Origin: Thermodesulfovibrio sp.
Lineage (GTDB): Bacteria; Nitrospirota; Thermodesulfovibrionia; Thermodesulfovibrionales; Thermodesulfovibrionaceae
Direction: 5' to 3'
Length of the DNA: 64,000 nt
Assembly: GCA_020725335.1 (NCBI GenBank)
Contig: DYFF01000002.1
Coordinates: 1-64,000, forward strand
The position numbers and the translations under genes are program-made. Below are positions 1 through 64,000 of this stretch, one piece after another; positions within the stretch are counted from its first letter, which is position 1, and every line of letters begins with the position of its first letter. The notes beneath the pieces were generated by a model. It had not been told where the DNA came from. It was given only the letters and a program-made list of their open reading frames with translations, and searched no databases.

Positions 1-66
1 ATAGCTCAGCGGTAGAGCGTCAGCCTTCCAAGCTGAGGGTCGCGGGTTCAAATCCCGTTTCCCGCT
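1..66 (+). tRNA. tRNA-Gly(TCC), 5' end cut by window edge
   Basis: The D-arm consensus TAGCTCAGCGG, an anticodon stem TCAGC/GCTGA enclosing loop CTTCCAA (anticodon TCC, glycine) and a T-arm with TTCAAAT are all visible. The 3' acceptor strand TTCCCGC is followed by discriminator T at 66. The first six nucleotides of the acceptor stem lie outside the window. No CCA is encoded. It sits directly before tRNA-Thr and tuf, the classic tufB-type arrangement. Confidence 0.95.
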
Positions 67-73
67 TTTTTAT

Positions 74-146
74 GCCCATGTAGCTCAGTCGGCAGAGCAC
101 GTCCTTGGTAAGGACGAGGTCACCGGTTCGATCCCGGTCATGGGCT
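74..146 (+). tRNA. tRNA-Thr(GGT)
   Basis: The full cloverleaf is readable: acceptor GCCCATG pairs with CATGGGC, the D-loop is AGTCGGCAG, the anticodon stem CGTCC/GGACG encloses TTGGTAA (anticodon GGT), and the T-arm is CCGGTTCGATCCCGG. The discriminator is T146 and no CCA is encoded. It lies 7 nt after tRNA-Gly and 48 nt before tuf, so it is probably processed from the same tRNA-tuf transcript. Confidence 0.97.
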
Positions 147-194
147 TAAGAGGTAAGAAAATAAAAGTTTAAGAGACTTTGAAGGAGGAAGAGA

Positions 195-1394
195 ATGGGA
201 AAGGCAAAATTTGAGAGGAAGAAGCCGCATGTGAATGTAGGGACGATAGGGCATATTGATCATGGTAAGACCACATTGACGGCAGCGATAACGAAGTATT
301 TGAATTTGAAGGGTATGGCGCAGTACAAGAGTTATGACCAGATAGACAATGCACCGGAGGAGAAGGCGAGGGGTATAACGATAAACACGGCGCATGTAGA
401 GTATGAGACAGACAAGAGGCATTATGCGCATGTAGACTGTCCTGGGCATGCAGACTATATAAAGAACATGATAACAGGAGCAGCGCAGATGGATGGTTCG
501 ATATTGGTGGTAGCAGCCAATGATGGGCCGATGCCGCAGACGAGGGAGCATATACTGCTTGCGAGGCAGGTAGGAGTACCATACATAGTAGTATTTATGA
601 ACAAGACGGACATGGTAGATGATCCTGAGTTATTGGATTTAGTAGAGCTTGAAGTAAGGGAGCTACTGAGCAAGTATGGATTTCCTGGGGATGAGATACC
701 GATAGTAAGGGGATCAGCGTTGAAGGCATTAGAGAGTGGGAGCAATGATCCTAATGCAGGGGAATATAAATGTATACAGGAGTTATTGGATGCGTTAGAC
801 AGTTACATACCTGAGCCTGAGCGACCGATAGACAAGCCATTTTTGATGCCTATAGAGGATGTATTTACGATATCTGGTCGTGGCACAGTAGTTACAGGTA
901 GAGTAGAGAGGGGGATAATCAAAGTAGGAGATGAAGTAGAGATAGTAGGATTAAGGGAGACGCGTAAGACAGTAGCTACTGGAGTAGAGATGTTTCGTAA
1001 GATATTGGATGAAGGAAGAGCTGGAGACAACATAGGAGTGTTGTTGAGGGGAGTAGGCAAGGATGAAGTAGAAAGAGGAATGGTATTAGCGAAGCCTGGT
1101 AGCATTACACCGCATACGAAGTTCAAGGCAGAGGTATACGTATTGACGAAGGAAGAGGGAGGTAGGCATACGCCATTTTTTAATGGATACAGGCCGCAGT
1201 TTTATTTTAGGACGACGGATGTGACAGGGGTGATAAAGTTACCTGATGGAGTAGAGATGGTGATGCCTGGTGATAATGTGAACTTGAGTGTAGAGTTAAT
1301 AGCACCTATAGCGATGGAAGAGGGGTTAAGGTTTGCCATACGAGAAGGTGGAAGAACCGTAGGTGCAGGAGTTGTTACAGAGGTGTTGGAGTAA
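195..1394 (+). CDS. tuf: Elongation factor Tu
   Basis: A GTPase of 399 residues, the usual length, which delivers aminoacyl-tRNA to the ribosome. G-domain motifs are intact: GHIDHGKT at 19-26, GITI near 60, DCPGH near 81 and NKTD near 136. Domains 2 and 3 follow to the normal C-terminus. The ATG is preceded by a strong site (GAAGGAGG, 180-187). It follows two tRNA genes and precedes rpmG by 3 nt, a tufB-like context. Codon choice is unusual: 11 of the first 12 lysines are AAG and G-ending codons (GCG, AGG, TTG, GAG) dominate, unlike the A/T-ending preference of the following ribosomal genes. This could reflect expression-driven selection, gene conversion with a second tuf copy elsewhere, or transfer; the sequence alone cannot decide. 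Confidence 0.98.
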
Positions 1395-1397
1395 AAG

Positions 1398-1550
1398 ATG
1401 AGAACTATAATACTTTTCCAATGCACTGAATGTAAAGGCAAAAACTATTCTACAACAAAAAATAAAAAAACTACTCCTGATAAGTTGCAGTTAAAAAAGT
1501 ATTGCAAACACTGTAGAAGGCATACTTTACATAAAGAGACAAAAGCATAA
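1398..1550 (+). CDS. rpmG: 50S ribosomal protein L33, zinc-ribbon form
   Basis: A 50-residue protein of the large ribosomal subunit starting at ATG 1398, three bases after the tuf stop. Cysteines C9, C12, C36 and C39 form two CxxC pairs, so this is the zinc-binding (C+) version. The lysine-rich ending HTLHKETKA is typical of L33. The position between tuf and tRNA-Trp/secE is the standard one in many bacteria. No strong ribosome-binding site is visible, so translation is probably coupled to tuf. Confidence 0.93.
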
Positions 1551-1551
1551 T

Positions 1552-1625
1552 AGGCCAGTAGCTCTAACGGCTAGAGCACCGGACTCCAAATCCGGGGGAT
1601 GGGGGTTCAAATCCCTCCTGGCCTG
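1552..1625 (+). tRNA. tRNA-Trp(CCA)
   Basis: Acceptor AGGCCAG pairs with CTGGCCT. The anticodon stem CCGGA/TCCGG encloses CTCCAAA, giving anticodon CCA for tryptophan. The T-arm GGGGTTCAAATCCCT is present and the discriminator is G1625. It begins one base after the rpmG stop and precedes secE, the common rpmG-trnW-secE-nusG order, so it must be excised from a polycistronic transcript. Confidence 0.97.
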
Positions 1626-1651
1626 TTTTGTATATTTTTAGAGGTGATAAA

Positions 1652-1837
1652 ATGATAGGAAAAATAAAAAATTTTTTCCAAGAAGTTAAAATTGAGGCGA
1701 AAAAGGTTAATTATCCTAAAAAAGAAGAAGTTATTGCCTCAACGTGGGTTGTGATTGTAACAGTTTTTATTATTTCTTTTTTTCTTGGACTCATAGATTT
1801 TATTCTTTCAAAAATTATAAGTTCTTTTATCGGGTGA
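1652..1837 (+). CDS. secE: Preprotein translocase subunit SecE
   Basis: A 61-residue inner-membrane protein of the SecYEG channel. An amphipathic Lys-rich N-terminal helix contains the conserved F-x-E-V-K-x-E-x-K-K-V segment and is followed by one transmembrane helix at about residues 28-54. This is the short single-span bacterial form. I chose ATG 1652 because GAGGTGA (1641-1647) sits at the right distance; an in-frame TTG at 1628 lies inside the spacer after tRNA-Trp and has no site. It is followed 4 nt later by nusG. Confidence 0.95.
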   Translation: MIGKIKNFFQEVKIEAKKVNYPKKEEVIASTWVVIVTVFIISFFLGLIDFILSKIISSFIG

Positions 1838-1841
1838 TGTA

Positions 1842-2366
1842 ATGACAAAACGGTGGTATGTAATACATACAATGGCAGGATTTGAAGAAAAGGTTAAAGC
1901 TTCTATAGAAGAAAGAGTCAAAACAAAGGGGCTTGAAGATAAGATATCAAGAATATTAATACCTACAGAGAAGATCATAGAGGTAAAGGGAAAAAAGAAA
2001 AAAGAAATGGAGAAAAAATTCTATCCTGGCTATATTCTTGTAGAAATGGAGCTCGACGAAGAAGCATGGCATCTTGTAAGAACTACCCAGAGGGTAACGG
2101 GATTTATTGGAGGCACAAAACCAGCTCCAATTCCTCAAGAAGAAGTAGATATGATTCTGCAACAGCTCGAAAAAGGAAAAGCACCTCAGGTGAAAACTCA
2201 TTTTGAGAAAGGTGAAACTGTAAAGATTACAGATGGTCCTTTTTCCAATTTTACTGGAGTTATAGATGATGTTGATTCAGAGCATGAGAGAGTTAAGGTT
2301 ATGGTAAGTATATTTGGAAGACAGACACCTGTAGAACTTGCCTTCTCACAGGTTGAAAAGGTTTAA
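1842..2366 (+). CDS. nusG: Transcription termination/antitermination factor NusG
   Basis: A 174-residue protein with the NGN domain at about residues 4-110 (starting WYVIHTMAGFEEKVK) and a C-terminal KOW domain at about 120-174 (FEKGETVKITDGPFSNFTG). NusG binds RNA polymerase and couples it to Rho or to ribosomal protein S10. The length is normal and there is no inserted domain II. Start ATG 1842 lies 4 nt after secE and rplK follows 14 nt later with a strong ribosome-binding site. Confidence 0.97.
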   Translation: MTKRWYVIHTMAGFEEKVKASIEERVKTKGLEDKISRILIPTEKIIEVKGKKKKEMEKKFYPGYILVEMELDEEAWHLVRTTQRVTGFIGGTKPAPIPQEEVDMILQQLEKGKAPQVKTHFEKGETVKITDGPFSNFTGVIDDVDSEHERVKVMVSIFGRQTPVELAFSQVEKV

Positions 2367-2380
2367 AGGAGGAATAAATT

Positions 2381-2809
2381 ATGCCTAAAAAAGAAGTCAC
2401 AGCACAGGTAAAACTTGTAATTCCTGCAGGCAAAGCTAATCCTGCACCACCAGTAGGTCCTGCCTTAGGACCACATGGAATTAATATTATGGAATTTTGT
2501 AAGCAATTCAATGCCCAGACTCAAGCAATGGGAGACACACTTATTCCGGTTGTTTTAACAATTTACAAAGACAGATCCTTTACGTTTATACTTAAAACTC
2601 CTCCAGCTTCAGAGTTAATTAAGAAATCTGCAGGCATCATAAAGGGTTCTGGGGCAACCGGAAAGGAAAAAGTTGGTTCTTTAACTATGAAGCAAGTTGA
2701 AGAAATTGCTAAGACAAAACTACCTGATTTAAATACAAAGTCTTTGGAATCTGCAATGAAGATGATAATAGGCACAGCAAAAAGCATGGGCGTTGAGATA
2801 AGGGGGTAA
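2381..2809 (+). CDS. rplK: 50S ribosomal protein L11
   Basis: A 142-residue protein of the GTPase-associated centre. The N-terminal domain carries the conserved proline/glycine-rich loop around [16 protein letters not shown] (residues 16-31). The C-terminal rRNA-binding domain includes [15 protein letters not shown]. Start ATG 2381 is preceded by AAAGGAGG. It lies between nusG and rplA, the standard order, and rplA follows 6 nt later. Confidence 0.98.
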
Positions 2810-2815
2810 GTATAC

Positions 2816-3502
2816 ATGGGCAAAAAATTAGCTGCGGTTAAAGAAAAACTTGATTTACAAAAAGAATACACCTTAGAAGAGGCTGTTGATATTCTGAAGG
2901 AAAATAGTTTTGCAAAATTTGATGAGACTGTGGAGCTTTCCTTAAATTTAGGGATTGATCCAAGAAAGTCAGATCAGGTTGTAAGAAATACTGTTGTTCT
3001 ACCACATGGAACAGGTAAGGAAGTAAAAGTGCTTGTATTTGCAAAAGGTGAAAAGGAAAAAGAAGCAAGAGAGGCCGGTGCTGATTATGTTGGAGCTGAA
3101 GATTTAATTGAAAAAATTCAGCAAGGTTGGCTTGAATTCGATAGAACTATAGCTACTCCTGACATGATGGGACAAGTCGGTAAGCTCGGTAAAATTTTAG
3201 GTCCAAGAGGCCTTATGCCTAATCCAAAGCTTGGAACAGTTACGTTCGATGTAGGAAAGGCTGTAAAAGAATCAAAGGCTGGGAAAATTGAATATAGAAA
3301 TGATAAAGGTGGAGTAGTTCATGTTCCTATTGGTAAGCTCTCTTTTGACAGAGAGAAACTTGTAGAAAATGCAGTGGCTGTATTAAAGTCTGTGGTAAGA
3401 GCAAAGCCACCAACATCAAAGGGAAAGTATATTAAAAAGGTTGTCATGTCCTCAACTATGGGGCCGGGATTGAAGATTGATATATCAAAATTAAAACTAT
3501 AA
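2816..3502 (+). CDS. rplA: 50S ribosomal protein L1
   Basis: A 228-residue L1-stalk protein, normal bacterial length. The signature region [20 protein letters not shown] lies at about residues 123-142, and [19 protein letters not shown] follows. It is preceded by a G-rich ribosome-binding site (GGGGGT). Family knowledge: L1 can autoregulate rplKA mRNA in other bacteria; no such site was identified here. The stop codon overlaps the base of a short terminator-like hairpin ahead of the rplJ leader. Confidence 0.98.
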
Positions 3503-3521
3503 ACAGGCTTTGCCTGTTTTT
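3501..3521 (+). terminator. Terminator-like hairpin between rplA and rplJ
   Basis: AAACAGGC (3501-3508) and GCCTGTTT (3512-3519) form an 8-bp stem with a TTT loop, followed by further U residues. It begins within the rplA stop codon. The stem is short, so it is likely a partial terminator or attenuator that adjusts the rplKA to rplJL-rpoBC ratio. That function is an inference. Confidence 0.55.
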
Positions 3522-3640
3522 AATAATCTGAGACAGCAGGTGTCTAAAGGCTTAAAGGGCTATCCGCCTGCCGAGATTATGGAGATTAAAGATTATGAAA
3601 CCTTCATATGCACGCCGCTGTCCGAGAAAGGAGGTTTATT
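3522..3640 (+). promoter_or_regulatory. Ribosomal protein L10 leader (autoregulatory mRNA structure)
   Basis: The roughly 120-nt non-coding stretch between rplA and rplJ contains the features expected of an L10 leader: conserved-looking short motifs (GACAGCAGGTG near 3532, TTAAAGGGCTATCCGCCTGC near 3552, TATGCACGCCGCTGTCCGAG near 3607) and the pairable GACAGC/GCTGTC ends. Family knowledge: the L10(L12)4 complex binds this RNA and represses rplJL translation. It ends at the AAAGGAGG site (3627-3634) of rplJ. No covariance search was run. Confidence 0.8.
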
Positions 3641-4168
3641 CTGAGTACCACAAAAGAAACCAAGAAAAAGAAAGTGGATGAACTTGTAGAAAGGCTATCC
3701 AGGGCTAAATCTTTCATCCTTACTGATTTTCAGGGACTAACAGTTGCTGAAATATCAGAATTAAGGCAAAATATGAAAGACTCTGGCTCGGAATACAAAG
3801 TATGTAAAAATACTCTTTTAAGGATAGCCTTAGGCGATGCAACCTTTAAGGAACAATTAACTGATGCCTTAAAAGGTTGCACAGGTGTTGTTTTCGGTTA
3901 CGAGGATCCAATTGTTGCTGTCAAAAGGACAATTGAGTATGCAGAAAAAAACGAAAAGTTCAAACTTAAGCATGGAGTTGTAGAAGGAAAAGTATACTCT
4001 CCAACTGAACTAAAAGAGATTTCAAAACTACCATCTAAGAATGTTTTACTTGGAATGCTTCTTGGTGGAATGAGTTCTCCTCTTACAAAAATGGCATATG
4101 CTATGCAAGCAGTCAATAGCAAACTTCTTTATGCATTAGAAGCATTAAAAAATAAAAAAGCTCAATAA
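3641..4168 (+). CDS. rplJ: 50S ribosomal protein L10
   Basis: A 175-residue stalk-base protein. The N-terminal rRNA-binding domain contains the family pattern [21 protein letters not shown] and the C-terminal helix that binds L7/L12 ends the protein. The start is unusual. The excellent Shine-Dalgarno AAAGGAGG (3627-3634) is followed in frame only by ATT (3638, 3-nt spacing) and CTG (3641, 6-nt spacing). The only in-frame ATG (3608) is upstream of that site and inside the conserved leader. I chose CTG, giving [15 protein letters not shown], which fits family N-termini. L10 anchors the L12 dimers encoded next. Confidence 0.93.
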
Positions 4169-4182
4169 AAAGGAGGAAAATT

Positions 4183-4569
4183 ATGGCAGTTACAAAAGAA
4201 GAGGTTTTTCAGTTTTTTGACAATCTTACTATCTTAGAACTAAGTCAGTTTATTAAAGAATTTGAAGAGAGATATGGAGTCACAGCAGCAGCACCGGTAG
4301 CAGTGGCTGCAGCCGCCGCAGCACCAGCAGCCGCCGCAGCACCAGCAGATGAAGAGAAAACAAGTTTTGATGTAATCTTAAAGGCAGCAGGAGACAAGAA
4401 AATTCAAGTAATTAAAGTAGTGAGAGAATTAACAGGTCTTGGTCTTAAAGAGGCAAAAGATTTAGTAGATGGTGCTCCAAAACCAGTAAAGACTGGTGTA
4501 TCTAAAGAGGAAGCAGAGACAATTAAATCAAAACTTGAAGCTGAAGGTGCAACTGTAGAATTGCAGTAA
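4183..4569 (+). CDS. rplL: 50S ribosomal protein L7/L12
   Basis: A 128-residue stalk protein. The N-terminal dimerisation domain (about 1-35) is followed by an alanine/proline hinge (about 36-58) encoded by repeated GCAGCACCAGCAGCC-like units. The C-terminal factor-binding domain contains [20 protein letters not shown] and ends GATVELQ. The start has AAAAGGAGG upstream. It lies 14 nt after rplJ and 28 nt before rpoB. L7/L12 recruits translational GTPases, including the EF-Tu encoded upstream. Confidence 0.98.
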
Positions 4570-4597
4570 TTTAATAACTTTAGAGAGAAGGAGAACC

Positions 4598-7500
4598 ATG
4601 ATAAAGCCATTAAGAGAGAGAATAAATTTCGGAAAGGTGCCTCCACTTGTGGAGGTGCCTTATCTTCTTGAATTTCAAAAGAAATCTTTTGAAAATTTTC
4701 TTCAAAGAGATGTGCATCCTTACGACAGGGTAGAAGATGGACTACAGGCAGCATTGAAAAGTGTTTTTCCGATAAGTGACTATAATGGAACCACTACTAT
4801 AGAATTTCTTTATTATACAGTAGGTGAACCAAAATTAACTCCCTATGAGTGTATGGTAAAAGGTCTTACTTATTCAGTCCCAATAAAAATGAAGGTAAGG
4901 CTCAATATTTGGGATAAAGATGAAGAAGGGAAAAAATTTCTAAAGGAATCAAGAGAACAAGAAGTGTTTCTCGGCGATCTTCCTATGATGACAGAAACTG
5001 GAAGCTTTATTATAAATGGAGTTGAAAGAGTAATAGTTAGCCAACTGCATAGATCACCTGGTGTTTATTTTGCTCCTGATAAAGGAAAAAGCAGAATAAG
5101 TGGTAGATTTTTATATGCTGCACGAGTTATTCCAGTCAGAGGCTCATGGCTCGATTTTGAGTTTGACTCTAAGGATCTTTTGTATGTAAGAATAGATAAA
5201 AGGAAAAAACTTCCAGCCACAATAGTTCTAAAGGCACTTGGGTATAATAATGAAGACCTTCTCAAAACTTTCTATCCAATAGAAGAGATAAGAATTAAAG
5301 ATGAAAACACTTACACAAGAGTTGTAAGTGATATTCTCGCAGGAATAAGGATAAAAACTGATATTTATAGCCCTGATGGAAAAGACTTAATAGTTAAGGA
5401 AGGAAGCAAAATAAGTAAATTTGCCCTTAAGAAAATGAAGGAATTAGGTATAAATGAAATTCCCATTTCTAAAAGCGAAATAATCGGACGTATAACTCTT
5501 TCAGATATAGTTGACCTTGAAACAGGTGAAGTTATAATTGATAGTAACAAAGAAATATCAGAAGAAGCTTTCCACAGAATATTAGCTGCAAAGATAGATA
5601 AATTACATCTACTTTTTATTGATAATTTACATTATTTACCTTCTTTAAGAGAAACTCTTTTGACAGATAGAGTGGATAGCAAATCGCAGGCATTGAGAGA
5701 GATATATAAAAAATTAAGACCAGGTGAGCCAGCTACTGAAGAGGCTGCGGAAGAACTGTTTTATGGATTATTTTTCGATCCAAAAAGATATGACCTTTCT
5801 GTTGTTGGAAGATTAAAATTAAATCAAAAACTTGGTCTTGACATTCCTCTTGATGTAAGGGTTCTTACAGATAGAGATATTATAGAAATTGTTAAATATT
5901 TGTTATTACTGAGAACAGGTAAGGGTGAAGTAGATGACATAGACCATCTTGGTAATAGAAGGGTTAGAGGAGTCGGAGAACTTTTAGAAAATCAATTTAG
6001 AATCGGTCTTGTACGAATGGAAAGAGCAATAAGGGAAAAGATGACCATTACTGAAATAGAAAATGCTATGCCTCACGATCTCATTAATACAAAACCTGTG
6101 ATGGCAGCAGTAAAAGAATTCTTTAGTTCCAGTCAGCTTAGTCAGTTTATGGATCAGACAAATCCTTTAAGTGAGATAACACATAAGAGAAGACTGAGTG
6201 CCTTAGGTCCGGGCGGATTAACAAGAGAAAGAGCAGGCTTTGAAGTTAGAGACGTCCATCCCACACACTATGGAAGGATTTGCCCTATTGAAACTCCAGA
6301 AGGTCCGAATATCGGACTAATAACATCTCTTGCTACCTATGCAAGAATAAATGATTATGGTTTTATTGAATCTCCTTATAGGAAAGTTGTTGATGGAAGA
6401 GTAACTAAAGAAGTTGCCTTCCTCAGTGCGCTGGAAAGTGAAAATTATATTATAGCTGAGGCTACAACTCCTTTAGATAACAATGGAAATATTCTTGGAG
6501 ATACAGTATCTGCAAGGGTAAAAGGTGATTTTAAAATGGTATCTCCCCAGGAAGTACAGTATATGGATGTTTCTCCTAAACAGATTGTCAGTGTTTCTGC
6601 TTCTTTAATTCCCTTTTTAGAAAATGACGATGCTAATAGAGCTTTAATGGGTTCAAACATGCAAAGACAAGCTGTTCCTCTTGTCCAAACAGAAGCTCCT
6701 GTTGTTGGTACAGGAATGGAGCTTTATGCAGCTCGAGACTCAGGATGGCTTGTTATAGCAAAGAGAGCGGGAGTAGTTGAAAGCGTTGATGCTACAAGAA
6801 TTGTAGTGAGAGTTACTGAAGAGGGAGGAGGAGTAGACATTTATAAGTTGATTAAATATCATAAATCCAATCAGGGAACATGTATGACACAAAAACCAAT
6901 CGTCAAGGCAGGACAGATTGTGGAAAGAGGAACAATTCTTGCTGATGGTCCCTCTATGGATAAGGGTGAACTCGCCTTGGGAAGGAATGTATTTGTTGCT
7001 TTTATGCCCTGGGGTGGATATAACTTTGAGGATGCAATCTTAATAAGTGAGAGATTAGTTAAAGAGGATGTTTATACTTCTATTCATATTGATGAATTCG
7101 AAGTGGAGTGTAGAGATACCAAACTCGGGCCGGAAGAAATAACAAGAGAGATACCGAATGTAAATGAAGAACTTCTTAAGAATTTAGATGAAGATGGAAT
7201 AATAAGAATTGGAGCTAAGGTTAAAGCAGGAGATATTTTAGTAGGTAAAGTTACACCAAAAGGAGAAAGAGTATTAACTCCAGAAGAAAAGCTGCTTTAT
7301 GCAATATTTGGGGGAAAAGCCGAAGATGTCAAAGAGAGTTGTCTCTATGTTCCGCCGGGGATTGAAGGTGTTGTTATAGACGTAAAGATTTTGACGAGAA
7401 AAGGTAAAGAAAAAAGCAATAGAGCAAAAGCCATAGAAGAAGAGGAAATCAGGTCTTTAGAGCGAGATAGAGATGATGAAATCAGGATACTTAAAGAGAG

Positions 7501-8536
7501 TAAAGCAAGTAGAATAAGAAAAATTCTAAAGGGTAGAGTTGTTTTAGAGGATATTAAAAACCTTAAAGATGGGAAAGTTTTGTGTAAAAAGGGAGAGAAA
7601 TTAAACGACAAGATCGTAAACTTACTTGATGTAAATCAATTGATGAAGATCAAAGTGGAAGATCCAGATGTAAAAGCAGAGATCAATAGAGTTAACAAAG
7701 AAGTAGAGCAAATTATAAAACAAATTTTTGCTAAATATCATGAAAGGATTGAAAGAATCAAAAAGGGCGACGAACTGCCTCCAGGTGTAAATCAGCTTGT
7801 TAAAGTTTATATTGCTATGAAAAGAAAGATTCAAGTTGGTGATAAAATGGCGGGCAGACATGGGAATAAAGGAGTAGTTTCAATGATCTTGCCAGAAGAA
7901 GACATGCCCTATCTTGAAGATGGAACCCCTGTTGATATAGTGCTTAATCCTTTAGGTGTTCCCTCAAGAATGAATGTGGGACAGATTTTGGAAACTCATC
8001 TTGGTTTAGCTGCTAAGGCATTAGGGTTCTATGTGGCTAGTCCGGTTTTTGAAGGTGCCAAAGAAGAAGAGATAAAAAAGCTTCTTAAGAAAGCAGGCGT
8101 TTCAACAACAGGACAGGTAACTCTTTATGATGGAAGGACAGGTGAACCCTTTGAGAGACCTGTGACTGTTGGATTCATGTATATGCTAAAACTGCATCAT
8201 CTTGTAGCTGACAAAATACATGCACGTTCTATCGGTCCATACTCACTTGTTACACAACAACCATTGGGTGGAAAAGCACAATTCGGAGGACAGAGATTGG
8301 GAGAAATGGAAGTATGGGCTTTGGAAGCTTATGGAGCAGCATATACTTTGCAAGAATTTTTAACTGTAAAGAGTGACGATATAACTGGAAGAACAAGAAT
8401 GTATGAGGCAATAGTTAAAGGTCATCCTGTACTTGAATCAGGTGTTCCTGAATCATTTAATGTTTTAATAAAAGAACTCCAAAGTCTTTGCCTTGATGTA
8501 GAGCTTTTGGAGAAAAAGAGGAAAATGGGAGGATAA
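4598..8536 (+). CDS. rpoB: DNA-directed RNA polymerase subunit beta
   Basis: A full-length beta subunit of 1312 residues. The rifampicin region reads [20 protein letters not shown] then [16 protein letters not shown]. The invariant [20 protein letters not shown] follows. Near the C-terminus are [14 protein letters not shown] and [20 protein letters not shown], which contact the active site and beta prime. A perfect 7-bp inverted repeat near the 5' end (4640-4655) codes for conserved residues and has no U-tract. Start ATG 4598 has AGAAGGAGAA upstream. rpoC follows after 3 nt. Confidence 0.99.
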
Positions 8537-8539
8537 GCC

Positions 8540-11500
8540 TTGACAGAGGATATTTATTCACTTTTTCAAAAACCTAAAAGTCAAAAAGACTTTGATGCAA
8601 TAAGAATAAAACTTGCCTCACCAGAAAAGATAAGAGAATGGTCATTTGGAGAGGTAAAAAAGCCAGAAACAATTAACTATAGAACTTTTAAACCCGAAAC
8701 AGATGGACTTTTCTGTGCTCGCATTTTCGGCCCTGTTAAGGATTGGGAATGTTTATGTGGAAAATATAAAAGAATGAAACATAAAGGTGTAATATGTGAC
8801 AAGTGCGGAGTTGAAGTTATCCAATCTAAAGTTAGACGTGAAAGAATGGGACATATAGAGCTTGCTGCACCAGTAGCTCACATATGGTTTGTAAGAGGTG
8901 TACCAAGCAAAATGGGACTTTTACTTGATCTTTCTGTAAGACAGTTAGAAAAGGTTATTTATTATGAAGACTATATAGTTATAGATCCGGGAGACACACC
9001 TTTAAAGGAAAAAGACATATTGACAGAGGAAGAGTATAAGAAAAAAGTCGCAGAGCATGAGGCTAAATTTAAGGTAGGGATGGGAGCGGAAGCTATTAGA
9101 GAACTTCTTAAAAAGATTGATTTAGACCAACTTGCCACTGAACTTAAAGAAAAGATAGAAAATGCCACCTCAACAGGCATTAAAAGAAAACTGACCAAAA
9201 GACTCAAAGTTGTTGAAGCATTTAAAAAATCAGGTAACCGTCCTGAATGGATGATACTCGATATTATTCCTGTGATACCACCAGAATTGAGACCTCTTGT
9301 TCCTCTCGATGGAGGGAGATTTGCTTCTTCAGATCTAAACGATCTTTACAGGAGAGTAATTAATAGGAATAATAGACTAAAAAGATTAATGGAGTTAAAG
9401 GCTCCGAGTGTAATAATCAGAAATGAAAAAAGGATGCTTCAAGAAGCAGTAGATACTCTTTTTGATAATACTAAACGTTCTAAAGCTTTAAAGGCAGGTA
9501 GCCGCAGACCTCTTAAATCACTTAGTGATATGATAAAGGGAAAACAGGGAAGATTTAGACAGAATCTTCTCGGAAAGCGAGTTGACTATTCAGGCAGATC
9601 AGTTATAGTTGTCGGTCCTGAGCTTAATATGCATCAGTGTGGTTTGCCCAAAATGATGGCTTTAGAATTATTTAAACCCTTTGTATTCAATAAATTAGAA
9701 GATAAAGGCTATGCAACTACTATAAAACAGGCTAAAAGGCTTGTAGAACAGGAGAAACCTGAAGTATGGGATGCGCTTGAAGAGGTAATCAATGAACACC
9801 CTGTTCTTTTAAATAGAGCACCAACTCTTCACAGACTTGGCATTCAAGCATTTGACCCTGTATTAGTAGAAGGTAAAGCCATTAAACTTCACCCACTTGT
9901 ATGTACAGCTTTTAATGCTGATTTTGATGGTGATCAAATGGCTGTTCATATTCCTTTATCCTATGAATCACAAATAGAAGCAAGAGTGCTCATGATGTCT
10001 GTGGGTAATCTTTTATCCCCAGCAAATGGAAAACCCATCGTAGTTCCCACACAGGATATGGTTTTAGGAATATACTATCTAACCAAAAAGAAGAGTAATG
10101 CTAAGGGTGCGGGGAAAATTTTTGCTGATACAGAAGAGGTTATTCTTGCTTATCAAAGTGGTGTTGTTGAAAAACATGCCCCAATAAAAGTCAAATTAAA
10201 CGGAAAATTAGTAGATACAACAGTAGGTAGAATATTATTTAGAGAGATTGTGCCAGAAGATATACCTTTTGAGAGAATTAATAAAGAATTCACTAAGAAA
10301 GAATTAGGTAAGTTAATTGAGTACATTCATACTAAATATGGCAAAAGAGAGACTGTTTTATTCCTCAATAAGATAGAAAAATTAGGATTTGAGACAGCTA
10401 CAAAATCTGGCATCTCCATTTGCATTGATGATATGCATATACCTTCTAAGAAGGCTGAATTAATCAAAGAGGCTGAAACACAGGTAATGGAAGTGCAAAG
10501 ACAGTATGCAGAAGGATTAATAACTCAAGGTGAAAGATATAATAAAGTAATTGATATCTGGGCTAATGTTACAGAGAGAGTAGCAGATGAGATGATGAAG
10601 GAACTCGGTGCAGAGGAAGGTAAAAAATTTACCCCTGAAGAACTTGCAGAAAGAAGATCATTCAATAGCATATTTATGATGGCTGATTCAGGCGCAAGAG
10701 GAAGTATAGCTCAAATAAGACAGCTTGCAGGAATGAGAGGCTTGATGGCAAAACCCTCTGGAGAGATTATTGAAACCCCAATTACCGCGAATTTTAGAGA
10801 AGGCTTAACCCCTTTGCAGTATTTTATATCAACTCACGGTGCAAGAAAAGGATTAGCAGATACAGCATTAAAAACTGCTAATGCAGGTTATCTTACAAGA
10901 AGGCTTGTTGATGTAGCCCAAGATATTATTTTGACAGAAACAGACTGTGGTACAAAAGATGGTATTTACATAACATCACTTATAGAGGGTGGAGAAATTG
11001 TAATGCCTCTTGAAGATAGAATTTTTGGTCGAGCACTTGCAGAAGATATAAAGGATCCCCTTACAGGTGAGATAATTGCGAAGAGGAACACTCTCGTAGA
11101 TCAGACATTAGCAAAGAAAATTGTAGATTCGGGTATTGATAGAATAAAAATTCGTTCTGTATTAACATGTCGTTCAAAATTTGGAGTTTGTTCAAAATGC
11201 TATGGAATGGACCTTGCAAGAGGTGAACCTGTAGAAATTGGTGAAGCTATTGGAGTTATAGCTGCTCAATCTATTGGTGAACCAGGAACACAGTTGACAA
11301 TGAGAACCTTCCATATAGGTGGTGCTGCAACTAAGATTGTTGAACAAGCTGTTCTTGAGTCTAAGGGATCAGGAACAGTGAAATTCAAAAACTTGCACTA
11401 TGTAGAAAGAAAAGATGGTTCATTAATTGTTTTAAACAGGAATGCTATTGTAATAATAGTAGATTCTTCTGGTAGAGAAAGAGAAAAATATAATCTTGTA

Positions 11501-12649
11501 TATGGAGCTAAAATTCTTGTAAAAGAGGGTGTTCAGGTAGAAGCTGGTCAAAGATTAGCTGAATGGGATGCCTATACGACACCGATTATAACTGAAATAG
11601 GTGGTAAAATTGCACTTGGTGATCTTGTTGAAGGAGTTACTTTCAAGGAGGAAACTGATCCAACTACAGGACTTTCTCATAAGATAATAATTGAATATCC
11701 TGCTACCTATAGACCAAGAGTTACCATAAAAGACGCAGATGGTAAAACTGCTAAACTTCCTTCTGGTGCTCATGCAAGATATCTATTGCCCGCAGGTGCT
11801 ATTTTAGTTGTTGATAAGGGAGATAAAGTAGAACCAGGTGACATTCTTGCAAAAATTCCCAGAGAGACAATAAAGACTAAAGATATTACAGGAGGTCTTC
11901 CCAGAGTTGCAGAACTTTTTGAGGCAAGAAGACCTAAAGAATCCGCTATAGTAAGCGAAATTGACGGAATAGTTGAATTAAAGGGAGTACAGAAAGGTTC
12001 AAGAGTTATAATTGTAAGAGGCGCTGATGAAACAAGAGAATACATTATCCCCAAAGGTAAACATGTTATTGTCCACGATGGAGACTGGGTGAAGGCTGGA
12101 GAGCCATTAATTGATGGTTCTATTAATCCTCATAGCATTCTTGATATTCTGGGACCTACAGAGTTGCAGAGATATCTTGTAGATGAAATACAGAAAGTTT
12201 ATAGACTTCAAGGTGTTTCAATTCACGATAAGCATATTGAAGTAATAGTTAGACAGATGATGAAAAAAGTAAGAATTGAAGACCCAGGCGATACCATTTT
12301 CTTAATAGGTGATGAGATTGATAGATCAGTATTTTTAGAAGAAAATGAAAGAGTAGTAGCCCAAGGGGGAAGGCCAGCACAGGGTAAACCTTTACTCTTA
12401 GGTATTACAAAAGCTGCTTTATCAACAGAGTCATGGGTTTCTGCAGCGTCATTCCAAGAGACAACCAGAGTTCTTACTGACGCAGCTATTGAAGGCAAAA
12501 TTGATGATCTTAGAGGTTTAAAAGAGAATGTTATAATGGGAAGAATAATTCCTGCAGGCACAGGTGCTCCTGCTTATAAAGATACACTGATAAAAGGTGA
12601 TTTCTACAATATGCAAGTAGAGAGTTTAACTGAAGAATCCTCAGAGTGA
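8540..12649 (+). CDS. rpoC: DNA-directed RNA polymerase subunit beta prime
   Basis: A full-length subunit of 1369 residues. The N-terminal zinc site is C71, C73, C86 and C89. The catalytic Mg-binding loop NADFDGDQM, the second zinc site (TDCGTKDG and the [11 protein letters not shown] cluster) and the trigger-loop/bridge-helix region with [16 protein letters not shown] are present. Start is TTG 8540, preceded by GGGAGGAT within the end of rpoB. The last four bases overlap the GTG start of the Mut7-C gene, and a strong terminator lies about 30 bases past the stop. Confidence 0.99.
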
Positions 12650-13131
12650 TTCCTAAGTTTGTTGCAGATGTTATGCTTGGAAGCCTGAGCCGTTGGCTCA
12701 GGCTTTTTGGTTTTGACACTCTTTACAGTAATAGATTTAAGGATTTTGAACTCATAAAAATTTCTTTACAAGAGCATAGAATTTTATTAACTAAAGATAG
12801 AATACTATCAAGATCTAAGTTGCTCAAAGATGTTTTATTTATAAATTCAGAGATTTTAGAAGAACAATTAGTCGAGGTATTCCTTTATTTAAAGGATAAA
12901 AATTTTTCCATTCCTATAAAATCTTATAGATGTCCAGTTTGCAATGGAGGGATGACAAAAGTTTCTAAGGAAGAAGTGTTTAATGAAATTCCCGATTATA
13001 TAGTTATGAATATAGATGAATTTTATATGTGTAGTTGCTGCAAAAAAATTTATTGGCAGGGAAGTCATAAAGAAAAAATTGACGCAATGAGAGATAAAAT
13101 TCTAAAAAGGATTAATTTATCTGATAAATAA
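12646..13131 (+). CDS. Mut7-C RNase-domain protein with zinc ribbon
   Basis: A 161-residue protein of the Mut7-C (DUF82) family, a PIN-related putative nuclease fold. The N-terminal pattern [18 protein letters not shown] is characteristic, with candidate catalytic acids D8, D24 and D51 (LLTKDR). A C-terminal zinc ribbon has C96, C99, C129 and C132 (C131 adjacent). The GTG start at 12646 overlaps the rpoC stop. The DNA encoding the conserved LSRWLRLF segment also forms a strong terminator hairpin, so most rpoBC transcription may stop inside this gene. Its substrate is unknown. Confidence 0.85.
12681..12714 (+). terminator. rpoBC intrinsic terminator inside the Mut7-C coding region
   Basis: AAGCCTGAGCC (12681-12691) and GGCTCAGGCTT (12695-12705) form a perfect 11-bp stem with a GTT loop, followed by TTTTTGGTTTT on the plus strand. 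The hairpin starts 31 nt after the rpoC stop and lies at codons 12-20 of the following gene. On the minus strand no U-tract follows, so it is directional. It should terminate most rpoBC transcripts and attenuate the Mut7-C gene. Confidence 0.8.
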
Positions 13132-13133
13132 AA

Positions 13134-13610
13134 TTATATTTTTCTGATAAATTCTCCACTTTTACCACCAGATTTATATATTAATTTTATTTCATCGATT
13201 ACCATTTCTTTATCAACAGCCTTACACATATCATATATAGTCAAAGCTGCTAAGGAGGTAGCAACCATTGCTTCCATCTCAACGCCTGTCTGAGCAGATG
13301 TTTTCACTTTTGTTCTGATTTTGACAAGGGATTTATCTAAATCAGGCTCAAAGTCTATTTCTACTGATGTTATGGGAAGAGGATGGCATAATGGTATTAG
13401 ATGGGGTGTCATTTTCGTAGCCATTATGCCTGCAAGACGGGCTACTTGAAAAACGTCTCCCTTTGCCATTTCTTTATTTAATATCATAGCTAAAGTTTCT
13501 TTTTTCATTTTAACAACACCTTCGGTTATAGCAGTCCTTTCCGTTACTTGTTTTGCTGTAACATCAACCATTTTTGCTCTTCCCATTTCATCAAAATGTG
13601 TAAGACTCAT
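13134..13610 (-). CDS. moaC: Cyclic pyranopterin monophosphate synthase MoaC
   Basis: A 158-residue enzyme of molybdenum cofactor synthesis that converts the GTP-derived 3',8-cyclised intermediate to cyclic pyranopterin monophosphate, working after MoaA. Family motifs are GRAKMVDVTAK, LIPLCHPLPIT and TSAQTGVEMEAMVA, and the conserved C-terminal ending MCKAVDKEM is present. Its ATG overlaps the stop of the upstream dehydrogenase gene by 4 bp, so the two are cotranscribed. No other moa gene is in the window. It converges with the Mut7-C gene with 2 nt between. Confidence 0.96.
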   Translation of the reverse strand: MSLTHFDEMGRAKMVDVTAKQVTERTAITEGVVKMKKETLAMILNKEMAKGDVFQVARLAGIMATKMTPHLIPLCHPLPITSVEIDFEPDLDKSLVKIRTKVKTSAQTGVEMEAMVATSLAALTIYDMCKAVDKEMVIDEIKLIYKSGGKSGEFIRKI

Positions 13611-14341
13611 CTTTCTTGCTCCGTTGGTCTTATTAATAGTTCATTTATAGAGACATTTTTAGGTTGCGTTGACACATATAAAATGGCTTCTGCAATGTCT
13701 TCGGGAGTTAAAGCATTCATTTTGCTCCTTTGGGTTACCCATTCATCAGGCATGTTTTCTCCCCAATCAGTTTTTACTACCCCTGGTTCAATAACTGTAA
13801 CCTTTATATTGTATTTTAGTAATTCTTTTCTGATAGATTCAGAAAATCCCACGACAGCCCATTTCGTAGCACAATAAACTGACCATCCAGGAATACCAAT
13901 TCTACCTGCAACGGATGAGATGTTTATGATATGACCTTTTTTTTCTTTTATCATTAAATTTGCTGATAGGTGGGTTAAGTAAATTAGTCCTGTTAAATTT
14001 AGATCGATGATTTCTTGCCATTCTTTTACTGAACCATTTTGGATATAGTTAAAGATACCTCTTCCTGCATTATTTATAAGAATATCAAGTTTTGAAAAAT
14101 TTTTAGTAAAAATATCAAAGGCTTTCTCGATTTCTTCGTATTTTGCAATATCTGATGATGCAAATAGAACTTTTACTTTATATTTTTTTTGTATTTTTTT
14201 TGCAATATTCTCTAAGAGCTCTTTTGAGCGGGCAATTAACATTAAATCGGAACCTTCTTGAGCAAATTTAAAAGCAGTTGCTAAACCTATACCTTTTGAT
14301 GCACCTGTAATTATCGTTACTTTGTCTTTTAGTTTTTGCAT
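13607..14341 (-). CDS. Short-chain dehydrogenase/reductase
   Basis: A 244-residue classical SDR with a Rossmann fold. The cofactor loop TGASKGIG (12-19), NNAG (90-93), catalytic S142/S143 (NISS), Y156 and K160 (YCATK) and structural N114 are all intact, so it should be active. The substrate cannot be told from sequence; R38 after the second strand suggests a preference for NADP(H). It lies between the lytic transglycosylase gene (11 nt upstream) and moaC (4-bp overlap), and neither neighbour predicts its reaction. Confidence 0.9.
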   Translation of the reverse strand: MQKLKDKVTIITGASKGIGLATAFKFAQEGSDLMLIARSKELLENIAKKIQKKYKVKVLFASSDIAKYEEIEKAFDIFTKNFSKLDILINNAGRGIFNYIQNGSVKEWQEIIDLNLTGLIYLTHLSANLMIKEKKGHIINISSVAGRIGIPGWSVYCATKWAVVGFSESIRKELLKYNIKVTVIEPGVVKTDWGENMPDEWVTQRSKMNALTPEDIAEAILYVSTQPKNVSINELLIRPTEQER

Positions 14342-14352
14342 TTTGAATTAAA

Positions 14353-15618
14353 TTATTTAATTCTTCTCGTGTCTTTAACTTTTTTTATGGATTTATTCTT
14401 ATCGAAAGAATCTTTTTTAAAGGCAGCGTTTTTACTTTTATCAGTTATTTTGCTTTTTTTAGAATTCTTGTTTTTCTTTGAGATTTTTTTCTCCTTATAA
14501 ACATCTTCATTTAGAGGTGTAAATTTATCATTTGGTGGAATTTTTATTTCAGTACCTGGCTTTGGATTTCGAAATATTTCTGTGCCATTCATTTCATATA
14601 AAACAGTTGTTGAAAACTTAGTGTTTCTTACAATTTTATTAAGAGTGTCACCTTTTTTAATAATATATGTATCGTAACTAAATCTTTTTTCAATTGGAAT
14701 CTTTTCAAAATTTTCAAGAAATTTTTCCTGTGTATTAGAAGGTATTCTTATTTTATACTCTTTTACATTCAATGGGGTTGCCCATCTTTTTAGTTCCGGA
14801 TTTAATTCTTTTATAACATCAACAGTCGTTTCAGCACATTTAGCAATAACATCAATGTCTGTAGGAGAAGTTATAACTACTTCATCGTAGTTGATAGGTT
14901 TATGTTCTTTTAGAGTATCAAATCCAAAAGATTCAGGCTGTTTAGCAATAGTTATAGCAGCAATGAATTTAGGTACATAGTCTTTTGTTTCTTTGGGTAA
15001 ATATCTCGTGCCCAGAAGATTCCAATAATCATTTTCTCCGTATTTATTTATTGCCCTGGATACTCTTCCTTCTCCAGCATTATACGCTGCTAAAGCTAAA
15101 GACCAGTCACCAAACATCCTATAAAGGTCAGAAAGATATCTGGCAGCTGCTTCTGTTGATTTAATTGGATCTTTTCTTTCGTCTACCCACCAATTTACTA
15201 CTAATCCATATCTTTTTGCCGTGCTTTCTATGAATTGCCAAGGTCCTACAGCTTTTGCAGGAGAACGTGCATTAACATTAAATCCGCTTTCAATAAGTGG
15301 TAAATATACCAAATCCTCTGGTAGACCTTTTTGTATGAGAATATTTTTCATTGTTTCAATATACTTTGTAGAGCGTGAAAGCCATATAGAAAATTTTTCC
15401 TTGATTCTTTCAGAGAATAGATTGATATTTCTTTCTATTTTTTGGATAAAATTTTCTTCTTTATCAGGCAATAATACGAAATCTTCGTTCCCTGTAAAAA
15501 TTATCTCTTTTTTTTCGTCCTGTTTTAGCACCGAAGGTTTCTCATTTGAGTAACAAAGAGGAGTTGTAATAAAAAATGAGATAATTATAATAAATAAAAA
15601 GACAGGGCAATTTCTCAT
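14353..15618 (-). CDS. MltD-like membrane-bound lytic transglycosylase with LysM domain
   Basis: A 421-residue exported peptidoglycan-cleaving enzyme. A hydrophobic signal segment spans residues 5-22; the following Cys22 could be lipidated, although TPLC is a poor lipobox. The SLT domain (about 95-215) has catalytic Glu110 (LIESGFN), GPWQF at 125-129 and AYNAGEGRV at 178-186. One LysM domain lies at about 318-363 (YIIKKGDTLNKIV). A roughly 50-residue very Lys-rich tail follows, which could bind anionic wall polymers (inference). Its promoter gives a near-leaderless mRNA. Confidence 0.93.
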   Translation of the reverse strand: MRNCPVFLFIIIISFFITTPLCYSNEKPSVLKQDEKKEIIFTGNEDFVLLPDKEENFIQKIERNINLFSERIKEKFSIWLSRSTKYIETMKNILIQKGLPEDLVYLPLIESGFNVNARSPAKAVGPWQFIESTAKRYGLVVNWWVDERKDPIKSTEAAARYLSDLYRMFGDWSLALAAYNAGEGRVSRAINKYGENDYWNLLGTRYLPKETKDYVPKFIAAITIAKQPESFGFDTLKEHKPINYDEVVITSPTDIDVIAKCAETTVDVIKELNPELKRWATPLNVKEYKIRIPSNTQEKFLENFEKIPIEKRFSYDTYIIKKGDTLNKIVRNTKFSTTVLYEMNGTEIFRNPKPGTEIKIPPNDKFTPLNEDVYKEKKISKKNKNSKKSKITDKSKNAAFKKDSFDKNKSIKKVKDTRRIK

Positions 15619-15625
15619 ACCATTT

Positions 15626-15655
15626 GTTATAACCTAAAAATGTATATTTTTTCAA
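15626..15655 (-). promoter_or_regulatory. Promoter of the lytic transglycosylase gene, near-leaderless
   Basis: On the minus strand, TTGAAA (15655-15650), an 18-nt spacer and TATAAC (15631-15626) precede the ATG at 15618 by only 7 nt. Transcription would start at or within a base or two of the start codon, and no Shine-Dalgarno sequence is present. Confidence 0.55.
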
Positions 15656-15717
15656 TATTTAATTTTCTTTTAAAAGATTACTTGCAATTTTTTATAAGTT
15701 CGTGTTAATATAATAAT

Positions 15718-15835
<118 letters not shown>

Positions 15836-15883
15836 TTTTTTTTATAATAAACTTCAAAATCCGAAATTATATTTGTGATAGAT

Positions 15884-15914
15884 AAAAAGCAGTGAGGAAA
15901 CTCACTGCTTTTTT
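15884..15914. terminator. Bidirectional terminator between 5S rRNA and ahcY
   Basis: GCAGTGAG (15889-15896), loop GAAA and CTCACTGC (15901-15908) are flanked by five A residues on the left and six T residues on the right. The stem therefore serves as a rho-independent terminator both for the plus-strand 5S transcript and for the minus-strand ahcY operon. Confidence 0.85.
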
Positions 15915-15952
15915 ATTAACTGTTTTATTAAATGAAAATAGTATATATTCTC

Positions 15953-18366
<2,414 letters not shown>

Positions 18367-18398
18367 TATTGCCTCCTATGGTTTATTCTGGAGACAGC

Positions 18399-19421
18399 TT
18401 AGGCTGTCATCTTTACAAGTTCTTCAGCAATCTGTACAGCATTTAAGGCAGCACCTTTGCGAAGGTTGTCAGATACTACCCACATATTTATTCCATTTTC
18501 TATGGATTCGTCCTCTCTTATTCTTCCTACAAAAACTTCATCTCTGCCAGATGCATAGATAGGAAGAGGATATTCATTTTTCTCAGGATTATCTATGACA
18601 ACAATACCAGGTGCTTTGCTTAGGAGTTCTTTAACTTCACTTGCAGTAAGTTTTTTCTCTGTCTCAATGTTTACACTTTCGGAATGTCCCCTGAATACAG
18701 GTACTCTTACTGTAGTAGCAGTGACTTTTATTGAAGGGTCCCCCATAATTTTTTGGGTTTCATTTACCATTTTCATCTCTTCTTTTGTATAGCCATTTTC
18801 AAGGAACTTGTCTATGTGTGGCAAAACATTAAAAGCGATTTGGTGTGGATAAACTTTTATTTCTATATCTTTGAAATTTAATAAAGCTACTGTTTGCTGA
18901 AGAAGTTCATCCATAGCTTTTTTACCAGTTCCAGAAACTGATTGAAAAGTAGTAACAACCACTCTCTTTATCTTTGCTACATCATGTATGGGCTTGAGAG
19001 CAACAACCATCTGAATAGTAGAGCAATTTGGATTTGCGATAATTCCCTTATGCCATTTAAGATCATGAGGGTTAACTTCAGGAACAACAAGAGGAACTTC
19101 CGGATCCATTCTCCACTGGCTTGAGTTGTCAATTACAACACAGCCAGATCTTGCAGCTATTGGACCCCAAATTTTAGATCTCTCGGCACCTGCTGAAAAA
19201 AGTGCTATATCTATGCCATTAAAGGAGTCTTCCTTAAGGGTTTCAACTGGAATGTCTTGACCTTTAAATTTTAATAATACACCTTCGCTCCTTTCAGAAG
19301 CAAAAAGTCTTATATTTTCAACAGGAAAATCTCTTTCCTCAAGAACAGCGATCATCTCATTACCTACTGCTCCTGTTGCTCCAACCACTGCTACAACATA
19401 TTTTTCTTTCTTTTTAAGCAT
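18399..19421 (-). CDS. asd: Aspartate-semialdehyde dehydrogenase
   Basis: A 340-residue NADPH enzyme that reduces aspartyl phosphate to the semialdehyde used for lysine/diaminopimelate, threonine and methionine. The dinucleotide loop VGATGAVG (13-20), catalytic Cys133 in NPNCST, and FQSVSGTGKKAM are conserved. It lies 2 nt after leuB and upstream of metK, so the minus-strand operon links leucine, aspartate-family and methionine/SAM metabolism. A small GACAGC/GCTGTC inverted repeat covers its stop codon but has no U-tract. Confidence 0.97.
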   Translation of the reverse strand: MLKKKEKYVVAVVGATGAVGNEMIAVLEERDFPVENIRLFASERSEGVLLKFKGQDIPVETLKEDSFNGIDIALFSAGAERSKIWGPIAARSGCVVIDNSSQWRMDPEVPLVVPEVNPHDLKWHKGIIANPNCSTIQMVVALKPIHDVAKIKRVVVTTFQSVSGTGKKAMDELLQQTVALLNFKDIEIKVYPHQIAFNVLPHIDKFLENGYTKEEMKMVNETQKIMGDPSIKVTATTVRVPVFRGHSESVNIETEKKLTASEVKELLSKAPGIVVIDNPEKNEYPLPIYASGRDEVFVGRIREDESIENGINMWVVSDNLRKGAALNAVQIAEELVKMTA

Positions 19422-19423
19422 CT

Positions 19424-20542
19424 TTATCCCTCCAATGATAGTTCTGTTACATATTTTGCAACCAAATCACCTACTTCTGTAGTTGAATACCCCATTTTAC
19501 CAGCAGCAAGACTCTTTAGATGCTTTCCTGTAACTTCAATTACAGCTCTTTCAATTAGTTTTCCAGCTACTTCCTCACCAAGATTTTCAAGCATCATACC
19601 ACCTGCACATATAGCAGCAAGAGGATTTATAACATTTTTACCTGTGTATTTTGGTGCAGAGCCTCCAATAGGCTCAAACATTGATACACCCTCTGGATTA
19701 ATATTTCCGCCAGCAGCGATGCCCATACCCCCCTGAATCATTGCTCCTAAGTCAGTTATTATATCGCCAAACATGTTGTCTGTCACAATAACATCAAACC
19801 ATTCGGGATTTTTTACAAACCACATAGTAGTTGCGTCAACGTGAGCATAATCTGTCGTTATATCAGGATATTCCTTTGCAACTTCATAAAAAGTCCTTTC
19901 CCAAAGATCAAAGGCAAAGGTAAGAACATTCGTTTTCCCACATAAAGTTAGCTTTTTCTTTTTGTTACGTTTTTTACAGTATTCAAAGGCGTATCTAATG
20001 CATCTTTCAACACCTTTACGGGTGTTAATTGAGACCTGTATTGCTACTTCATCAGGTGTGCCTTTTTTAAGAAATCCTCCCGAACCTGTATATAAGCCCT
20101 CTGTATTTTCTCTTACTACAACAAAATCGATGTCTTCAGGTTTTTTATCTTTAAGAGGACAGTCAACTCCGGGATAAAGCTTTACAGGACGAAGATTAAC
20201 ATATTGGTCGAGCTCAAAACGAAGTCTAAGAAGAATTCCTTTTTCAAGTATTCCAGGCTTAACATCAGGATGTCCGATAGCACCAAGATATATGGCATCA
20301 AATTTTTTTAGCTCTTCAACTGCACTGTCTGGAAGAGTTTCTCCTGTGCGAAGATATCTGTCTCCACCAAAATCATAGTATGTGTAGTCAAGCTTAAAGC
20401 CAATTCTTTTGCTTACAGCATCCAGGACCTTTATTCCTTCTCTGATTACTTCGGGACCTGTGCCATCTCCCGGAATTACAGCGATTTTGTAATTTTTACT
20501 CTGTGAACTAACTTTTTTTGTTTTGCAAACTCTTTTACTCAT
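19424..20542 (-). CDS. leuB: 3-isopropylmalate dehydrogenase family protein
   Basis: A 372-residue decarboxylating beta-hydroxyacid dehydrogenase; adjacent leuD supports the leucine assignment. [10 protein letters not shown], the substrate arginine region [29 protein letters not shown] and [14 protein letters not shown] are present. A lysine-rich leader precedes the fold. I chose ATG 20542, which overlaps the leuD stop as ATGA and has GGAGGG six bases upstream, over a longer in-frame start at 20578 inside leuD. The sequence style ([10 protein letters not shown], long linker) also resembles isocitrate and homoisocitrate dehydrogenases, so a different or broader substrate is possible. Confidence 0.85.
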
Positions 20543-21045
20543 TTTATGCCCTCCGTACTTAATCTTTTTTTTGTCCATTCTACAAGTCCACCTGACTTTA
20601 TTAATTCTTGCATGAATGCTGGAATTGGTTTTGTAGTGTATTTTTTATTTTTTGTTAAATTTACTATTTCCCCTGAATCCATATCGATTTCAACTAAATC
20701 ACCTTCAACGGTTTCATCAATAAGTTCTGGAACTTCAAAAATTGGAAGCCCTATATTGAAAGCGTTCCGGAAAAATATTCTTGCATAACTTTTTGCTATA
20801 ACTGCTTGAATACCTGCGGCTTTTATGGCAATTGGAGCATGTTCACGAGATGAACCGCATCCAAAGTTTTTCCCTGCAACTATTATGTCACCAGGCTTTA
20901 CTTTAGATGGAAAATCTTTGTCTGCATCCTCCATTACATGTTTAGCCAGTTCTTTAGGCTCTGATGTATTAAGATATCTGGCGGGAATAATAGCATCTGT
21001 GTCAATATTATCGCCAAATTTCCAAACTTTCCCTTTGATTTTCAT
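20539..21045 (-). CDS. leuD: 3-isopropylmalate dehydratase small subunit
   Basis: A 168-residue small subunit of the isopropylmalate isomerase, which swaps the hydroxyl group before the LeuB step. The family signature [20 protein letters not shown] begins at residue 4, and [15 protein letters not shown] and [18 protein letters not shown] follow. This is the short LeuD/HacB type used with a separate large subunit. The large subunit (leuC) is not in the window; the divergent aldolase gene lies upstream instead, so leuC must be elsewhere. The ATG is preceded by AAGGAGAAGGTA. Confidence 0.93.
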
Positions 21046-21263
21046 TACCTTCTCCTTATTATTAAAATAATTTATAATTTTACTTCATAAATTAAATAGT
21101 AATCAACTTTTTAAAAAATTAAACCTTACTTATTAACAAATATGCTCATTTAGAAAATGAGGAGAACTTTTTGTTTAAACTTAAAGTTTTAAATAAAATA
21201 TAAAGTATAGATTTTATAACTTAAAAATCGATTATAATATAAAAATTTTTCAGGAGGTGTTGC
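21046..21263. promoter_or_regulatory. Divergent intergenic region, leuD / aldolase
   Basis: A 218-nt very AT-rich spacer between divergent genes must hold promoters for both. On the plus strand TATAAT (21233-21238) lies about 25 nt before the aldolase ribosome-binding site (CAGGAGGT), with only a weak -35 (GATTTT, 21210-21215). A perfect inverted repeat CTCATTT-AGA-AAATGAG spans 21145-21161 and is a candidate operator or small hairpin ahead of leuD. No ORF or T-box-like structure was recognised. Confidence 0.45.
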
Positions 21264-22607
21264 ATGGAATTCGAAAAATTTTCTGAATTAATTGAAGTAA
21301 AGGACGGTAAGGTTATGCTGAAAAATAAAGAAAAACTGAGAGAAGAGATTGATAATTTAATCTTTGATGCTGTGTTAGAGGAAAATGAGGAAAAAAAAGT
21401 AAAAAAATTTTTATTAATAAAAGAAATTGCCAAGGAAATGGGAGCTATTCCATCCTCAATTCAAGGACTTTATGAAGAAATGGGGAGAGTTTTTCCTGGT
21501 TTCACTGTTCCTGCAATAAATATCCGTGGATTAACCTACGATGTCGCAAGAGCAATTTTTAGAAAAGCAAAAGAGAAAGACGCAGCTGCGTTTATTTTTG
21601 AAATTGCCCGTTCTGAAATTGGATATACGAAACAAAGACCGCTTGAATATTCAGCTTGTGTTTTAGCTGCTGCAGTAAAGGAAGGGTTTACCGGTCCTGT
21701 TTTCCTTCAGGGTGATCATTTTCAGATTGTAAGAAGATATTTTGAAAAAGACCCTGTAATGGAAACAAATTATGTAAAGGGGCTTATAAAAGAGGCTATC
21801 GAGGCAGAGTTTTATAATATTGATATTGATACATCTACATTGGTTGACCTTAGTAAAGAGACCATTTATGAACAACAAAGACCTAACTTCGAAAATACCG
21901 CCCTTTTAGCTGAACATGTGAGGAGTCTTGAACCAGAAGGCATTACTGTATCAATAGGTGGTGAAATTGGTGAAATCGGTGGGAAAAATAGCACACCTGA
22001 AGAAGCAAGAGCCTATCTCGATGGATTTAGGGATGTGTATAAAGGAAATAAGGGATTGAGTAAGCTTAGCGTACAAACAGGAACAAAACATGGTGGAGTA
22101 GTTTTACCTGATGGAAGTATTGCACAGGTTAAAATTGACTTTGAAACCTTGCGCATACTATCGGAACTCGTACGTAAAGAATACGGCTTAAGCGGATGTG
22201 TTCAGCACGGAGCAAGTACTCTACCAGAGGAGGCTTTTGATAAATTTCCAGAAACAGGTGCTTCTGAAATACATCTTGCTACAGGTTTTCAAAATATAAT
22301 TTATGATAGCAAACATTTACCTGATGATTTTAGAAAAATGATTTATGATTTTCTGAAAAAGCAATTCGCATCTGAATGGAAGGAGGGACAGACAGAGGAA
22401 CAGTTCATCTACAGTACCCGGAAAAAGGGTTTTGGTCCATTTAAAAAAGAATGGTGGAGTCTCCCGAAAGAAGTAAAAGATAAAATAATGGAAGAACTTG
22501 AACAGAAGTTTGAGCTATTATTTGGGAAATTAAAGATATTTAATACTTCTGAAATAGTAAAGAAAACAGTTAAACCTGTTAAGGTTTCAGTAGATATTAA
22601 TTTTTAA
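21264..22607 (+). CDS. Class II fructose-bisphosphate aldolase family protein
   Basis: A 447-residue zinc-dependent aldolase-like protein. The class II pattern is visible: PAINIRGLTYDVARAIF near residue 77, the zinc motif FLQGDHFQ near 149, IDIDTSTLVDL near 192, the glycine-rich SIGGEIGEIGGKNSTPEEA near 233, and HGAST near 317 followed by TGFQNIIYD. It is longer than typical Fba, with an extra acidic N-terminal helix region (about 1-65) and a C-terminal extension. It precedes phosphofructokinase, so fructose-1,6-bisphosphate cleavage or synthesis is likely; tagatose-bisphosphate or another sugar phosphate is possible. Confidence 0.8.
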   Translation: MEFEKFSELIEVKDGKVMLKNKEKLREEIDNLIFDAVLEENEEKKVKKFLLIKEIAKEMGAIPSSIQGLYEEMGRVFPGFTVPAINIRGLTYDVARAIFRKAKEKDAAAFIFEIARSEIGYTKQRPLEYSACVLAAAVKEGFTGPVFLQGDHFQIVRRYFEKDPVMETNYVKGLIKEAIEAEFYNIDIDTSTLVDLSKETIYEQQRPNFENTALLAEHVRSLEPEGITVSIGGEIGEIGGKNSTPEEARAYLDGFRDVYKGNKGLSKLSVQTGTKHGGVVLPDGSIAQVKIDFETLRILSELVRKEYGLSGCVQHGASTLPEEAFDKFPETGASEIHLATGFQNIIYDSKHLPDDFRKMIYDFLKKQFASEWKEGQTEEQFIYSTRKKGFGPFKKEWWSLPKEVKDKIMEELEQKFELLFGKLKIFNTSEIVKKTVKPVKVSVDINF

Positions 22608-22754
22608 TTAGCTGGAGAAAGGATTAGTTAAAGAAGTATTCTTAGAATATGTTGGTTTTGATGTTAGTATGTTTATGATATTATGATAAAAAAAGTTGCT
22701 GAATTAGAGAGGTTATTCGCGGATGGCTTTAAGAAATTTCTTTAGGAGGCATTT
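22608..22754 (+). other. Spacer between aldolase and phosphofructokinase genes with a 20-codon ORF
   Basis: This 147-nt spacer includes a small ORF, ATG 22683 to TAG 22743 (20 codons, MIKKVAELERLFADGFKKFL). Its stop overlaps the AGGAGG site of the phosphofructokinase gene. It could be a coupled leader peptide or chance. TATGATA (22676-22682) and TATTATGAT (22678-22686) resemble -10 elements. No strong terminator is visible. Confidence 0.25.
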
Positions 22755-23990
22755 ATGGAAACAGTTGGCATTATAGTTGGCGGAGGACCGGCACCTGGTA
22801 TAAATGGAACAATAAGTGCAGCAACAATTGAGTCGGTAAATCAAGGTAAAAGAGTTGTAGGAATAAGAGGCGGATTCAAACCTCTTTTTGACGGTAACCT
22901 TTCTTGTGCAATACCTCTCACAGTTGACGATGTGTCAAGAATACATACTAAAGGAGGATCAATTCTTAGAACTTCACGTGAACATGCAGAAAGAGTAAAG
23001 GAGAGATTTCCTATTTTAATGGAAACTCTCAAAAATTTAGGAATAAATTATCTTCTTACAATAGGTGGAGACGGCACACTTTTCATGGCTAACTGGATAG
23101 AAAGAGAAGCGAGGGGAGATATAAATGTTGTTCATGTGCCAAAAACAATTGATAATGATATCCCCCTTCCAGGTGGTGTACCAACCTTTGGATATGAAAC
23201 TGCAAGACACTGGGGGGTTGAGATAGTAAAAAACATTATGGAAGATGCAAAGGTTACTGCAAGATGGTATTTTTTAACCATAATGGGAAGACATACAGGG
23301 CATCTTGCTTTAGGAGTAGGAAAAGCAGCAGGTGCTACTCTTACAATTATTCCAGAAGAGTTTCCCGAAGAAAAGATTTCTTTCAAAAAGGTTGCAGACA
23401 TTCTAACAGGCTCTATAATAAAGAGATTGAGTATGGGAAGAGACCATGGAGTTGCTATTATGGCAGAAGGACTTTCCGAGAAGTTTGATACGGAAGAGTT
23501 AATGGAATACGAACAGCTTGAGAAGGATGAAACCGGAAGGGTACGCCTCAGTGAAATTCAACTGGGTAGAATAATGAAAAATTTCGTAAAGAAATCTCTT
23601 GAAGATTTGGGCATTAAATTAACAATTGTAGATAAAAACATAGGTTATGAACTAAGATCTGCTGATCCCATACCTTATGATATTGAATATACAAGAAATC
23701 TTGGTTATGGAGCAGTTAGATATTTACTTAGAGGGGGAACTGGTGCAATGATAACCTTTGAAGAAGGTCATCTTCGTCCAATTCCTTTTGTTGAAATTAT
23801 TGACTACAGAACAGGAAAAGTAAAAATAAGAAAGGTTGATATTACATCGGAGAATTATGAAGTAGGAAGAAAATATATGATAAGGCTTGAAAGAGAGGAT
23901 TTTGAAGGAGAGCGTCTCAAATCGCTTGCTTCTGTTGTGAGAATGAGTGCAGAAGAGTTCAGGGAAAAGTTTTTCTATGTCACAGCATGA
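22755..23990 (+). CDS. 6-phosphofructokinase (PfkA/Pfp superfamily)
   Basis: A 411-residue phosphofructokinase. The phosphate loop GGGPAPGING starts at residue 9, GGDGTLFMA is at 104-112 and PKTIDNDIP at 129-137, with catalytic D132. MGRHTGHLALG and PEEFPEEKISF follow. The donor-determining positions are mixed: Gly107 matches ATP-dependent enzymes (GGDG rather than GGDD), while Lys130 matches PPi-type and G104/K124-type ATP enzymes. ATP use is the better prediction, though many close relatives are annotated as PPi-dependent. Start ATG follows TAGGAGGCATTT. The 3' end overlaps the TOPRIM gene. Confidence 0.9.
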   Translation: METVGIIVGGGPAPGINGTISAATIESVNQGKRVVGIRGGFKPLFDGNLSCAIPLTVDDVSRIHTKGGSILRTSREHAERVKERFPILMETLKNLGINYLLTIGGDGTLFMANWIEREARGDINVVHVPKTIDNDIPLPGGVPTFGYETARHWGVEIVKNIMEDAKVTARWYFLTIMGRHTGHLALGVGKAAGATLTIIPEEFPEEKISFKKVADILTGSIIKRLSMGRDHGVAIMAEGLSEKFDTEELMEYEQLEKDETGRVRLSEIQLGRIMKNFVKKSLEDLGIKLTIVDKNIGYELRSADPIPYDIEYTRNLGYGAVRYLLRGGTGAMITFEEGHLRPIPFVEIIDYRTGKVKIRKVDITSENYEVGRKYMIRLEREDFEGERLKSLASVVRMSAEEFREKFFYVTA

Positions 23991-24435
23991 AAGACATAGA
24001 AAAAATAAAAAAGAGTTTATTCCTATAGACTGGGAAAGAGCTGAAAAAATAAGGGAAGTTCTGCATTATCTTTATGAAATAAATAAAATTGTTCCTATAA
24101 TTGTAGAAGGTAAAAGAGACAAAAAAGCACTTAAAGAGATAGGTTTTGATGGACAGATAATAACCATTCACAGTGGCAAATCAATATATGAGTTTTCTGA
24201 AAACATTGCTAATCGATTTGAAAAGGTAGTTTTGCTCATTGATTGGGACGAAAAAGGAGAGGAGCTTTATTCAAAAATAGGTGAAAATCTACAAGGAATG
24301 TGGGAAGACTTTGCCTCAATAAGAGAACTGCTAAAAATTCTTTGCCAAAAGGAAATATCTGAGATAGAACAGATTCCTGCGCTTTTTAATAGAATTGCTG
24401 GTAAGTCACTTGATGTGAAAGAATGGGAAGAATAG
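23977..24435 (+). CDS. TOPRIM domain protein
   Basis: A 152-residue protein from ATG 23977, which overlaps the last 14 bases of the phosphofructokinase gene; an in-frame upstream start at 23947 would only lengthen the overlap. The TOPRIM core is clear: IIVEGKRDKKALKEIG supplies the conserved Glu, and VLLIDWDEKGEEL the DxD motif. The size and style recall RNase M5-like or archaeal small TOPRIM proteins that cleave or bind RNA/DNA. The substrate is unknown. It overlaps yraN downstream by 13 bp, suggesting a coupled nucleic-acid pair. Confidence 0.8.
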   Translation: MSQHERHRKNKKEFIPIDWERAEKIREVLHYLYEINKIVPIIVEGKRDKKALKEIGFDGQIITIHSGKSIYEFSENIANRFEKVVLLIDWDEKGEELYSKIGENLQGMWEDFASIRELLKILCQKEISEIEQIPALFNRIAGKSLDVKEWEE

Positions 24436-24758
24436 CAATCGGGAAAGAGGGAGAAAAATTAGCAGTTGATTATCTTATAAAAAAGGGCTATAAAATTCTT
24501 GAAATAAATTTTCGAACTCCCTTAGGGGAAATAGACATAATAGCACAATATAAAGAATATATAGTAATCGTAGAAGTAAAGAGAAGAATGAAAGAGACTT
24601 TTGGAGACCCATTTCTTGCAGTCAGCCATAAAAAGCAAGAGAGATTAAAAAAAATAGCTCTTTATTATCTAAGTAGAATTGGCAAAGGCTTACCTGTAAG
24701 GTTCGATGTAATATCAATTAAAGATAGAGAAATAGAGCATTTTGAAAATGCTTTTTAA
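24423..24758 (+). CDS. YraN family (UPF0102) endonuclease-like protein
   Basis: A 111-residue protein of the UPF0102 family with a restriction-endonuclease-like fold. The signature GKEGEKLAVDYLIKKGYKI, FRTPLGEIDIIAQ and IVIVEVKRRM supplies the D...ExK-like residues (E36, D38, E49, K51 approximately). A SHKKQERLKK segment follows. Family members are implicated in DNA processing, but a defined activity is not established. It overlaps the TOPRIM gene and precedes kdsD by 36 nt. Confidence 0.9.
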   Translation: MGRIAIGKEGEKLAVDYLIKKGYKILEINFRTPLGEIDIIAQYKEYIVIVEVKRRMKETFGDPFLAVSHKKQERLKKIALYYLSRIGKGLPVRFDVISIKDREIEHFENAF

Positions 24759-24794
24759 TGAATTATATCCATTAAATTAGGTAAAATATTAGTC

Positions 24795-25763
24795 ATGGAA
24801 AACATAATCGAAATTGCTAAAAGAGTTTTATTTATTGAAGCAAGCTCTATTGAACAATTAAAAGAGAGATTAAATGAAGATTTCCTTAAAGCTGTTGAGA
24901 TAATTCATAATTCTAAGGGTAGAGTTGTAGTAACTGGAATGGGTAAATCCGGATTAGTTGGTAGAAAAATAGCTGCGACTTTAGCATCAACAGGTACTCC
25001 CTCGTTTTTTATGCATCCTGCTGAAGCAAGTCATGGTGATTTAGGAATGGTTACAGAAGACGATGTGGTTATTGCTATATCGAATAGCGGAGAGACTGAA
25101 GAGGTGATCAAATTAATTCCATTTTTTAAGTATTTCAGTGTAAAGATAATAGCTATTACTGGAAATGTTAATTCAACATTAGCTCAACAGGCTGATGCTG
25201 TGCTTGATGTATCAGTAAAAGAGGAAGCCTGTCCCTTTGGTTTTATTCCTACAGCCTCTACCACGGCAACCCTTGCTATGGGAGACGCTTTAGCTGTCGC
25301 ATTAATCATGCGGAATGGGTTTAAAAAGGAAGATTTTGCTTTTTTCCATCCAGGAGGTTCATTAGGTCGAAAAATGTTAACAAAGGTAAAAGATTTAATG
25401 CATGTTGGAGATGAGTTACCCATTGCTTATACTGATACAGTCATGATTGAGGCTCTTTTAGAAATATCTTCAAAGAGACTTGGTGTAGTGGTAATTGTGG
25501 ATAAAGATAGGAAAATTGTAGGCATAATTACTGATGGTGATGTTAGAAGAGGTATTCAAAAATGGGGGAAAGAGCTATTTGACCTAAAAGCATCACAAAT
25601 AATGACACCGAATCCTAAATCAATTAATGAGGAAGAGCTTGCTGCTGTTGCTTTATCAAAAATGCAAAAGCATTCAATAACAAGCCTTGTAGTGCCAGAT
25701 TCTAACGGCACACTTAAGGGGATAATACATATTCATGATATCCTAAAAAAAGGCATATTCTAA
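24795..25763 (+). CDS. kdsD: Arabinose-5-phosphate isomerase, KpsF/GutQ family
   Basis: A 322-residue isomerase converting ribulose-5-phosphate to arabinose-5-phosphate, the first step to the lipopolysaccharide sugar Kdo. The SIS domain (about 35-170) contains VVVTGMGKSGLVGRKIAATL, HPAEASHGDLGM and SNSGETEEV. Two CBS domains follow (about 205-262 and 270-322). TAAAAT (24782-24787) ends 7 nt before the ATG and there is no ribosome-binding site, suggesting a near-leaderless start. Its stop overlaps lptF as TAATG, a functional link with LPS export. Confidence 0.95.
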   Translation: MENIIEIAKRVLFIEASSIEQLKERLNEDFLKAVEIIHNSKGRVVVTGMGKSGLVGRKIAATLASTGTPSFFMHPAEASHGDLGMVTEDDVVIAISNSGETEEVIKLIPFFKYFSVKIIAITGNVNSTLAQQADAVLDVSVKEEACPFGFIPTASTTATLAMGDALAVALIMRNGFKKEDFAFFHPGGSLGRKMLTKVKDLMHVGDELPIAYTDTVMIEALLEISSKRLGVVVIVDKDRKIVGIITDGDVRRGIQKWGKELFDLKASQIMTPNPKSINEEELAAVALSKMQKHSITSLVVPDSNGTLKGIIHIHDILKKGIF

Positions 25764-26818
25764 TGAATACCTTTCAAAAAGCTCTGACAAGTGAGCTTCT
25801 ACAAAATCTACTTCTTTCTTTAGCTTTTTTAAATACTATTTTAATAATTGAAAAATTACTAAAAATTAGCAGAATTTTTTCCTCAGTTGGAATCGATTTA
25901 TTAAACCTTTTCCTGCTTATAGTTATGTTACAACCCCAGTTGTTCATTTTTACAATTCCTATGTCTTTACTTTTGAGTGTATTACTTACTTATGGAAGAA
26001 TTATTGCCGACAATGAAATGTTAACGCTTATGGTGAGCGGAATGCCTTATAAAAGAACATTTAGAGTAGTTATTTACTTTGGATTGATTGCTTTTGTTTT
26101 GACTCTTTTTATGAGTTTTTATATTGCACCGAAAGGAGTAAGCCTGGTAAGAGAAAAAATTATATCTCTTCTTGCTGAAAGAGCCCCTTTGGGACTTGAA
26201 GAGGGAGTTTTTAATCAAGGATTTAAAGGGGTAACAATTTTTGTTAGAGAAAAGCCTGATATGATGCACCTAAAAGAGGTAATGATATTTGACGAAAGAA
26301 AAGAAGATAAGATAATTATTATCGCTAAGGAAGGACTTATAAGAAAAGAGAAGGATAATATAATACTCAGTTTAATTGATGGTAAAGCATATTTTAATAG
26401 AGGGATAAATTTTAATGAAATTGTCTTTCAAGAATACATTTTTAAACTTTCTCCTAATATTGAACCAGTTGCAAAAAAAATTAGTGAATATTCACTTTCG
26501 GAGCTTTTCTATAAATTTCAAAGCGATATTGCAAGAAAAATTGATTATAAACTCGAGTTTTATAAAAGAATAATTCTTCCTGTTTTGTGTATAATAAGTG
26601 TTTTTTTAACTCCTTCTCTTTGTCTATTGATAGGTAAAAGTGGTAGGTTAGGGGGCATTACCATAGGCCTCGGAGTTTTTACTTTTTATTACATATTAAT
26701 GATATATGGTACAAATCTGGCAAAAGCAGGGAAGATTTCTCCAGAAATAGGCGCATTTTCGCCTGTTTTCATATTTGGAATTATAGCTATTATTTTTTAC
26801 AGTAGGATAAAGGTATGA
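25763..26818 (+). CDS. lptF: LPS export ABC transporter permease LptF
   Basis: A 351-residue LptF/LptG family inner-membrane permease that extracts lipopolysaccharide with LptB2. Transmembrane segments fit about 12-35, 48-75, 95-115 in the N-terminal half and about 268-290, 297-318, 328-347 in the C-terminal half, with a periplasmic beta-jellyroll domain between (about 120-255). The family pattern MLVSGMPYKRTFR lies near residue 82 (LxxSG). It shares the A of TAATG with kdsD and is followed 5 nt later by its partner. LptF versus LptG is assigned by order, so it could be swapped. Confidence 0.88.
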   Translation: MNTFQKALTSELLQNLLLSLAFLNTILIIEKLLKISRIFSSVGIDLLNLFLLIVMLQPQLFIFTIPMSLLLSVLLTYGRIIADNEMLTLMVSGMPYKRTFRVVIYFGLIAFVLTLFMSFYIAPKGVSLVREKIISLLAERAPLGLEEGVFNQGFKGVTIFVREKPDMMHLKEVMIFDERKEDKIIIIAKEGLIRKEKDNIILSLIDGKAYFNRGINFNEIVFQEYIFKLSPNIEPVAKKISEYSLSELFYKFQSDIARKIDYKLEFYKRIILPVLCIISVFLTPSLCLLIGKSGRLGGITIGLGVFTFYYILMIYGTNLAKAGKISPEIGAFSPVFIFGIIAIIFYSRIKV

Positions 26819-26823
26819 GATAA

Positions 26824-27933
26824 ATGTTTATTAATAGGGTATGTAGAAGCTATATAAATGACTTTATTAAGACTTTTTCTATTCTTATTTTCTCTATGTC
26901 TATATTACTATCCGTTTTAGGACTTGTGGATAAAATTGATGATTTTTATCAGTATAAACCATCAGTGTTTTTTTTCCTGAAATATGTTTTCTATATGATA
27001 CCCCGATATGTTTTCTATTTAATTCCATTTGTTACTTTAATCAGCTCTTTGTTTATTTTTTCCATAGGAGTAAGGAGTAGAGAATTTTTAATTTTAAGTG
27101 CTGCTGGTGGTAGATTAAGAGAAATGTTGAAGCCCTTCATAGTGCTTGGTATTTTTATTTCTATTGTTGGTTTTATAGTAGGTGAATTCATACAACCTCA
27201 ATATACAAAAGAAATAAACAATATGGTTTCTGAATTAACTGAGAAAAGAAAAGTTTTATTAAAAAAGGATATTTATCTTAAGGGAAAGGACAACACAGTA
27301 ATTAATATTGGTTCTTTATATCAAGATAAAGGAATGGCTAAAAACATAAAAATTTATCAAATGCAAGGATATAATTTAACTAAAAGGATTGATAGTGAAG
27401 AAGCGGAAATTAATGATAATGTATGGATTCTAAAAGATGTAAAAATTTATGATTTCAACACTGGTAAGATTGAAAAAATTGATAGTCTATCCTATCCAAC
27501 AGATGTAAAAATATCTATAACAGCTTTTAAAGACATAAAAAAGATAGAAGAATTCAGCTTAGCAGAACTTATTAAAAAAAGGAAAGAGCTTAAAAATGTA
27601 GGGTTAAGCAATCCAAAAATTGATACTGATATTAGCGGTAAACTGTCCTATAATTTTGTGACTTTCTTTATGATGATTCTTGGAATATCTCTGCCACTTG
27701 GTGCTTATGAAAAATTTACTTTTATTACTTCAAAAATGAGAGGAACCTCAGGAACAAGTAGTATAATAACTGTAAGTATTGGATTAGTTATAACTATAAT
27801 GTATTGGTTAGTTTATTCCTTTTTTATGTTTTTGGGATATTCTAAGATGCTACCTCCATTTATAGCACCATGGATTACGCCTATAATATTTGGCTTTATT
27901 TCTTTGAAGCTTTATTATGCAATTAGAGAGTGA
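26824..27933 (+). CDS. lptG: LPS export ABC transporter permease LptG
   Basis: A 369-residue second LptF/LptG-type permease with the same plan: three N-terminal membrane spans (about 15-38, 55-80, 100-122), a periplasmic domain (about 125-275) and three C-terminal spans (about 278-296, 317-338, 344-362). The LSAAGGRLREM segment near residue 95 is the coupling-helix region equivalent to that in LptF. The start ATG lies 5 nt after lptF with little ribosome-binding sequence, so translation is probably coupled. It ends the LPS operon and converges with a methyltransferase gene. Confidence 0.88.
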   Translation: MFINRVCRSYINDFIKTFSILIFSMSILLSVLGLVDKIDDFYQYKPSVFFFLKYVFYMIPRYVFYLIPFVTLISSLFIFSIGVRSREFLILSAAGGRLREMLKPFIVLGIFISIVGFIVGEFIQPQYTKEINNMVSELTEKRKVLLKKDIYLKGKDNTVINIGSLYQDKGMAKNIKIYQMQGYNLTKRIDSEEAEINDNVWILKDVKIYDFNTGKIEKIDSLSYPTDVKISITAFKDIKKIEEFSLAELIKKRKELKNVGLSNPKIDTDISGKLSYNFVTFFMMILGISLPLGAYEKFTFITSKMRGTSGTSSIITVSIGLVITIMYWLVYSFFMFLGYSKMLPPFIAPWITPIIFGFISLKLYYAIRE

Positions 27934-27943
27934 TTAATAATAC

Positions 27944-28543
27944 TTAGGATTTTTCTAAAATTAAAAACAAATCGTCTTCAATAAGATTATCAAAAATCTG
28001 ATATTTTGTGGACAGTTTCCCAGCAACTTTATCTAATTCATCCCGATTAAAATACGTAACAAATATATCTTTTAATTTCGTTGTTTGATTTAGACATGTA
28101 AAAATAAGTTTCTCATTAGTGTGATTAAATAGTATTTCTAAACATTTTTGCATTGTGCATTTAACATCCTGCACTGCAAGATTAAATACTCCAATTGAAA
28201 TTATATAGTCAAAGTTTTTATTGAGTTCTTCCTTTTCAATATCTTGGACAAGAAATTCTGCTTCAGGATTATTTTTTTTAGCAAGTTCAATGAGGGCGGG
28301 ATTTATGTCTATGCCAGTATAGTGACAATGAATTCCTTTTTCTTTTAAGAAGCTAAAAAAATCTCCCTTACCACAGCCAAAGTCAAGTAGAGTTTTACCA
28401 TTAAGTTCTAAAAAATTTAGAACCATTTCATAACGAAGTAACTGTCCTTTAGGTGTCCATCCTACAGCCTCAGGAGAGTTTTTAAAATGAATTAGTCTTT
28501 TTGTAAAAAAATCAATTACATATTCCTTTGCAAGCTCATCCAT
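27944..28543 (-). CDS. Class I SAM-dependent methyltransferase
   Basis: A 199-residue methyltransferase. Motif I LLDFGCGKGDFFSFL lies near 54-68, the acidic residue after the second strand in YTGIDINPALIELA near 77, and the motif II/post-II region VQDIEKEELNKNFDYIISIGVFN near 98-120. The substrate is not predictable. Transcription diverges from hisA through a 21-nt spacer in which the two -10 elements overlap, so the ATG is 8 nt from its own -10 (TATAAC) and has no Shine-Dalgarno. Confidence 0.85.
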   Translation of the reverse strand: MDELAKEYVIDFFTKRLIHFKNSPEAVGWTPKGQLLRYEMVLNFLELNGKTLLDFGCGKGDFFSFLKEKGIHCHYTGIDINPALIELAKKNNPEAEFLVQDIEKEELNKNFDYIISIGVFNLAVQDVKCTMQKCLEILFNHTNEKLIFTCLNQTTKLKDIFVTYFNRDELDKVAGKLSTKYQIFDNLIEDDLFLILEKS

Positions 28544-28551
28544 TCTGTTAT

Positions 28552-28559
28552 GTTATACT
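28552..28559. promoter_or_regulatory. Overlapping divergent -10 elements, hisA / methyltransferase
   Basis: The sequence GTTATACT reads as TATACT (28554-28559) toward hisA, whose ATG is at 28565. It reads as TATAAC (28557-28552) toward the methyltransferase, whose ATG is at 28543. Gaps of 5 and 8 nt predict near-leaderless mRNAs on both sides and mutually exclusive polymerase binding. -35 elements are weak (TTGCAA 28528-28533 toward hisA, 20-nt spacer). Confidence 0.45.
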
Positions 28560-28564
28560 AAAAA

Positions 28565-29302
28565 ATGCAGATAATTCCAGCAATTGACCTTAAAGATGGC
28601 AAATGTGTAAGACTTCGTCAGGGCAAGTTTAATGAAGTCACTGTCTATTACGACAAACCCGAAGATGCAGCATTAAGATGGCAGAATGAAGGGGCTCAGG
28701 TCCTTCATGTAGTTGACCTTGATGGTGCAAAAGAAGGAAAAATCAGTAATTTACACTCAATAAAAAAAATCAGGGAAGCTTTCAGGGGTGACATAGAGGT
28801 TGGTGGAGGAATAAGAAGAATTGAGGACATTGAGTTGCTATTATCATCAGGTATTGATAGAGTTATTCTTGGCACAATTGCTGCTCAGTCCCCTGAGTTT
28901 GTAAAAGAAGTATGCCAAAAGTTCCCCGAACGAATTATTGTAGGCATTGATGCAAAGGATGGGTTTGTGGCAGTAAAAGGCTGGGTTGAGCTTACAGAAA
29001 TAAAAGCTACTGAGCTTGCTTTAAGAATGCAGGATTATGGAGTTTGGGGAATTATTTATACAGATATAATGAGGGATGGAATGCTTACAGGACCGAACAT
29101 TGAGGCAACAAGAGCACTTGTTGAGGCGGTCAAAGTTCCTGTAATAGCCTCAGGTGGCGTTTCTTCTCTTGAGGATATAAAAAGACTGGCTGAGATTCCA
29201 AAGCTCTGGGGCGTGATAACAGGCAAGGCAATTTATTCTGGTGCAATAAATTTAAAAGAAGCTTTAAAGATTGTAAAGGCAGACGGAATAAAAATACGAT
29301 GA
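28565..29302 (+). CDS. hisA: HisA, ProFAR isomerase of histidine synthesis
   Basis: A 245-residue (beta-alpha)8-barrel enzyme catalysing the Amadori rearrangement of ProFAR to PRFAR. Catalytic Asp8 (IPAIDLKDGK) and Asp129 (VGIDAKDG) and the phosphate-binding VGGGIRR and ASGGVSS loops are conserved. Its product is the substrate of HisF, encoded about 1.1 kb downstream. In between lies a segment unrelated to histidine synthesis. The next ORF starts at the ATGA overlap at its stop codon. Confidence 0.96.
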   Translation: MQIIPAIDLKDGKCVRLRQGKFNEVTVYYDKPEDAALRWQNEGAQVLHVVDLDGAKEGKISNLHSIKKIREAFRGDIEVGGGIRRIEDIELLLSSGIDRVILGTIAAQSPEFVKEVCQKFPERIIVGIDAKDGFVAVKGWVELTEIKATELALRMQDYGVWGIIYTDIMRDGMLTGPNIEATRALVEAVKVPVIASGGVSSLEDIKRLAEIPKLWGVITGKAIYSGAINLKEALKIVKADGIKIR

Positions 29303-29502
29303 TTGAAACATCAAGAAGTAAAATTAAAGAAAGATGCAAAATGTTTTGTGTATTTTGTGGGAAAAAGATAGAGGGACTTAAATGGGAAACAGACAGCAAT
29401 TTTAGATTTTCCGTAACCGAATATGAATGTGATTGTGGTAAATTTATTAGATTTATAGATACAAAAGGGACAGATTTATATGCAACTGTAACTATAGATT
29501 AG
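29299..29502 (+). CDS. Small zinc-ribbon-like protein, unknown function
   Basis: A 67-residue protein starting at an ATGA overlap with hisA; an alternative start at ATG 29341 gives 53 residues beginning MFCVFCGKK. Four cysteines form CVFC near residues 17-20 and CDC near 44-46, a plausible though irregular metal site. I do not recognise a family. It belongs to the segment separating hisA from hisF. Because its start is coupled to hisA, its first codons may descend from whatever gene originally followed hisA. Confidence 0.5.
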   Translation: MIETSRSKIKERCKMFCVFCGKKIEGLKWETDSNFRFSVTEYECDCGKFIRFIDTKGTDLYATVTID

Positions 29503-29534
29503 AATTCAAATAGAATAGTTATTACAAAGTTATA

Positions 29535-30272
29535 ATGAGACAATATGAAGCAGTCATAAAAGTTATGAAAGAAAACGGAGGGTTCGCCACTCTTGGTTTT
29601 CTATACCAAGAAGTTTTTAAAATAAAAGATTGTGTATGGAAAACTAAAACCCCTTTTGCAAGTATCCGACGAATTGTTCAGGACGATAGATTTTTCTTTA
29701 AAATAAAACCAGGACTCTGGGCATTAAAAGAGTATAAAGACAAGTTACCTATAAATCTTCTTCCTCAGAAATCAGGTGTAAGACAACGGGAATTTAATCA
29801 TAGCTATTATCAAGGACTACTTGTAGAAATCGGAAACCATAAAAATTTTCAAACTTTTGTTCCTAATCAAGATAAAAATAAAGAATATTTAAATAGAAAA
29901 CTTGGCGACATAACTACAATTGGCAAATTCTACAAATTTAGTTATGACCATATAGTTCAGAAAGCCCAAACGATTGATGTTAGTTGGTTTAATTTAAGAA
30001 AAATGCCAGAAGCATTTTTTGAAATAGAATATTCAACCGATATCCAGAGTTCTCTATTAAAATTTGTTGAGTTACAAGATTTTAATGTAAACTTTGTTAT
30101 CGTGGCAGATAAATTACGAGAAAAAGAATTTAATACAAAGTTGTCTTTAAATGCATTTTCTGCAATTAATAAGAGGGTTAAATTTATGAGCTATGACAAG
30201 GTTTCAGATTGGCATACGAAAACTTATGAATTGATGGTTATAGAAAAGAATATAGGTGTTTATTTTCCATAA
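29535..30272 (+). CDS. Putative restriction-like nuclease with N-terminal winged helix
   Basis: A 245-residue protein. Residues 1-70 (YEAVIKVMKENGGFATLGFL, then ASIRRIVQDDRFFFKIKPG and LWAL) look like a HARE-type winged helix found with restriction and chromatin proteins. The remainder resembles a PD-(D/E)xK nuclease: GLLVEIG near 95, LGDIT near 128, IDVSWF near 153 and FFEIEYSTDIQSSLLKF near 167. The nuclease call rests on pattern memory only. No methyltransferase partner is in the window. TATAAT overlaps the ATG and there is no ribosome-binding site. It sits between hisA and hisF, and a foreign gene fragment follows immediately. Confidence 0.55.
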   Translation: MRQYEAVIKVMKENGGFATLGFLYQEVFKIKDCVWKTKTPFASIRRIVQDDRFFFKIKPGLWALKEYKDKLPINLLPQKSGVRQREFNHSYYQGLLVEIGNHKNFQTFVPNQDKNKEYLNRKLGDITTIGKFYKFSYDHIVQKAQTIDVSWFNLRKMPEAFFEIEYSTDIQSSLLKFVELQDFNVNFVIVADKLREKEFNTKLSLNAFSAINKRVKFMSYDKVSDWHTKTYELMVIEKNIGVYFP

Positions 30273-30382
30273 GATGGATCGCTGCCGGTGATACACAAAT
30301 TGACAGAATTATATTTGCTGCTGCAGGTAGAAAATATCCAGCACCTGAAAGGTATTCAAAACCTTTAAATTATGAGGAGTAA
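30272..30382 (+). pseudogene. Orphan C-terminal gene fragment upstream of hisF
   Basis: Directly after the nuclease stop, another frame is open for 36 codons to TAA 30380. It starts RWIAAGDTQIDRIIF and ends APERYSKPLNYEE. There is no start codon or ribosome-binding site for it, yet its end overlaps the hisF ribosome-binding site (GAGGAG) as a cotranscribed gene would. The composition looks protein-coding. I infer it is the 3' remnant of a gene that once lay between hisA and hisF. I cannot name the family. Confidence 0.45.
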
Positions 30383-30385
30383 CCT

Positions 30386-31222
30386 ATGCTTGCAAAGCGC
30401 ATAATACCCTGCCTTGATGTTAAAGATGGAAGAGTTGTAAAGGGTGTAAACTTTCTTAATCTCCGGGATGCAGGAGACCCTGTTGAGAATGCCCTTTACT
30501 ATGATGAGGAAGAGGCTGATGAGCTTGTATTTCTTGATGTAACAGCATCCCATGAAAAGAGAAAGATAATTATTGACGTAGTTGAAAGAACAGCATCAGT
30601 TGTATTTATGCCCCTTACTGTTGGTGGTGGTATAAAAACCCTTGATGACATCAGGGATTTGCTTAATGCAGGGGCGGATAAGGTTTCAATAAATACAACT
30701 GCTGTAAAAGACCCCTATTTCATTCAAAAAGCTTCAACGCGATTTGGTTCTCAGTGTATAGTAATTGCGATAGATGCAAAAAGAGTTGACAAAGCCTTTA
30801 ATCCAAAATCCTATCCGCCTGAGTCATGGTTTGATGATAGAGAACTTAGTGATGTGCTTTATAGAGAAGATTCTCGTTTTGTTCTTTCCACCCATGGTGG
30901 AAGACTAATGAGACCAATTGATGCAATAGCTTGGGCAAAGAAGATGGAAGAATTTGGTGCAGGAGAGATTTTGCTTACAAGCATGGATAGAGATGGCACT
31001 AAAGAAGGCTATGACATAGAACTAACACGCGCAATTTCAGAGGCAGTAAGCATTCCCGTTATTGCCTCAGGAGGTGCTGGCACACTTGAGCATCTCTATG
31101 AAGCCTTTGCTTTTGCAAAGGCAGATGCAGCGCTTGCGGCATCCATATTTCATTTCAGAGAGTATTCAGTTAGAGAGGCAAAGGAGTTTTTAAAACAAAA
31201 AGGAATTCCAATAAGACTATAA
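30386..31222 (+). CDS. hisF: HisF, imidazole glycerol phosphate synthase cyclase subunit
   Basis: A 278-residue barrel enzyme that uses ammonia from HisH to convert PRFAR to imidazole-glycerol phosphate and AICAR. Catalytic Asp11 ([15 protein letters not shown]) and Asp130 ([10 protein letters not shown]) are at their canonical positions, with VGGGI and [10 protein letters not shown] phosphate loops. It is about 25 residues longer than usual owing to an in-frame insertion at about residues 136-165 ([20 protein letters not shown]) on the loop after Asp130. hisH is not in the window. gltX follows after 10 nt. Confidence 0.95.
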
Positions 31223-31232
31223 AGGAGGATAA

Positions 31233-32630
31233 GTGGTAAGGGTTAGATTTGCACCAAGTCCTACAGGACATTTACATATTGGAGGAGCAAGAACAGCGCT
31301 TTTTAATTGGCTCTTTGCAAGACATCACAATGGAAAATTTATCTTAAGAATTGAAGATACTGACAGGTCTCGTTCCACTGAGGAATACATTGAATCAATT
31401 ATTGAGGCAATGAAATGGCTTGGGCTTGACTGGGACGAAGGTCCTTTCAGACAGACAGAGAGAATGGAAACATACAAAGCCTATGCTTATAAGCTTCTTG
31501 AAGAGGGTAAAGCCTATCGTTGTTACTGCACACCTGAAGAACTTGAAGAAAGAAGACAACAGGCAATGAAAGAGGGAAAACCTCCAAGATATGACAGACG
31601 TTGTAGAGAGATAAAAGAAACTCTAAATAAACCCTTTGCAATAAGATTTAAGATGCCCCTTGAGGGTGAAACAGTTGTTGATGACTTAGTAAAAGGAAAT
31701 GTCACCTTTAAAAACAGCGAAATTGAAGACCTTGTAATTCTAAGAAGTGATGGCACGCCAACTTATAATTTTTGCGTAGTTGTTGATGATTTTGAGATGA
31801 AGATAACTCATGTAATAAGAGGTGAAGACCATCTTAACAATACTCCAAAGCAGATTCATATTTATCATGCCTTAGGAATGAATCCACCAGCGTTTGCCCA
31901 TATTCCCATGATACTCGGCACTGATAGAGCTCGTTTAAGCAAGCGTCATGGTGCTACATCTGTTCTATCTTATAGGGATGAGGGATATCTTTCAGAGGCT
32001 TTGGTAAACTTTCTTGCCCGTCTTGGTTGGTCTTATGGTGACCAAGAGATATTTACAAGAGAGGAGTTGATTAAATATTTCAATCTTGAACAGGTGGGCA
32101 AAGCAAATGCTGTATTTAATGCTGAAAAACTTCTTTGGCTTAACAGTGAATATATAAAATTAATGCCAGAAGAAAAGCTTTTTGAACTTGTAACTCCTTT
32201 TTTAATAAAGGAAGGATATTTAAAAGAGAGTGAAACAGTGGATACAGGCTGGGCATGCAGAGCTATAAAATCACTTAAAGAAAGATGTAGAACTCTTAAA
32301 GAGCTTGCTCATGCCATGAGATACTATCTTCTTGATTATGTTGAAATAGAGCCAAAGGCAAAGGAAAAGTATATAAACGCTGAGACAATTCCTATTTTAA
32401 GAGAGATAACAGAACAGCTTGAAGCCCTTGAAGAATTCACGCAAGAAAGAATTGAAAAGATATTTATGGACATGGTAAATGAAAAGGGATTAAAGCTCGG
32501 ACAGGTTGCGCAACCTGTAAGAGTTGTTATGACAGGTAGCACGGTGAGCCCAGGAATATATGAGGTTTTAGAGATTGTAGGCAAAGAAAAAACCTTAAAG
32601 AGATTAAGGAGGGTTATAGGTGCCTCTTGA
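31233..32630 (+). CDS. gltX: Glutamyl-tRNA synthetase
   Basis: A 465-residue class I synthetase charging tRNA-Glu. The HIGH box is FAPSPTGHLHIGGARTALF (6-24) and the KMSKS equivalent is RLSKRHGATSV near 232. A C-terminal alpha-helical anticodon-binding region follows, ending LKRLRRVIGAS. Start is GTG 31233 with AAAGGAGG upstream. The last 11 bases overlap the GTG start of the small Trm112-like gene. I cannot tell from sequence whether it also charges tRNA-Gln, but gatC in this window suggests an amidotransferase route. Confidence 0.97.
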   Translation: MVRVRFAPSPTGHLHIGGARTALFNWLFARHHNGKFILRIEDTDRSRSTEEYIESIIEAMKWLGLDWDEGPFRQTERMETYKAYAYKLLEEGKAYRCYCTPEELEERRQQAMKEGKPPRYDRRCREIKETLNKPFAIRFKMPLEGETVVDDLVKGNVTFKNSEIEDLVILRSDGTPTYNFCVVVDDFEMKITHVIRGEDHLNNTPKQIHIYHALGMNPPAFAHIPMILGTDRARLSKRHGATSVLSYRDEGYLSEALVNFLARLGWSYGDQEIFTREELIKYFNLEQVGKANAVFNAEKLLWLNSEYIKLMPEEKLFELVTPFLIKEGYLKESETVDTGWACRAIKSLKERCRTLKELAHAMRYYLLDYVEIEPKAKEKYINAETIPILREITEQLEALEEFTQERIEKIFMDMVNEKGLKLGQVAQPVRVVMTGSTVSPGIYEVLEIVGKEKTLKRLRRVIGAS

Positions 32631-32789
32631 TAAAGAGTTGCTTGAAATTATAGTTTGCCCAAAATGCAAGGGAGATTTGATTTACGAAGAAGAAAAAGAA
32701 AGACTTGTTTGCAAAAACTGTTCTGTCTATTATCCCATAAGAGAGGATATACCTATTCTTCTAATTGACGAGGCTAAAAAGCTTGAAAC

Positions 32790-32796
<7 letters not shown>
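32620..32796 (+). CDS. Trm112/YcaR-like zinc-ribbon protein
   Basis: A 58-residue protein starting at GTG 32620, with AAGGAGGG at 32606-32613. It has the Trm112 family layout: LLEIIVCPKCKG, a short hairpin and LVCKNCSVYYPIREDIPILL, with cysteines C13, C16, C33 and C36 approximately. Family members (YcaR/UPF0434) are small zinc proteins; eukaryotic Trm112 activates methyltransferases, while the bacterial role is unclear. It overlaps gltX by 11 bp and the convergent rlmH stop by 7 bp. Confidence 0.85.
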
Positions 32797-35305
<2,509 letters not shown>

Positions 35306-35327
35306 TTAAGGTATGTTAAAATAAATC

Positions 35328-36050
35328 ATGTCGATTCAAGTCGCTTTACCTTTATTTGAAGGCCCCCTTGATTTATTACTACATCTTATTAAAGAGAACA
35401 AGATAGATATTTATGATATACCCATATCTTTAATAACAAAACAATATTTAGAATATTTGGATTTAATGAAAGAACTTGATTTGGAGATCGCCTCAGATTT
35501 TCTCATAATGGCAGCTAATTTAATATATATAAAATCAAGAATGCTTCTGCCAAAACCTGAGCAAATTGAAGAGGAGGAAGACCCCAGACAAGAGCTTGTT
35601 GAGCAATTGTTAGAGCATATGAAATTTAAGGAAATTTCAAAAATTTTTAGAGAGAAATATGAATTTTGGTCTAAGGCTTTTGTAAGGAAAACATCAAAGG
35701 AAGAAGAGGTTTTTATTCAAGAAATAAATGTTTTTGATCTTCTAACAGCATTGAAAAGGATAATACAAAAAACAGAACCCAAAATATATCTTCAGAAAGA
35801 AACTGTTAAGATAGAAGATAAAATTGAAGAGATAATAAATCTTTTAAAAGTGAAAAAAACTGTAATATTTGATGAACTTTTTGAAAGTAGTAAAAAAAAT
35901 GGTTTTATTACCAAACTTGAAATAATAGTTACTTTTTTGGCTATTTTAGAATTACTGAGGCTTAGGATAATTAAAGCTTCTCAGAGCAAACCTTTTGATA
36001 AGATTTTTATAAATTTGGAGGAAAAGGATGTTAGTAGGTGTAATTTCTGA
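35328..36050 (+). CDS. scpA: Segregation and condensation protein ScpA
   Basis: A 240-residue kleisin of the SMC-ScpAB condensin. The N-terminal signature FEGPLDLLLHLIKENKIDIY (15-34) with IPISLITKQYLEYL and AANLIYIKSRMLLPK is characteristic. A charged middle linker and a C-terminal winged helix (FLAILELLRLRII) follow. scpB and smc are not in the window. A -10-like TAAAAT (35317-35322) ends 5 nt before the ATG and no ribosome-binding site is seen. The 3' end overlaps the phosphoesterase gene by 23 bp. Confidence 0.93.
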   Translation: MSIQVALPLFEGPLDLLLHLIKENKIDIYDIPISLITKQYLEYLDLMKELDLEIASDFLIMAANLIYIKSRMLLPKPEQIEEEEDPRQELVEQLLEHMKFKEISKIFREKYEFWSKAFVRKTSKEEEVFIQEINVFDLLTALKRIIQKTEPKIYLQKETVKIEDKIEEIINLLKVKKTVIFDELFESSKKNGFITKLEIIVTFLAILELLRLRIIKASQSKPFDKIFINLEEKDVSRCNF

Positions 36051-36507
36051 TACTCACGACCATATGGAAAATATTAGAAAGGCAATTAAAATATTTAAAG
36101 AAAGAGGGATAAACATTATTCTTCATGCAGGAGATTTTGTTTCACCATTTACATGGAGAGCATTTAAAGATTTTGATGGAGAAATTTATGGAGTTTTTGG
36201 TAACAATGACGGAGACAGGGTTTTGCTTAAAAAGATGTACGGAGACAGAATTCAAAAACAAATTAGAAAGATTGAAATAGATGGCAAAAAAATAGCTCTT
36301 ATGCACGAACCACAGATGATAGAGGAGTTAGCTTTATCGGGTAATTTTGATTTAATAGTATATGGGCATATGCATGAAGTTGATATCAGGAGAATAAACA
36401 ATACCCTCATAATTAATCCAGGAGAAGCTTGTGGTTGGCTTTATGGAAAGGCGACTTTAGTATTACTCGATCTTAAAAATTTAATCCCAGAGGTAATAAC
36501 CCTTTGA
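36028..36507 (+). CDS. YfcE/MJ0936-type metallophosphoesterase
   Basis: A 159-residue calcineurin-like phosphoesterase. Metal-binding motifs are in order: SDTHDHMEN (8-16), HAGDFVSPF near 37, GNNDGDR near 58, and H-x-P near 92, with YGHMHEVD near 112. These small enzymes hydrolyse phosphodiesters; the natural substrate is often unknown. The start ATG 36028 has GGAGGAAAAGG upstream inside scpA. The 3' end overlaps the convergent radical SAM gene by 27 bp. Confidence 0.9.
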   Translation: MLVGVISDTHDHMENIRKAIKIFKERGINIILHAGDFVSPFTWRAFKDFDGEIYGVFGNNDGDRVLLKKMYGDRIQKQIRKIEIDGKKIALMHEPQMIEELALSGNFDLIVYGHMHEVDIRRINNTLIINPGEACGWLYGKATLVLLDLKNLIPEVITL

Positions 36508-37416
36508 GAAAATAATAGAATCAATTCTTTTAAGTCCATATTTCAAAGCTGTTTTTACAGCACTATCAAATTCTTCTCTTCTAATTTTTCTGTTCAGCTC
36601 TTCGTATTCATTGGCATGCCAGCAAGGTCTGTATTGATCCATTATGTTTATATAAGTATTTTGAGATATTTCTGAGGCGATAAATTCAAGCACCCCCTCT
36701 GTGCCTGATATGTCATTAGGAAGAACGAGATGCCTGACAAGCAACCCCTTTACTGCTATACCATTTTCAATAATTAAGTCTCCTACCTGTGTATGCATTT
36801 CTTTTAATGCGATTTTAGCTACTGAAGGGTAATTTTTTACTTTAGAATATTTTTCTGCCAATTTATCGTCGGCATATTTAAAATCTGGCATGTAGATATC
36901 AATTATTCCATCAAGAATTTTTAAAGTCTCAACTGACTCATATCCTCCACAATTATAGACAATAGGAATTTTTAACCCATTTTCTCTTGCTATATAAAGA
37001 GCTTTTAAAATCTGAGGGACTTGATGAGTTGGTGTTACGAGGTTGATGTTGTGACATCCAAGATTTTGAAGATAAATCATTATACCAGCTAATTCGTCAC
37101 AGGATATCTCCTCTCCTTCACCAAGATGGCTTATAGTCCAATTCTGGCAATAAACACAGGCTAAGTTACAAAAAGTAAAAAAGATAGTTCCAGAACCATA
37201 ATGTCCTACAAGAGGTCTTTCCTCACCAAAATGGGCACCCCAACTTGAAACATATGGTTTATTAAGAGTTTTACAAAATCCCTTTTCTCCTTTGAGTCTA
37301 TTAACTTTGCAGTTTCTTGGGCATAACGTGCATTCTTCAATAATATGAAAGGCTTTTTCTATTTTTTCTCTAAAATCCTTATCAGAGATATTTAGGTATG
37401 AAACCTTGTGTTGCAT
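36481..37416 (-). CDS. Radical SAM protein, PflA-like
   Basis: A 311-residue radical SAM protein. The cluster motif is C83-x3-C87-x2-C90 (FCNLACVYCQ). A preceding Cys-rich stretch (C29, C32, C36 and C48 in CTLCPRNCKVN ... GFC) could bind a further metal centre. The ITMLV-like SAM contacts (NLVTPTHQVP, VYNCGGYES) and MPDFKYAD resemble proteins annotated as putative pyruvate-formate-lyase activating enzymes. No glycyl-radical enzyme is nearby, so the partner is unknown. Confidence 0.85.
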   Translation of the reverse strand: MQHKVSYLNISDKDFREKIEKAFHIIEECTLCPRNCKVNRLKGEKGFCKTLNKPYVSSWGAHFGEERPLVGHYGSGTIFFTFCNLACVYCQNWTISHLGEGEEISCDELAGIMIYLQNLGCHNINLVTPTHQVPQILKALYIARENGLKIPIVYNCGGYESVETLKILDGIIDIYMPDFKYADDKLAEKYSKVKNYPSVAKIALKEMHTQVGDLIIENGIAVKGLLVRHLVLPNDISGTEGVLEFIASEISQNTYINIMDQYRPCWHANEYEELNRKIRREEFDSAVKTALKYGLKRIDSIIFSKGYYLWD

Positions 37417-37486
37417 TATAAATATATTATTGCACTTCCGTAATATGAATAGCTATACTCCTTCATAGCCCTTGAAAGCAATTTTA

Positions 37487-37516
37487 TTGATATACAAATA
37501 TTTATAAAGTTATAAT
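37487..37516 (+). promoter_or_regulatory. Strong promoter of the CHASE4-GGDEF gene, near-leaderless
   Basis: TTGATA (37487-37492), an 18-nt spacer and TATAAT (37511-37516) form a near-consensus sigma-70 promoter. The ATG at 37528 lies 11 nt after the -10, leaving a leader of about 5 nt and no Shine-Dalgarno. Confidence 0.65.
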
Positions 37517-37527
37517 ATTTTCTAAAA

Positions 37528-39383
37528 ATGAGTTTGAAAACAAAAATTTTTTTAAGCTATTGCATCTTCATTATTTCACTAATTTTATTAACCATATTTA
37601 TCATACATTTTACAGTCAGAAAAACCACAGAAACCATTGAAGAGAAATATCTTATTGACGATGTTGGTAAATTAATAAATTATTTAGATTCAGAAAAAAA
37701 GAATTTTTTGGGACTTACTAAAGATTGGGCTGCATGGACTGAGGCTTGGCTTTTTATGCAAGGAAGAAATCCTAAATTTATTGAGAATAATTTAAACTTA
37801 GAGACCTTTCAAAACAATGATGTTTTCCTTATTGCTTATTTTGATATTAATGGTAGATTGAAAAAGGGTTTGGAATACAAAGAAGCCTATAATAAATTTA
37901 TTCCAGTAGAAGAGGATTTCTGGAAAAAATTTCTTGAAAGATATGTATCTCTTTATGATAGACCAGATTTAAAAATTCCAGGATTTACAGGTTTTAGTTT
38001 TAAAGGTGATATGCCTATTTTAGTCTCTGTACATCCTGTTTTAAAGAGTGATTACACAGGTAAAGGTGTGGGATATTTGCTTATGGGCAGAGAAATTAAA
38101 GATGGAAAACAAAATCTAATTAGAGAAATTTTTTCATTTTTAAGTTTTAAGATGGAAAAAATAAGTGAAAGAAAAGAAGTTTCAGAAAATAAACCAATCA
38201 TCAGAGGCGGTACGTATAAATATGAGGTTATTTATTCAATGGAAGATTTTTTTGGCAATCATACTTTTTCCATAAGAATAGAAAAAGAAAGGGTATTGTG
38301 GAATATAGTGAAAAAAAAATCTTTTAAAATTATTTATATTTTATCTTTTTCTTTCATTACTGTTTGGAGTTTTCTTGTATGTATGGTTAAATAATCAGAT
38401 AATAAATAAAATTAAAAAACTTATAGAAGGGGTAAAAGGAGTACAAGCAGAGGAAATAGATAAAATTTCAATAAAGTCAAAAGACGAAATAGGATATCTT
38501 GCTGAAGTATTTAATGATTATATACAAACTGTAAAAAATCAAATTAATGAAATTGAAGCAAATCGAAAACTTTATGAGGCAATTGCTGAAAAGTCTGAAG
38601 CACTAATTTTTTTGTTTGATAAAAATGGTCAAATTTTATTTGCTAACCCGAAGGCAAATGAAATACTAAACAAGGAAGAAGTAGATACTGCTGGAGAAGA
38701 TTTATTTAATTTGTTAAATGAAATAATAAAAATGAACAAAGAAGAAAAAACTTTTTTATCTGAGTTTAGATTAAAGGGAGGCTTATTCATAAGTGGATGG
38801 ATTATTCCAATAGAAGAGAGAGAAAGCATACTTTTTATAGCCCATGACATTACACTATTAAAAAAAGAGAAAGATAAACTATTCGAGAGAGCTGTGAAAG
38901 ATAATTTAACTTCTCTATATAACAGGGGATATTTTGAGGCTTCTGTAAGAAAACTTTTTAATAATATCAAAAAAAGGAGAGAACTATTGTTTACTTTTTA
39001 TTGATTTAGATGACCTCAAGAAAGTTAACGACAAATTTGGACACATAATAGGCGATGAGCTTATAAAAGCAACTGCAGATTCGATTCGTAAAAGTATTAG
39101 AGAAGATGATTTAGCGTCGAGGTGGGGTGGAGATGAATTTGTAGTACTAATTAAGGGCAAATTAGATATAGCTGAAAAAATAGCTGATAGAATTCAGAAA
39201 AACATCCAAGAGGTTAAATATATTTTTTTACCAGAAGGTATTAAACCAACAGTGAGCATAGGTGTAACAGTTATTGATGACTCAAAGGATTTAGAAACAA
39301 TCATCAGAGAGGCTGATAAAGCAGCCTATGATGCTAAAAGAGAGGGCAAAAACAGAATAAAAATATTTGATCCACAGGAATAG
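37528..39383 (+). pseudogene. CHASE4-PAS-GGDEF diguanylate cyclase, two frameshifts
   Basis: Three consecutive frames together encode one sensor. Frame one (37528-38394) has a membrane span (about 9-29), a CHASE4-like extracellular domain (KDWAAWTEAW) and the start of a second span. Frame two (from 38375, open earlier) continues the span, a HAMP-like linker, a PAS domain (ALIFLFDKNGQILFANPKAN) and the GGDEF start (KDNLTSLYNRGYFEA), ending at 39004. Frame three resumes LLFIDLDDLKKVNDKFGH and has the WGGDEF site, ending at TAG 39381. Each shift equals one extra base. Candidates are A9 near 38310 and the A7 or T-rich stretch at about 38966-38995. Either a decayed gene or sequencing errors. Confidence 0.8.
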
Positions 39384-39394
39384 ATTTTTGCAAT

Positions 39395-39419
39395 TTTTGC
39401 ACTTTATATGCAAAATTTT
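39395..39419 (+). terminator. Possible weak terminator after the GGDEF gene
   Basis: TTTTGCA (39395-39401) and TGCAAAA (39409-39415) with a CTTTATA loop are followed by TTTT. The stem is AT-rich and weak, but the position 12 nt after the last stop fits a terminator. Confidence 0.35.
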
Positions 39420-39530
39420 CAAAAAAGCGTCCTTTTAACTCTTTAAAATCTCTTCTAAAAAAAGACTTTAATCTTGGTATGGAATTTGTTTTTCTTATTT
39501 TTCAAAAATTATTCATAGTAGGAGGGTGTC

Positions 39531-40169
39531 ATGAAAAAAATTAAGATTGAAGAAGGAAAAATTTTTTTTGGTTTGTTAATGTTCTTGCTCATGTTTTTCA
39601 ATTTTGCCTGTACTTCATCTTATTCTAAAGATGTTGATATGGGGGTGCATTTTAGAGATGGAGATGTGAGAGATTTCTATTTTTCTATAAGCGATTATTA
39701 TCGAGTTCCTGTAAGGGATGTTTATATAATAAGAGATAGACATCCCTTTATTACTTATGAGGAATTACCTGTTCTTTTCTTTATAGTCAAAGAAGCTCGA
39801 GTAGAGCCTGATTTCGTCATAAAGTATAGGAAAGTTGGATATAGTTGGTTTGATATTATGATTAAATTCGGATTGCATCCAGAGAGAGTTTATGAGAGAT
39901 ACATTATTGTTGATGGTCCACCATATGGTAAAGCCTGGGGTTATCATAAAAAACATAATAGAAAAGTATTAGTTTATAGAGATACTGATATTATAGAACT
40001 TTCAAATATTAAGTTCATAGCTGATTATTACCATGAAAGACCGGAAGTAGTCGTAGATGTTAAGAAGAAGCATGCAAAATATATAGATGTTCACAGAGAA
40101 ATCCATCACAAACACAGAGAAAAGCAATATAAGGAAGAGAAAAACAAACAGAGAGATCGAAAATTTTAA
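39531..40169 (+). CDS. Probable lipoprotein of unknown function
   Basis: A 212-residue exported protein. A Lys-rich start, a hydrophobic segment (11-25) and Cys27 in FNFACTSS suggest a lipoprotein signal, although the lipobox is imperfect. The body (about 35-165) is rich in Tyr, Asp and Arg (GDVRDFYFSISDYYRVPVRD), without a fold I recognise. The tail (about 170-212) is very rich in His, Lys, Arg and Glu. GTAGGAGGGTG precedes the ATG. It stands alone between the broken GGDEF gene and a terminator. Confidence 0.7.
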   Translation: MKKIKIEEGKIFFGLLMFLLMFFNFACTSSYSKDVDMGVHFRDGDVRDFYFSISDYYRVPVRDVYIIRDRHPFITYEELPVLFFIVKEARVEPDFVIKYRKVGYSWFDIMIKFGLHPERVYERYIIVDGPPYGKAWGYHKKHNRKVLVYRDTDIIELSNIKFIADYYHERPEVVVDVKKKHAKYIDVHREIHHKHREKQYKEEKNKQRDRKF

Positions 40170-40185
40170 GAAATAAAGTAAAATT

Positions 40186-40227
40186 GAATCTCCTTTTCAA
40201 TTTAATGAAGAGGAGATTCTTTTGTTT
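40186..40227. terminator. Strong terminator between the lipoprotein gene and accA
   Basis: GAATCTCCTTTTCA (40186-40199) pairs over 14 bp (one G-U) with TGAAGAGGAGATTC (40206-40219), closing a 6-nt loop, followed by TTTTGTTT on the plus strand. On the minus strand the stem is followed by AATTTTACTTT, so it may also serve the dnaE-accA transcript. Confidence 0.8.
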
Positions 40228-40258
40228 ACTAAGAATAGAACTTCGAGCAAGTCTAAAA

Positions 40259-41239
40259 CTATTTTTTCCTCGAATTCCAGAAGTTTCCTATATTTCTGAA
40301 TTTATTATATCTGTCTCGTAATAATTCTTCTAATTTTTTATTTTGCAACTCATTAAAAGCATTTAAAAGGGCTGCTTTCATTTTTTTTGCTACTTCTTGA
40401 GGGTCCCTGTGAGCTCCTCCTAAGGGTTCTGGGATTATTTCATCTACTATATTAAAATTTTTCAAATCTTGAGCAGTTAATTTTAATTCTTCAGCAGCTC
40501 TTGCATATTCTTCCACACCTACATCAGAATTTTTCTTCCACAATATGGCAGCACAACCTTCTGGGGATATAACTGAATATACTGCATTTTCGAGCATGAA
40601 AATCTTATCACAGACACTAAGAGCTAAGGCTCCTCCACTGCCTCCTTCTCCAATTACAACTGCGATTATTGGTGATTTTATCAAGGACATTTCCATTAGA
40701 TTTGTTGCAATAGCTTCAGCTTGTCCTCTCTCTTCTGCTCCGATCCCAGGATAAGCACCCGGAGTGTCAATCATTGTAATAATAGGGATAGAGAATCTTT
40801 CAGCTAACTTCATTAATCTTAATGCTTTTCTATAACCTTCAGGATGCGCTTGTCCAAAGTTTCTATAAACTCTCTCTTTTACCGTTCTTCCTTTCTGGTG
40901 TCCTACCAAAGCAAAGGACTGTTTTTCTATTTTCCCTATGCCAGCAATTATTGCAGGATCATCACCAAATCTTCTGTCTCCATGAATTTCTATAAAGTCA
41001 TCGAATATCATAGAAACATAATCTAAGGTATAAGGTCTGTCAGGATGCCTTGCTATTTGAGTTTTTTGCCAGGGAGTTAGATTGGAAAAAATTTCTACTT
41101 TTAACTCTTTTAATTTTTTATTAAGTTTTTTTATCTCTTGTGATAAATCTATATCACTATCATCAGATAGTTTTTTTAATTCATCTATTTTGAGCTCTAA
41201 TTCCTGAATAGGTTTTTCAAAGTCAAGATAAAATTTCAT
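40259..41239 (-). CDS. accA: Acetyl-CoA carboxylase carboxyltransferase subunit alpha
   Basis: A 326-residue subunit that transfers carboxyl from carboxybiotin to acetyl-CoA, making malonyl-CoA for fatty acids. Typical segments are [69 protein letters not shown] and [20 protein letters not shown]. The length matches proteobacterial AccA. accD is not in the window. Its ATG overlaps the dnaE stop by 4 bp, so the two are translated from one mRNA. Confidence 0.97.
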
Positions 41240-44200
41240 AGGAATTTAACCTCACATCCTTCTATTTTTTCTAATTTAAATTGTAAATCTGTACAAGGCT
41301 CAAGAGGGCTTAAAATTGTAACACAATAATCTGGAAAATTCAAAGAGATATATAAATTGCCATTTCCATTTTTACCCTTTTTTAAAAATTTTTTAATATT
41401 TTTCAAAATTTCTAAAGCTTTATCTTGATCACAACAATCAATTGTTATTTCATATTTTATCTTTAAATCCTCTTTTTTTATTTCCTCTATCTCTCTTGCA
41501 AAAAATTTAGTTGCTTCCCCGTTTTTATTTACTATTCCCTTAATACGTACTAAATTACCTTCTTTTAGTATCTCTCTAAATTTTTTAAATAATTCAGGAT
41601 ATACTACTACCTCAAGAATTCCTGTTTCATCTCCTATTGTTATGTATCCTATAACGCCTTTCTCTTTTGCTTTACTGCTTACTTTTTCTATTATTCCTGC
41701 AATGCTTACCTCATGGTTATTTTCATTTTCCTCTGAAACTTCTTCATCAGTTATTTCAATTATCTCTCCGATTGATAAGATATCTTTCTTTCTCAAAAGC
41801 GGTCTTAAGTTTTCTATAGGGTGTCCCGTAAGATATAAGCCAAGAGCATTTTTTTCTTCTGATAATAATTTTTCATTTTCCCAAACTTCAGTCTTTTCCT
41901 CTAAATGAAAAAGTCCCTTTGGTGAGACTTTGCCTTTACTTGAATTCATCTCTTCCAGTGCTATGGCTCTTGATTCTGCTGGAGAGAGTTCAGGGTAGAG
42001 AGAATCAAAAGCGCCAGCTTTGATTAAAGATTCTACCACTTTTTTATTGACTTTTTTAGTATCAACTCTCGATAAAAAATCAGTCAAAGATTTAAATTTA
42101 CTATTTTGTTTTTCTTTTAGAATTGACTCTAAAGCAGCTCCTCCAACTCCTTTAACAGCTTCAAGTCCAAATCTTATTGCATTACCAGATATAGTAAAGA
42201 ATCTTTCACTTTCATTAATGTCAGGTCCTTTTATTTCTATACCGAAAGCTCTGCATTCATTAAGAAATTTTAATATTTTATTTGTGTCACCCATTTCATT
42301 AGAGAGGTTTGCAGCAAAAAACTCTAAAGGATAGTGTGCCTTTAAATAGGCAGTAATATATGATAAATAGGCATATGCAGCTGAGTGGGATTTATTAAAT
42401 CCGTATTTTCCAAAGGCTGCCATAAGATTAAAAAGTGATTCTGCTTTTTCTTCAGGAATTCCCTTTGATAAAGCTCCCTTTATGAAATCTGATTTGAGAT
42501 TTATCATTAATTCTTCTATTTTTTTGCCCATTGCCTTTCGTAGTAAATCTGCTTGTCCCATTGTAAATCCAGCAATTACATTGGCTATTTTCATGACTTG
42601 TTCCTGATAGAGAATTACTCCATAGGTTTCATCAAGAATATCTTTTAATTCTGGTAAATCATATTCAATAGGGATTAGCCCTTTTTTTCTCTTAATGAAA
42701 TCATCTACCATTCCACTTCCTAAAGGACCTGGCCTGAACAAAGCTACAAGAGCAATTAGATCTTCAAATCTTTCTGGTTGCATTTTTTGTAGTAAATCTC
42801 TCATTCCTCTACTTTCAAGCTGGAAGACACCAATTGTTTGTCCTGATGACAATAATTTATAAGTTTCAGGATCATCGAGAGGAATGTTATTCAAATCTAT
42901 TTCTTTACTGCTTTTTTTAGCATATTTTACAGTGTCACTTATTACTGTTAAAGTTTTAAGTCCTAAAAAATCAAATTTTAATAATCCTATGTTTTCCAAA
43001 GCCTTCATATCGAACTGACTTATAATGGAATCTTCTCCGGGATTTTTATATAAGGGCATGAATTTTTCTAAAGGTTCAGGAGATATAACAACGCCTGCAG
43101 CATGTTGAGAAGCATGTCTTGCTAAACCTTCCAATCTAAGAGCAACATCAAATAATTCCTTTATTGCTGGTTCTTTTTTATACAGTTCCTTCAACTTAGG
43201 TTCTAACTCTATAGCTTGATTTAGAGATGAACAGGCATTTGGTATCATTTTGGCAATTTTATCAACTTCTCCAAAGGGGATATTCATAGCTCTTCCAACA
43301 TCTCTTACAACAGCTTTAGCTGCCATTGTTCCAAAAGTTATTATGTGAGCAACTTTGTCATTTCCGTATTTTGCAGATACATATTTTATAACTTCTTCTC
43401 GCCTGTCTTTACAAAAATCAACATCTATATCAGGCATGCTTATTCTTTCAGGATTTAAGAATCTCTCAAATAAAAGTCCGTATTTTATCGGGTCTATATC
43501 GGTGATTCTAAGGGAATAAGCAACCAGACTACCTGCAGCAGAGCCTCTACCTGGTCCAACTGGAATTGAATTTTTTCTTGCAAAATTTATGAAATCCCAT
43601 ACAATTAAAAAATAGGAGGAAAACCCCATTCTTGTTATTACAGACAATTCATCTTCAAGTCTTTGATAGTATAGATCGGGAATTTTATCTTTAAATCTCT
43701 CTTTTAGTCCTTCCAGAGCAATTTCTTTGAGATAACTTTCGGGAGTATAACCTGTTGGAACTTGATAAATAGGAATTTTATACTCTCCAAGTTTAAAGTC
43801 AAAATTACATCTTGCAGCAATTTCCAATGTGTTTTTAATGGCTTCTGGAATTTCTTTGAAGGACAATAACATCTCCTCGGTAGATTTAAAATAGAATTCA
43901 TCAGTCTGGAATTTCATCCTCTTTTCATCTTTTATTGTTTTTCCTGTCTGAATACATAGTAGTATTTCATGGGCTTTTGCATCAGATTTCCTCAGATAAT
44001 GGCAATCATTTGTAGCAACAAGGGGTATATCATATTTTTTAGATAGTTCAAAGAGTTTTTTATTAACTACTTCCTGTTCAGGAATACTATTTGGCTGAAT
44101 TTCTAAGTATAATCTATCCTGAAATAGTTCCTTTAGTTTTTTTAAAGTTCCTTCAGCCTTATCATAATTCCCATTTGATAGGTGATAGGGAATTTCTCCC

Positions 44201-44643
44201 TTAAGACAACCTGAAAGAGCAATTAGACCTTTGGCATGCTTACTTAAAATTTCCATGTCGATGCGTGGTTTATAATAAAAACCTTCGATGTAAGAGGAAG
44301 TTATGAGTTTAGTAAGATTTTCATATCCTTCATCATTTTCAACCAGCAAAGTTAAATGATATGAGGCTTCCTCTGGCATCCCCGAATCTTTGTTTATTTT
44401 TGATTTGTCAAAGCGACTTTGAGGTGCCATATATACTTCACATCCAATAAGTGGCTTAATTCCAACTTTTTTTGCCTTCTTATAAAATTCTATAACTCCG
44501 AAGAGATTGCCATGGTCTGTTATTGCTACAGCAGGCATATTGAAAGTTTTCGCTTGCTCTACCAATTCTTCAATTCTAATAGCACCATCTAAAAGACTAT
44601 ATTCAGTATGGAGATGAAGATGGACGAACTGAGAGTAGCTCAT
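41236..44643 (-). CDS. dnaE: DNA polymerase III subunit alpha
   Basis: The 1135-residue replicative polymerase. The N-terminal PHP domain begins [18 protein letters not shown]. The polymerase active site includes [16 protein letters not shown] and [22 protein letters not shown]-fold ([20 protein letters not shown]) and C-terminal regions are present. This is the DnaE1-type length and order without an intrinsic exonuclease domain. The ATG lies 7 nt from a TTGACT-N18-TAACAT promoter, predicting a near-leaderless mRNA. accA overlaps the stop. Confidence 0.98.
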
Positions 44644-44650
44644 ATTATGA

Positions 44651-44680
44651 ATGTTAAAATTTTAGGGGATAACAAGTCAA
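44651..44680 (-). promoter_or_regulatory. dnaE promoter, near-leaderless
   Basis: On the minus strand, TTGACT (44680-44675), an 18-nt spacer and TAACAT (44656-44651) end 7 nt before the dnaE ATG at 44643. It fits exactly in the 39-nt gap after the upstream gene. No Shine-Dalgarno sequence is present. Confidence 0.6.
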
Positions 44681-44682
44681 TT

Positions 44683-45345
44683 TTAAGTCAGATAGAAAAT
44701 ATAAACAGCTGATATTATTTGAATAAATTTATGTAAGTTGCTTGATAAATCACTTTGGGATGATTCTAAAACTAATTCTTCATCTCTTATATCAATGCCT
44801 AATTTTTTAGCTGCAAAAATAACTCTTTCTCGTTGCCCTCTTTCATGAGGTCTAAATTGTCTAAGAATAAGAGAGTCATCGCTTATAATGAAATCTCCCG
44901 TATCTTTTTTCCTAATTAAAAATTTTATTTCCTTTAATTCTTTACCACCTATAGGAAGAGTTATCTCACAAATACCCTGTTCAGAAATTCTATATCTTAA
45001 GGAATTTTTGAAAAAATCTTGGTAATTATTAATAATAGTCTCAGCCTCTTGTTTTGTAATAGGTTCTGTTACAGACATTAAGGTTCCAAAAAGGAATTCT
45101 TTTATGAAACTTTCTGTTTCTTCTTGTGTTTTATAATCTTCAGGAGGTACATTCCATAGGATTCTACAAGAACGAAAGATAGGGCTATATACAATCTCTC
45201 CTAAAGCAGTGGCTTCGTTTAATTGAAGGTCAAAGGGTAATGAAAAGGTTGTTTTATCTTTCGTAGCCTTTCTTCTGTCCCTATAAAAGGTTATCTTTAC
45301 AGTTCCTGTTTTTGGCAAAGAAACCTTTTTGCTTATAATATCCAT
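44683..45345 (-). CDS. Uncharacterised protein with DUF1828-like C-terminal part
   Basis: A 220-residue protein. Residues about 140-215 (DTGDFIISDDSLILRQFRPH then RERVIFAAKKLGIDIRDEEL) resemble DUF1828, found in small proteins of restriction/toxin-like contexts. The N-terminal half has no recognised fold. This assignment is by pattern memory and weak. No signal peptide or reliable membrane span is seen, though the last 15 residues are hydrophobic. TACAAT (45357-45352) ends 6 nt before the ATG with no ribosome-binding site, again near-leaderless. It lies between panD and dnaE without overlap. Confidence 0.55.
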   Translation of the reverse strand: MDIISKKVSLPKTGTVKITFYRDRRKATKDKTTFSLPFDLQLNEATALGEIVYSPIFRSCRILWNVPPEDYKTQEETESFIKEFLFGTLMSVTEPITKQEAETIINNYQDFFKNSLRYRISEQGICEITLPIGGKELKEIKFLIRKKDTGDFIISDDSLILRQFRPHERGQRERVIFAAKKLGIDIRDEELVLESSQSDLSSNLHKFIQIISAVYIFYLT

Positions 45346-45394
45346 TTGAAAATTGTAGCATAAATTAAAACTTTTTTGTTAAAAACTATAAAAT

Positions 45395-45766
45395 TTATGT
45401 TACTTTAGGAGTATAAATTTTTGTTGGATTGTTCTGTTCATCGAGAACTATTATTTTGGGTTCATGTTTCAATATTTCTTCCTCTTTTATATATCCATAG
45501 GAGAAGATAACAATTCTATCCCCTACAGATGCTTTTTTAGCAGCTGGGCCATTAAGTCCTATCATTTTTGAGCCTTTTTTAGCAGGAATCACATAAGTAT
45601 CAAATCGTTCACCATTATTCATATTACTTATCCAAACTCTTTCATAAGGTAAAATTCCGGCAATTTCAAGTAGTTCTGTATCTATACTTATTGAGCCTTC
45701 ATAAAATAAATTAGCTTCTGTTACTGTTGCCATATGAAGTTTAGCTCTAAGGAAACTTCTTAACAT
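45395..45766 (-). CDS. panD: Aspartate 1-decarboxylase
   Basis: A 123-residue pyruvoyl enzyme making beta-alanine for pantothenate and CoA. The self-cleavage site Gly24-Ser25 (FYEGSISID) generates the pyruvoyl group. Lys9, His11 (RAKLHMATVTEANL) and the GPAA motif (NGPAAKKASVGD) are conserved. The start is preceded by GGAGAG. It ends the gatC-side gene string; the next gene downstream has its own promoter-like element. Confidence 0.97.
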   Translation of the reverse strand: MLRSFLRAKLHMATVTEANLFYEGSISIDTELLEIAGILPYERVWISNMNNGERFDTYVIPAKKGSKMIGLNGPAAKKASVGDRIVIFSYGYIKEEEILKHEPKIIVLDEQNNPTKIYTPKVT

Positions 45767-45788
45767 TTAGCTCTCCGAATTAAATGAA

Positions 45789-46076
45789 TTATTCTATAAT
45801 CTTAGGTACTCTAAAAAATTTATCTGTAGGATCAGGAGCATTTCTTAATACCTCTTCTCTTGAAATAGACTCCTTTACCAAATCTTCCCTGAAAATATTA
45901 TTCAAAGGTAAGACATGTGATGTAGGTTCTACATCCTTTGTATCTATCTGATTTAGTTTTTCTACATATTCAATGATGCTACTTAATTGTTGTTGGTAAA
46001 CTTCTATCTCTTCCTCATTAAGTTCCAGTCTACTTAAAAGTGCAATATGTCTAACTATGTCTTTTGATATTTTCAT
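45789..46076 (-). CDS. gatC: Asp-tRNA(Asn)/Glu-tRNA(Gln) amidotransferase subunit C
   Basis: A 95-residue small subunit that stabilises the GatAB amidotransferase, which makes Gln-tRNA and/or Asn-tRNA by transamidation. The family pattern HIALLSRLELNEEEIEVYQQQ, then IIEYVEKLNQIDTKDVEPTS and RVPKIIE, is complete. It lies 2 nt after uvrD. gatA and gatB are not in the window. panD follows 22 nt later. Confidence 0.95.
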   Translation of the reverse strand: MKISKDIVRHIALLSRLELNEEEIEVYQQQLSSIIEYVEKLNQIDTKDVEPTSHVLPLNNIFREDLVKESISREEVLRNAPDPTDKFFRVPKIIE

Positions 46077-46078
46077 TT

Positions 46079-48178
46079 CTATACCCTCTCTAAATTTGCG
46101 ATTTTTGGAGCAAGTTTTTTCACTCCTATACCTGGGAAATTAACTATGACCTTTAAATCCTCACCCTCTCCTGAGCAGTCTCTTACGACACCTATGCCCC
46201 AAACAGGATGCTTTACTTTACATCCGATAATAAAGGGTGGTTTAATTTTTGTTTTTACTGGTTCTTTTTTCTCAGTTATATAAGATGAGTAATCTTTTCT
46301 TATACATGTGCAGTATTCTACAGGTATATCTTTAATAAAACTTGAGGGTTCCTGTATTTGCACTTTTGAATATAGTTTTCTATTTTTTGTTGCAGTGAGA
46401 AATAGCATGTTTTTTGCTCTTGTCATTCCTACGTAAAATAACCTTCTTTCCTCTTGAAGTTCAAAGGGATCTTCTTTGGCTTTAAAATAAGGTAAAATTC
46501 CCTCTTCACAGCCAGCGATGAAAACTACAGGAAATTCAAGTCCTTTAGCTGCATGTAGCGTAAGAAGAGATACATAATTTCTCTTGTTTTCCCATGTGTC
46601 TACGGATGAAACAATAGATACTTTATCCAAAAACTCTCTAACTGATAATTTTTCCGCAGAAGATAGCAATTCTAATACATTCTGAATTCTATCTTCTTCA
46701 ATTTCTTCCAGATAAGCTGTTGAGTTCAGAATATCTTTCATCATTAAAGAGGCAGTTTTATATTCTTTTTTAGATAAATTTTCAATTAATTCGATGAACT
46801 CTGTTAATTTTTCTCTTAGATTTTCTTGAGTATGTTCATCTTTCACCATATTCTTAATAGCATTATAGTAAGAACACATATTTTTCTTAGCTTCTAACTC
46901 TATTTTTGATAGGGCAGAAGAACCAATACCTCTTGATGGAGTGTTAATTATTCTTAAAAAGCTAACATTATCCTCTTTATTTAATATAAAACGCATGTAT
47001 GAAATCACATCCTTTATCTCTTTTCTATGATAGAAACTAACTCCACTTATCACTTGGTAAGGAATGCTCTCCATTCTTAATGCTTCTTCTAATGCCCTTG
47101 CCTGTAAAATTAGTCTAAAGAGTATGGCAAAGTCTCTGTATTCATAGTTTCCTTTTAAGTATAGTTCTTTTATAGTTTTAGCAATATACTTTGCTTCCTC
47201 TTCTTCATTCATTAGTTGACAGTAACATATTTTTTCTCCCCAGTCTTTGTCAGTCCATAGAGACTTAGGTTTTCTTATAACGTTTTTAGATATCATGGCT
47301 GTTGAAGCCATTATTATATGTTTTGTAGAACGATAATTTTGTTCTAACTTAACTATCTTTGCTTCAGGAAAGTCTTTTTCAAAGTTCAATATGTTATGAA
47401 GATTAGCACCTCTAAATCTGTAAATGCTTTGGTCATCATCCCCTACCGCGCATATTTTTTCATGATATTTAGAAAGTAGTTGCAGAAGCACATACTGGGA
47501 TTTATTTGTATCTTGAAATTCGTCTACAAGAATATATCTGAATTGTTCAGCATATTTTCTTAGTAATTCTGGTTTTTCATGGAAAAGATGAATGACCATG
47601 AGTATAAGATCATCGAAATCAAGAGCATTGTATTTTCTTAATTCATTCTGATATCTTGCATAAATTCTACCTAATCTTTCTTCAAATTCATATCCCTCTA
47701 TGTTTGAAGCATATTGTTCTGCAGTAATAAGATTAGACTTAAGATTACTTATTTTTGATACTACACATTTACATAACGCTTCATGCATATTAAGTTCTTT
47801 GAGTATCCTTTTAATTAATGCTGCTTGATCATCTTCATCATAAATTATAAAATCACGACTATAACCGATTTGATCAATGTGATTTCTTAGAATTCGTAAA
47901 CACAGCGAATGAAATGTGCCAATCCAGTAATTCTTCCAGTTACCATTACATATTTTGCATATTCGTTCTCTCATCTCATCGGCTGCTTTGTTTGTAAAGG
48001 TTACTGTAAATATAGATGATGTAGAATAGCCCAAGGCACGTGTAAGATAGGCATACTTGTAAGTTATAACCCTTGTTTTTCCACTTCCAGCGCCAGCAAG
48101 CACAAGAAGTGGACCTTCACAATAAACTACTGCTTCTTGTTGTGCGGGATTTAACTCCCCTAAGGGGAAATCTTTCAT
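46079..48178 (-). CDS. UvrD/PcrA-type DNA helicase
   Basis: A 699-residue superfamily 1A 3'-5' helicase for repair and replication restart. Motif I is LAGAGSGKTRVITYKYAYL near 32, motif II ILVDEFQDTN near 216, motif III GDDDQSIYRFRGA near 243, motif IV QNYRSTKHI and motifs V-VI LLTLHAAKGLEFPVVF and EERRLFYVGMTRAK. A C-terminal tudor-like segment (KVKHPVWGIGVVRD) is typical of PcrA. GAGGGG precedes the ATG. glmS lies 36 nt upstream. Confidence 0.95.
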   Translation of the reverse strand: MKDFPLGELNPAQQEAVVYCEGPLLVLAGAGSGKTRVITYKYAYLTRALGYSTSSIFTVTFTNKAADEMRERICKICNGNWKNYWIGTFHSLCLRILRNHIDQIGYSRDFIIYDEDDQAALIKRILKELNMHEALCKCVVSKISNLKSNLITAEQYASNIEGYEFEERLGRIYARYQNELRKYNALDFDDLILMVIHLFHEKPELLRKYAEQFRYILVDEFQDTNKSQYVLLQLLSKYHEKICAVGDDDQSIYRFRGANLHNILNFEKDFPEAKIVKLEQNYRSTKHIIMASTAMISKNVIRKPKSLWTDKDWGEKICYCQLMNEEEEAKYIAKTIKELYLKGNYEYRDFAILFRLILQARALEEALRMESIPYQVISGVSFYHRKEIKDVISYMRFILNKEDNVSFLRIINTPSRGIGSSALSKIELEAKKNMCSYYNAIKNMVKDEHTQENLREKLTEFIELIENLSKKEYKTASLMMKDILNSTAYLEEIEEDRIQNVLELLSSAEKLSVREFLDKVSIVSSVDTWENKRNYVSLLTLHAAKGLEFPVVFIAGCEEGILPYFKAKEDPFELQEERRLFYVGMTRAKNMLFLTATKNRKLYSKVQIQEPSSFIKDIPVEYCTCIRKDYSSYITEKKEPVKTKIKPPFIIGCKVKHPVWGIGVVRDCSGEGEDLKVIVNFPGIGVKKLAPKIANLERV

Positions 48179-48214
48179 GGCTATACCCCTCTAAATTTTA
48201 TTTTAAAAATTAAA

Positions 48215-50041
48215 CTATTCAACTGTAACACTCTTTGCAAGATTTCTTGGTTGATCCACATCGCAACCTCTTAGCAAAGCTACATGATAGGCAAGCAACT
48301 GTAAAGGAATACTAAAAAGCACGGTATCAAGATAGCTATTTAATCCTTCAACGTAAATAAATCTATCCGATATTTTTTTAAGTTTATCTGTATTACTACT
48401 TGAGAACGTAATTATAAAACCATCTCTTGCCTTTATTTCCTCAATATTTGAAAGGGTTTTTTCAAGATAGAGATCATTAGAGACAATAAAGATAACAGGG
48501 AATCCTTCCTCTACAAGAGCAATAGGACCGTGTTTCATCTCACCTGCCGCATATCCTTCTGCATGTATGTAAGATATTTCCTTAAGCTTGAGAGCTCCTT
48601 CGAGTGCAACAGGATAATTCACCCCTCTTCCAAGATAGAGAAAGTTAGGCTTTCTATATAATTCTTTTGCTAATTGCTGAATATTGTCATCTAATTTTAA
48701 AGCTTCTTCTGCCATTCTTGGTAGAAGGAAAAGTTCTTTTAAGAATTTTTTATAGACTATTTTGGAGGCATATTTCTTTGCCATAGAAAGTGCGAAAGCA
48801 AAGATATACAAAGCCACAATTTGAGAGGTAAAGGCTTTCGTAGAAGCAACACCAATTTCAGGTCCTGAATGGGTATAAAAAACAGCATCTGCCTCGCGAG
48901 ACGCGGTGCTTCCAAGAACATTGCAAATGGTTAAAGTTTTTACTCCAGATTTTTTTGCATATCTTAGAGCTGCAAGGGTATCTGCAGTTTCTCCTGATTG
49001 TGTTATAGCTATCAAAAGAGAGTCTTTTTCAAAGGGAATTTCTCTATATCTGAATTCAGAAGCAATATCTACTTCAACAGGTACTGCAGCTATTTTTTCT
49101 ATCATATATCTCCCGATTAAACAGGCATGATAGGATGTTCCACAGGCAACTAAATAGATTTTCCTAATGAGATTTAATTTGTTTTGTGTAAGTCCTAAAT
49201 CATCATAGTTTATTTTTGACCCATCAGGAAACACTCTTCCTCTTATTGTATCAGCCAATGCTCTGGGTTGTTCATATATTTCTTTAAGCATAAAATGCTT
49301 AAACCCACCCTTTTCAGCCATAGAAGGAGTCCATGTTATAGATATAAGTTTTTTTTCTTTTTCTTTTCCTTTAATGTCATATATCTTAATTTCATCTCTC
49401 TCAAGTATTGCCATTTCCCCATCTTCAAGAAAAATTACTCTATTACAGTAATTAAGGAAGGCTGGTACATCGGAAGCTATGAATTTTTCATCTTCCATAA
49501 CGCCTACCACAAGAGGGCTTTCCATCCTTACACCAATAATTTTTTCTGGCTGTTGTTCATCTATTATGACAAGTGCATACGAACCTTTTAGTCTGGAGAC
49601 TGCGTTTATTACAGCCTTTTCAAGAGGCATTTTATCTCTGTATTTCTTTATTAAATGAGCAATTACTTCAGTGTCAGTTTCAGAGATGAATTTATAACCT
49701 TCTTTTTCAAGTTCCTTTTTTAATTCAGCATAGTTTTCTATAATCCCATTGTGCACTAAAGCTATCCCGCCTGAACAGTGAGGATGAGCATTTTCATCGG
49801 AAGGCTTACCATGTGTTGCCCATCTTGTATGACCAATAGCTATCTTGGCTTTTTTCAATTTTTCATTTATTAGAGATTCAAGATTTTTAATTTTTCCTTT
49901 ACATTTTACCGTATGTATCTTGCCATTAATTAAAGCAGCTATTCCTGCAGAGTCATAACCTCTGTATTCAAGCTTTTTTAATCCCTCCATTGCTATTTCT
50001 ACAGCATTTTTGTTTCCAATGTATCCAATTATGCCGCACAT
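48215..50041 (-). CDS. glmS: Glutamine-fructose-6-phosphate aminotransferase (isomerising)
   Basis: A 608-residue enzyme that makes glucosamine-6-phosphate, the entry to peptidoglycan and LPS amino sugars. The N-terminal glutaminase uses Cys2 (MCGIIGYIG), with GHTRWATHG and SETDTEV. Two SIS domains (about 280-600) carry CGTSYHAC, ITQSGETADT and the C-terminal DQPRNLAKSVTVE. It starts within the stop of glmU (TAATG), so the first and last cytosolic steps to UDP-GlcNAc are coupled. No glmS ribozyme is possible in this overlap. Confidence 0.97.
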   Translation of the reverse strand: MCGIIGYIGNKNAVEIAMEGLKKLEYRGYDSAGIAALINGKIHTVKCKGKIKNLESLINEKLKKAKIAIGHTRWATHGKPSDENAHPHCSGGIALVHNGIIENYAELKKELEKEGYKFISETDTEVIAHLIKKYRDKMPLEKAVINAVSRLKGSYALVIIDEQQPEKIIGVRMESPLVVGVMEDEKFIASDVPAFLNYCNRVIFLEDGEMAILERDEIKIYDIKGKEKEKKLISITWTPSMAEKGGFKHFMLKEIYEQPRALADTIRGRVFPDGSKINYDDLGLTQNKLNLIRKIYLVACGTSYHACLIGRYMIEKIAAVPVEVDIASEFRYREIPFEKDSLLIAITQSGETADTLAALRYAKKSGVKTLTICNVLGSTASREADAVFYTHSGPEIGVASTKAFTSQIVALYIFAFALSMAKKYASKIVYKKFLKELFLLPRMAEEALKLDDNIQQLAKELYRKPNFLYLGRGVNYPVALEGALKLKEISYIHAEGYAAGEMKHGPIALVEEGFPVIFIVSNDLYLEKTLSNIEEIKARDGFIITFSSSNTDKLKKISDRFIYVEGLNSYLDTVLFSIPLQLLAYHVALLRGCDVDQPRNLAKSVTVE

Positions 50042-51402
50042 TATTCTTTTTCCCGCCTTTTCTTTGTCCAGCCTTCTATGTTTTTTTGAGGTGTTCTACT
50101 GATAGCAAGAGAACCTTCCGGGACTTCTTTGGTGATTGTTGAGCCTGCTCCCACATAGGCATCTTTATTTATTTTCACAGGAGCTACAAGCTGAGTGTCG
50201 CTTCCAATGAAAACATTATCTTCAATGATTGTTTTGTGTTTTTTCTTGCCGTCATAATTGCAAGTAATTGTCCCTGCTCCAATGTTTACATTTCTACCGA
50301 TTTGAGCATCTCCTAAATAGCTAAGATGCGATGCTTTGGTACCGTCTCCTATTGTTGATTTCTTTACCTCTACAAAATTACCGATTTTACAGTTTTTCCC
50401 AATAATAGTTTCTGGTCTTAAATGGGCAAAAGGACCTATGGTGGAGCCTTCCATTATATGAGAATTTTCTGCTACTGTGCAATCTTTTATTTCAACATTA
50501 TCCTCTATTTTACAGTCTTTTAATCTTACACCTGGATAGATAGTGCAATTATGTCCTATTGTTGTGCTTCCTTCAAGAAATACATTCGGATATATTACTG
50601 TCTCCTGTCCTATTGAAACCTTAGGTGAAATCCACACTGAGTAAGGGTCATAGAAAGTTACTCCTTTTTCCATCCATTCTCTGACAATTCTATCTCTGAG
50701 ATATTTTATTGCGAGTGAAAGCTCAGCTCTTGTGTTTATTCCTATGAGTTCATCTTCTTTTGCTAAAGGATATGCTTCTACCTTCTTTCCTTGTTTAACC
50801 GACAGCTCTACAATATCTGTAAGATAAAACTCACCTTTGTTTTGGTTTTCCTTTATTTGTCTCACAAGCGCAGCTGTGTTCATCGTCAAAATATAGATAC
50901 CACTGTTAGATTCAGAAAGAACCTTTTGTTCTTCTGATAGTTCTGTTATCTCTATAATTTTTTCAACCAATCCATTCGGTTTCCTTAAGATTCTGCCGTA
51001 ACTATGCTCACGTTGAGGATAAAAAGAAAGTATAGCTAAGTCAAGGGAATTTTTATTAAAAAGTTCGATAAATTTTTCAAGTGTATCTATTTTCAATAAA
51101 GGAGTATCACCATTAAGTATCAAAAGCCTATCACTTTTTAAATAAGGTAATGCAGAAAGCAAAGCATGGGCGGTACCCCTGGGTTCATTCTGAAAAACAA
51201 TCTGTACATCCTTTTTGGATAAATATTCAATAGTTTCTTTAATGGCTGGATTTAGCACTACAAAAATATTTTTTGGATTTATTTTTTTTGCTGTATCTAT
51301 TACGTAGTCAATTATGGGAATGTCGAATATCCTGTGGAGAACTTTTGGCAGATTTGACTTCATTCTTGTTCCTAATCCTGCTGCCAAAATAACTACATCC
51401 AC
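50041..51402 (-). CDS. glmU: Bifunctional GlcNAc-1-P uridyltransferase / GlcN-1-P acetyltransferase
   Basis: A 453-residue bifunctional enzyme making UDP-GlcNAc. The N-terminal pyrophosphorylase domain has LAAGLGTRMKSNLPKVLH (7-24) and LNGDTPLL near 95. The C-terminal left-handed beta-helix (about 250-440) carries hexapeptide repeats and the acetyltransferase region GDGTKASHLSYLGDAQIG. Start is GTG 51402 (shared base with the upstream stop, taGTG) behind AGAGGTGA. glmS follows in TAATG overlap. Confidence 0.96.
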   Translation of the reverse strand: MDVVILAAGLGTRMKSNLPKVLHRIFDIPIIDYVIDTAKKINPKNIFVVLNPAIKETIEYLSKKDVQIVFQNEPRGTAHALLSALPYLKSDRLLILNGDTPLLKIDTLEKFIELFNKNSLDLAILSFYPQREHSYGRILRKPNGLVEKIIEITELSEEQKVLSESNSGIYILTMNTAALVRQIKENQNKGEFYLTDIVELSVKQGKKVEAYPLAKEDELIGINTRAELSLAIKYLRDRIVREWMEKGVTFYDPYSVWISPKVSIGQETVIYPNVFLEGSTTIGHNCTIYPGVRLKDCKIEDNVEIKDCTVAENSHIMEGSTIGPFAHLRPETIIGKNCKIGNFVEVKKSTIGDGTKASHLSYLGDAQIGRNVNIGAGTITCNYDGKKKHKTIIEDNVFIGSDTQLVAPVKINKDAYVGAGSTITKEVPEGSLAISRTPQKNIEGWTKKRREKE

Positions 51403-52022
51403 TATTTTTCACCTCTTATAACATCAGGTGAAGCAATTCCCCCTGATAGTATTATTTTTATTCCCTGTTGTACAGGAATATCAGTATGGATAACGCATTC
51501 GGGTTCAAAAAGCACAACCTCTCCAAGATAAAGGTTATTTGTGGGAATGTATACAGCAGCCAATTTTTTCTCAGACTCCTCTGATTGAATAGTACATATT
51601 TTTGTTTGAAAGCCAAAAGCAAAACATCCTTTTCTGGGATATTCAACTATCACAAATTTTTGGAAAGATGAAGTATTTTCAGGAGAAAAAGCATCAATAA
51701 GCTGTTTAATCGATGAGTAAAGACTTTTGAAAACCGGAATTTTCAGAAAAAGCAATTTTTCAAGTTGATCTAAGAGTTTTTTACCGAAAACATTTGTTGA
51801 TATTATTCCCACTACGAAAATAAGTACAATAGCTGTTATAAATCCTAATCCTGCAATATGTCTTCCAAAAATGTAATCATAAATAGGGCCTAAAAGGCCA
51901 TCTACTATTTTGAATAATTGTATAAAGATGAATATGCTTATTGCAACAGGTATAGTTACAATAAGACCTGCAATAAACTTCCGTTTGAAGGTAAGTCTAA
52001 TGGATGGCTCCATATTATGCAC
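51402..52022 (-). CDS. DUF502 family membrane protein
   Basis: A 206-residue inner-membrane protein of the DUF502 family (function unknown). Two transmembrane helices fit residues about 14-40 and 56-80. The soluble remainder contains [20 protein letters not shown], a family-like segment, followed by [17 protein letters not shown]. The GTG at 52022 overlaps the yebC end; ATG at 52013, just after the yebC stop, is an equally good start. Its position between yebC and glmU suggests coexpression but not a role. Confidence 0.85.
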
Positions 52023-52770
52023 TGACCTTGTTCATTGCCTCATCAGGTATATCGAAGTTTGCATAGACATTCTGGATATCGTCATGGTCTTCCAAAGCAT
52101 CCATTAGCTTTAACATTTTTTCAGCATCTTCACCCTCAATTGAGACATAATTCTTTGGCAACATAGTCACTTCTGCTAAGGATATATTGATACCTGCCTT
52201 CTCAAGAACATTTTTTACATCTTTTAAATTTTCAGGAGAAAATATTAATTCATAGTTTTCTTCCTTAGGATCATTTCTAAAGTCCTCCACACCGGCATCA
52301 AGAGCAATAGAAAGTAAAGTATCCTCATCTATTGTTTTTTTATCTACAAGTATATATCCTTTTTTTTCAAAAATCCACGATACACAACCTGATTCTCCAA
52401 GACTTCCTCCGTGTTTTGAGAGAAGATGTCTTATCTCTGATACAGTTCGATTTTTGTTATCAGTCATAGCTTCAATAAGTAGTGCAACTCCAGCCGGACC
52501 GTATCCTTCGTAGATGACTTCCTCATAGGCTGCTCCTCCAAGTTCGCCTATCCCTTTCATTATTGCTCTCTTGATGTTGTCAGAAGGCATATTTACTTCC
52601 CTTGCTTTTTCAATTGCCACTCTAAGACGAGGATTTTTTTCTGGGTCTCCTCCTCCAAGACGTGCTGCAACAGAAATTTCTTTGACCAATTTTGTAAATA
52701 TTTTACCTCTTTTAGCATCAACCTGTGCCTTTTTATGCTTGATTTGAGCCCATTTGGAATGACCCGCCAC
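52015..52770 (-). CDS. YebC/PmpR family protein
   Basis: A 251-residue three-domain protein. The N-terminus [20 protein letters not shown] and [31 protein letters not shown] and [11 protein letters not shown] are family hallmarks. Members were described as DNA-binding regulators; more recent work implicates the family in translation of proline-rich sequences. Start is GTG 52770 with GGAGGTTTTAA upstream. It heads the yebC-DUF502-glmU-glmS string. Confidence 0.95.
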
Positions 52771-52827
52771 TTAAAACCTCCTAATGGAAGGGATATTTTT
52801 AATATTAATAAGATTTTCTGAGTTCTG

Positions 52828-53580
52828 TCAAATATTTATCTTCTCAATTACGTTCAAAGCTTCTGTAAATAGTGAGTTTTTAAATTTTTCTGTTGTCAAT
52901 TCCCTGATAAACATAGCTTTTTGAATTTTTATAAAATCTGTTAGATTTTCTATAGATGCTCTCATAAAGATTTCTTTAAGAAATTTGTCTGTTAACGGTA
53001 CTTCAAATAAACCATCCTTTGAGATTATGAATTTAGAGAAAAATGGGGTTTCTGTAAGCTGAGAAAAAATTTTTTCCATTAAATCAACCTGTAGCCTGAG
53101 AGCTTCTTTTAATTTATAAAAATTGTTTCTTAATTCAATGTCTCTAAAAGTCCCATCCCAGACAATAGGAAAAATTTTTCCGAACCCAGCGCAATTTTTG
53201 AAAGAACCTTTCTTCTTTTCTTTTATTACCTTATCTTGATACTCTTCAGGGAAAGTGACAGAGAAAGGAATAATGATGCACTGAAGAGGTTTTTGCTGGC
53301 TATGTAGTGTGCACAGAGCATTTTTTAGAAATTGACATTTTTTTCGGAATCTATTCCCGGCTATAAAATCACCAATTATAAAAAAGTTTTTGTATTTGAA
53401 AGTGATATCATTAAGATAGTTTGAATGTAAGGAATCTACAGGATAAACTTTTCTAAAACCTATTGTTATAGGGAAATGTTTATAGAATCTATTAATCTCT
53501 TCTAAAGTTATTATAGTGGCTCCTCCGCAACAAATGGAGGAGCACTCTATCTGGCATTGAAAATGAATTTCTTTTGTCAA
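52828..53580 (-). CDS. YkgJ-type cysteine-cluster protein
   Basis: A 250-residue protein with an N-terminal Cys cluster C9, C13, C17, C18 (CQIECSSICCGG) and later C61-C69-type residues (KKCQFLKNALCTLH, KPLQCIIIPFSV), resembling the YkgJ/UPF0153 zinc- or Fe-S-binding family. The C-terminal half is helical without a recognised domain. Start TTG 53580 overlaps the pyrE stop by 4 bp. The function is not known; the coupling with pyrE may be only organisational. Confidence 0.7.
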   Translation of the reverse strand: MTKEIHFQCQIECSSICCGGATIITLEEINRFYKHFPITIGFRKVYPVDSLHSNYLNDITFKYKNFFIIGDFIAGNRFRKKCQFLKNALCTLHSQQKPLQCIIIPFSVTFPEEYQDKVIKEKKKGSFKNCAGFGKIFPIVWDGTFRDIELRNNFYKLKEALRLQVDLMEKIFSQLTETPFFSKFIISKDGLFEVPLTDKFLKEIFMRASIENLTDFIKIQKAMFIRELTTEKFKNSLFTEALNVIEKINI

Positions 53581-54149
53581 TTTCTATAAAGAGCCATTAC
53601 TTCATCTCTTAAAACAACAGCTTCGAGTTCTGCTGGGAATCCGCAATCATTGAGAAAGTTAAGTATATTCTCTCTTCCACCTTCTTGCCTATCCACAAGC
53701 ACAACTACCTTTTTAACAAAAATGCCTGCTTCTTTTAGTCTCGTTATTGCCTGAATAGTAGAGCTTCCTGTAGTAATGACATCATCAACTACAACAACGC
53801 TATCACCAGCTTTTACATTACCTTCAATCCATTGCATTGTGCCGTGTTCTTTTGCTTTTTTTCTAACTACAAATGCTTCAATAGGCCTACCTTTAATGTA
53901 TGATGTGTAAGCTACTGCATTAGATATGGGATCTGCTCCGAGAGTTAGTCCTCCTATCCCTGTAATTTCAAGATTAGAAATCATGTCAAATATTATATTA
54001 CCTATTAAATACATGCCCTCAGGAGATAGAGTTACTGTTTTACAGTTAAAATAATATTTACTCATCCCGCCAGAGACAAGACGGAAAATAGGCTCTTCAC
54101 TATATTTAAATGCTTTTTCGTAAATAAGTTTAATCAAATTTTCTTTCAT
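53577..54149 (-). CDS. pyrE: Orotate phosphoribosyltransferase
   Basis: A 190-residue enzyme joining orotate to PRPP to make OMP, the step before PyrF (encoded about 1.4 kb upstream). The PRPP-binding motif VVVVDDVITTGSSTIQAI lies near 116-133, FVVRKKAKEHGTM near 93 contributes the catalytic lysines, and GADPISNAV the other phosphate contacts. Length is normal. It lies 4 nt after the lipoprotein gene's stop. Confidence 0.95.
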   Translation of the reverse strand: MKENLIKLIYEKAFKYSEEPIFRLVSGGMSKYYFNCKTVTLSPEGMYLIGNIIFDMISNLEITGIGGLTLGADPISNAVAYTSYIKGRPIEAFVVRKKAKEHGTMQWIEGNVKAGDSVVVVDDVITTGSSTIQAITRLKEAGIFVKKVVVLVDRQEGGRENILNFLNDCGFPAELEAVVLRDEVMALYRN

Positions 54150-54153
54150 CCTG

Positions 54154-54585
54154 TTAATAACTTCTCTCCTGTTTTTCAGATTCGCATATTTCTTTTACTG
54201 TATCCTTAACGAGTTTGCCATCTTCCCAGACTTTCTCTGAGACCTTTCTACATTTTGTATAGGGGTCTTTGTAGTAATAGTCACTTGTAGGCTCTGCTCT
54301 GTAATAACCTCTTCCATCTTCTGTTTTGTATTCTACAGGACGTCCGGTTTGATAAGCTTCTTTTGAGCCTTTTGAAGAAATTTCAGCGATTGTTGCACCA
54401 AATACAGCACCTAAACCAGCTCCAATTACACCACCTCTCCAAGGATTTTTTTTGTCCAATAGTGCACCTGCTACTCCACCTACTAATGCACCAATACCTG
54501 CGCCTTCGTAGTGTTGTTGTTGGAGTTGTCCACAAGCAACGGTAAAAAGCATTAATAAAGAAAGTAATAAAGCTAATCCTTTCAT
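54154..54585 (-). CDS. Glycine-zipper lipoprotein-like protein
   Basis: A 143-residue exported protein. The signal segment (1-17) ends TVAC, with Cys18 as probable lipidation site. A glycine-zipper membrane-like region follows (GAGIGALVGGVAGALL near 28-43 and GGVIGAGLGAVFGATIAEI near 51-69). The C-terminal half is charged and Tyr-rich (YYYKDPYTKCRK), resembling the outer-membrane 17-kDa/SlyB-type group. AAGGAGGAT precedes the ATG. It lies directly upstream of pyrE, probably by cotranscription only. Confidence 0.8.
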   Translation of the reverse strand: MKGLALLLSLLMLFTVACGQLQQQHYEGAGIGALVGGVAGALLDKKNPWRGGVIGAGLGAVFGATIAEISSKGSKEAYQTGRPVEYKTEDGRGYYRAEPTSDYYYKDPYTKCRKVSEKVWEDGKLVKDTVKEICESEKQERSY

Positions 54586-54614
54586 TTCTATCCTCCTTCT
54601 GTATGCTTTATATC

Positions 54615-55514
54615 TTATTCTACTACAAACGGTTCAAAAATTACCCTATTTCTGCCAAGCTGTTTTGCTCTGTAAAGAGCTATATCTGCTTTTTGAATTA
54701 ATTCATCTATAGTTATTAAATCTTCTCCATTAAAGGTTGTAATCCCAATGCTGATTGATAAATTTATAGTTGTACCAGAAAAGGTGTGGAATTGATATTC
54801 TGAAACTTTTTTTCTAAACTCCTCGCACATCTCGGTAGCTTCGTTTTCATTTATAGATGGCATAATTATGCAAAACTCTTCTCCACCATATCTTCCTATT
54901 GTCAATTGGTTTGGTAAAAAATCGATAGCTAATGAAACAATCTCCATCAATATTCTATCTCCCGATAAATGTCCATAAGTATCATTTATTTTTTTGAAAA
55001 AGTCTATATCAAATAAAGCTAAACTAAGAGGCTCTTTATAAAGGCAGCACCAATTTAGTTCTTCTTGAATTCTTTCTTTAATAAAACTTCTATTGTAAGC
55101 TCCTGTCAATGGATCTTTTGTAAGTAATTTATTGAATTCTTTCTTCATTTCTACAATTTCTCTTGCTTTATTTATTTTCATAATAAGCTCACATTTAAAT
55201 AACTTTTCTATCAAATAATCGAATATCTCAAGTTCGCAAATTTTTTTAATTTGAGGTTCGGTTTTATTGTTGAGTATTACAATCAAGGGTTTCTCTCTTA
55301 AGGAAGGAGCAGAGGTAACATTTTCAATAAATTTCCATTCTCTTTTTTTTATGTGGAATAGATCAAAAAGTATGAGATCAGGATTAGTTTTATAAATATA
55401 ATCAATAAGTTCATCATTTATAGGATGGTTTTCAATTAGTTCAACTTCATCTTGTAAATATTGAAATATTAATTCTGAAAAAGAGTTCCTATTTGTGCAG
55501 AGGATTATTTTCAT
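54615..55514 (-). CDS. GGDEF diguanylate cyclase with receiver-like domain
   Basis: A 299-residue cytoplasmic protein. Residues 1-120 resemble a response-regulator receiver with a possible phospho-acceptor Asp51 (LILFDLFHI) but lack the usual N-terminal acidic pair, so it may be degenerate. The GGDEF domain (about 130-298) has TKDPLTGAYNRSF, DIDFFKKINDTYGHLSGD and an active-type YGGEEF (209-214), predicting cyclic-di-GMP synthesis. TATAAT lies about 11 nt from the ATG. With 37528-39383 broken, this is the only intact GGDEF protein in the window. Confidence 0.9.
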   Translation of the reverse strand: MKIILCTNRNSFSELIFQYLQDEVELIENHPINDELIDYIYKTNPDLILFDLFHIKKREWKFIENVTSAPSLREKPLIVILNNKTEPQIKKICELEIFDYLIEKLFKCELIMKINKAREIVEMKKEFNKLLTKDPLTGAYNRSFIKERIQEELNWCCLYKEPLSLALFDIDFFKKINDTYGHLSGDRILMEIVSLAIDFLPNQLTIGRYGGEEFCIIMPSINENEATEMCEEFRKKVSEYQFHTFSGTTINLSISIGITTFNGEDLITIDELIQKADIALYRAKQLGRNRVIFEPFVVE

Positions 55515-55544
55515 TTTGATTGTAAATTATACATAAAGAAACCT

Positions 55545-56243
55545 CTATTTGAACAGATTTAGAATCACTTCAGCTGGATTTTTTGATAATGTAACTGCTC
55601 TGCCAATCACAATGTAGTCAGCTCCTAAAAGAAAAGCTTCTTGTGGGCTTACAGTTCTCTTCTGGTCATCTTTGACCAACTTTTCAACTCTTATTCCAGG
55701 CGTTACAACAAGGAAATCCTTTCCACAATGATTTTTAATGTTCTTTATTTCCTTGGCAGAGGCAATAACACCATCAAGTCCCGCTTTTTTTGAAAGAATA
55801 GCCAGATTCTTTACAATAGAGGAAGTATCGATGGAAAATCCATAAAGTTCTGTTAAAGATTCGTTATCAAGACTTGTAAGAATTGTAACGCCTAAAAGTT
55901 TTAATTGAGAAGCTTCTTTAATTTTTGCTTCCTCTACAATTTCTATAGCCCTTTTCATCATTTCAAATCCACCAGTTGTATGTAAAGTTAGCATATCTAT
56001 TCCAAAATTTAAGCTTGCTTTTACAGCTCTATGAACCGTGTTAGGAATATCGTGAAATTTAAGGTCAAGGAAGATTTTTTTGTTTCTTTTTTTGAGAGCT
56101 TTTAGAATATTTCTACCTTCGCTAAGAAAAAGTTCAAGCCCTACTTTGTAAAAACTTATCAGTTCATCAAGCTCATCAACAAGTTTTAGAGCCTCTTTGC
56201 TTTTTGAAAAATCAAGGGCTACTATTACTTTATCTAAGCTCAT
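55545..56243 (-). CDS. pyrF: Orotidine 5'-phosphate decarboxylase
   Basis: A 232-residue barrel enzyme making UMP from OMP. The catalytic charge network K-x-K-x-x-D is in [18 protein letters not shown] (56-73), and TPGIRVE, with [12 protein letters not shown], forms the phosphate site. Length is normal for the type I family. Its ATG overlaps the dcd stop by 4 bp, pairing two pyrimidine genes. Confidence 0.96.
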
Positions 56244-56788
56244 ATTTTTGGAAGCACTATTCCCTGCTGAGCCTGATATTTTCCTTTTCTGTCCGCATAA
56301 GAGATTTCACATTCTTCCTCTGCTTTAATGAATACAAGCTGAGCAATTCCCTCATTAGCATAAATCTTCGCAGGAAGCGGTGTGGTATTAGATATCTCAA
56401 TAGTTACAAATCCTTCCCAGGATGGTTCAAGAGGTGTCACATTTACAATAATTCCACATCTTGCGTAGGTTGACTTACCAATGCATATCACGAGGACATC
56501 TCTTGGAATTTTAAAATACTCTACAGAGCGGGCAAGAGCAAAGGAATTTGGTGGAATTATACATACATTGCCTTTAAACTCTACAAAACTTTTAGGATCA
56601 AAGTCCTTAGGGTCTACTACTGTATTGTTTATATTTGTAAAAATTTTAAATTCATCGGCAACTCTCATGTCATATCCATAGGAACTTACTCCATAGGATA
56701 TAACTCCTTCTCTTACAAGTCCTTCTTCAAAAGGTTCAATCATACCTTTTTTTGCCATATTTCGAATCCAGCGGTCATTTCTTACCAT
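56240..56788 (-). CDS. dcd: dCTP deaminase
   Basis: A 182-residue trimeric enzyme of the dCTP deaminase/dUTPase superfamily. Typical segments are [50 protein letters not shown] (catalytic Glu region) and [20 protein letters not shown]. The length fits Dcd, giving dUTP from dCTP for thymidylate synthesis; a bifunctional deaminase-dUTPase is possible. It is 6 nt after the histidine kinase gene and overlaps pyrF. Confidence 0.93.
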
Positions 56789-56794
56789 AGTCTT

Positions 56795-58705
56795 TCACTC
56801 CTTTCCATCAAGTATATTTCTTATTTTTAGCAAAATTTCCTCAAAGGAAATTGATTTATCAATGGATTTGATGTCTTTAAAATCAACAGGATGTCCGCTC
56901 ATGATGATAGTTTTTACATGGGGATTTATGCTCTTTATCTGTTTCATGACCTCTATCCCCGATATTCCTGTTAGAACAAGGTCAATAAGACACAGGGCAA
57001 TTTTTTCTTTATTTTCATTGAATATTTTAATTGCCTTTTTCCCATCTTCAGCTTCATATACCTCATATCCGTATTCTTTAAGGAAAGAGGACACGGATTG
57101 CCTTATTTGTAATTCATCGTCAACTATCAGAATTGCTTCATTTCCCTTTAATTTTTCTTTTTGTATTGATATAGAATTTGAATTTTTTATTTTCTCCTGT
57201 GGTAAATATATTTTGAAAGTGGTGCCCTTTCCGGCTTCACTGTAAACATGGATATGTCCATTGTATCTTTTTATCAATCCAAAAACAGTTGAAAGCCCAA
57301 GCCCGGTTCCCTTTTCCTTGGGTTTGGTGGTAAAGAAAGGTTCAAATATTCTTTTTTTGGTCTCCTCATCCATCCCTATTCCAGTATCTGATATACATAA
57401 AACTAAATAATCACCGGGTGTTACAAGTGGATGAGTATAGTGATATTCAAGGTCAATGAAGGTTTCTTTAAGACTTATTTTAATTTCTCCTCCCTCTGGC
57501 ATTGCATCTCTCGCATTTGTAACAAGATTCATCAGTATCACTTCAAGATGTGTCGGATCTATTTTATAATGAATTTCATGTTCGGATAGATTGAGTTTTA
57601 TTTCTATATCTCTTCCTATTATAGGTTTTATAAACTCTGAAAAATTGATAATATATTGAGTTAGATTTAATTGCTGTAACTGCCCAATTTCTTCTTTTCT
57701 ACTAAAGGTAAGAAGTTTCTTAGAGATATCCCTTGCTCTTGCTGCTGCTTCAATTATTTTTTTTACATAGTTATTAAGATTTTTATCCTCTATTCTTTCT
57801 TCCAATAGCCCTGCAAATCCTAATACTCCTGAAAGAATATTGTTGAATTCATGGGCAATTCTACTTGAGAGCATGCCAAGAGACTCCATCTTCTGAGAAT
57901 GAATGAGCTGTTCCTGTATTTTTTTTCTCTCTGATATGTCAATTATTGAAACAATTGATTTTTTTGTATAAGGTATTAATGCCACATTTATCAGAACATC
58001 TTTTGTCTTTCCATTTCTGTCCTTTATCTTAGCTTCATACTGTCTTGGAGCAAGGGATGGTGAAATTCTTCTCAGCTTGTGATACTCAATCATTTTATTC
58101 AGAAATTCCTCACTTATAAAATCAGTCCATTTAACTTTTCCCTCAAGTTCTTTCTTTGAATATCCAACTAGGGTTTCAGCTTCTTCATTTATAAATTCTA
58201 TTGTCATGTCTTCATCAACCACACATATTGCTACACCAACAGATGAGAGTATGGCATTTTGCTGTTCATAGGCATGAACGAGATCTTCGTGTTGCTCTTT
58301 GAGTTTATCTATATATTCCAGGAATCTTTCTCTCTGTCTGTTGATAAGCTGTCCAAGCATTTTAACCATTTCAACGTGTGAGTCTTCAGAAGCCCGAGCA
58401 GAAAAATCTCCTCTTTGAAGCCTTCTTAAAACATCAAAATGTTCACATATGCCGATAGCGAGTTCATGATTAAGATTTATCAGTTCCTCTATCTCTTTTG
58501 ACAGTCTATTAATACAATCTATAAGCCTACGAACAGCATATCTTTCTATATTTAAGTCTATTCTCTGTGAAGTATCTCCCTTACCTATTTTTTCAATGAT
58601 ATCTGAGCAGAGATGCAAAATTTCACTTAATATCTGACCTTGTTCACAGAATAAATTTTTACACTTAAGAAAACCACCATATTTACAAGCATACTGTTCC
58701 ATCAT
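56795..58705 (-). CDS. Cytoplasmic PAS histidine kinase with receiver and Cys-rich N-terminus
   Basis: A 636-residue hybrid sensor kinase without membrane spans. Cysteines C7, C15, C20 and C33 mark a possible metal or Fe-S site at the N-terminus. Two HAMP-like helical segments (about 43-75 and 97-130), a PAS domain (about 150-260), the HisKA box with His285 (RIAHEFNNIL), and an ATPase domain (NLVTNARDAM; DTGIGM; GTGLGLS) follow. The C-terminal receiver (about 520-636) has the LIVDDE pair and an acceptor Asp in LIDLVLTG, but no clear KPF lysine. Its start shares bases with the TusA-like stop (TAATG), tying it to the hydrogenase operon; a redox- or hydrogen-related signal is an inference. Confidence 0.88.
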   Translation of the reverse strand: MMEQYACKYGGFLKCKNLFCEQGQILSEILHLCSDIIEKIGKGDTSQRIDLNIERYAVRRLIDCINRLSKEIEELINLNHELAIGICEHFDVLRRLQRGDFSARASEDSHVEMVKMLGQLINRQRERFLEYIDKLKEQHEDLVHAYEQQNAILSSVGVAICVVDEDMTIEFINEEAETLVGYSKKELEGKVKWTDFISEEFLNKMIEYHKLRRISPSLAPRQYEAKIKDRNGKTKDVLINVALIPYTKKSIVSIIDISERKKIQEQLIHSQKMESLGMLSSRIAHEFNNILSGVLGFAGLLEERIEDKNLNNYVKKIIEAAARARDISKKLLTFSRKEEIGQLQQLNLTQYIINFSEFIKPIIGRDIEIKLNLSEHEIHYKIDPTHLEVILMNLVTNARDAMPEGGEIKISLKETFIDLEYHYTHPLVTPGDYLVLCISDTGIGMDEETKKRIFEPFFTTKPKEKGTGLGLSTVFGLIKRYNGHIHVYSEAGKGTTFKIYLPQEKIKNSNSISIQKEKLKGNEAILIVDDELQIRQSVSSFLKEYGYEVYEAEDGKKAIKIFNENKEKIALCLIDLVLTGISGIEVMKQIKSINPHVKTIIMSGHPVDFKDIKSIDKSISFEEILLKIRNILDGKE

Positions 58706-58926
58706 TAAATCCTTATTGTCACCTTAATTTTATTTCCCTGTTTTTCTATATTTAGGATGGTTTTGCCGAGTTTACTGCACCAAGCTTTTATATCTTTTTC
58801 AAAGGTAGGACAATCTGCAATAACTTCTATAATTTCACCTTCTTTGAACTGGGGATACTGGGCACTTAACTTTAAAATAGGATAGGGGCATTTTAATCCA
58901 CTATAATCTAAGAGTTTATCTGCCAA
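58705..58926 (-). CDS. TusA/SirA-like sulfur-carrier protein
   Basis: A 73-residue protein with the TusA fold signature: CPYP (C13-P14-Y15-P16) after DYSGLK, and the C-terminal beta strand NKIKVTIRI. The CPxP cysteine carries persulfide sulfur in TusA; roles in other relatives vary. The only in-frame candidate start I see is TTG 58926, which abuts its GGAG with no spacing, so initiation may depend on translational coupling with hypC, whose end it overlaps by 19 bp. Being between hypC and a Cys-rich kinase suggests sulfur or redox chemistry linked to the hydrogenase. Confidence 0.8.
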   Translation of the reverse strand: MADKLLDYSGLKCPYPILKLSAQYPQFKEGEIIEVIADCPTFEKDIKAWCSKLGKTILNIEKQGNKIKVTIRI

Positions 58927-59162
58927 CTCCTTTCTTGTTCCTCCATGTCTTTAAATATTTTTTCAAATATCTTCAATGCCTCCTGAGCCTCTTGAGGTTC
59001 CATTTTATTTATTGCAAATCCTGCATGAACCAAAACATAGTCTCCAATTTGAGGTTCTTCGGGTAACAGTAATAGGCTAATCTGTTTTCTTAAGCCCATT
59101 ACATCAACTGTTGCCATAGTGTCTTCAATTTCTATTATTTTTGATGGGACTGCAAGACACAT
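58908..59162 (-). CDS. hypC: [NiFe]-hydrogenase assembly chaperone HypC
   Basis: An 84-residue chaperone. The invariant start MCLAVPSKI supplies Cys2, which binds the iron-cyanide precursor with HypD and the large subunit. The OB-fold core (IGDYVLVHAGFAINKM) and the family-typical acidic C-terminal helix follow. It overlaps the protease gene by 28 bp. The other maturation genes (hypA, B, D, E, F) are not in the window. Confidence 0.95.
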   Translation of the reverse strand: MCLAVPSKIIEIEDTMATVDVMGLRKQISLLLLPEEPQIGDYVLVHAGFAINKMEPQEAQEALKIFEKIFKDMEEQERSWQINS

Positions 59163-59623
59163 CTGATCCCCCAGTTATTTAGTATTGATAAAATCTCTTC
59201 AGTTAACTCCTTTAGTTTACCAGCCACAGTAGGTGTTAGGTCAAGCCCGAGATCAATTGACTCTGGCTGAATTCCTGCAAGTACTAACTCTTCAGGCATA
59301 TACCCCATAAGCCTTGCCACTTCAATTAAATCCTGAACACCTACATGATGAACAGAAAGTTTTGTTTTAAGATAAGGAGGAATCTCATCTCCTTTCAGGA
59401 TTTTTATAAAACCTGGCTCTTTACCAAAATCAACAACGTCTACAATAATAATTTTTTTGTATTTTTCAATATATGGAAGAAGATCAAGTCCAAGAGTTCC
59501 TCCATCAATAATCTCAATTTCTGGCTCAAATTTATAGTTATTTCTCAAAAATTCTGCAATTCTTGGCCCAGCACCCTCATCCTGCATAAGAATATTTCCT
59601 ACACCAATAACACATATCTCCAT
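59135..59623 (-). CDS. Hydrogenase maturation protease (HyaD/HybD family)
   Basis: A 162-residue endopeptidase that trims the large subunit C-terminus after nickel insertion. Nickel-sensing residues are visible: Glu16 in GNILMQDEGAGPRIAE (approx.), Asp in IDGGTLGLDLLPYI near 60, and His in LSVHHVGVQDL near 91. I chose ATG 59623, six bases after GGAGA; an in-frame TTG at 59635 is less likely. It lies 57 nt after the large-subunit stop, separated by a hairpin terminator or attenuator, and overlaps hypC. Confidence 0.93.
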   Translation of the reverse strand: MEICVIGVGNILMQDEGAGPRIAEFLRNNYKFEPEIEIIDGGTLGLDLLPYIEKYKKIIIVDVVDFGKEPGFIKILKGDEIPPYLKTKLSVHHVGVQDLIEVARLMGYMPEELVLAGIQPESIDLGLDLTPTVAGKLKELTEEILSILNNWGIRCVLQSHQK

Positions 59624-59636
59624 ATTTTTCTCCAAT

Positions 59637-59668
59637 TAAAAAGCCCTCCTAAATTAGGAGGGCTTTAT
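59637..59668. terminator. Hairpin between hydrogenase large subunit and maturation protease
   Basis: AGCCCTCCTA (59642-59651), loop AAT and TAGGAGGGCT (59655-59664), flanked by A and T runs, form a strong stem extendable to about 13 bp. Read on the minus strand it is followed by TTTTTAATT just before the protease ribosome-binding site. On the plus strand it is followed by TTTATTTTTTTTT. It probably reduces downstream expression relative to the structural genes. Confidence 0.75.
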
Positions 59669-59691
59669 TTTTTTTTATTTTTCTACTGTTT

Positions 59692-61362
59692 TTATTCTTC
59701 CTTTACTTCAACAATGTGCATTCCACATGCCATGCATGGGTCAAAGGAATGAATGGTTCTTAGTAGCTCAAGAGGCTGCTTTGAATCAGCCACCGGAGTG
59801 CCAACAAGTGCTTCTTCCACAGGTCCTCTTACTCCTTTATGGTCTCTTGGTGATAGATTCCATGTGGAAGGAACAACCATCTGATAGTTTTCTATCTTCT
59901 TATTTTTAATTACAATGTAGTGGGAAAGTGCACCACGAGGAGCATCATGCCAACCCATACCTTTTGCCTCAGCAGGCCATGTTTTTGGATCCCATTTTTC
60001 TGTATTAGCAATGGTGTAATCACCTTTCTTAATATTTGCAGCAAGTTCACTAATGAAATCTTTAATCTTGTAAGCGGTAAGAAGGGCTATAATACCTCTT
60101 GCTGCAGTTCTTCCTAAGGTAGAGAATAAAGCTTCAGGTCCTACTCCGAGTTTTTTCATTACCATATCTGCAACTTCTTTAACTTCTTTGTGTCCAGATG
60201 CGTATGCTACAAGTACTCTTGCAAGAGGACCTACTTCCATTGGAAGTTCTTCATATCTTGGAGCTTTACCCCAGCTGTATTTCCCGTCTACATTGAGGTA
60301 TTCATAAGGTGGTTTAGGACCTGTGTAATTAGGAGTTGTTTCTCCATCCCATGGATGAAGTCCTGCCTTTTCACCCTTTGAGTAGGTATAGTAAGAACGA
60401 GTTATATATTCCATTATTTTCTTGTGGTCAACAGGATATATCTCTTTGAGATTCTTATTTTTTATAACACCTGCAGGTAACCAGAGCTTTCCATTTGCCT
60501 CGGGATATTCACCGCAGGCAAGGAAGTTTACATTACCACCATAATTTGCCCAGTCTTTATAGAAAGATGCTACTGCAAGAAGATCTGGAATGTATACTTT
60601 TTCAACAAATTCAATTCCCATGTCAGCATATTTATTAAGTGCTGCGATTGTTCCAGCATTAATGCCATTCTGGCTTTCTGGGTCTATTGGAATTGCCATT
60701 CCACCAACAAGAAATGTCTGAGGATGTGGGTTTTTAGCACCAAGAATTGCCATCATTTTTATGACTTCTTTTTGCCAGTCAAGGGCTTCAAGATAGTGCG
60801 CAACCGCCATTAAATTTGCCTCAGGTGGAAGCTTGTAAGCCGGATGTCCCCAATAGCCATTGCTAAATATTCCAAGCTGTCCTCTTTCTACAAAAGCTTT
60901 GAGTTTATCCTGAACAGCTTTAAAATAAGTTGTTGAATTATTAGGCCATGGAGAAATGCTCTTAGCAAGTTCAGAGGTTTTTGCTGGGTCTGCTTTGAGG
61001 GCTGATACAACATCAACCCAATCAAGAGCATGAAGATGATAGAAATGAATAACATGGTCTTGTACACACTGATTTCCCATTATTAGATTTCTAATAAGGT
61101 CAGCATTTCTGGGAACTTTAATCTTTAATGCATCTTCTACTGCTCTAATTGATGCCATTGCATGAACAGTGGTACAGACACCGCAAAGCCTTTGTACAAA
61201 AACCCATGCTTCTCTTGGATCTCTACCTTTAAGTATTATCTCTATTCCACGCCACATTGTACAGGATGAATAAGCATCTTTTACCTTTCCATTGGCAACA
61301 ACAGCTTCACATCTCATATGTCCTTCAATTCTTGTTACTGGATCAATTACTAATCTTGCCAT
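59692..61362 (-). CDS. Periplasmic [NiFe] hydrogenase large subunit
   Basis: A 556-residue catalytic subunit oxidising or producing H2. Nickel ligands are C60 and C63 (RLCGVCTTVHA) and C543 and C546 (DPCMACGMH). The precursor ends IVEVKEE after His549, the seven-residue tail removed by the maturation protease. HMRCEAVV and GGNVNFLACGEYPE follow group 1 uptake-type enzymes. It lies 15 nt after the small subunit gene, the usual small-large order. No cytochrome b or c partner is adjacent, so the electron acceptor is not evident here. Confidence 0.96.
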   Translation of the reverse strand: MARLVIDPVTRIEGHMRCEAVVANGKVKDAYSSCTMWRGIEIILKGRDPREAWVFVQRLCGVCTTVHAMASIRAVEDALKIKVPRNADLIRNLIMGNQCVQDHVIHFYHLHALDWVDVVSALKADPAKTSELAKSISPWPNNSTTYFKAVQDKLKAFVERGQLGIFSNGYWGHPAYKLPPEANLMAVAHYLEALDWQKEVIKMMAILGAKNPHPQTFLVGGMAIPIDPESQNGINAGTIAALNKYADMGIEFVEKVYIPDLLAVASFYKDWANYGGNVNFLACGEYPEANGKLWLPAGVIKNKNLKEIYPVDHKKIMEYITRSYYTYSKGEKAGLHPWDGETTPNYTGPKPPYEYLNVDGKYSWGKAPRYEELPMEVGPLARVLVAYASGHKEVKEVADMVMKKLGVGPEALFSTLGRTAARGIIALLTAYKIKDFISELAANIKKGDYTIANTEKWDPKTWPAEAKGMGWHDAPRGALSHYIVIKNKKIENYQMVVPSTWNLSPRDHKGVRGPVEEALVGTPVADSKQPLELLRTIHSFDPCMACGMHIVEVKEE

Positions 61363-61377
61363 ACATGCCCCCTTTAT

Positions 61378-62406
61378 TTATTCCTTATTTTCTTTTTTAG
61401 TCAAACCGGCTACTGCCATAGCTCCAAGCCCTATCTTAGATGCCTTTGCGAAGAAACTATCTTTATTTGTAACTTCTGCATAGAACGGAGCATTATCATC
61501 CCAGAATTTTGGCTCTGAACATGCTACACATGGATGTCCTGCCATAACAGGCCAGCTTACACCATCGTTCCACCTTATAGTAGGGCAGTTGTGATATGTG
61601 AAAGGACCTTTACATCCTAATTCATACAGGCATTTGCCTTTTCTGTGAGCATCGTCACCCCATTTTTTAGCAAATTCTCCTGTATCGAAGTATCCTCTTC
61701 TTTCACAGTTATCGTGAATGAGAATTCCGTGAGCAAATAGCGGTCTTCCAAGTCTATCAGTTTTTGGTAATTTGCCGAAGGTAAGGAAGTAGACTACTGT
61801 AGCAGTAAAGTTTTCCACATTGAGAGGACAGCCCGGAAGATTAATTATTGGTTTGTCTTTTATAATATCTCTTACTCCAACAGCGCCTGTTGGATTTGGT
61901 TTTGCTGCTGGAATACCACCATATGTTGCACAGGTTCCAATGGCAATAATTGCTGCAGCATCCTTTGCAACTTCTTTCATTATATCAACAGATGACCTAC
62001 CACCTATACAGCAGTAAATTCCACCATCTTTTGTGGAAATTGCACCTTCAACCACAACAAGATATTTGCCCTTATACTTGTGGATAGCATCATGAAGGGA
62101 TTTTTCAGCCTGATGTCCAGCTGCTGCCATGATTGTCTCGTGGTATTCAAGAGATACCACATCAAGAACAATCTGACCAATTGTTGGTTTTGTTGCTCTA
62201 AGTACGCTCTCACTACATCCTGTGCAATCCTGAAAATGTAGCCATACAACAACAGGCTTTTCCTTTTTCTCCATTGCTTCTGCAATCTGTGGAATATAAG
62301 AGGAGGAAAGTCCTAATACTGCTGCTGTTGATGCGCAGAATTTGAGGAAGTCTCTTCTTGAAACCCCGCGACGAACCAATCCTTCATAGATTGTTTCCTT
62401 ATCCAT
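61378..62406 (-). CDS. Periplasmic [NiFe] hydrogenase small subunit
   Basis: A 342-residue Fe-S subunit with a Tat signal (RRDFLKF at 17-23, then a hydrophobic stretch to about 44) that exports the folded heterodimer. Proximal cluster Cys61 and Cys64 (FQDCTGCSES), CATYGG, GCP and the C-terminal cluster cysteines (CERRGYFDTG, ELGCKGP, NCP, HPCVACSEPKFWD) are present. The C-terminal tail (about 320-342) is only weakly hydrophobic, so no clear membrane anchor is present. It heads the operon; AGGGGGC precedes the ATG. Confidence 0.96.
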   Translation of the reverse strand: MDKETIYEGLVRRGVSRRDFLKFCASTAAVLGLSSSYIPQIAEAMEKKEKPVVVWLHFQDCTGCSESVLRATKPTIGQIVLDVVSLEYHETIMAAAGHQAEKSLHDAIHKYKGKYLVVVEGAISTKDGGIYCCIGGRSSVDIMKEVAKDAAAIIAIGTCATYGGIPAAKPNPTGAVGVRDIIKDKPIINLPGCPLNVENFTATVVYFLTFGKLPKTDRLGRPLFAHGILIHDNCERRGYFDTGEFAKKWGDDAHRKGKCLYELGCKGPFTYHNCPTIRWNDGVSWPVMAGHPCVACSEPKFWDDNAPFYAEVTNKDSFFAKASKIGLGAMAVAGLTKKENKE

Positions 62407-62440
62407 ACACGCCCCCTGAAAAGTTTTTTTTCGTATAGAA

Positions 62441-62492
62441 AGTTTATAAATTTTTTTCTAATTTGTCAAGAGGTCGCTTCAAAAAGTATAAT
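62441..62492. promoter_or_regulatory. Divergent promoters sharing a -35 palindrome, hydrogenase / oxidoreductase
   Basis: The sequence TTGTCAA (62463-62469) supplies TTGTCA on the plus strand, with TATAAT at 62487-62492 (18-nt spacer), for the oxidoreductase. It also supplies TTGACA on the minus strand (62469-62464), with TAAACT (62446-62441, 17-nt spacer) or TATAAA (62448-62443, 15-nt spacer), for the hydrogenase operon. The two polymerases cannot occupy the site together. Confidence 0.6.
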
Positions 62493-62501
62493 AAATAACT
62501 T

Positions 62502-63464
62502 ATGAAACGATTAACAGTAGGAATAATTGGTGCAGGACCAGCTGGGATTGCTGCTGGTGTTGAATGTAAAGCTAAAGGAATAAATAGAGTGTTTTTATTT
62601 GAAAAAGGGACAAAATTTTGTTCTACAATAAGAAGACTCTATCCAGCGAATAAAAGAGTTGATAAGGATTATAAGGGAATTACAGTCATTAATGAAGGGA
62701 TTTGTTCCTTTGAAACGGAGACAAAGGAAGAGTTTCTTCAGAGAATGAAAAAATATATACAAGATTACGATATTCAAGTAGAATATAATCTTGAAATTAA
62801 TGGACTGGAAAAAAAGGGAGATGATTATATACTTAAAGCAGGCACATTCCATATTGCTGAAGCTCATATTGTTATAATAGCTACAGGTATATTTGATAGA
62901 CCTAAAAAACCTTCTTATCCCATACCCGAAGAAGTAAAAGAGAGAGTATTTTTTGAACTTCCAAAAGAACTTCCACATGGAGAAAAAATACTAATTGTTG
63001 GTGGAGGAAATACTGCTGCTGAGCTTGCTTGTTTACTCGCCGGTAAGTGCGATGTTTATCTTTCATATAGAAGACCACAATTTTTCAGGATAAATGAAGA
63101 AAATTTGAAAGAACTTGAAAAAAGAAAAGAGGATATAAAATTTTTTCTTGGTAGCGAAATTAAAGCTTTAGAGGCTCATAATGGAGCAGTAAAAGTTCTA
63201 TTTAATGATGGACACAGCGAGAGTTTTTCTAAGATTTTTTATTGTCTTGGTGGAAGTACTCCTAAAATTTTTCTTGAGAAAATGGGCATTAGCTTTTCAG
63301 ACAATAAGCCAGTGATTGATGAATTTGGTGAGAGTAATCTGGAAAGAGTTTTTTTAATCGGTGATATCGCGGTAAAAAGAGGTTCAATTATGTTTGCCTT
63401 TAATTCTGCTCATAGAGCAGTAAAAAGAATGCTTGAGAAATATCCTAATATCCAATTGCTTTAA
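62502..63464 (+). CDS. FAD/NAD(P)-dependent oxidoreductase, thioredoxin-reductase-like
   Basis: A 320-residue two-dinucleotide-domain flavoprotein. The FAD loop is VGIIGAGPAGIAAG (6-19) with Glu34 after the second strand; the NAD(P) loop is ILIVGGGNTAAELA near 163; ATG near 128 and a C-terminal FLIGDIA near 287 complete the fold. It lacks the redox CxxC of thioredoxin reductase and resembles YpdA-type or ferredoxin-NADP reductase-like relatives. The substrate is unknown. It is divergent from the hydrogenase operon with overlapping promoter elements and has only about 3 nt of leader. Confidence 0.85.
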   Translation: MKRLTVGIIGAGPAGIAAGVECKAKGINRVFLFEKGTKFCSTIRRLYPANKRVDKDYKGITVINEGICSFETETKEEFLQRMKKYIQDYDIQVEYNLEINGLEKKGDDYILKAGTFHIAEAHIVIIATGIFDRPKKPSYPIPEEVKERVFFELPKELPHGEKILIVGGGNTAAELACLLAGKCDVYLSYRRPQFFRINEENLKELEKRKEDIKFFLGSEIKALEAHNGAVKVLFNDGHSESFSKIFYCLGGSTPKIFLEKMGISFSDNKPVIDEFGESNLERVFLIGDIAVKRGSIMFAFNSAHRAVKRMLEKYPNIQLL

Positions 63465-64000
63465 CATCTGTTGAAGGAATTAGAATTTTTATTTCTGTGC
63501 CTTTGCCTATTTCGCTTTCTATTTTAAAATCCCATCCATGGGCTATTACGAGGTGTTTTACTATGGCAAGTCCAAGCCCTGTGCCACCAAGTTCTCTTGA
63601 ACGTGCTCTATCAACTCTGTAAAATCTTTCACCTATTCTGTGGAGATGTTCCTTCGGAATTCCTACACCAGTATCTTCAACGGATAGTATAAGCCCTCCA
63701 TTGTACTTATAAAGCTTTACTTTAACATAACCTTTTTCTGTGAACTTAATTGAATTGTCAATGAGGTTTATCAATATCTGCGTTAACTTATTTCTGTCTG
63801 CATTTATTTGAAGATCAGGAGTAATTTCTTGTTGTAATTGGATACCTTTTTTTTGAGCTTTTTCCTTGAAAATCTGAAAGACAGAGAAGACTACATCCTC
63901 AAAAGCTATTTTTTCTTTTTCAATTTTTATTTCACCAGATTCAATTCTTGATAGAGTAAGAAGATCTTCTATAAGAATAGAGAGTCTGTCTGTTTGATTT
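63445..64000 (-). CDS. Sensor histidine kinase, C-terminal part (cut by window edge)
   Basis: The frame is open from the window end to the stop at 63445, about 185 residues in view. After a dimerisation helix end (NQTDRLSILIEDLLTLSRIE) come the N box (LINLIDNSIKF), the G1 box (DTGVGIPKEHL), the F box region (IGERFYRVDRARSRELGG) and the G2 box (GTGLGLAIVKHL). This is the PhoR/WalK-like layout of a membrane-associated kinase, but its sensor part lies outside. Its 3' end overlaps the convergent oxidoreductase gene by 20 bp. Confidence 0.9.
   Translation of the reverse strand, partial: NQTDRLSILIEDLLTLSRIESGEIKIEKEKIAFEDVVFSVFQIFKEKAQKKGIQLQQEITPDLQINADRNKLTQILINLIDNSIKFTEKGYVKVKLYKYNGGLILSVEDTGVGIPKEHLHRIGERFYRVDRARSRELGGTGLGLAIVKHLVIAHGWDFKIESEIGKGTEIKILIPSTDVKAIGY

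Follow-up and report, generated by a model that had tools for sequence, protein, structure and literature searches.

A solitary winged-helix and PD-(D/E)xK-type nuclease between hisA and hisF of Thermodesulfovibrio, a candidate methyladenine-dependent restriction enzyme

Results

The window, that is, the whole stretch of 64,000 nucleotides analysed here, comes from a Thermodesulfovibrio genome (G000) in which hisA (28565-29302) and hisF (30386-31222) are the left and right borders of an inserted segment. Three ORFs occupy the segment, all on the forward strand like the two his genes, and each was found where the initial annotation had placed it. The first (29299-29502) encodes a Cys-containing protein of 67 amino acids; its ATG overlaps the hisA stop codon (ATGA) and its dN/dS is 0.24. 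The second (29535-30272) encodes a 245-residue protein, hereafter the nuclease. The third (30272-30382) has 36 sense codons. The nuclease is a real gene and not a chance ORF: many genomes encode homologs that align with almost all of it at 47-93% identity, and its dN/dS against the one congener that shares it (G002) is 0.08. As initially proposed, it stands in the window without a methyltransferase partner. Its neighbours are hisA, the two small ORFs and hisF, with no intact cognate methyltransferase beside it; the gene at 27944-28543 matches the generic Pfam models Methyltransf_31/25/11 and no DNA methylase model. The genome yielded no D12 or DpnII-type gene, and its N6_N4-type methyltransferase genes, few in number, lie elsewhere.

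The architecture of the nuclease was predicted with AlphaFold2 from an alignment of 63 sequences (pLDDT 91.9). In the model, a winged helix formed by residues 1-70 (29535-29744) is followed by an alpha/beta domain, residues 81-242 (29775-30260), which reached a pLDDT of 95.2 when folded alone. The winged helix part matches known winged helices, that of DpnI among them (4kyw, Z 7.2 over 65 residues, VIA-align). The best matches of the alpha/beta domain by the same method are AF1548, R.BspD6I2, LmuA, EcoT38I, BstEII and BsaWI, with Z of 6.7-7.9; values under 8 are modest and weak taken alone, and nucleases, restriction enzymes and related ones, occupy most of the top ranks. Foldseek returned no match in the PDB with E <= 0.001. 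One viral Foldseek hit below the E limit superposes poorly and was discarded.

Across 82 homologs no variation occurs at D113 (29871-29873), D148 (29976-29978), E163 (30021-30023), K176 (30060-30062) or D182, and E165 (30027-30029) is either E or D. The predicted active site (29976-30062) thus reads D148-x14-E163-x-E165 with the invariant K176, the ExE and not the ExK version of the motif. In the winged helix, W35, T37-P40 and R45-Q49 are invariant or nearly so. The protein had been described beforehand as a HARE-like winged helix joined to a PD-(D/E)xK-like nuclease. The winged helix and the fold hold, since the structure predicted for 29535-30272 contains a PD-(D/E)xK-type core; the HARE label falls short, as the match to HARE-HTH (PF05066) stays below the Pfam cut-off (13.7 vs 25.9 bits; 18.5 bits in a Halobacterium homolog), and the motif is ExE in place of ExK. 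With this modelled core and a D...(D/E)x(K or E) predicted active site, the protein can be placed in the PD-(D/E)xK superfamily, and by fold and conserved residues it resembles a winged-helix/PD-(D/E)xK restriction enzyme and probably acts as one.

Sequence profiles say little about its family. The NCBIfam search gave no match, the DpnII model (PF04556) did not match, and a Pfam scan with E up to 1 returned only the sub-threshold HARE-HTH and Telomerase_RBD, with no DpnI/Drg-type family; we took Telomerase_RBD, low-scoring and under its cut-off, as a chance match. The PADLOC library gave a hit to REase_II PDLC03534, a Type II model (E=3e-10, residues 89-223). With no Pfam match and its domains in reverse order, the nuclease falls outside the DpnI/Drg sequence family; the Pfam cut-off excludes it from the HARE-HTH proteins, and it does not form part of a complete Type II system.

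Scanning genome contigs recovered at least 214 related loci from many phyla. The best 80 of these 214 share 53-71% identity with the nuclease over almost its full length and are spread over Nitrospirota, Patescibacteria, Bacteroidota, Ignavibacteriota, Chloroflexota, Spirochaetota and further groups; the relative on a Halobacterium plasmid shares 47%. Phyla are intermixed on the nuclease tree, which argues for frequent transfer, and the neighbourhoods of the loci are very diverse. By these comparisons the nuclease belongs to a family without a name, horizontally spread, that no Pfam or NCBIfam model matches over its cut-off. No relatives were found in phage records or viral contigs, and a phage origin was consequently set aside. 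Some loci deserve separate mention. In G016 (locus L035, 6238-6450, reverse strand) we observed a truncated copy of which just the winged helix remains (residues 1-64, at 77% identity), with a relic of a methyltransferase C-terminus nearby; this decaying locus keeps the same order. Plasmids of Caballeronia and Listeria (L071, L072) encode solitary "type II restriction endonucleases" of about 420 residues with a distantly similar nuclease domain; insertion sequences and genes for metal resistance or a copper oxidase adjoin them or lie close by, and again no methyltransferase is annotated.

The initial annotation had interpreted the segment between hisA and hisF as an insertion, and gene order in the genus bears this out. 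The two genes are adjacent or nearly so in four genus mates (G005, G007, G008, G011), and hisA is present in every genus mate. In three others (G004, G014, G015) a 99-residue nucleotidyltransferase and a 155-residue HEPN-like protein, both identified by Pfam matches below the curated cut-offs, lie between them. The nucleotidyltransferase alone separates hisA and hisF in G012, a short HEPN remnant does so in G009, the contig of G006 begins inside the nucleotidyltransferase, and in G001 the two genes are about 14 kb apart. Only G002 shares the cassette, with the region of the 67-residue ORF, a nuclease of 93% identity and the 36-codon ORF in identical order. Judged by gene order, the nuclease cassette is a lineage-specific insertion and, because the content of the junction varies among genus mates, the junction is an insertion hotspot of which the cassette is one occupant. 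At loci L056, L057, L058, L059, L060 and L061 the nucleotidyltransferase/HEPN pair, which is toxin-antitoxin-like, occurs whole or as remnants in several species. The 3' end of hisA in the window (29230-29302) is unusual (..GGAATAAAAATACGATGA) and resembles the last nucleotidyltransferase codons of L059 and L060. This resemblance is possibly a relic, possibly chance; the common stretch (GGAATAAAAATA) is too short and A+T-rich to count as a nucleotidyltransferase remnant.

The 36-codon ORF had been considered the C-terminus of a resident gene, most of which the cassette would have replaced. The comparison does not bear this interpretation out, and its outcome is the one named beforehand as refuting it: G002 has the identical order, no relative searched has an intact gene for the fragment, and the ORF evolves as coding sequence. 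Searches with the 36-residue peptide in 61 genomes, the collected loci and plasmids gave a match to the G002 counterpart only; a weak peptide match at L051 was rejected, since it lies opposite a Lon-like protease gene. The genes that relatives carry at this junction, the nucleotidyltransferase/HEPN pair, are not its source either. Between the window and G002 the ORF has accumulated 8 synonymous and 4 non-synonymous changes (dN/dS 0.11, p=4e-4), a codon pattern that shows purifying selection. The G002 counterpart has 37 codons and starts at an ATG overlapping the nuclease stop, where the window has ATA. Hence, rather than a gene remnant, the ORF is likely a small partner ORF decaying in the window.

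Small ORFs are common beside the nuclease: under a loose ORF criterion, one abuts it in 58 of 81 loci of relatives, and they belong to several unrelated families. Those at L074, L075, L076, L078, L085, L087, L089, L092, L096, L103, L137, L142 and others encode 57-106 residues and mostly lie downstream; at L137 the protein directly after the nuclease belongs to DpnD/PcfM (PF14207). Such ORFs could encode an accessory or an inhibitor of the enzyme. The 67-residue Cys-containing product upstream is a possible zinc-ribbon partner; in G002 its ORF carries an in-frame TAG, which makes it dispensable there.

Broken methyltransferase genes recur beside the relatives. A methyltransferase or DpnII-type sequence is present no more than 3 kb from the nuclease in 31 of 81 loci, and the same queries gave 0 matches on 406 kb of control DNA. 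Upstream of the nuclease there are 22 methyltransferase remnants, 13 of them DpnA/CcrM-like, 8 of the D12 class (Dam-type) and one, at L080, the N-terminus of a third type. All 22 are 3'-truncated and all are co-oriented with the nuclease. The DpnA/CcrM-like genes, immediately upstream of the nuclease, end early, after about 60-230 codons, and in 12 of the 13 the stop codon falls in the interval from 21 nt ahead of the nuclease start to 4 nt inside it. The D12 genes are cut off at residues 26 to 288 of 304. One of these arrangements is intact in an operon of G077, formed in this order by a D12 methyltransferase (PF02086), DpnII (PF04556, 2e-97) and an N6_N4 methyltransferase (PF01555). At four loci (L111, L114, L122, L149) the nuclease occupies the position that DpnII has in G077, flanked by a D12 gene broken at its 3' end and an N6_N4 gene broken at its 5' end. 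The nuclease copy of G077 itself (L098) has a stop at codon 13. A full-length DpnII gene was found in only 2 of 57 carriers, G077 and G101. On the nuclease tree the methyltransferase fragments need at least 6 and at least 8 changes, so the association has been repeatedly gained or lost.

This association has exceptions. In G101 (L131) an intact nuclease adjoins an apparently intact DpnA/CcrM-like methyltransferase and a DpnII-family gene, at L148 an apparently intact DpnA/CcrM-like gene lies downstream of the nuclease, and phage-type Dam genes follow it at L086, L113 and L117. Most loci, the window included, have no methyltransferase relic. A Dam-family gene occurs somewhere else in the genome in about 8 of 50 carriers. 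Two of these genes have EcoRV-type restriction genes as neighbours and four have others of Type II, with specificities assumed. A strict genome-wide exclusion of Dam-family genes by the nuclease is thus not seen and was not used as proof.

Discussion

We propose that the nuclease of the window is a solitary m6A-dependent restriction enzyme with the reverse domain order of DpnI, carried by a horizontally acquired defence cassette; we estimate the probability of this reading at roughly 55%. The earlier suggestion of a modification-dependent or otherwise novel defence element is thus plausible, and the truncated methyltransferases of the relatives give it comparative support. As the window shows no methyltransferase relic, m6A dependence is carried over to its nuclease from these relatives. 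According to the proposed mechanism, the N-terminal winged helix would read DNA and the C-terminal PD-(D/E)xK-type domain would cut it. Host DNA, lacking the methyl mark, would be spared, while incoming DNA methylated at adenine, with GATC-type (Dam/DpnII) as the most likely context, would be bound and cleaved. DNA cleavage, methylation dependence, the GATC context and an anti-phage function are what we infer for the nuclease. Modification dependence would explain both that the nuclease needs no methyltransferase and that its relatives are found again and again up against broken adenine methyltransferase genes or in their place. We find the main argument for an enzyme cutting methylated DNA in the contrast between a nuclease kept by purifying selection and adjoining methyltransferases that are repeatedly destroyed.

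Adenine-methylation-dependent restriction has few known architectures, namely DpnI, Drg and winged-helix fusions. DpnI and the PD-(D/E)XK-wH enzymes such as FcyTI and Psp4BI have the same two kinds of domain as the window nuclease, are of similar size (254 residues in DpnI) and are mostly solitary. The winged helices of DpnI and the window nuclease match structurally, as described above. DpnI differs in that no sequence-family match links the two proteins and in the domain order, which is reversed: its catalytic domain comes first (PMC4117772), whereas the window nuclease begins with the winged helix. In the PD-(D/E)XK-wH group, frame-shifted methyltransferase genes have been described beside some of the mostly solitary enzymes (PMC11037411). 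The solitary state typical of DpnI and Drg holds for the window nuclease, with L131 and L148 as exceptions among the relatives. The dpnD gene belongs to the dpnI locus, and the DpnD/PcfM protein after the nuclease at L137 recalls that arrangement. In Neisseria, the dam-replacing gene drg truncates dam in some strains, and its product cuts GmeATC (PMC4269198). Drg is thus a solitary nuclease whose gene interrupts and truncates that of an adenine methyltransferase, and the relatives of the window nuclease behave alike; no Pfam match links the window nuclease to Drg, however, and no methyltransferase relic accompanies the window copy between hisA and hisF. The plasmid enzymes of about 420 residues, similar to REase_II PDLC03534, show weak similarity in the nuclease domain only (about residues 74-230, about 25% identity), are longer than the window nuclease and gave a HARE-HTH match in neither of the two scanned.

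Other explanations have to be weighed against this one. An ordinary Type II enzyme that cuts unmethylated DNA, with its methyltransferase encoded elsewhere, or lost and the enzyme silent or weak, would be in keeping with the Type II model matched in PADLOC, with the N6_N4-type genes elsewhere in the genome of the window and with the apparently intact methyltransferases retained at L131 and L148. We consider it unlikely. None of the 22 upstream methyltransferase neighbours is intact, and G050 carries an intact nuclease with neither a D12 nor an N6_N4 match. Loss of the methyltransferase would kill the host if the enzyme were active, and the nuclease is under purifying selection (dN/dS 0.08); were GATC its target, the window alone would expose 88 sites.

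The nuclease might instead sense another mark, such as 5-methyl- or hydroxymethylcytosine or a phage base, and the broken adenine methyltransferases would then be bystanders in defence islands. HARE-HTH domains have been viewed as more likely sensors of cytosine marks (PMC11037411), and a weak HARE-HTH match is present here; moreover, many carriers tolerate Dam-family genes elsewhere. Against it, the relics are specifically of adenine methyltransferase types and DpnII-type operons, in a single orientation and abutting the nuclease, and we judge this explanation more doubtful still. That the nuclease is just a selfish mobile gene, landing widely and also in decaying methyltransferase genes with no fixed partner, agrees with its very diverse neighbourhoods and with a hotspot that also takes nucleotidyltransferase/HEPN pairs, but is very improbable, because random landing would not be expected to leave all upstream relics in one orientation, most DpnA/CcrM-like ones running up to the nuclease start codon, or to put the nuclease in the place of DpnII at four loci.

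Pneumococci harbour one of two systems, DpnI or DpnII (PMC3573125). Relatives of the window nuclease take the place of DpnII between the two methyltransferase genes; differences from DpnII-type operons are that the window nuclease does not match PF04556 and that the loci with the replacement keep no intact methyltransferase set. Perhaps, and we advance this tentatively, the family repeatedly turns DpnII-type operons from "methylate self, cut unmethylated" into "stay unmethylated, cut methylated" by replacing the restriction gene and truncating both methyltransferases, which would be a second, independent switch of the DpnI/Drg type. If this is true, the switch between two opposite ways of using DNA methylation has happened recurrently. 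The model predicts that the nuclease cuts methylated and not unmethylated DNA. To m6A-dependent restriction, the family would add a reverse domain order and a readable history of broken methyltransferases.

Site frequencies in the window were considered separately. GATC is depleted to about the same degree in carriers and non-carriers of the genus, and its avoidance was dismissed as evidence. GGCC and GTAC are depleted as well, and all three are likewise depleted in most of the genus relatives sampled. CTAG is almost missing from the whole window, with 3 sites (observed/expected 0.02).
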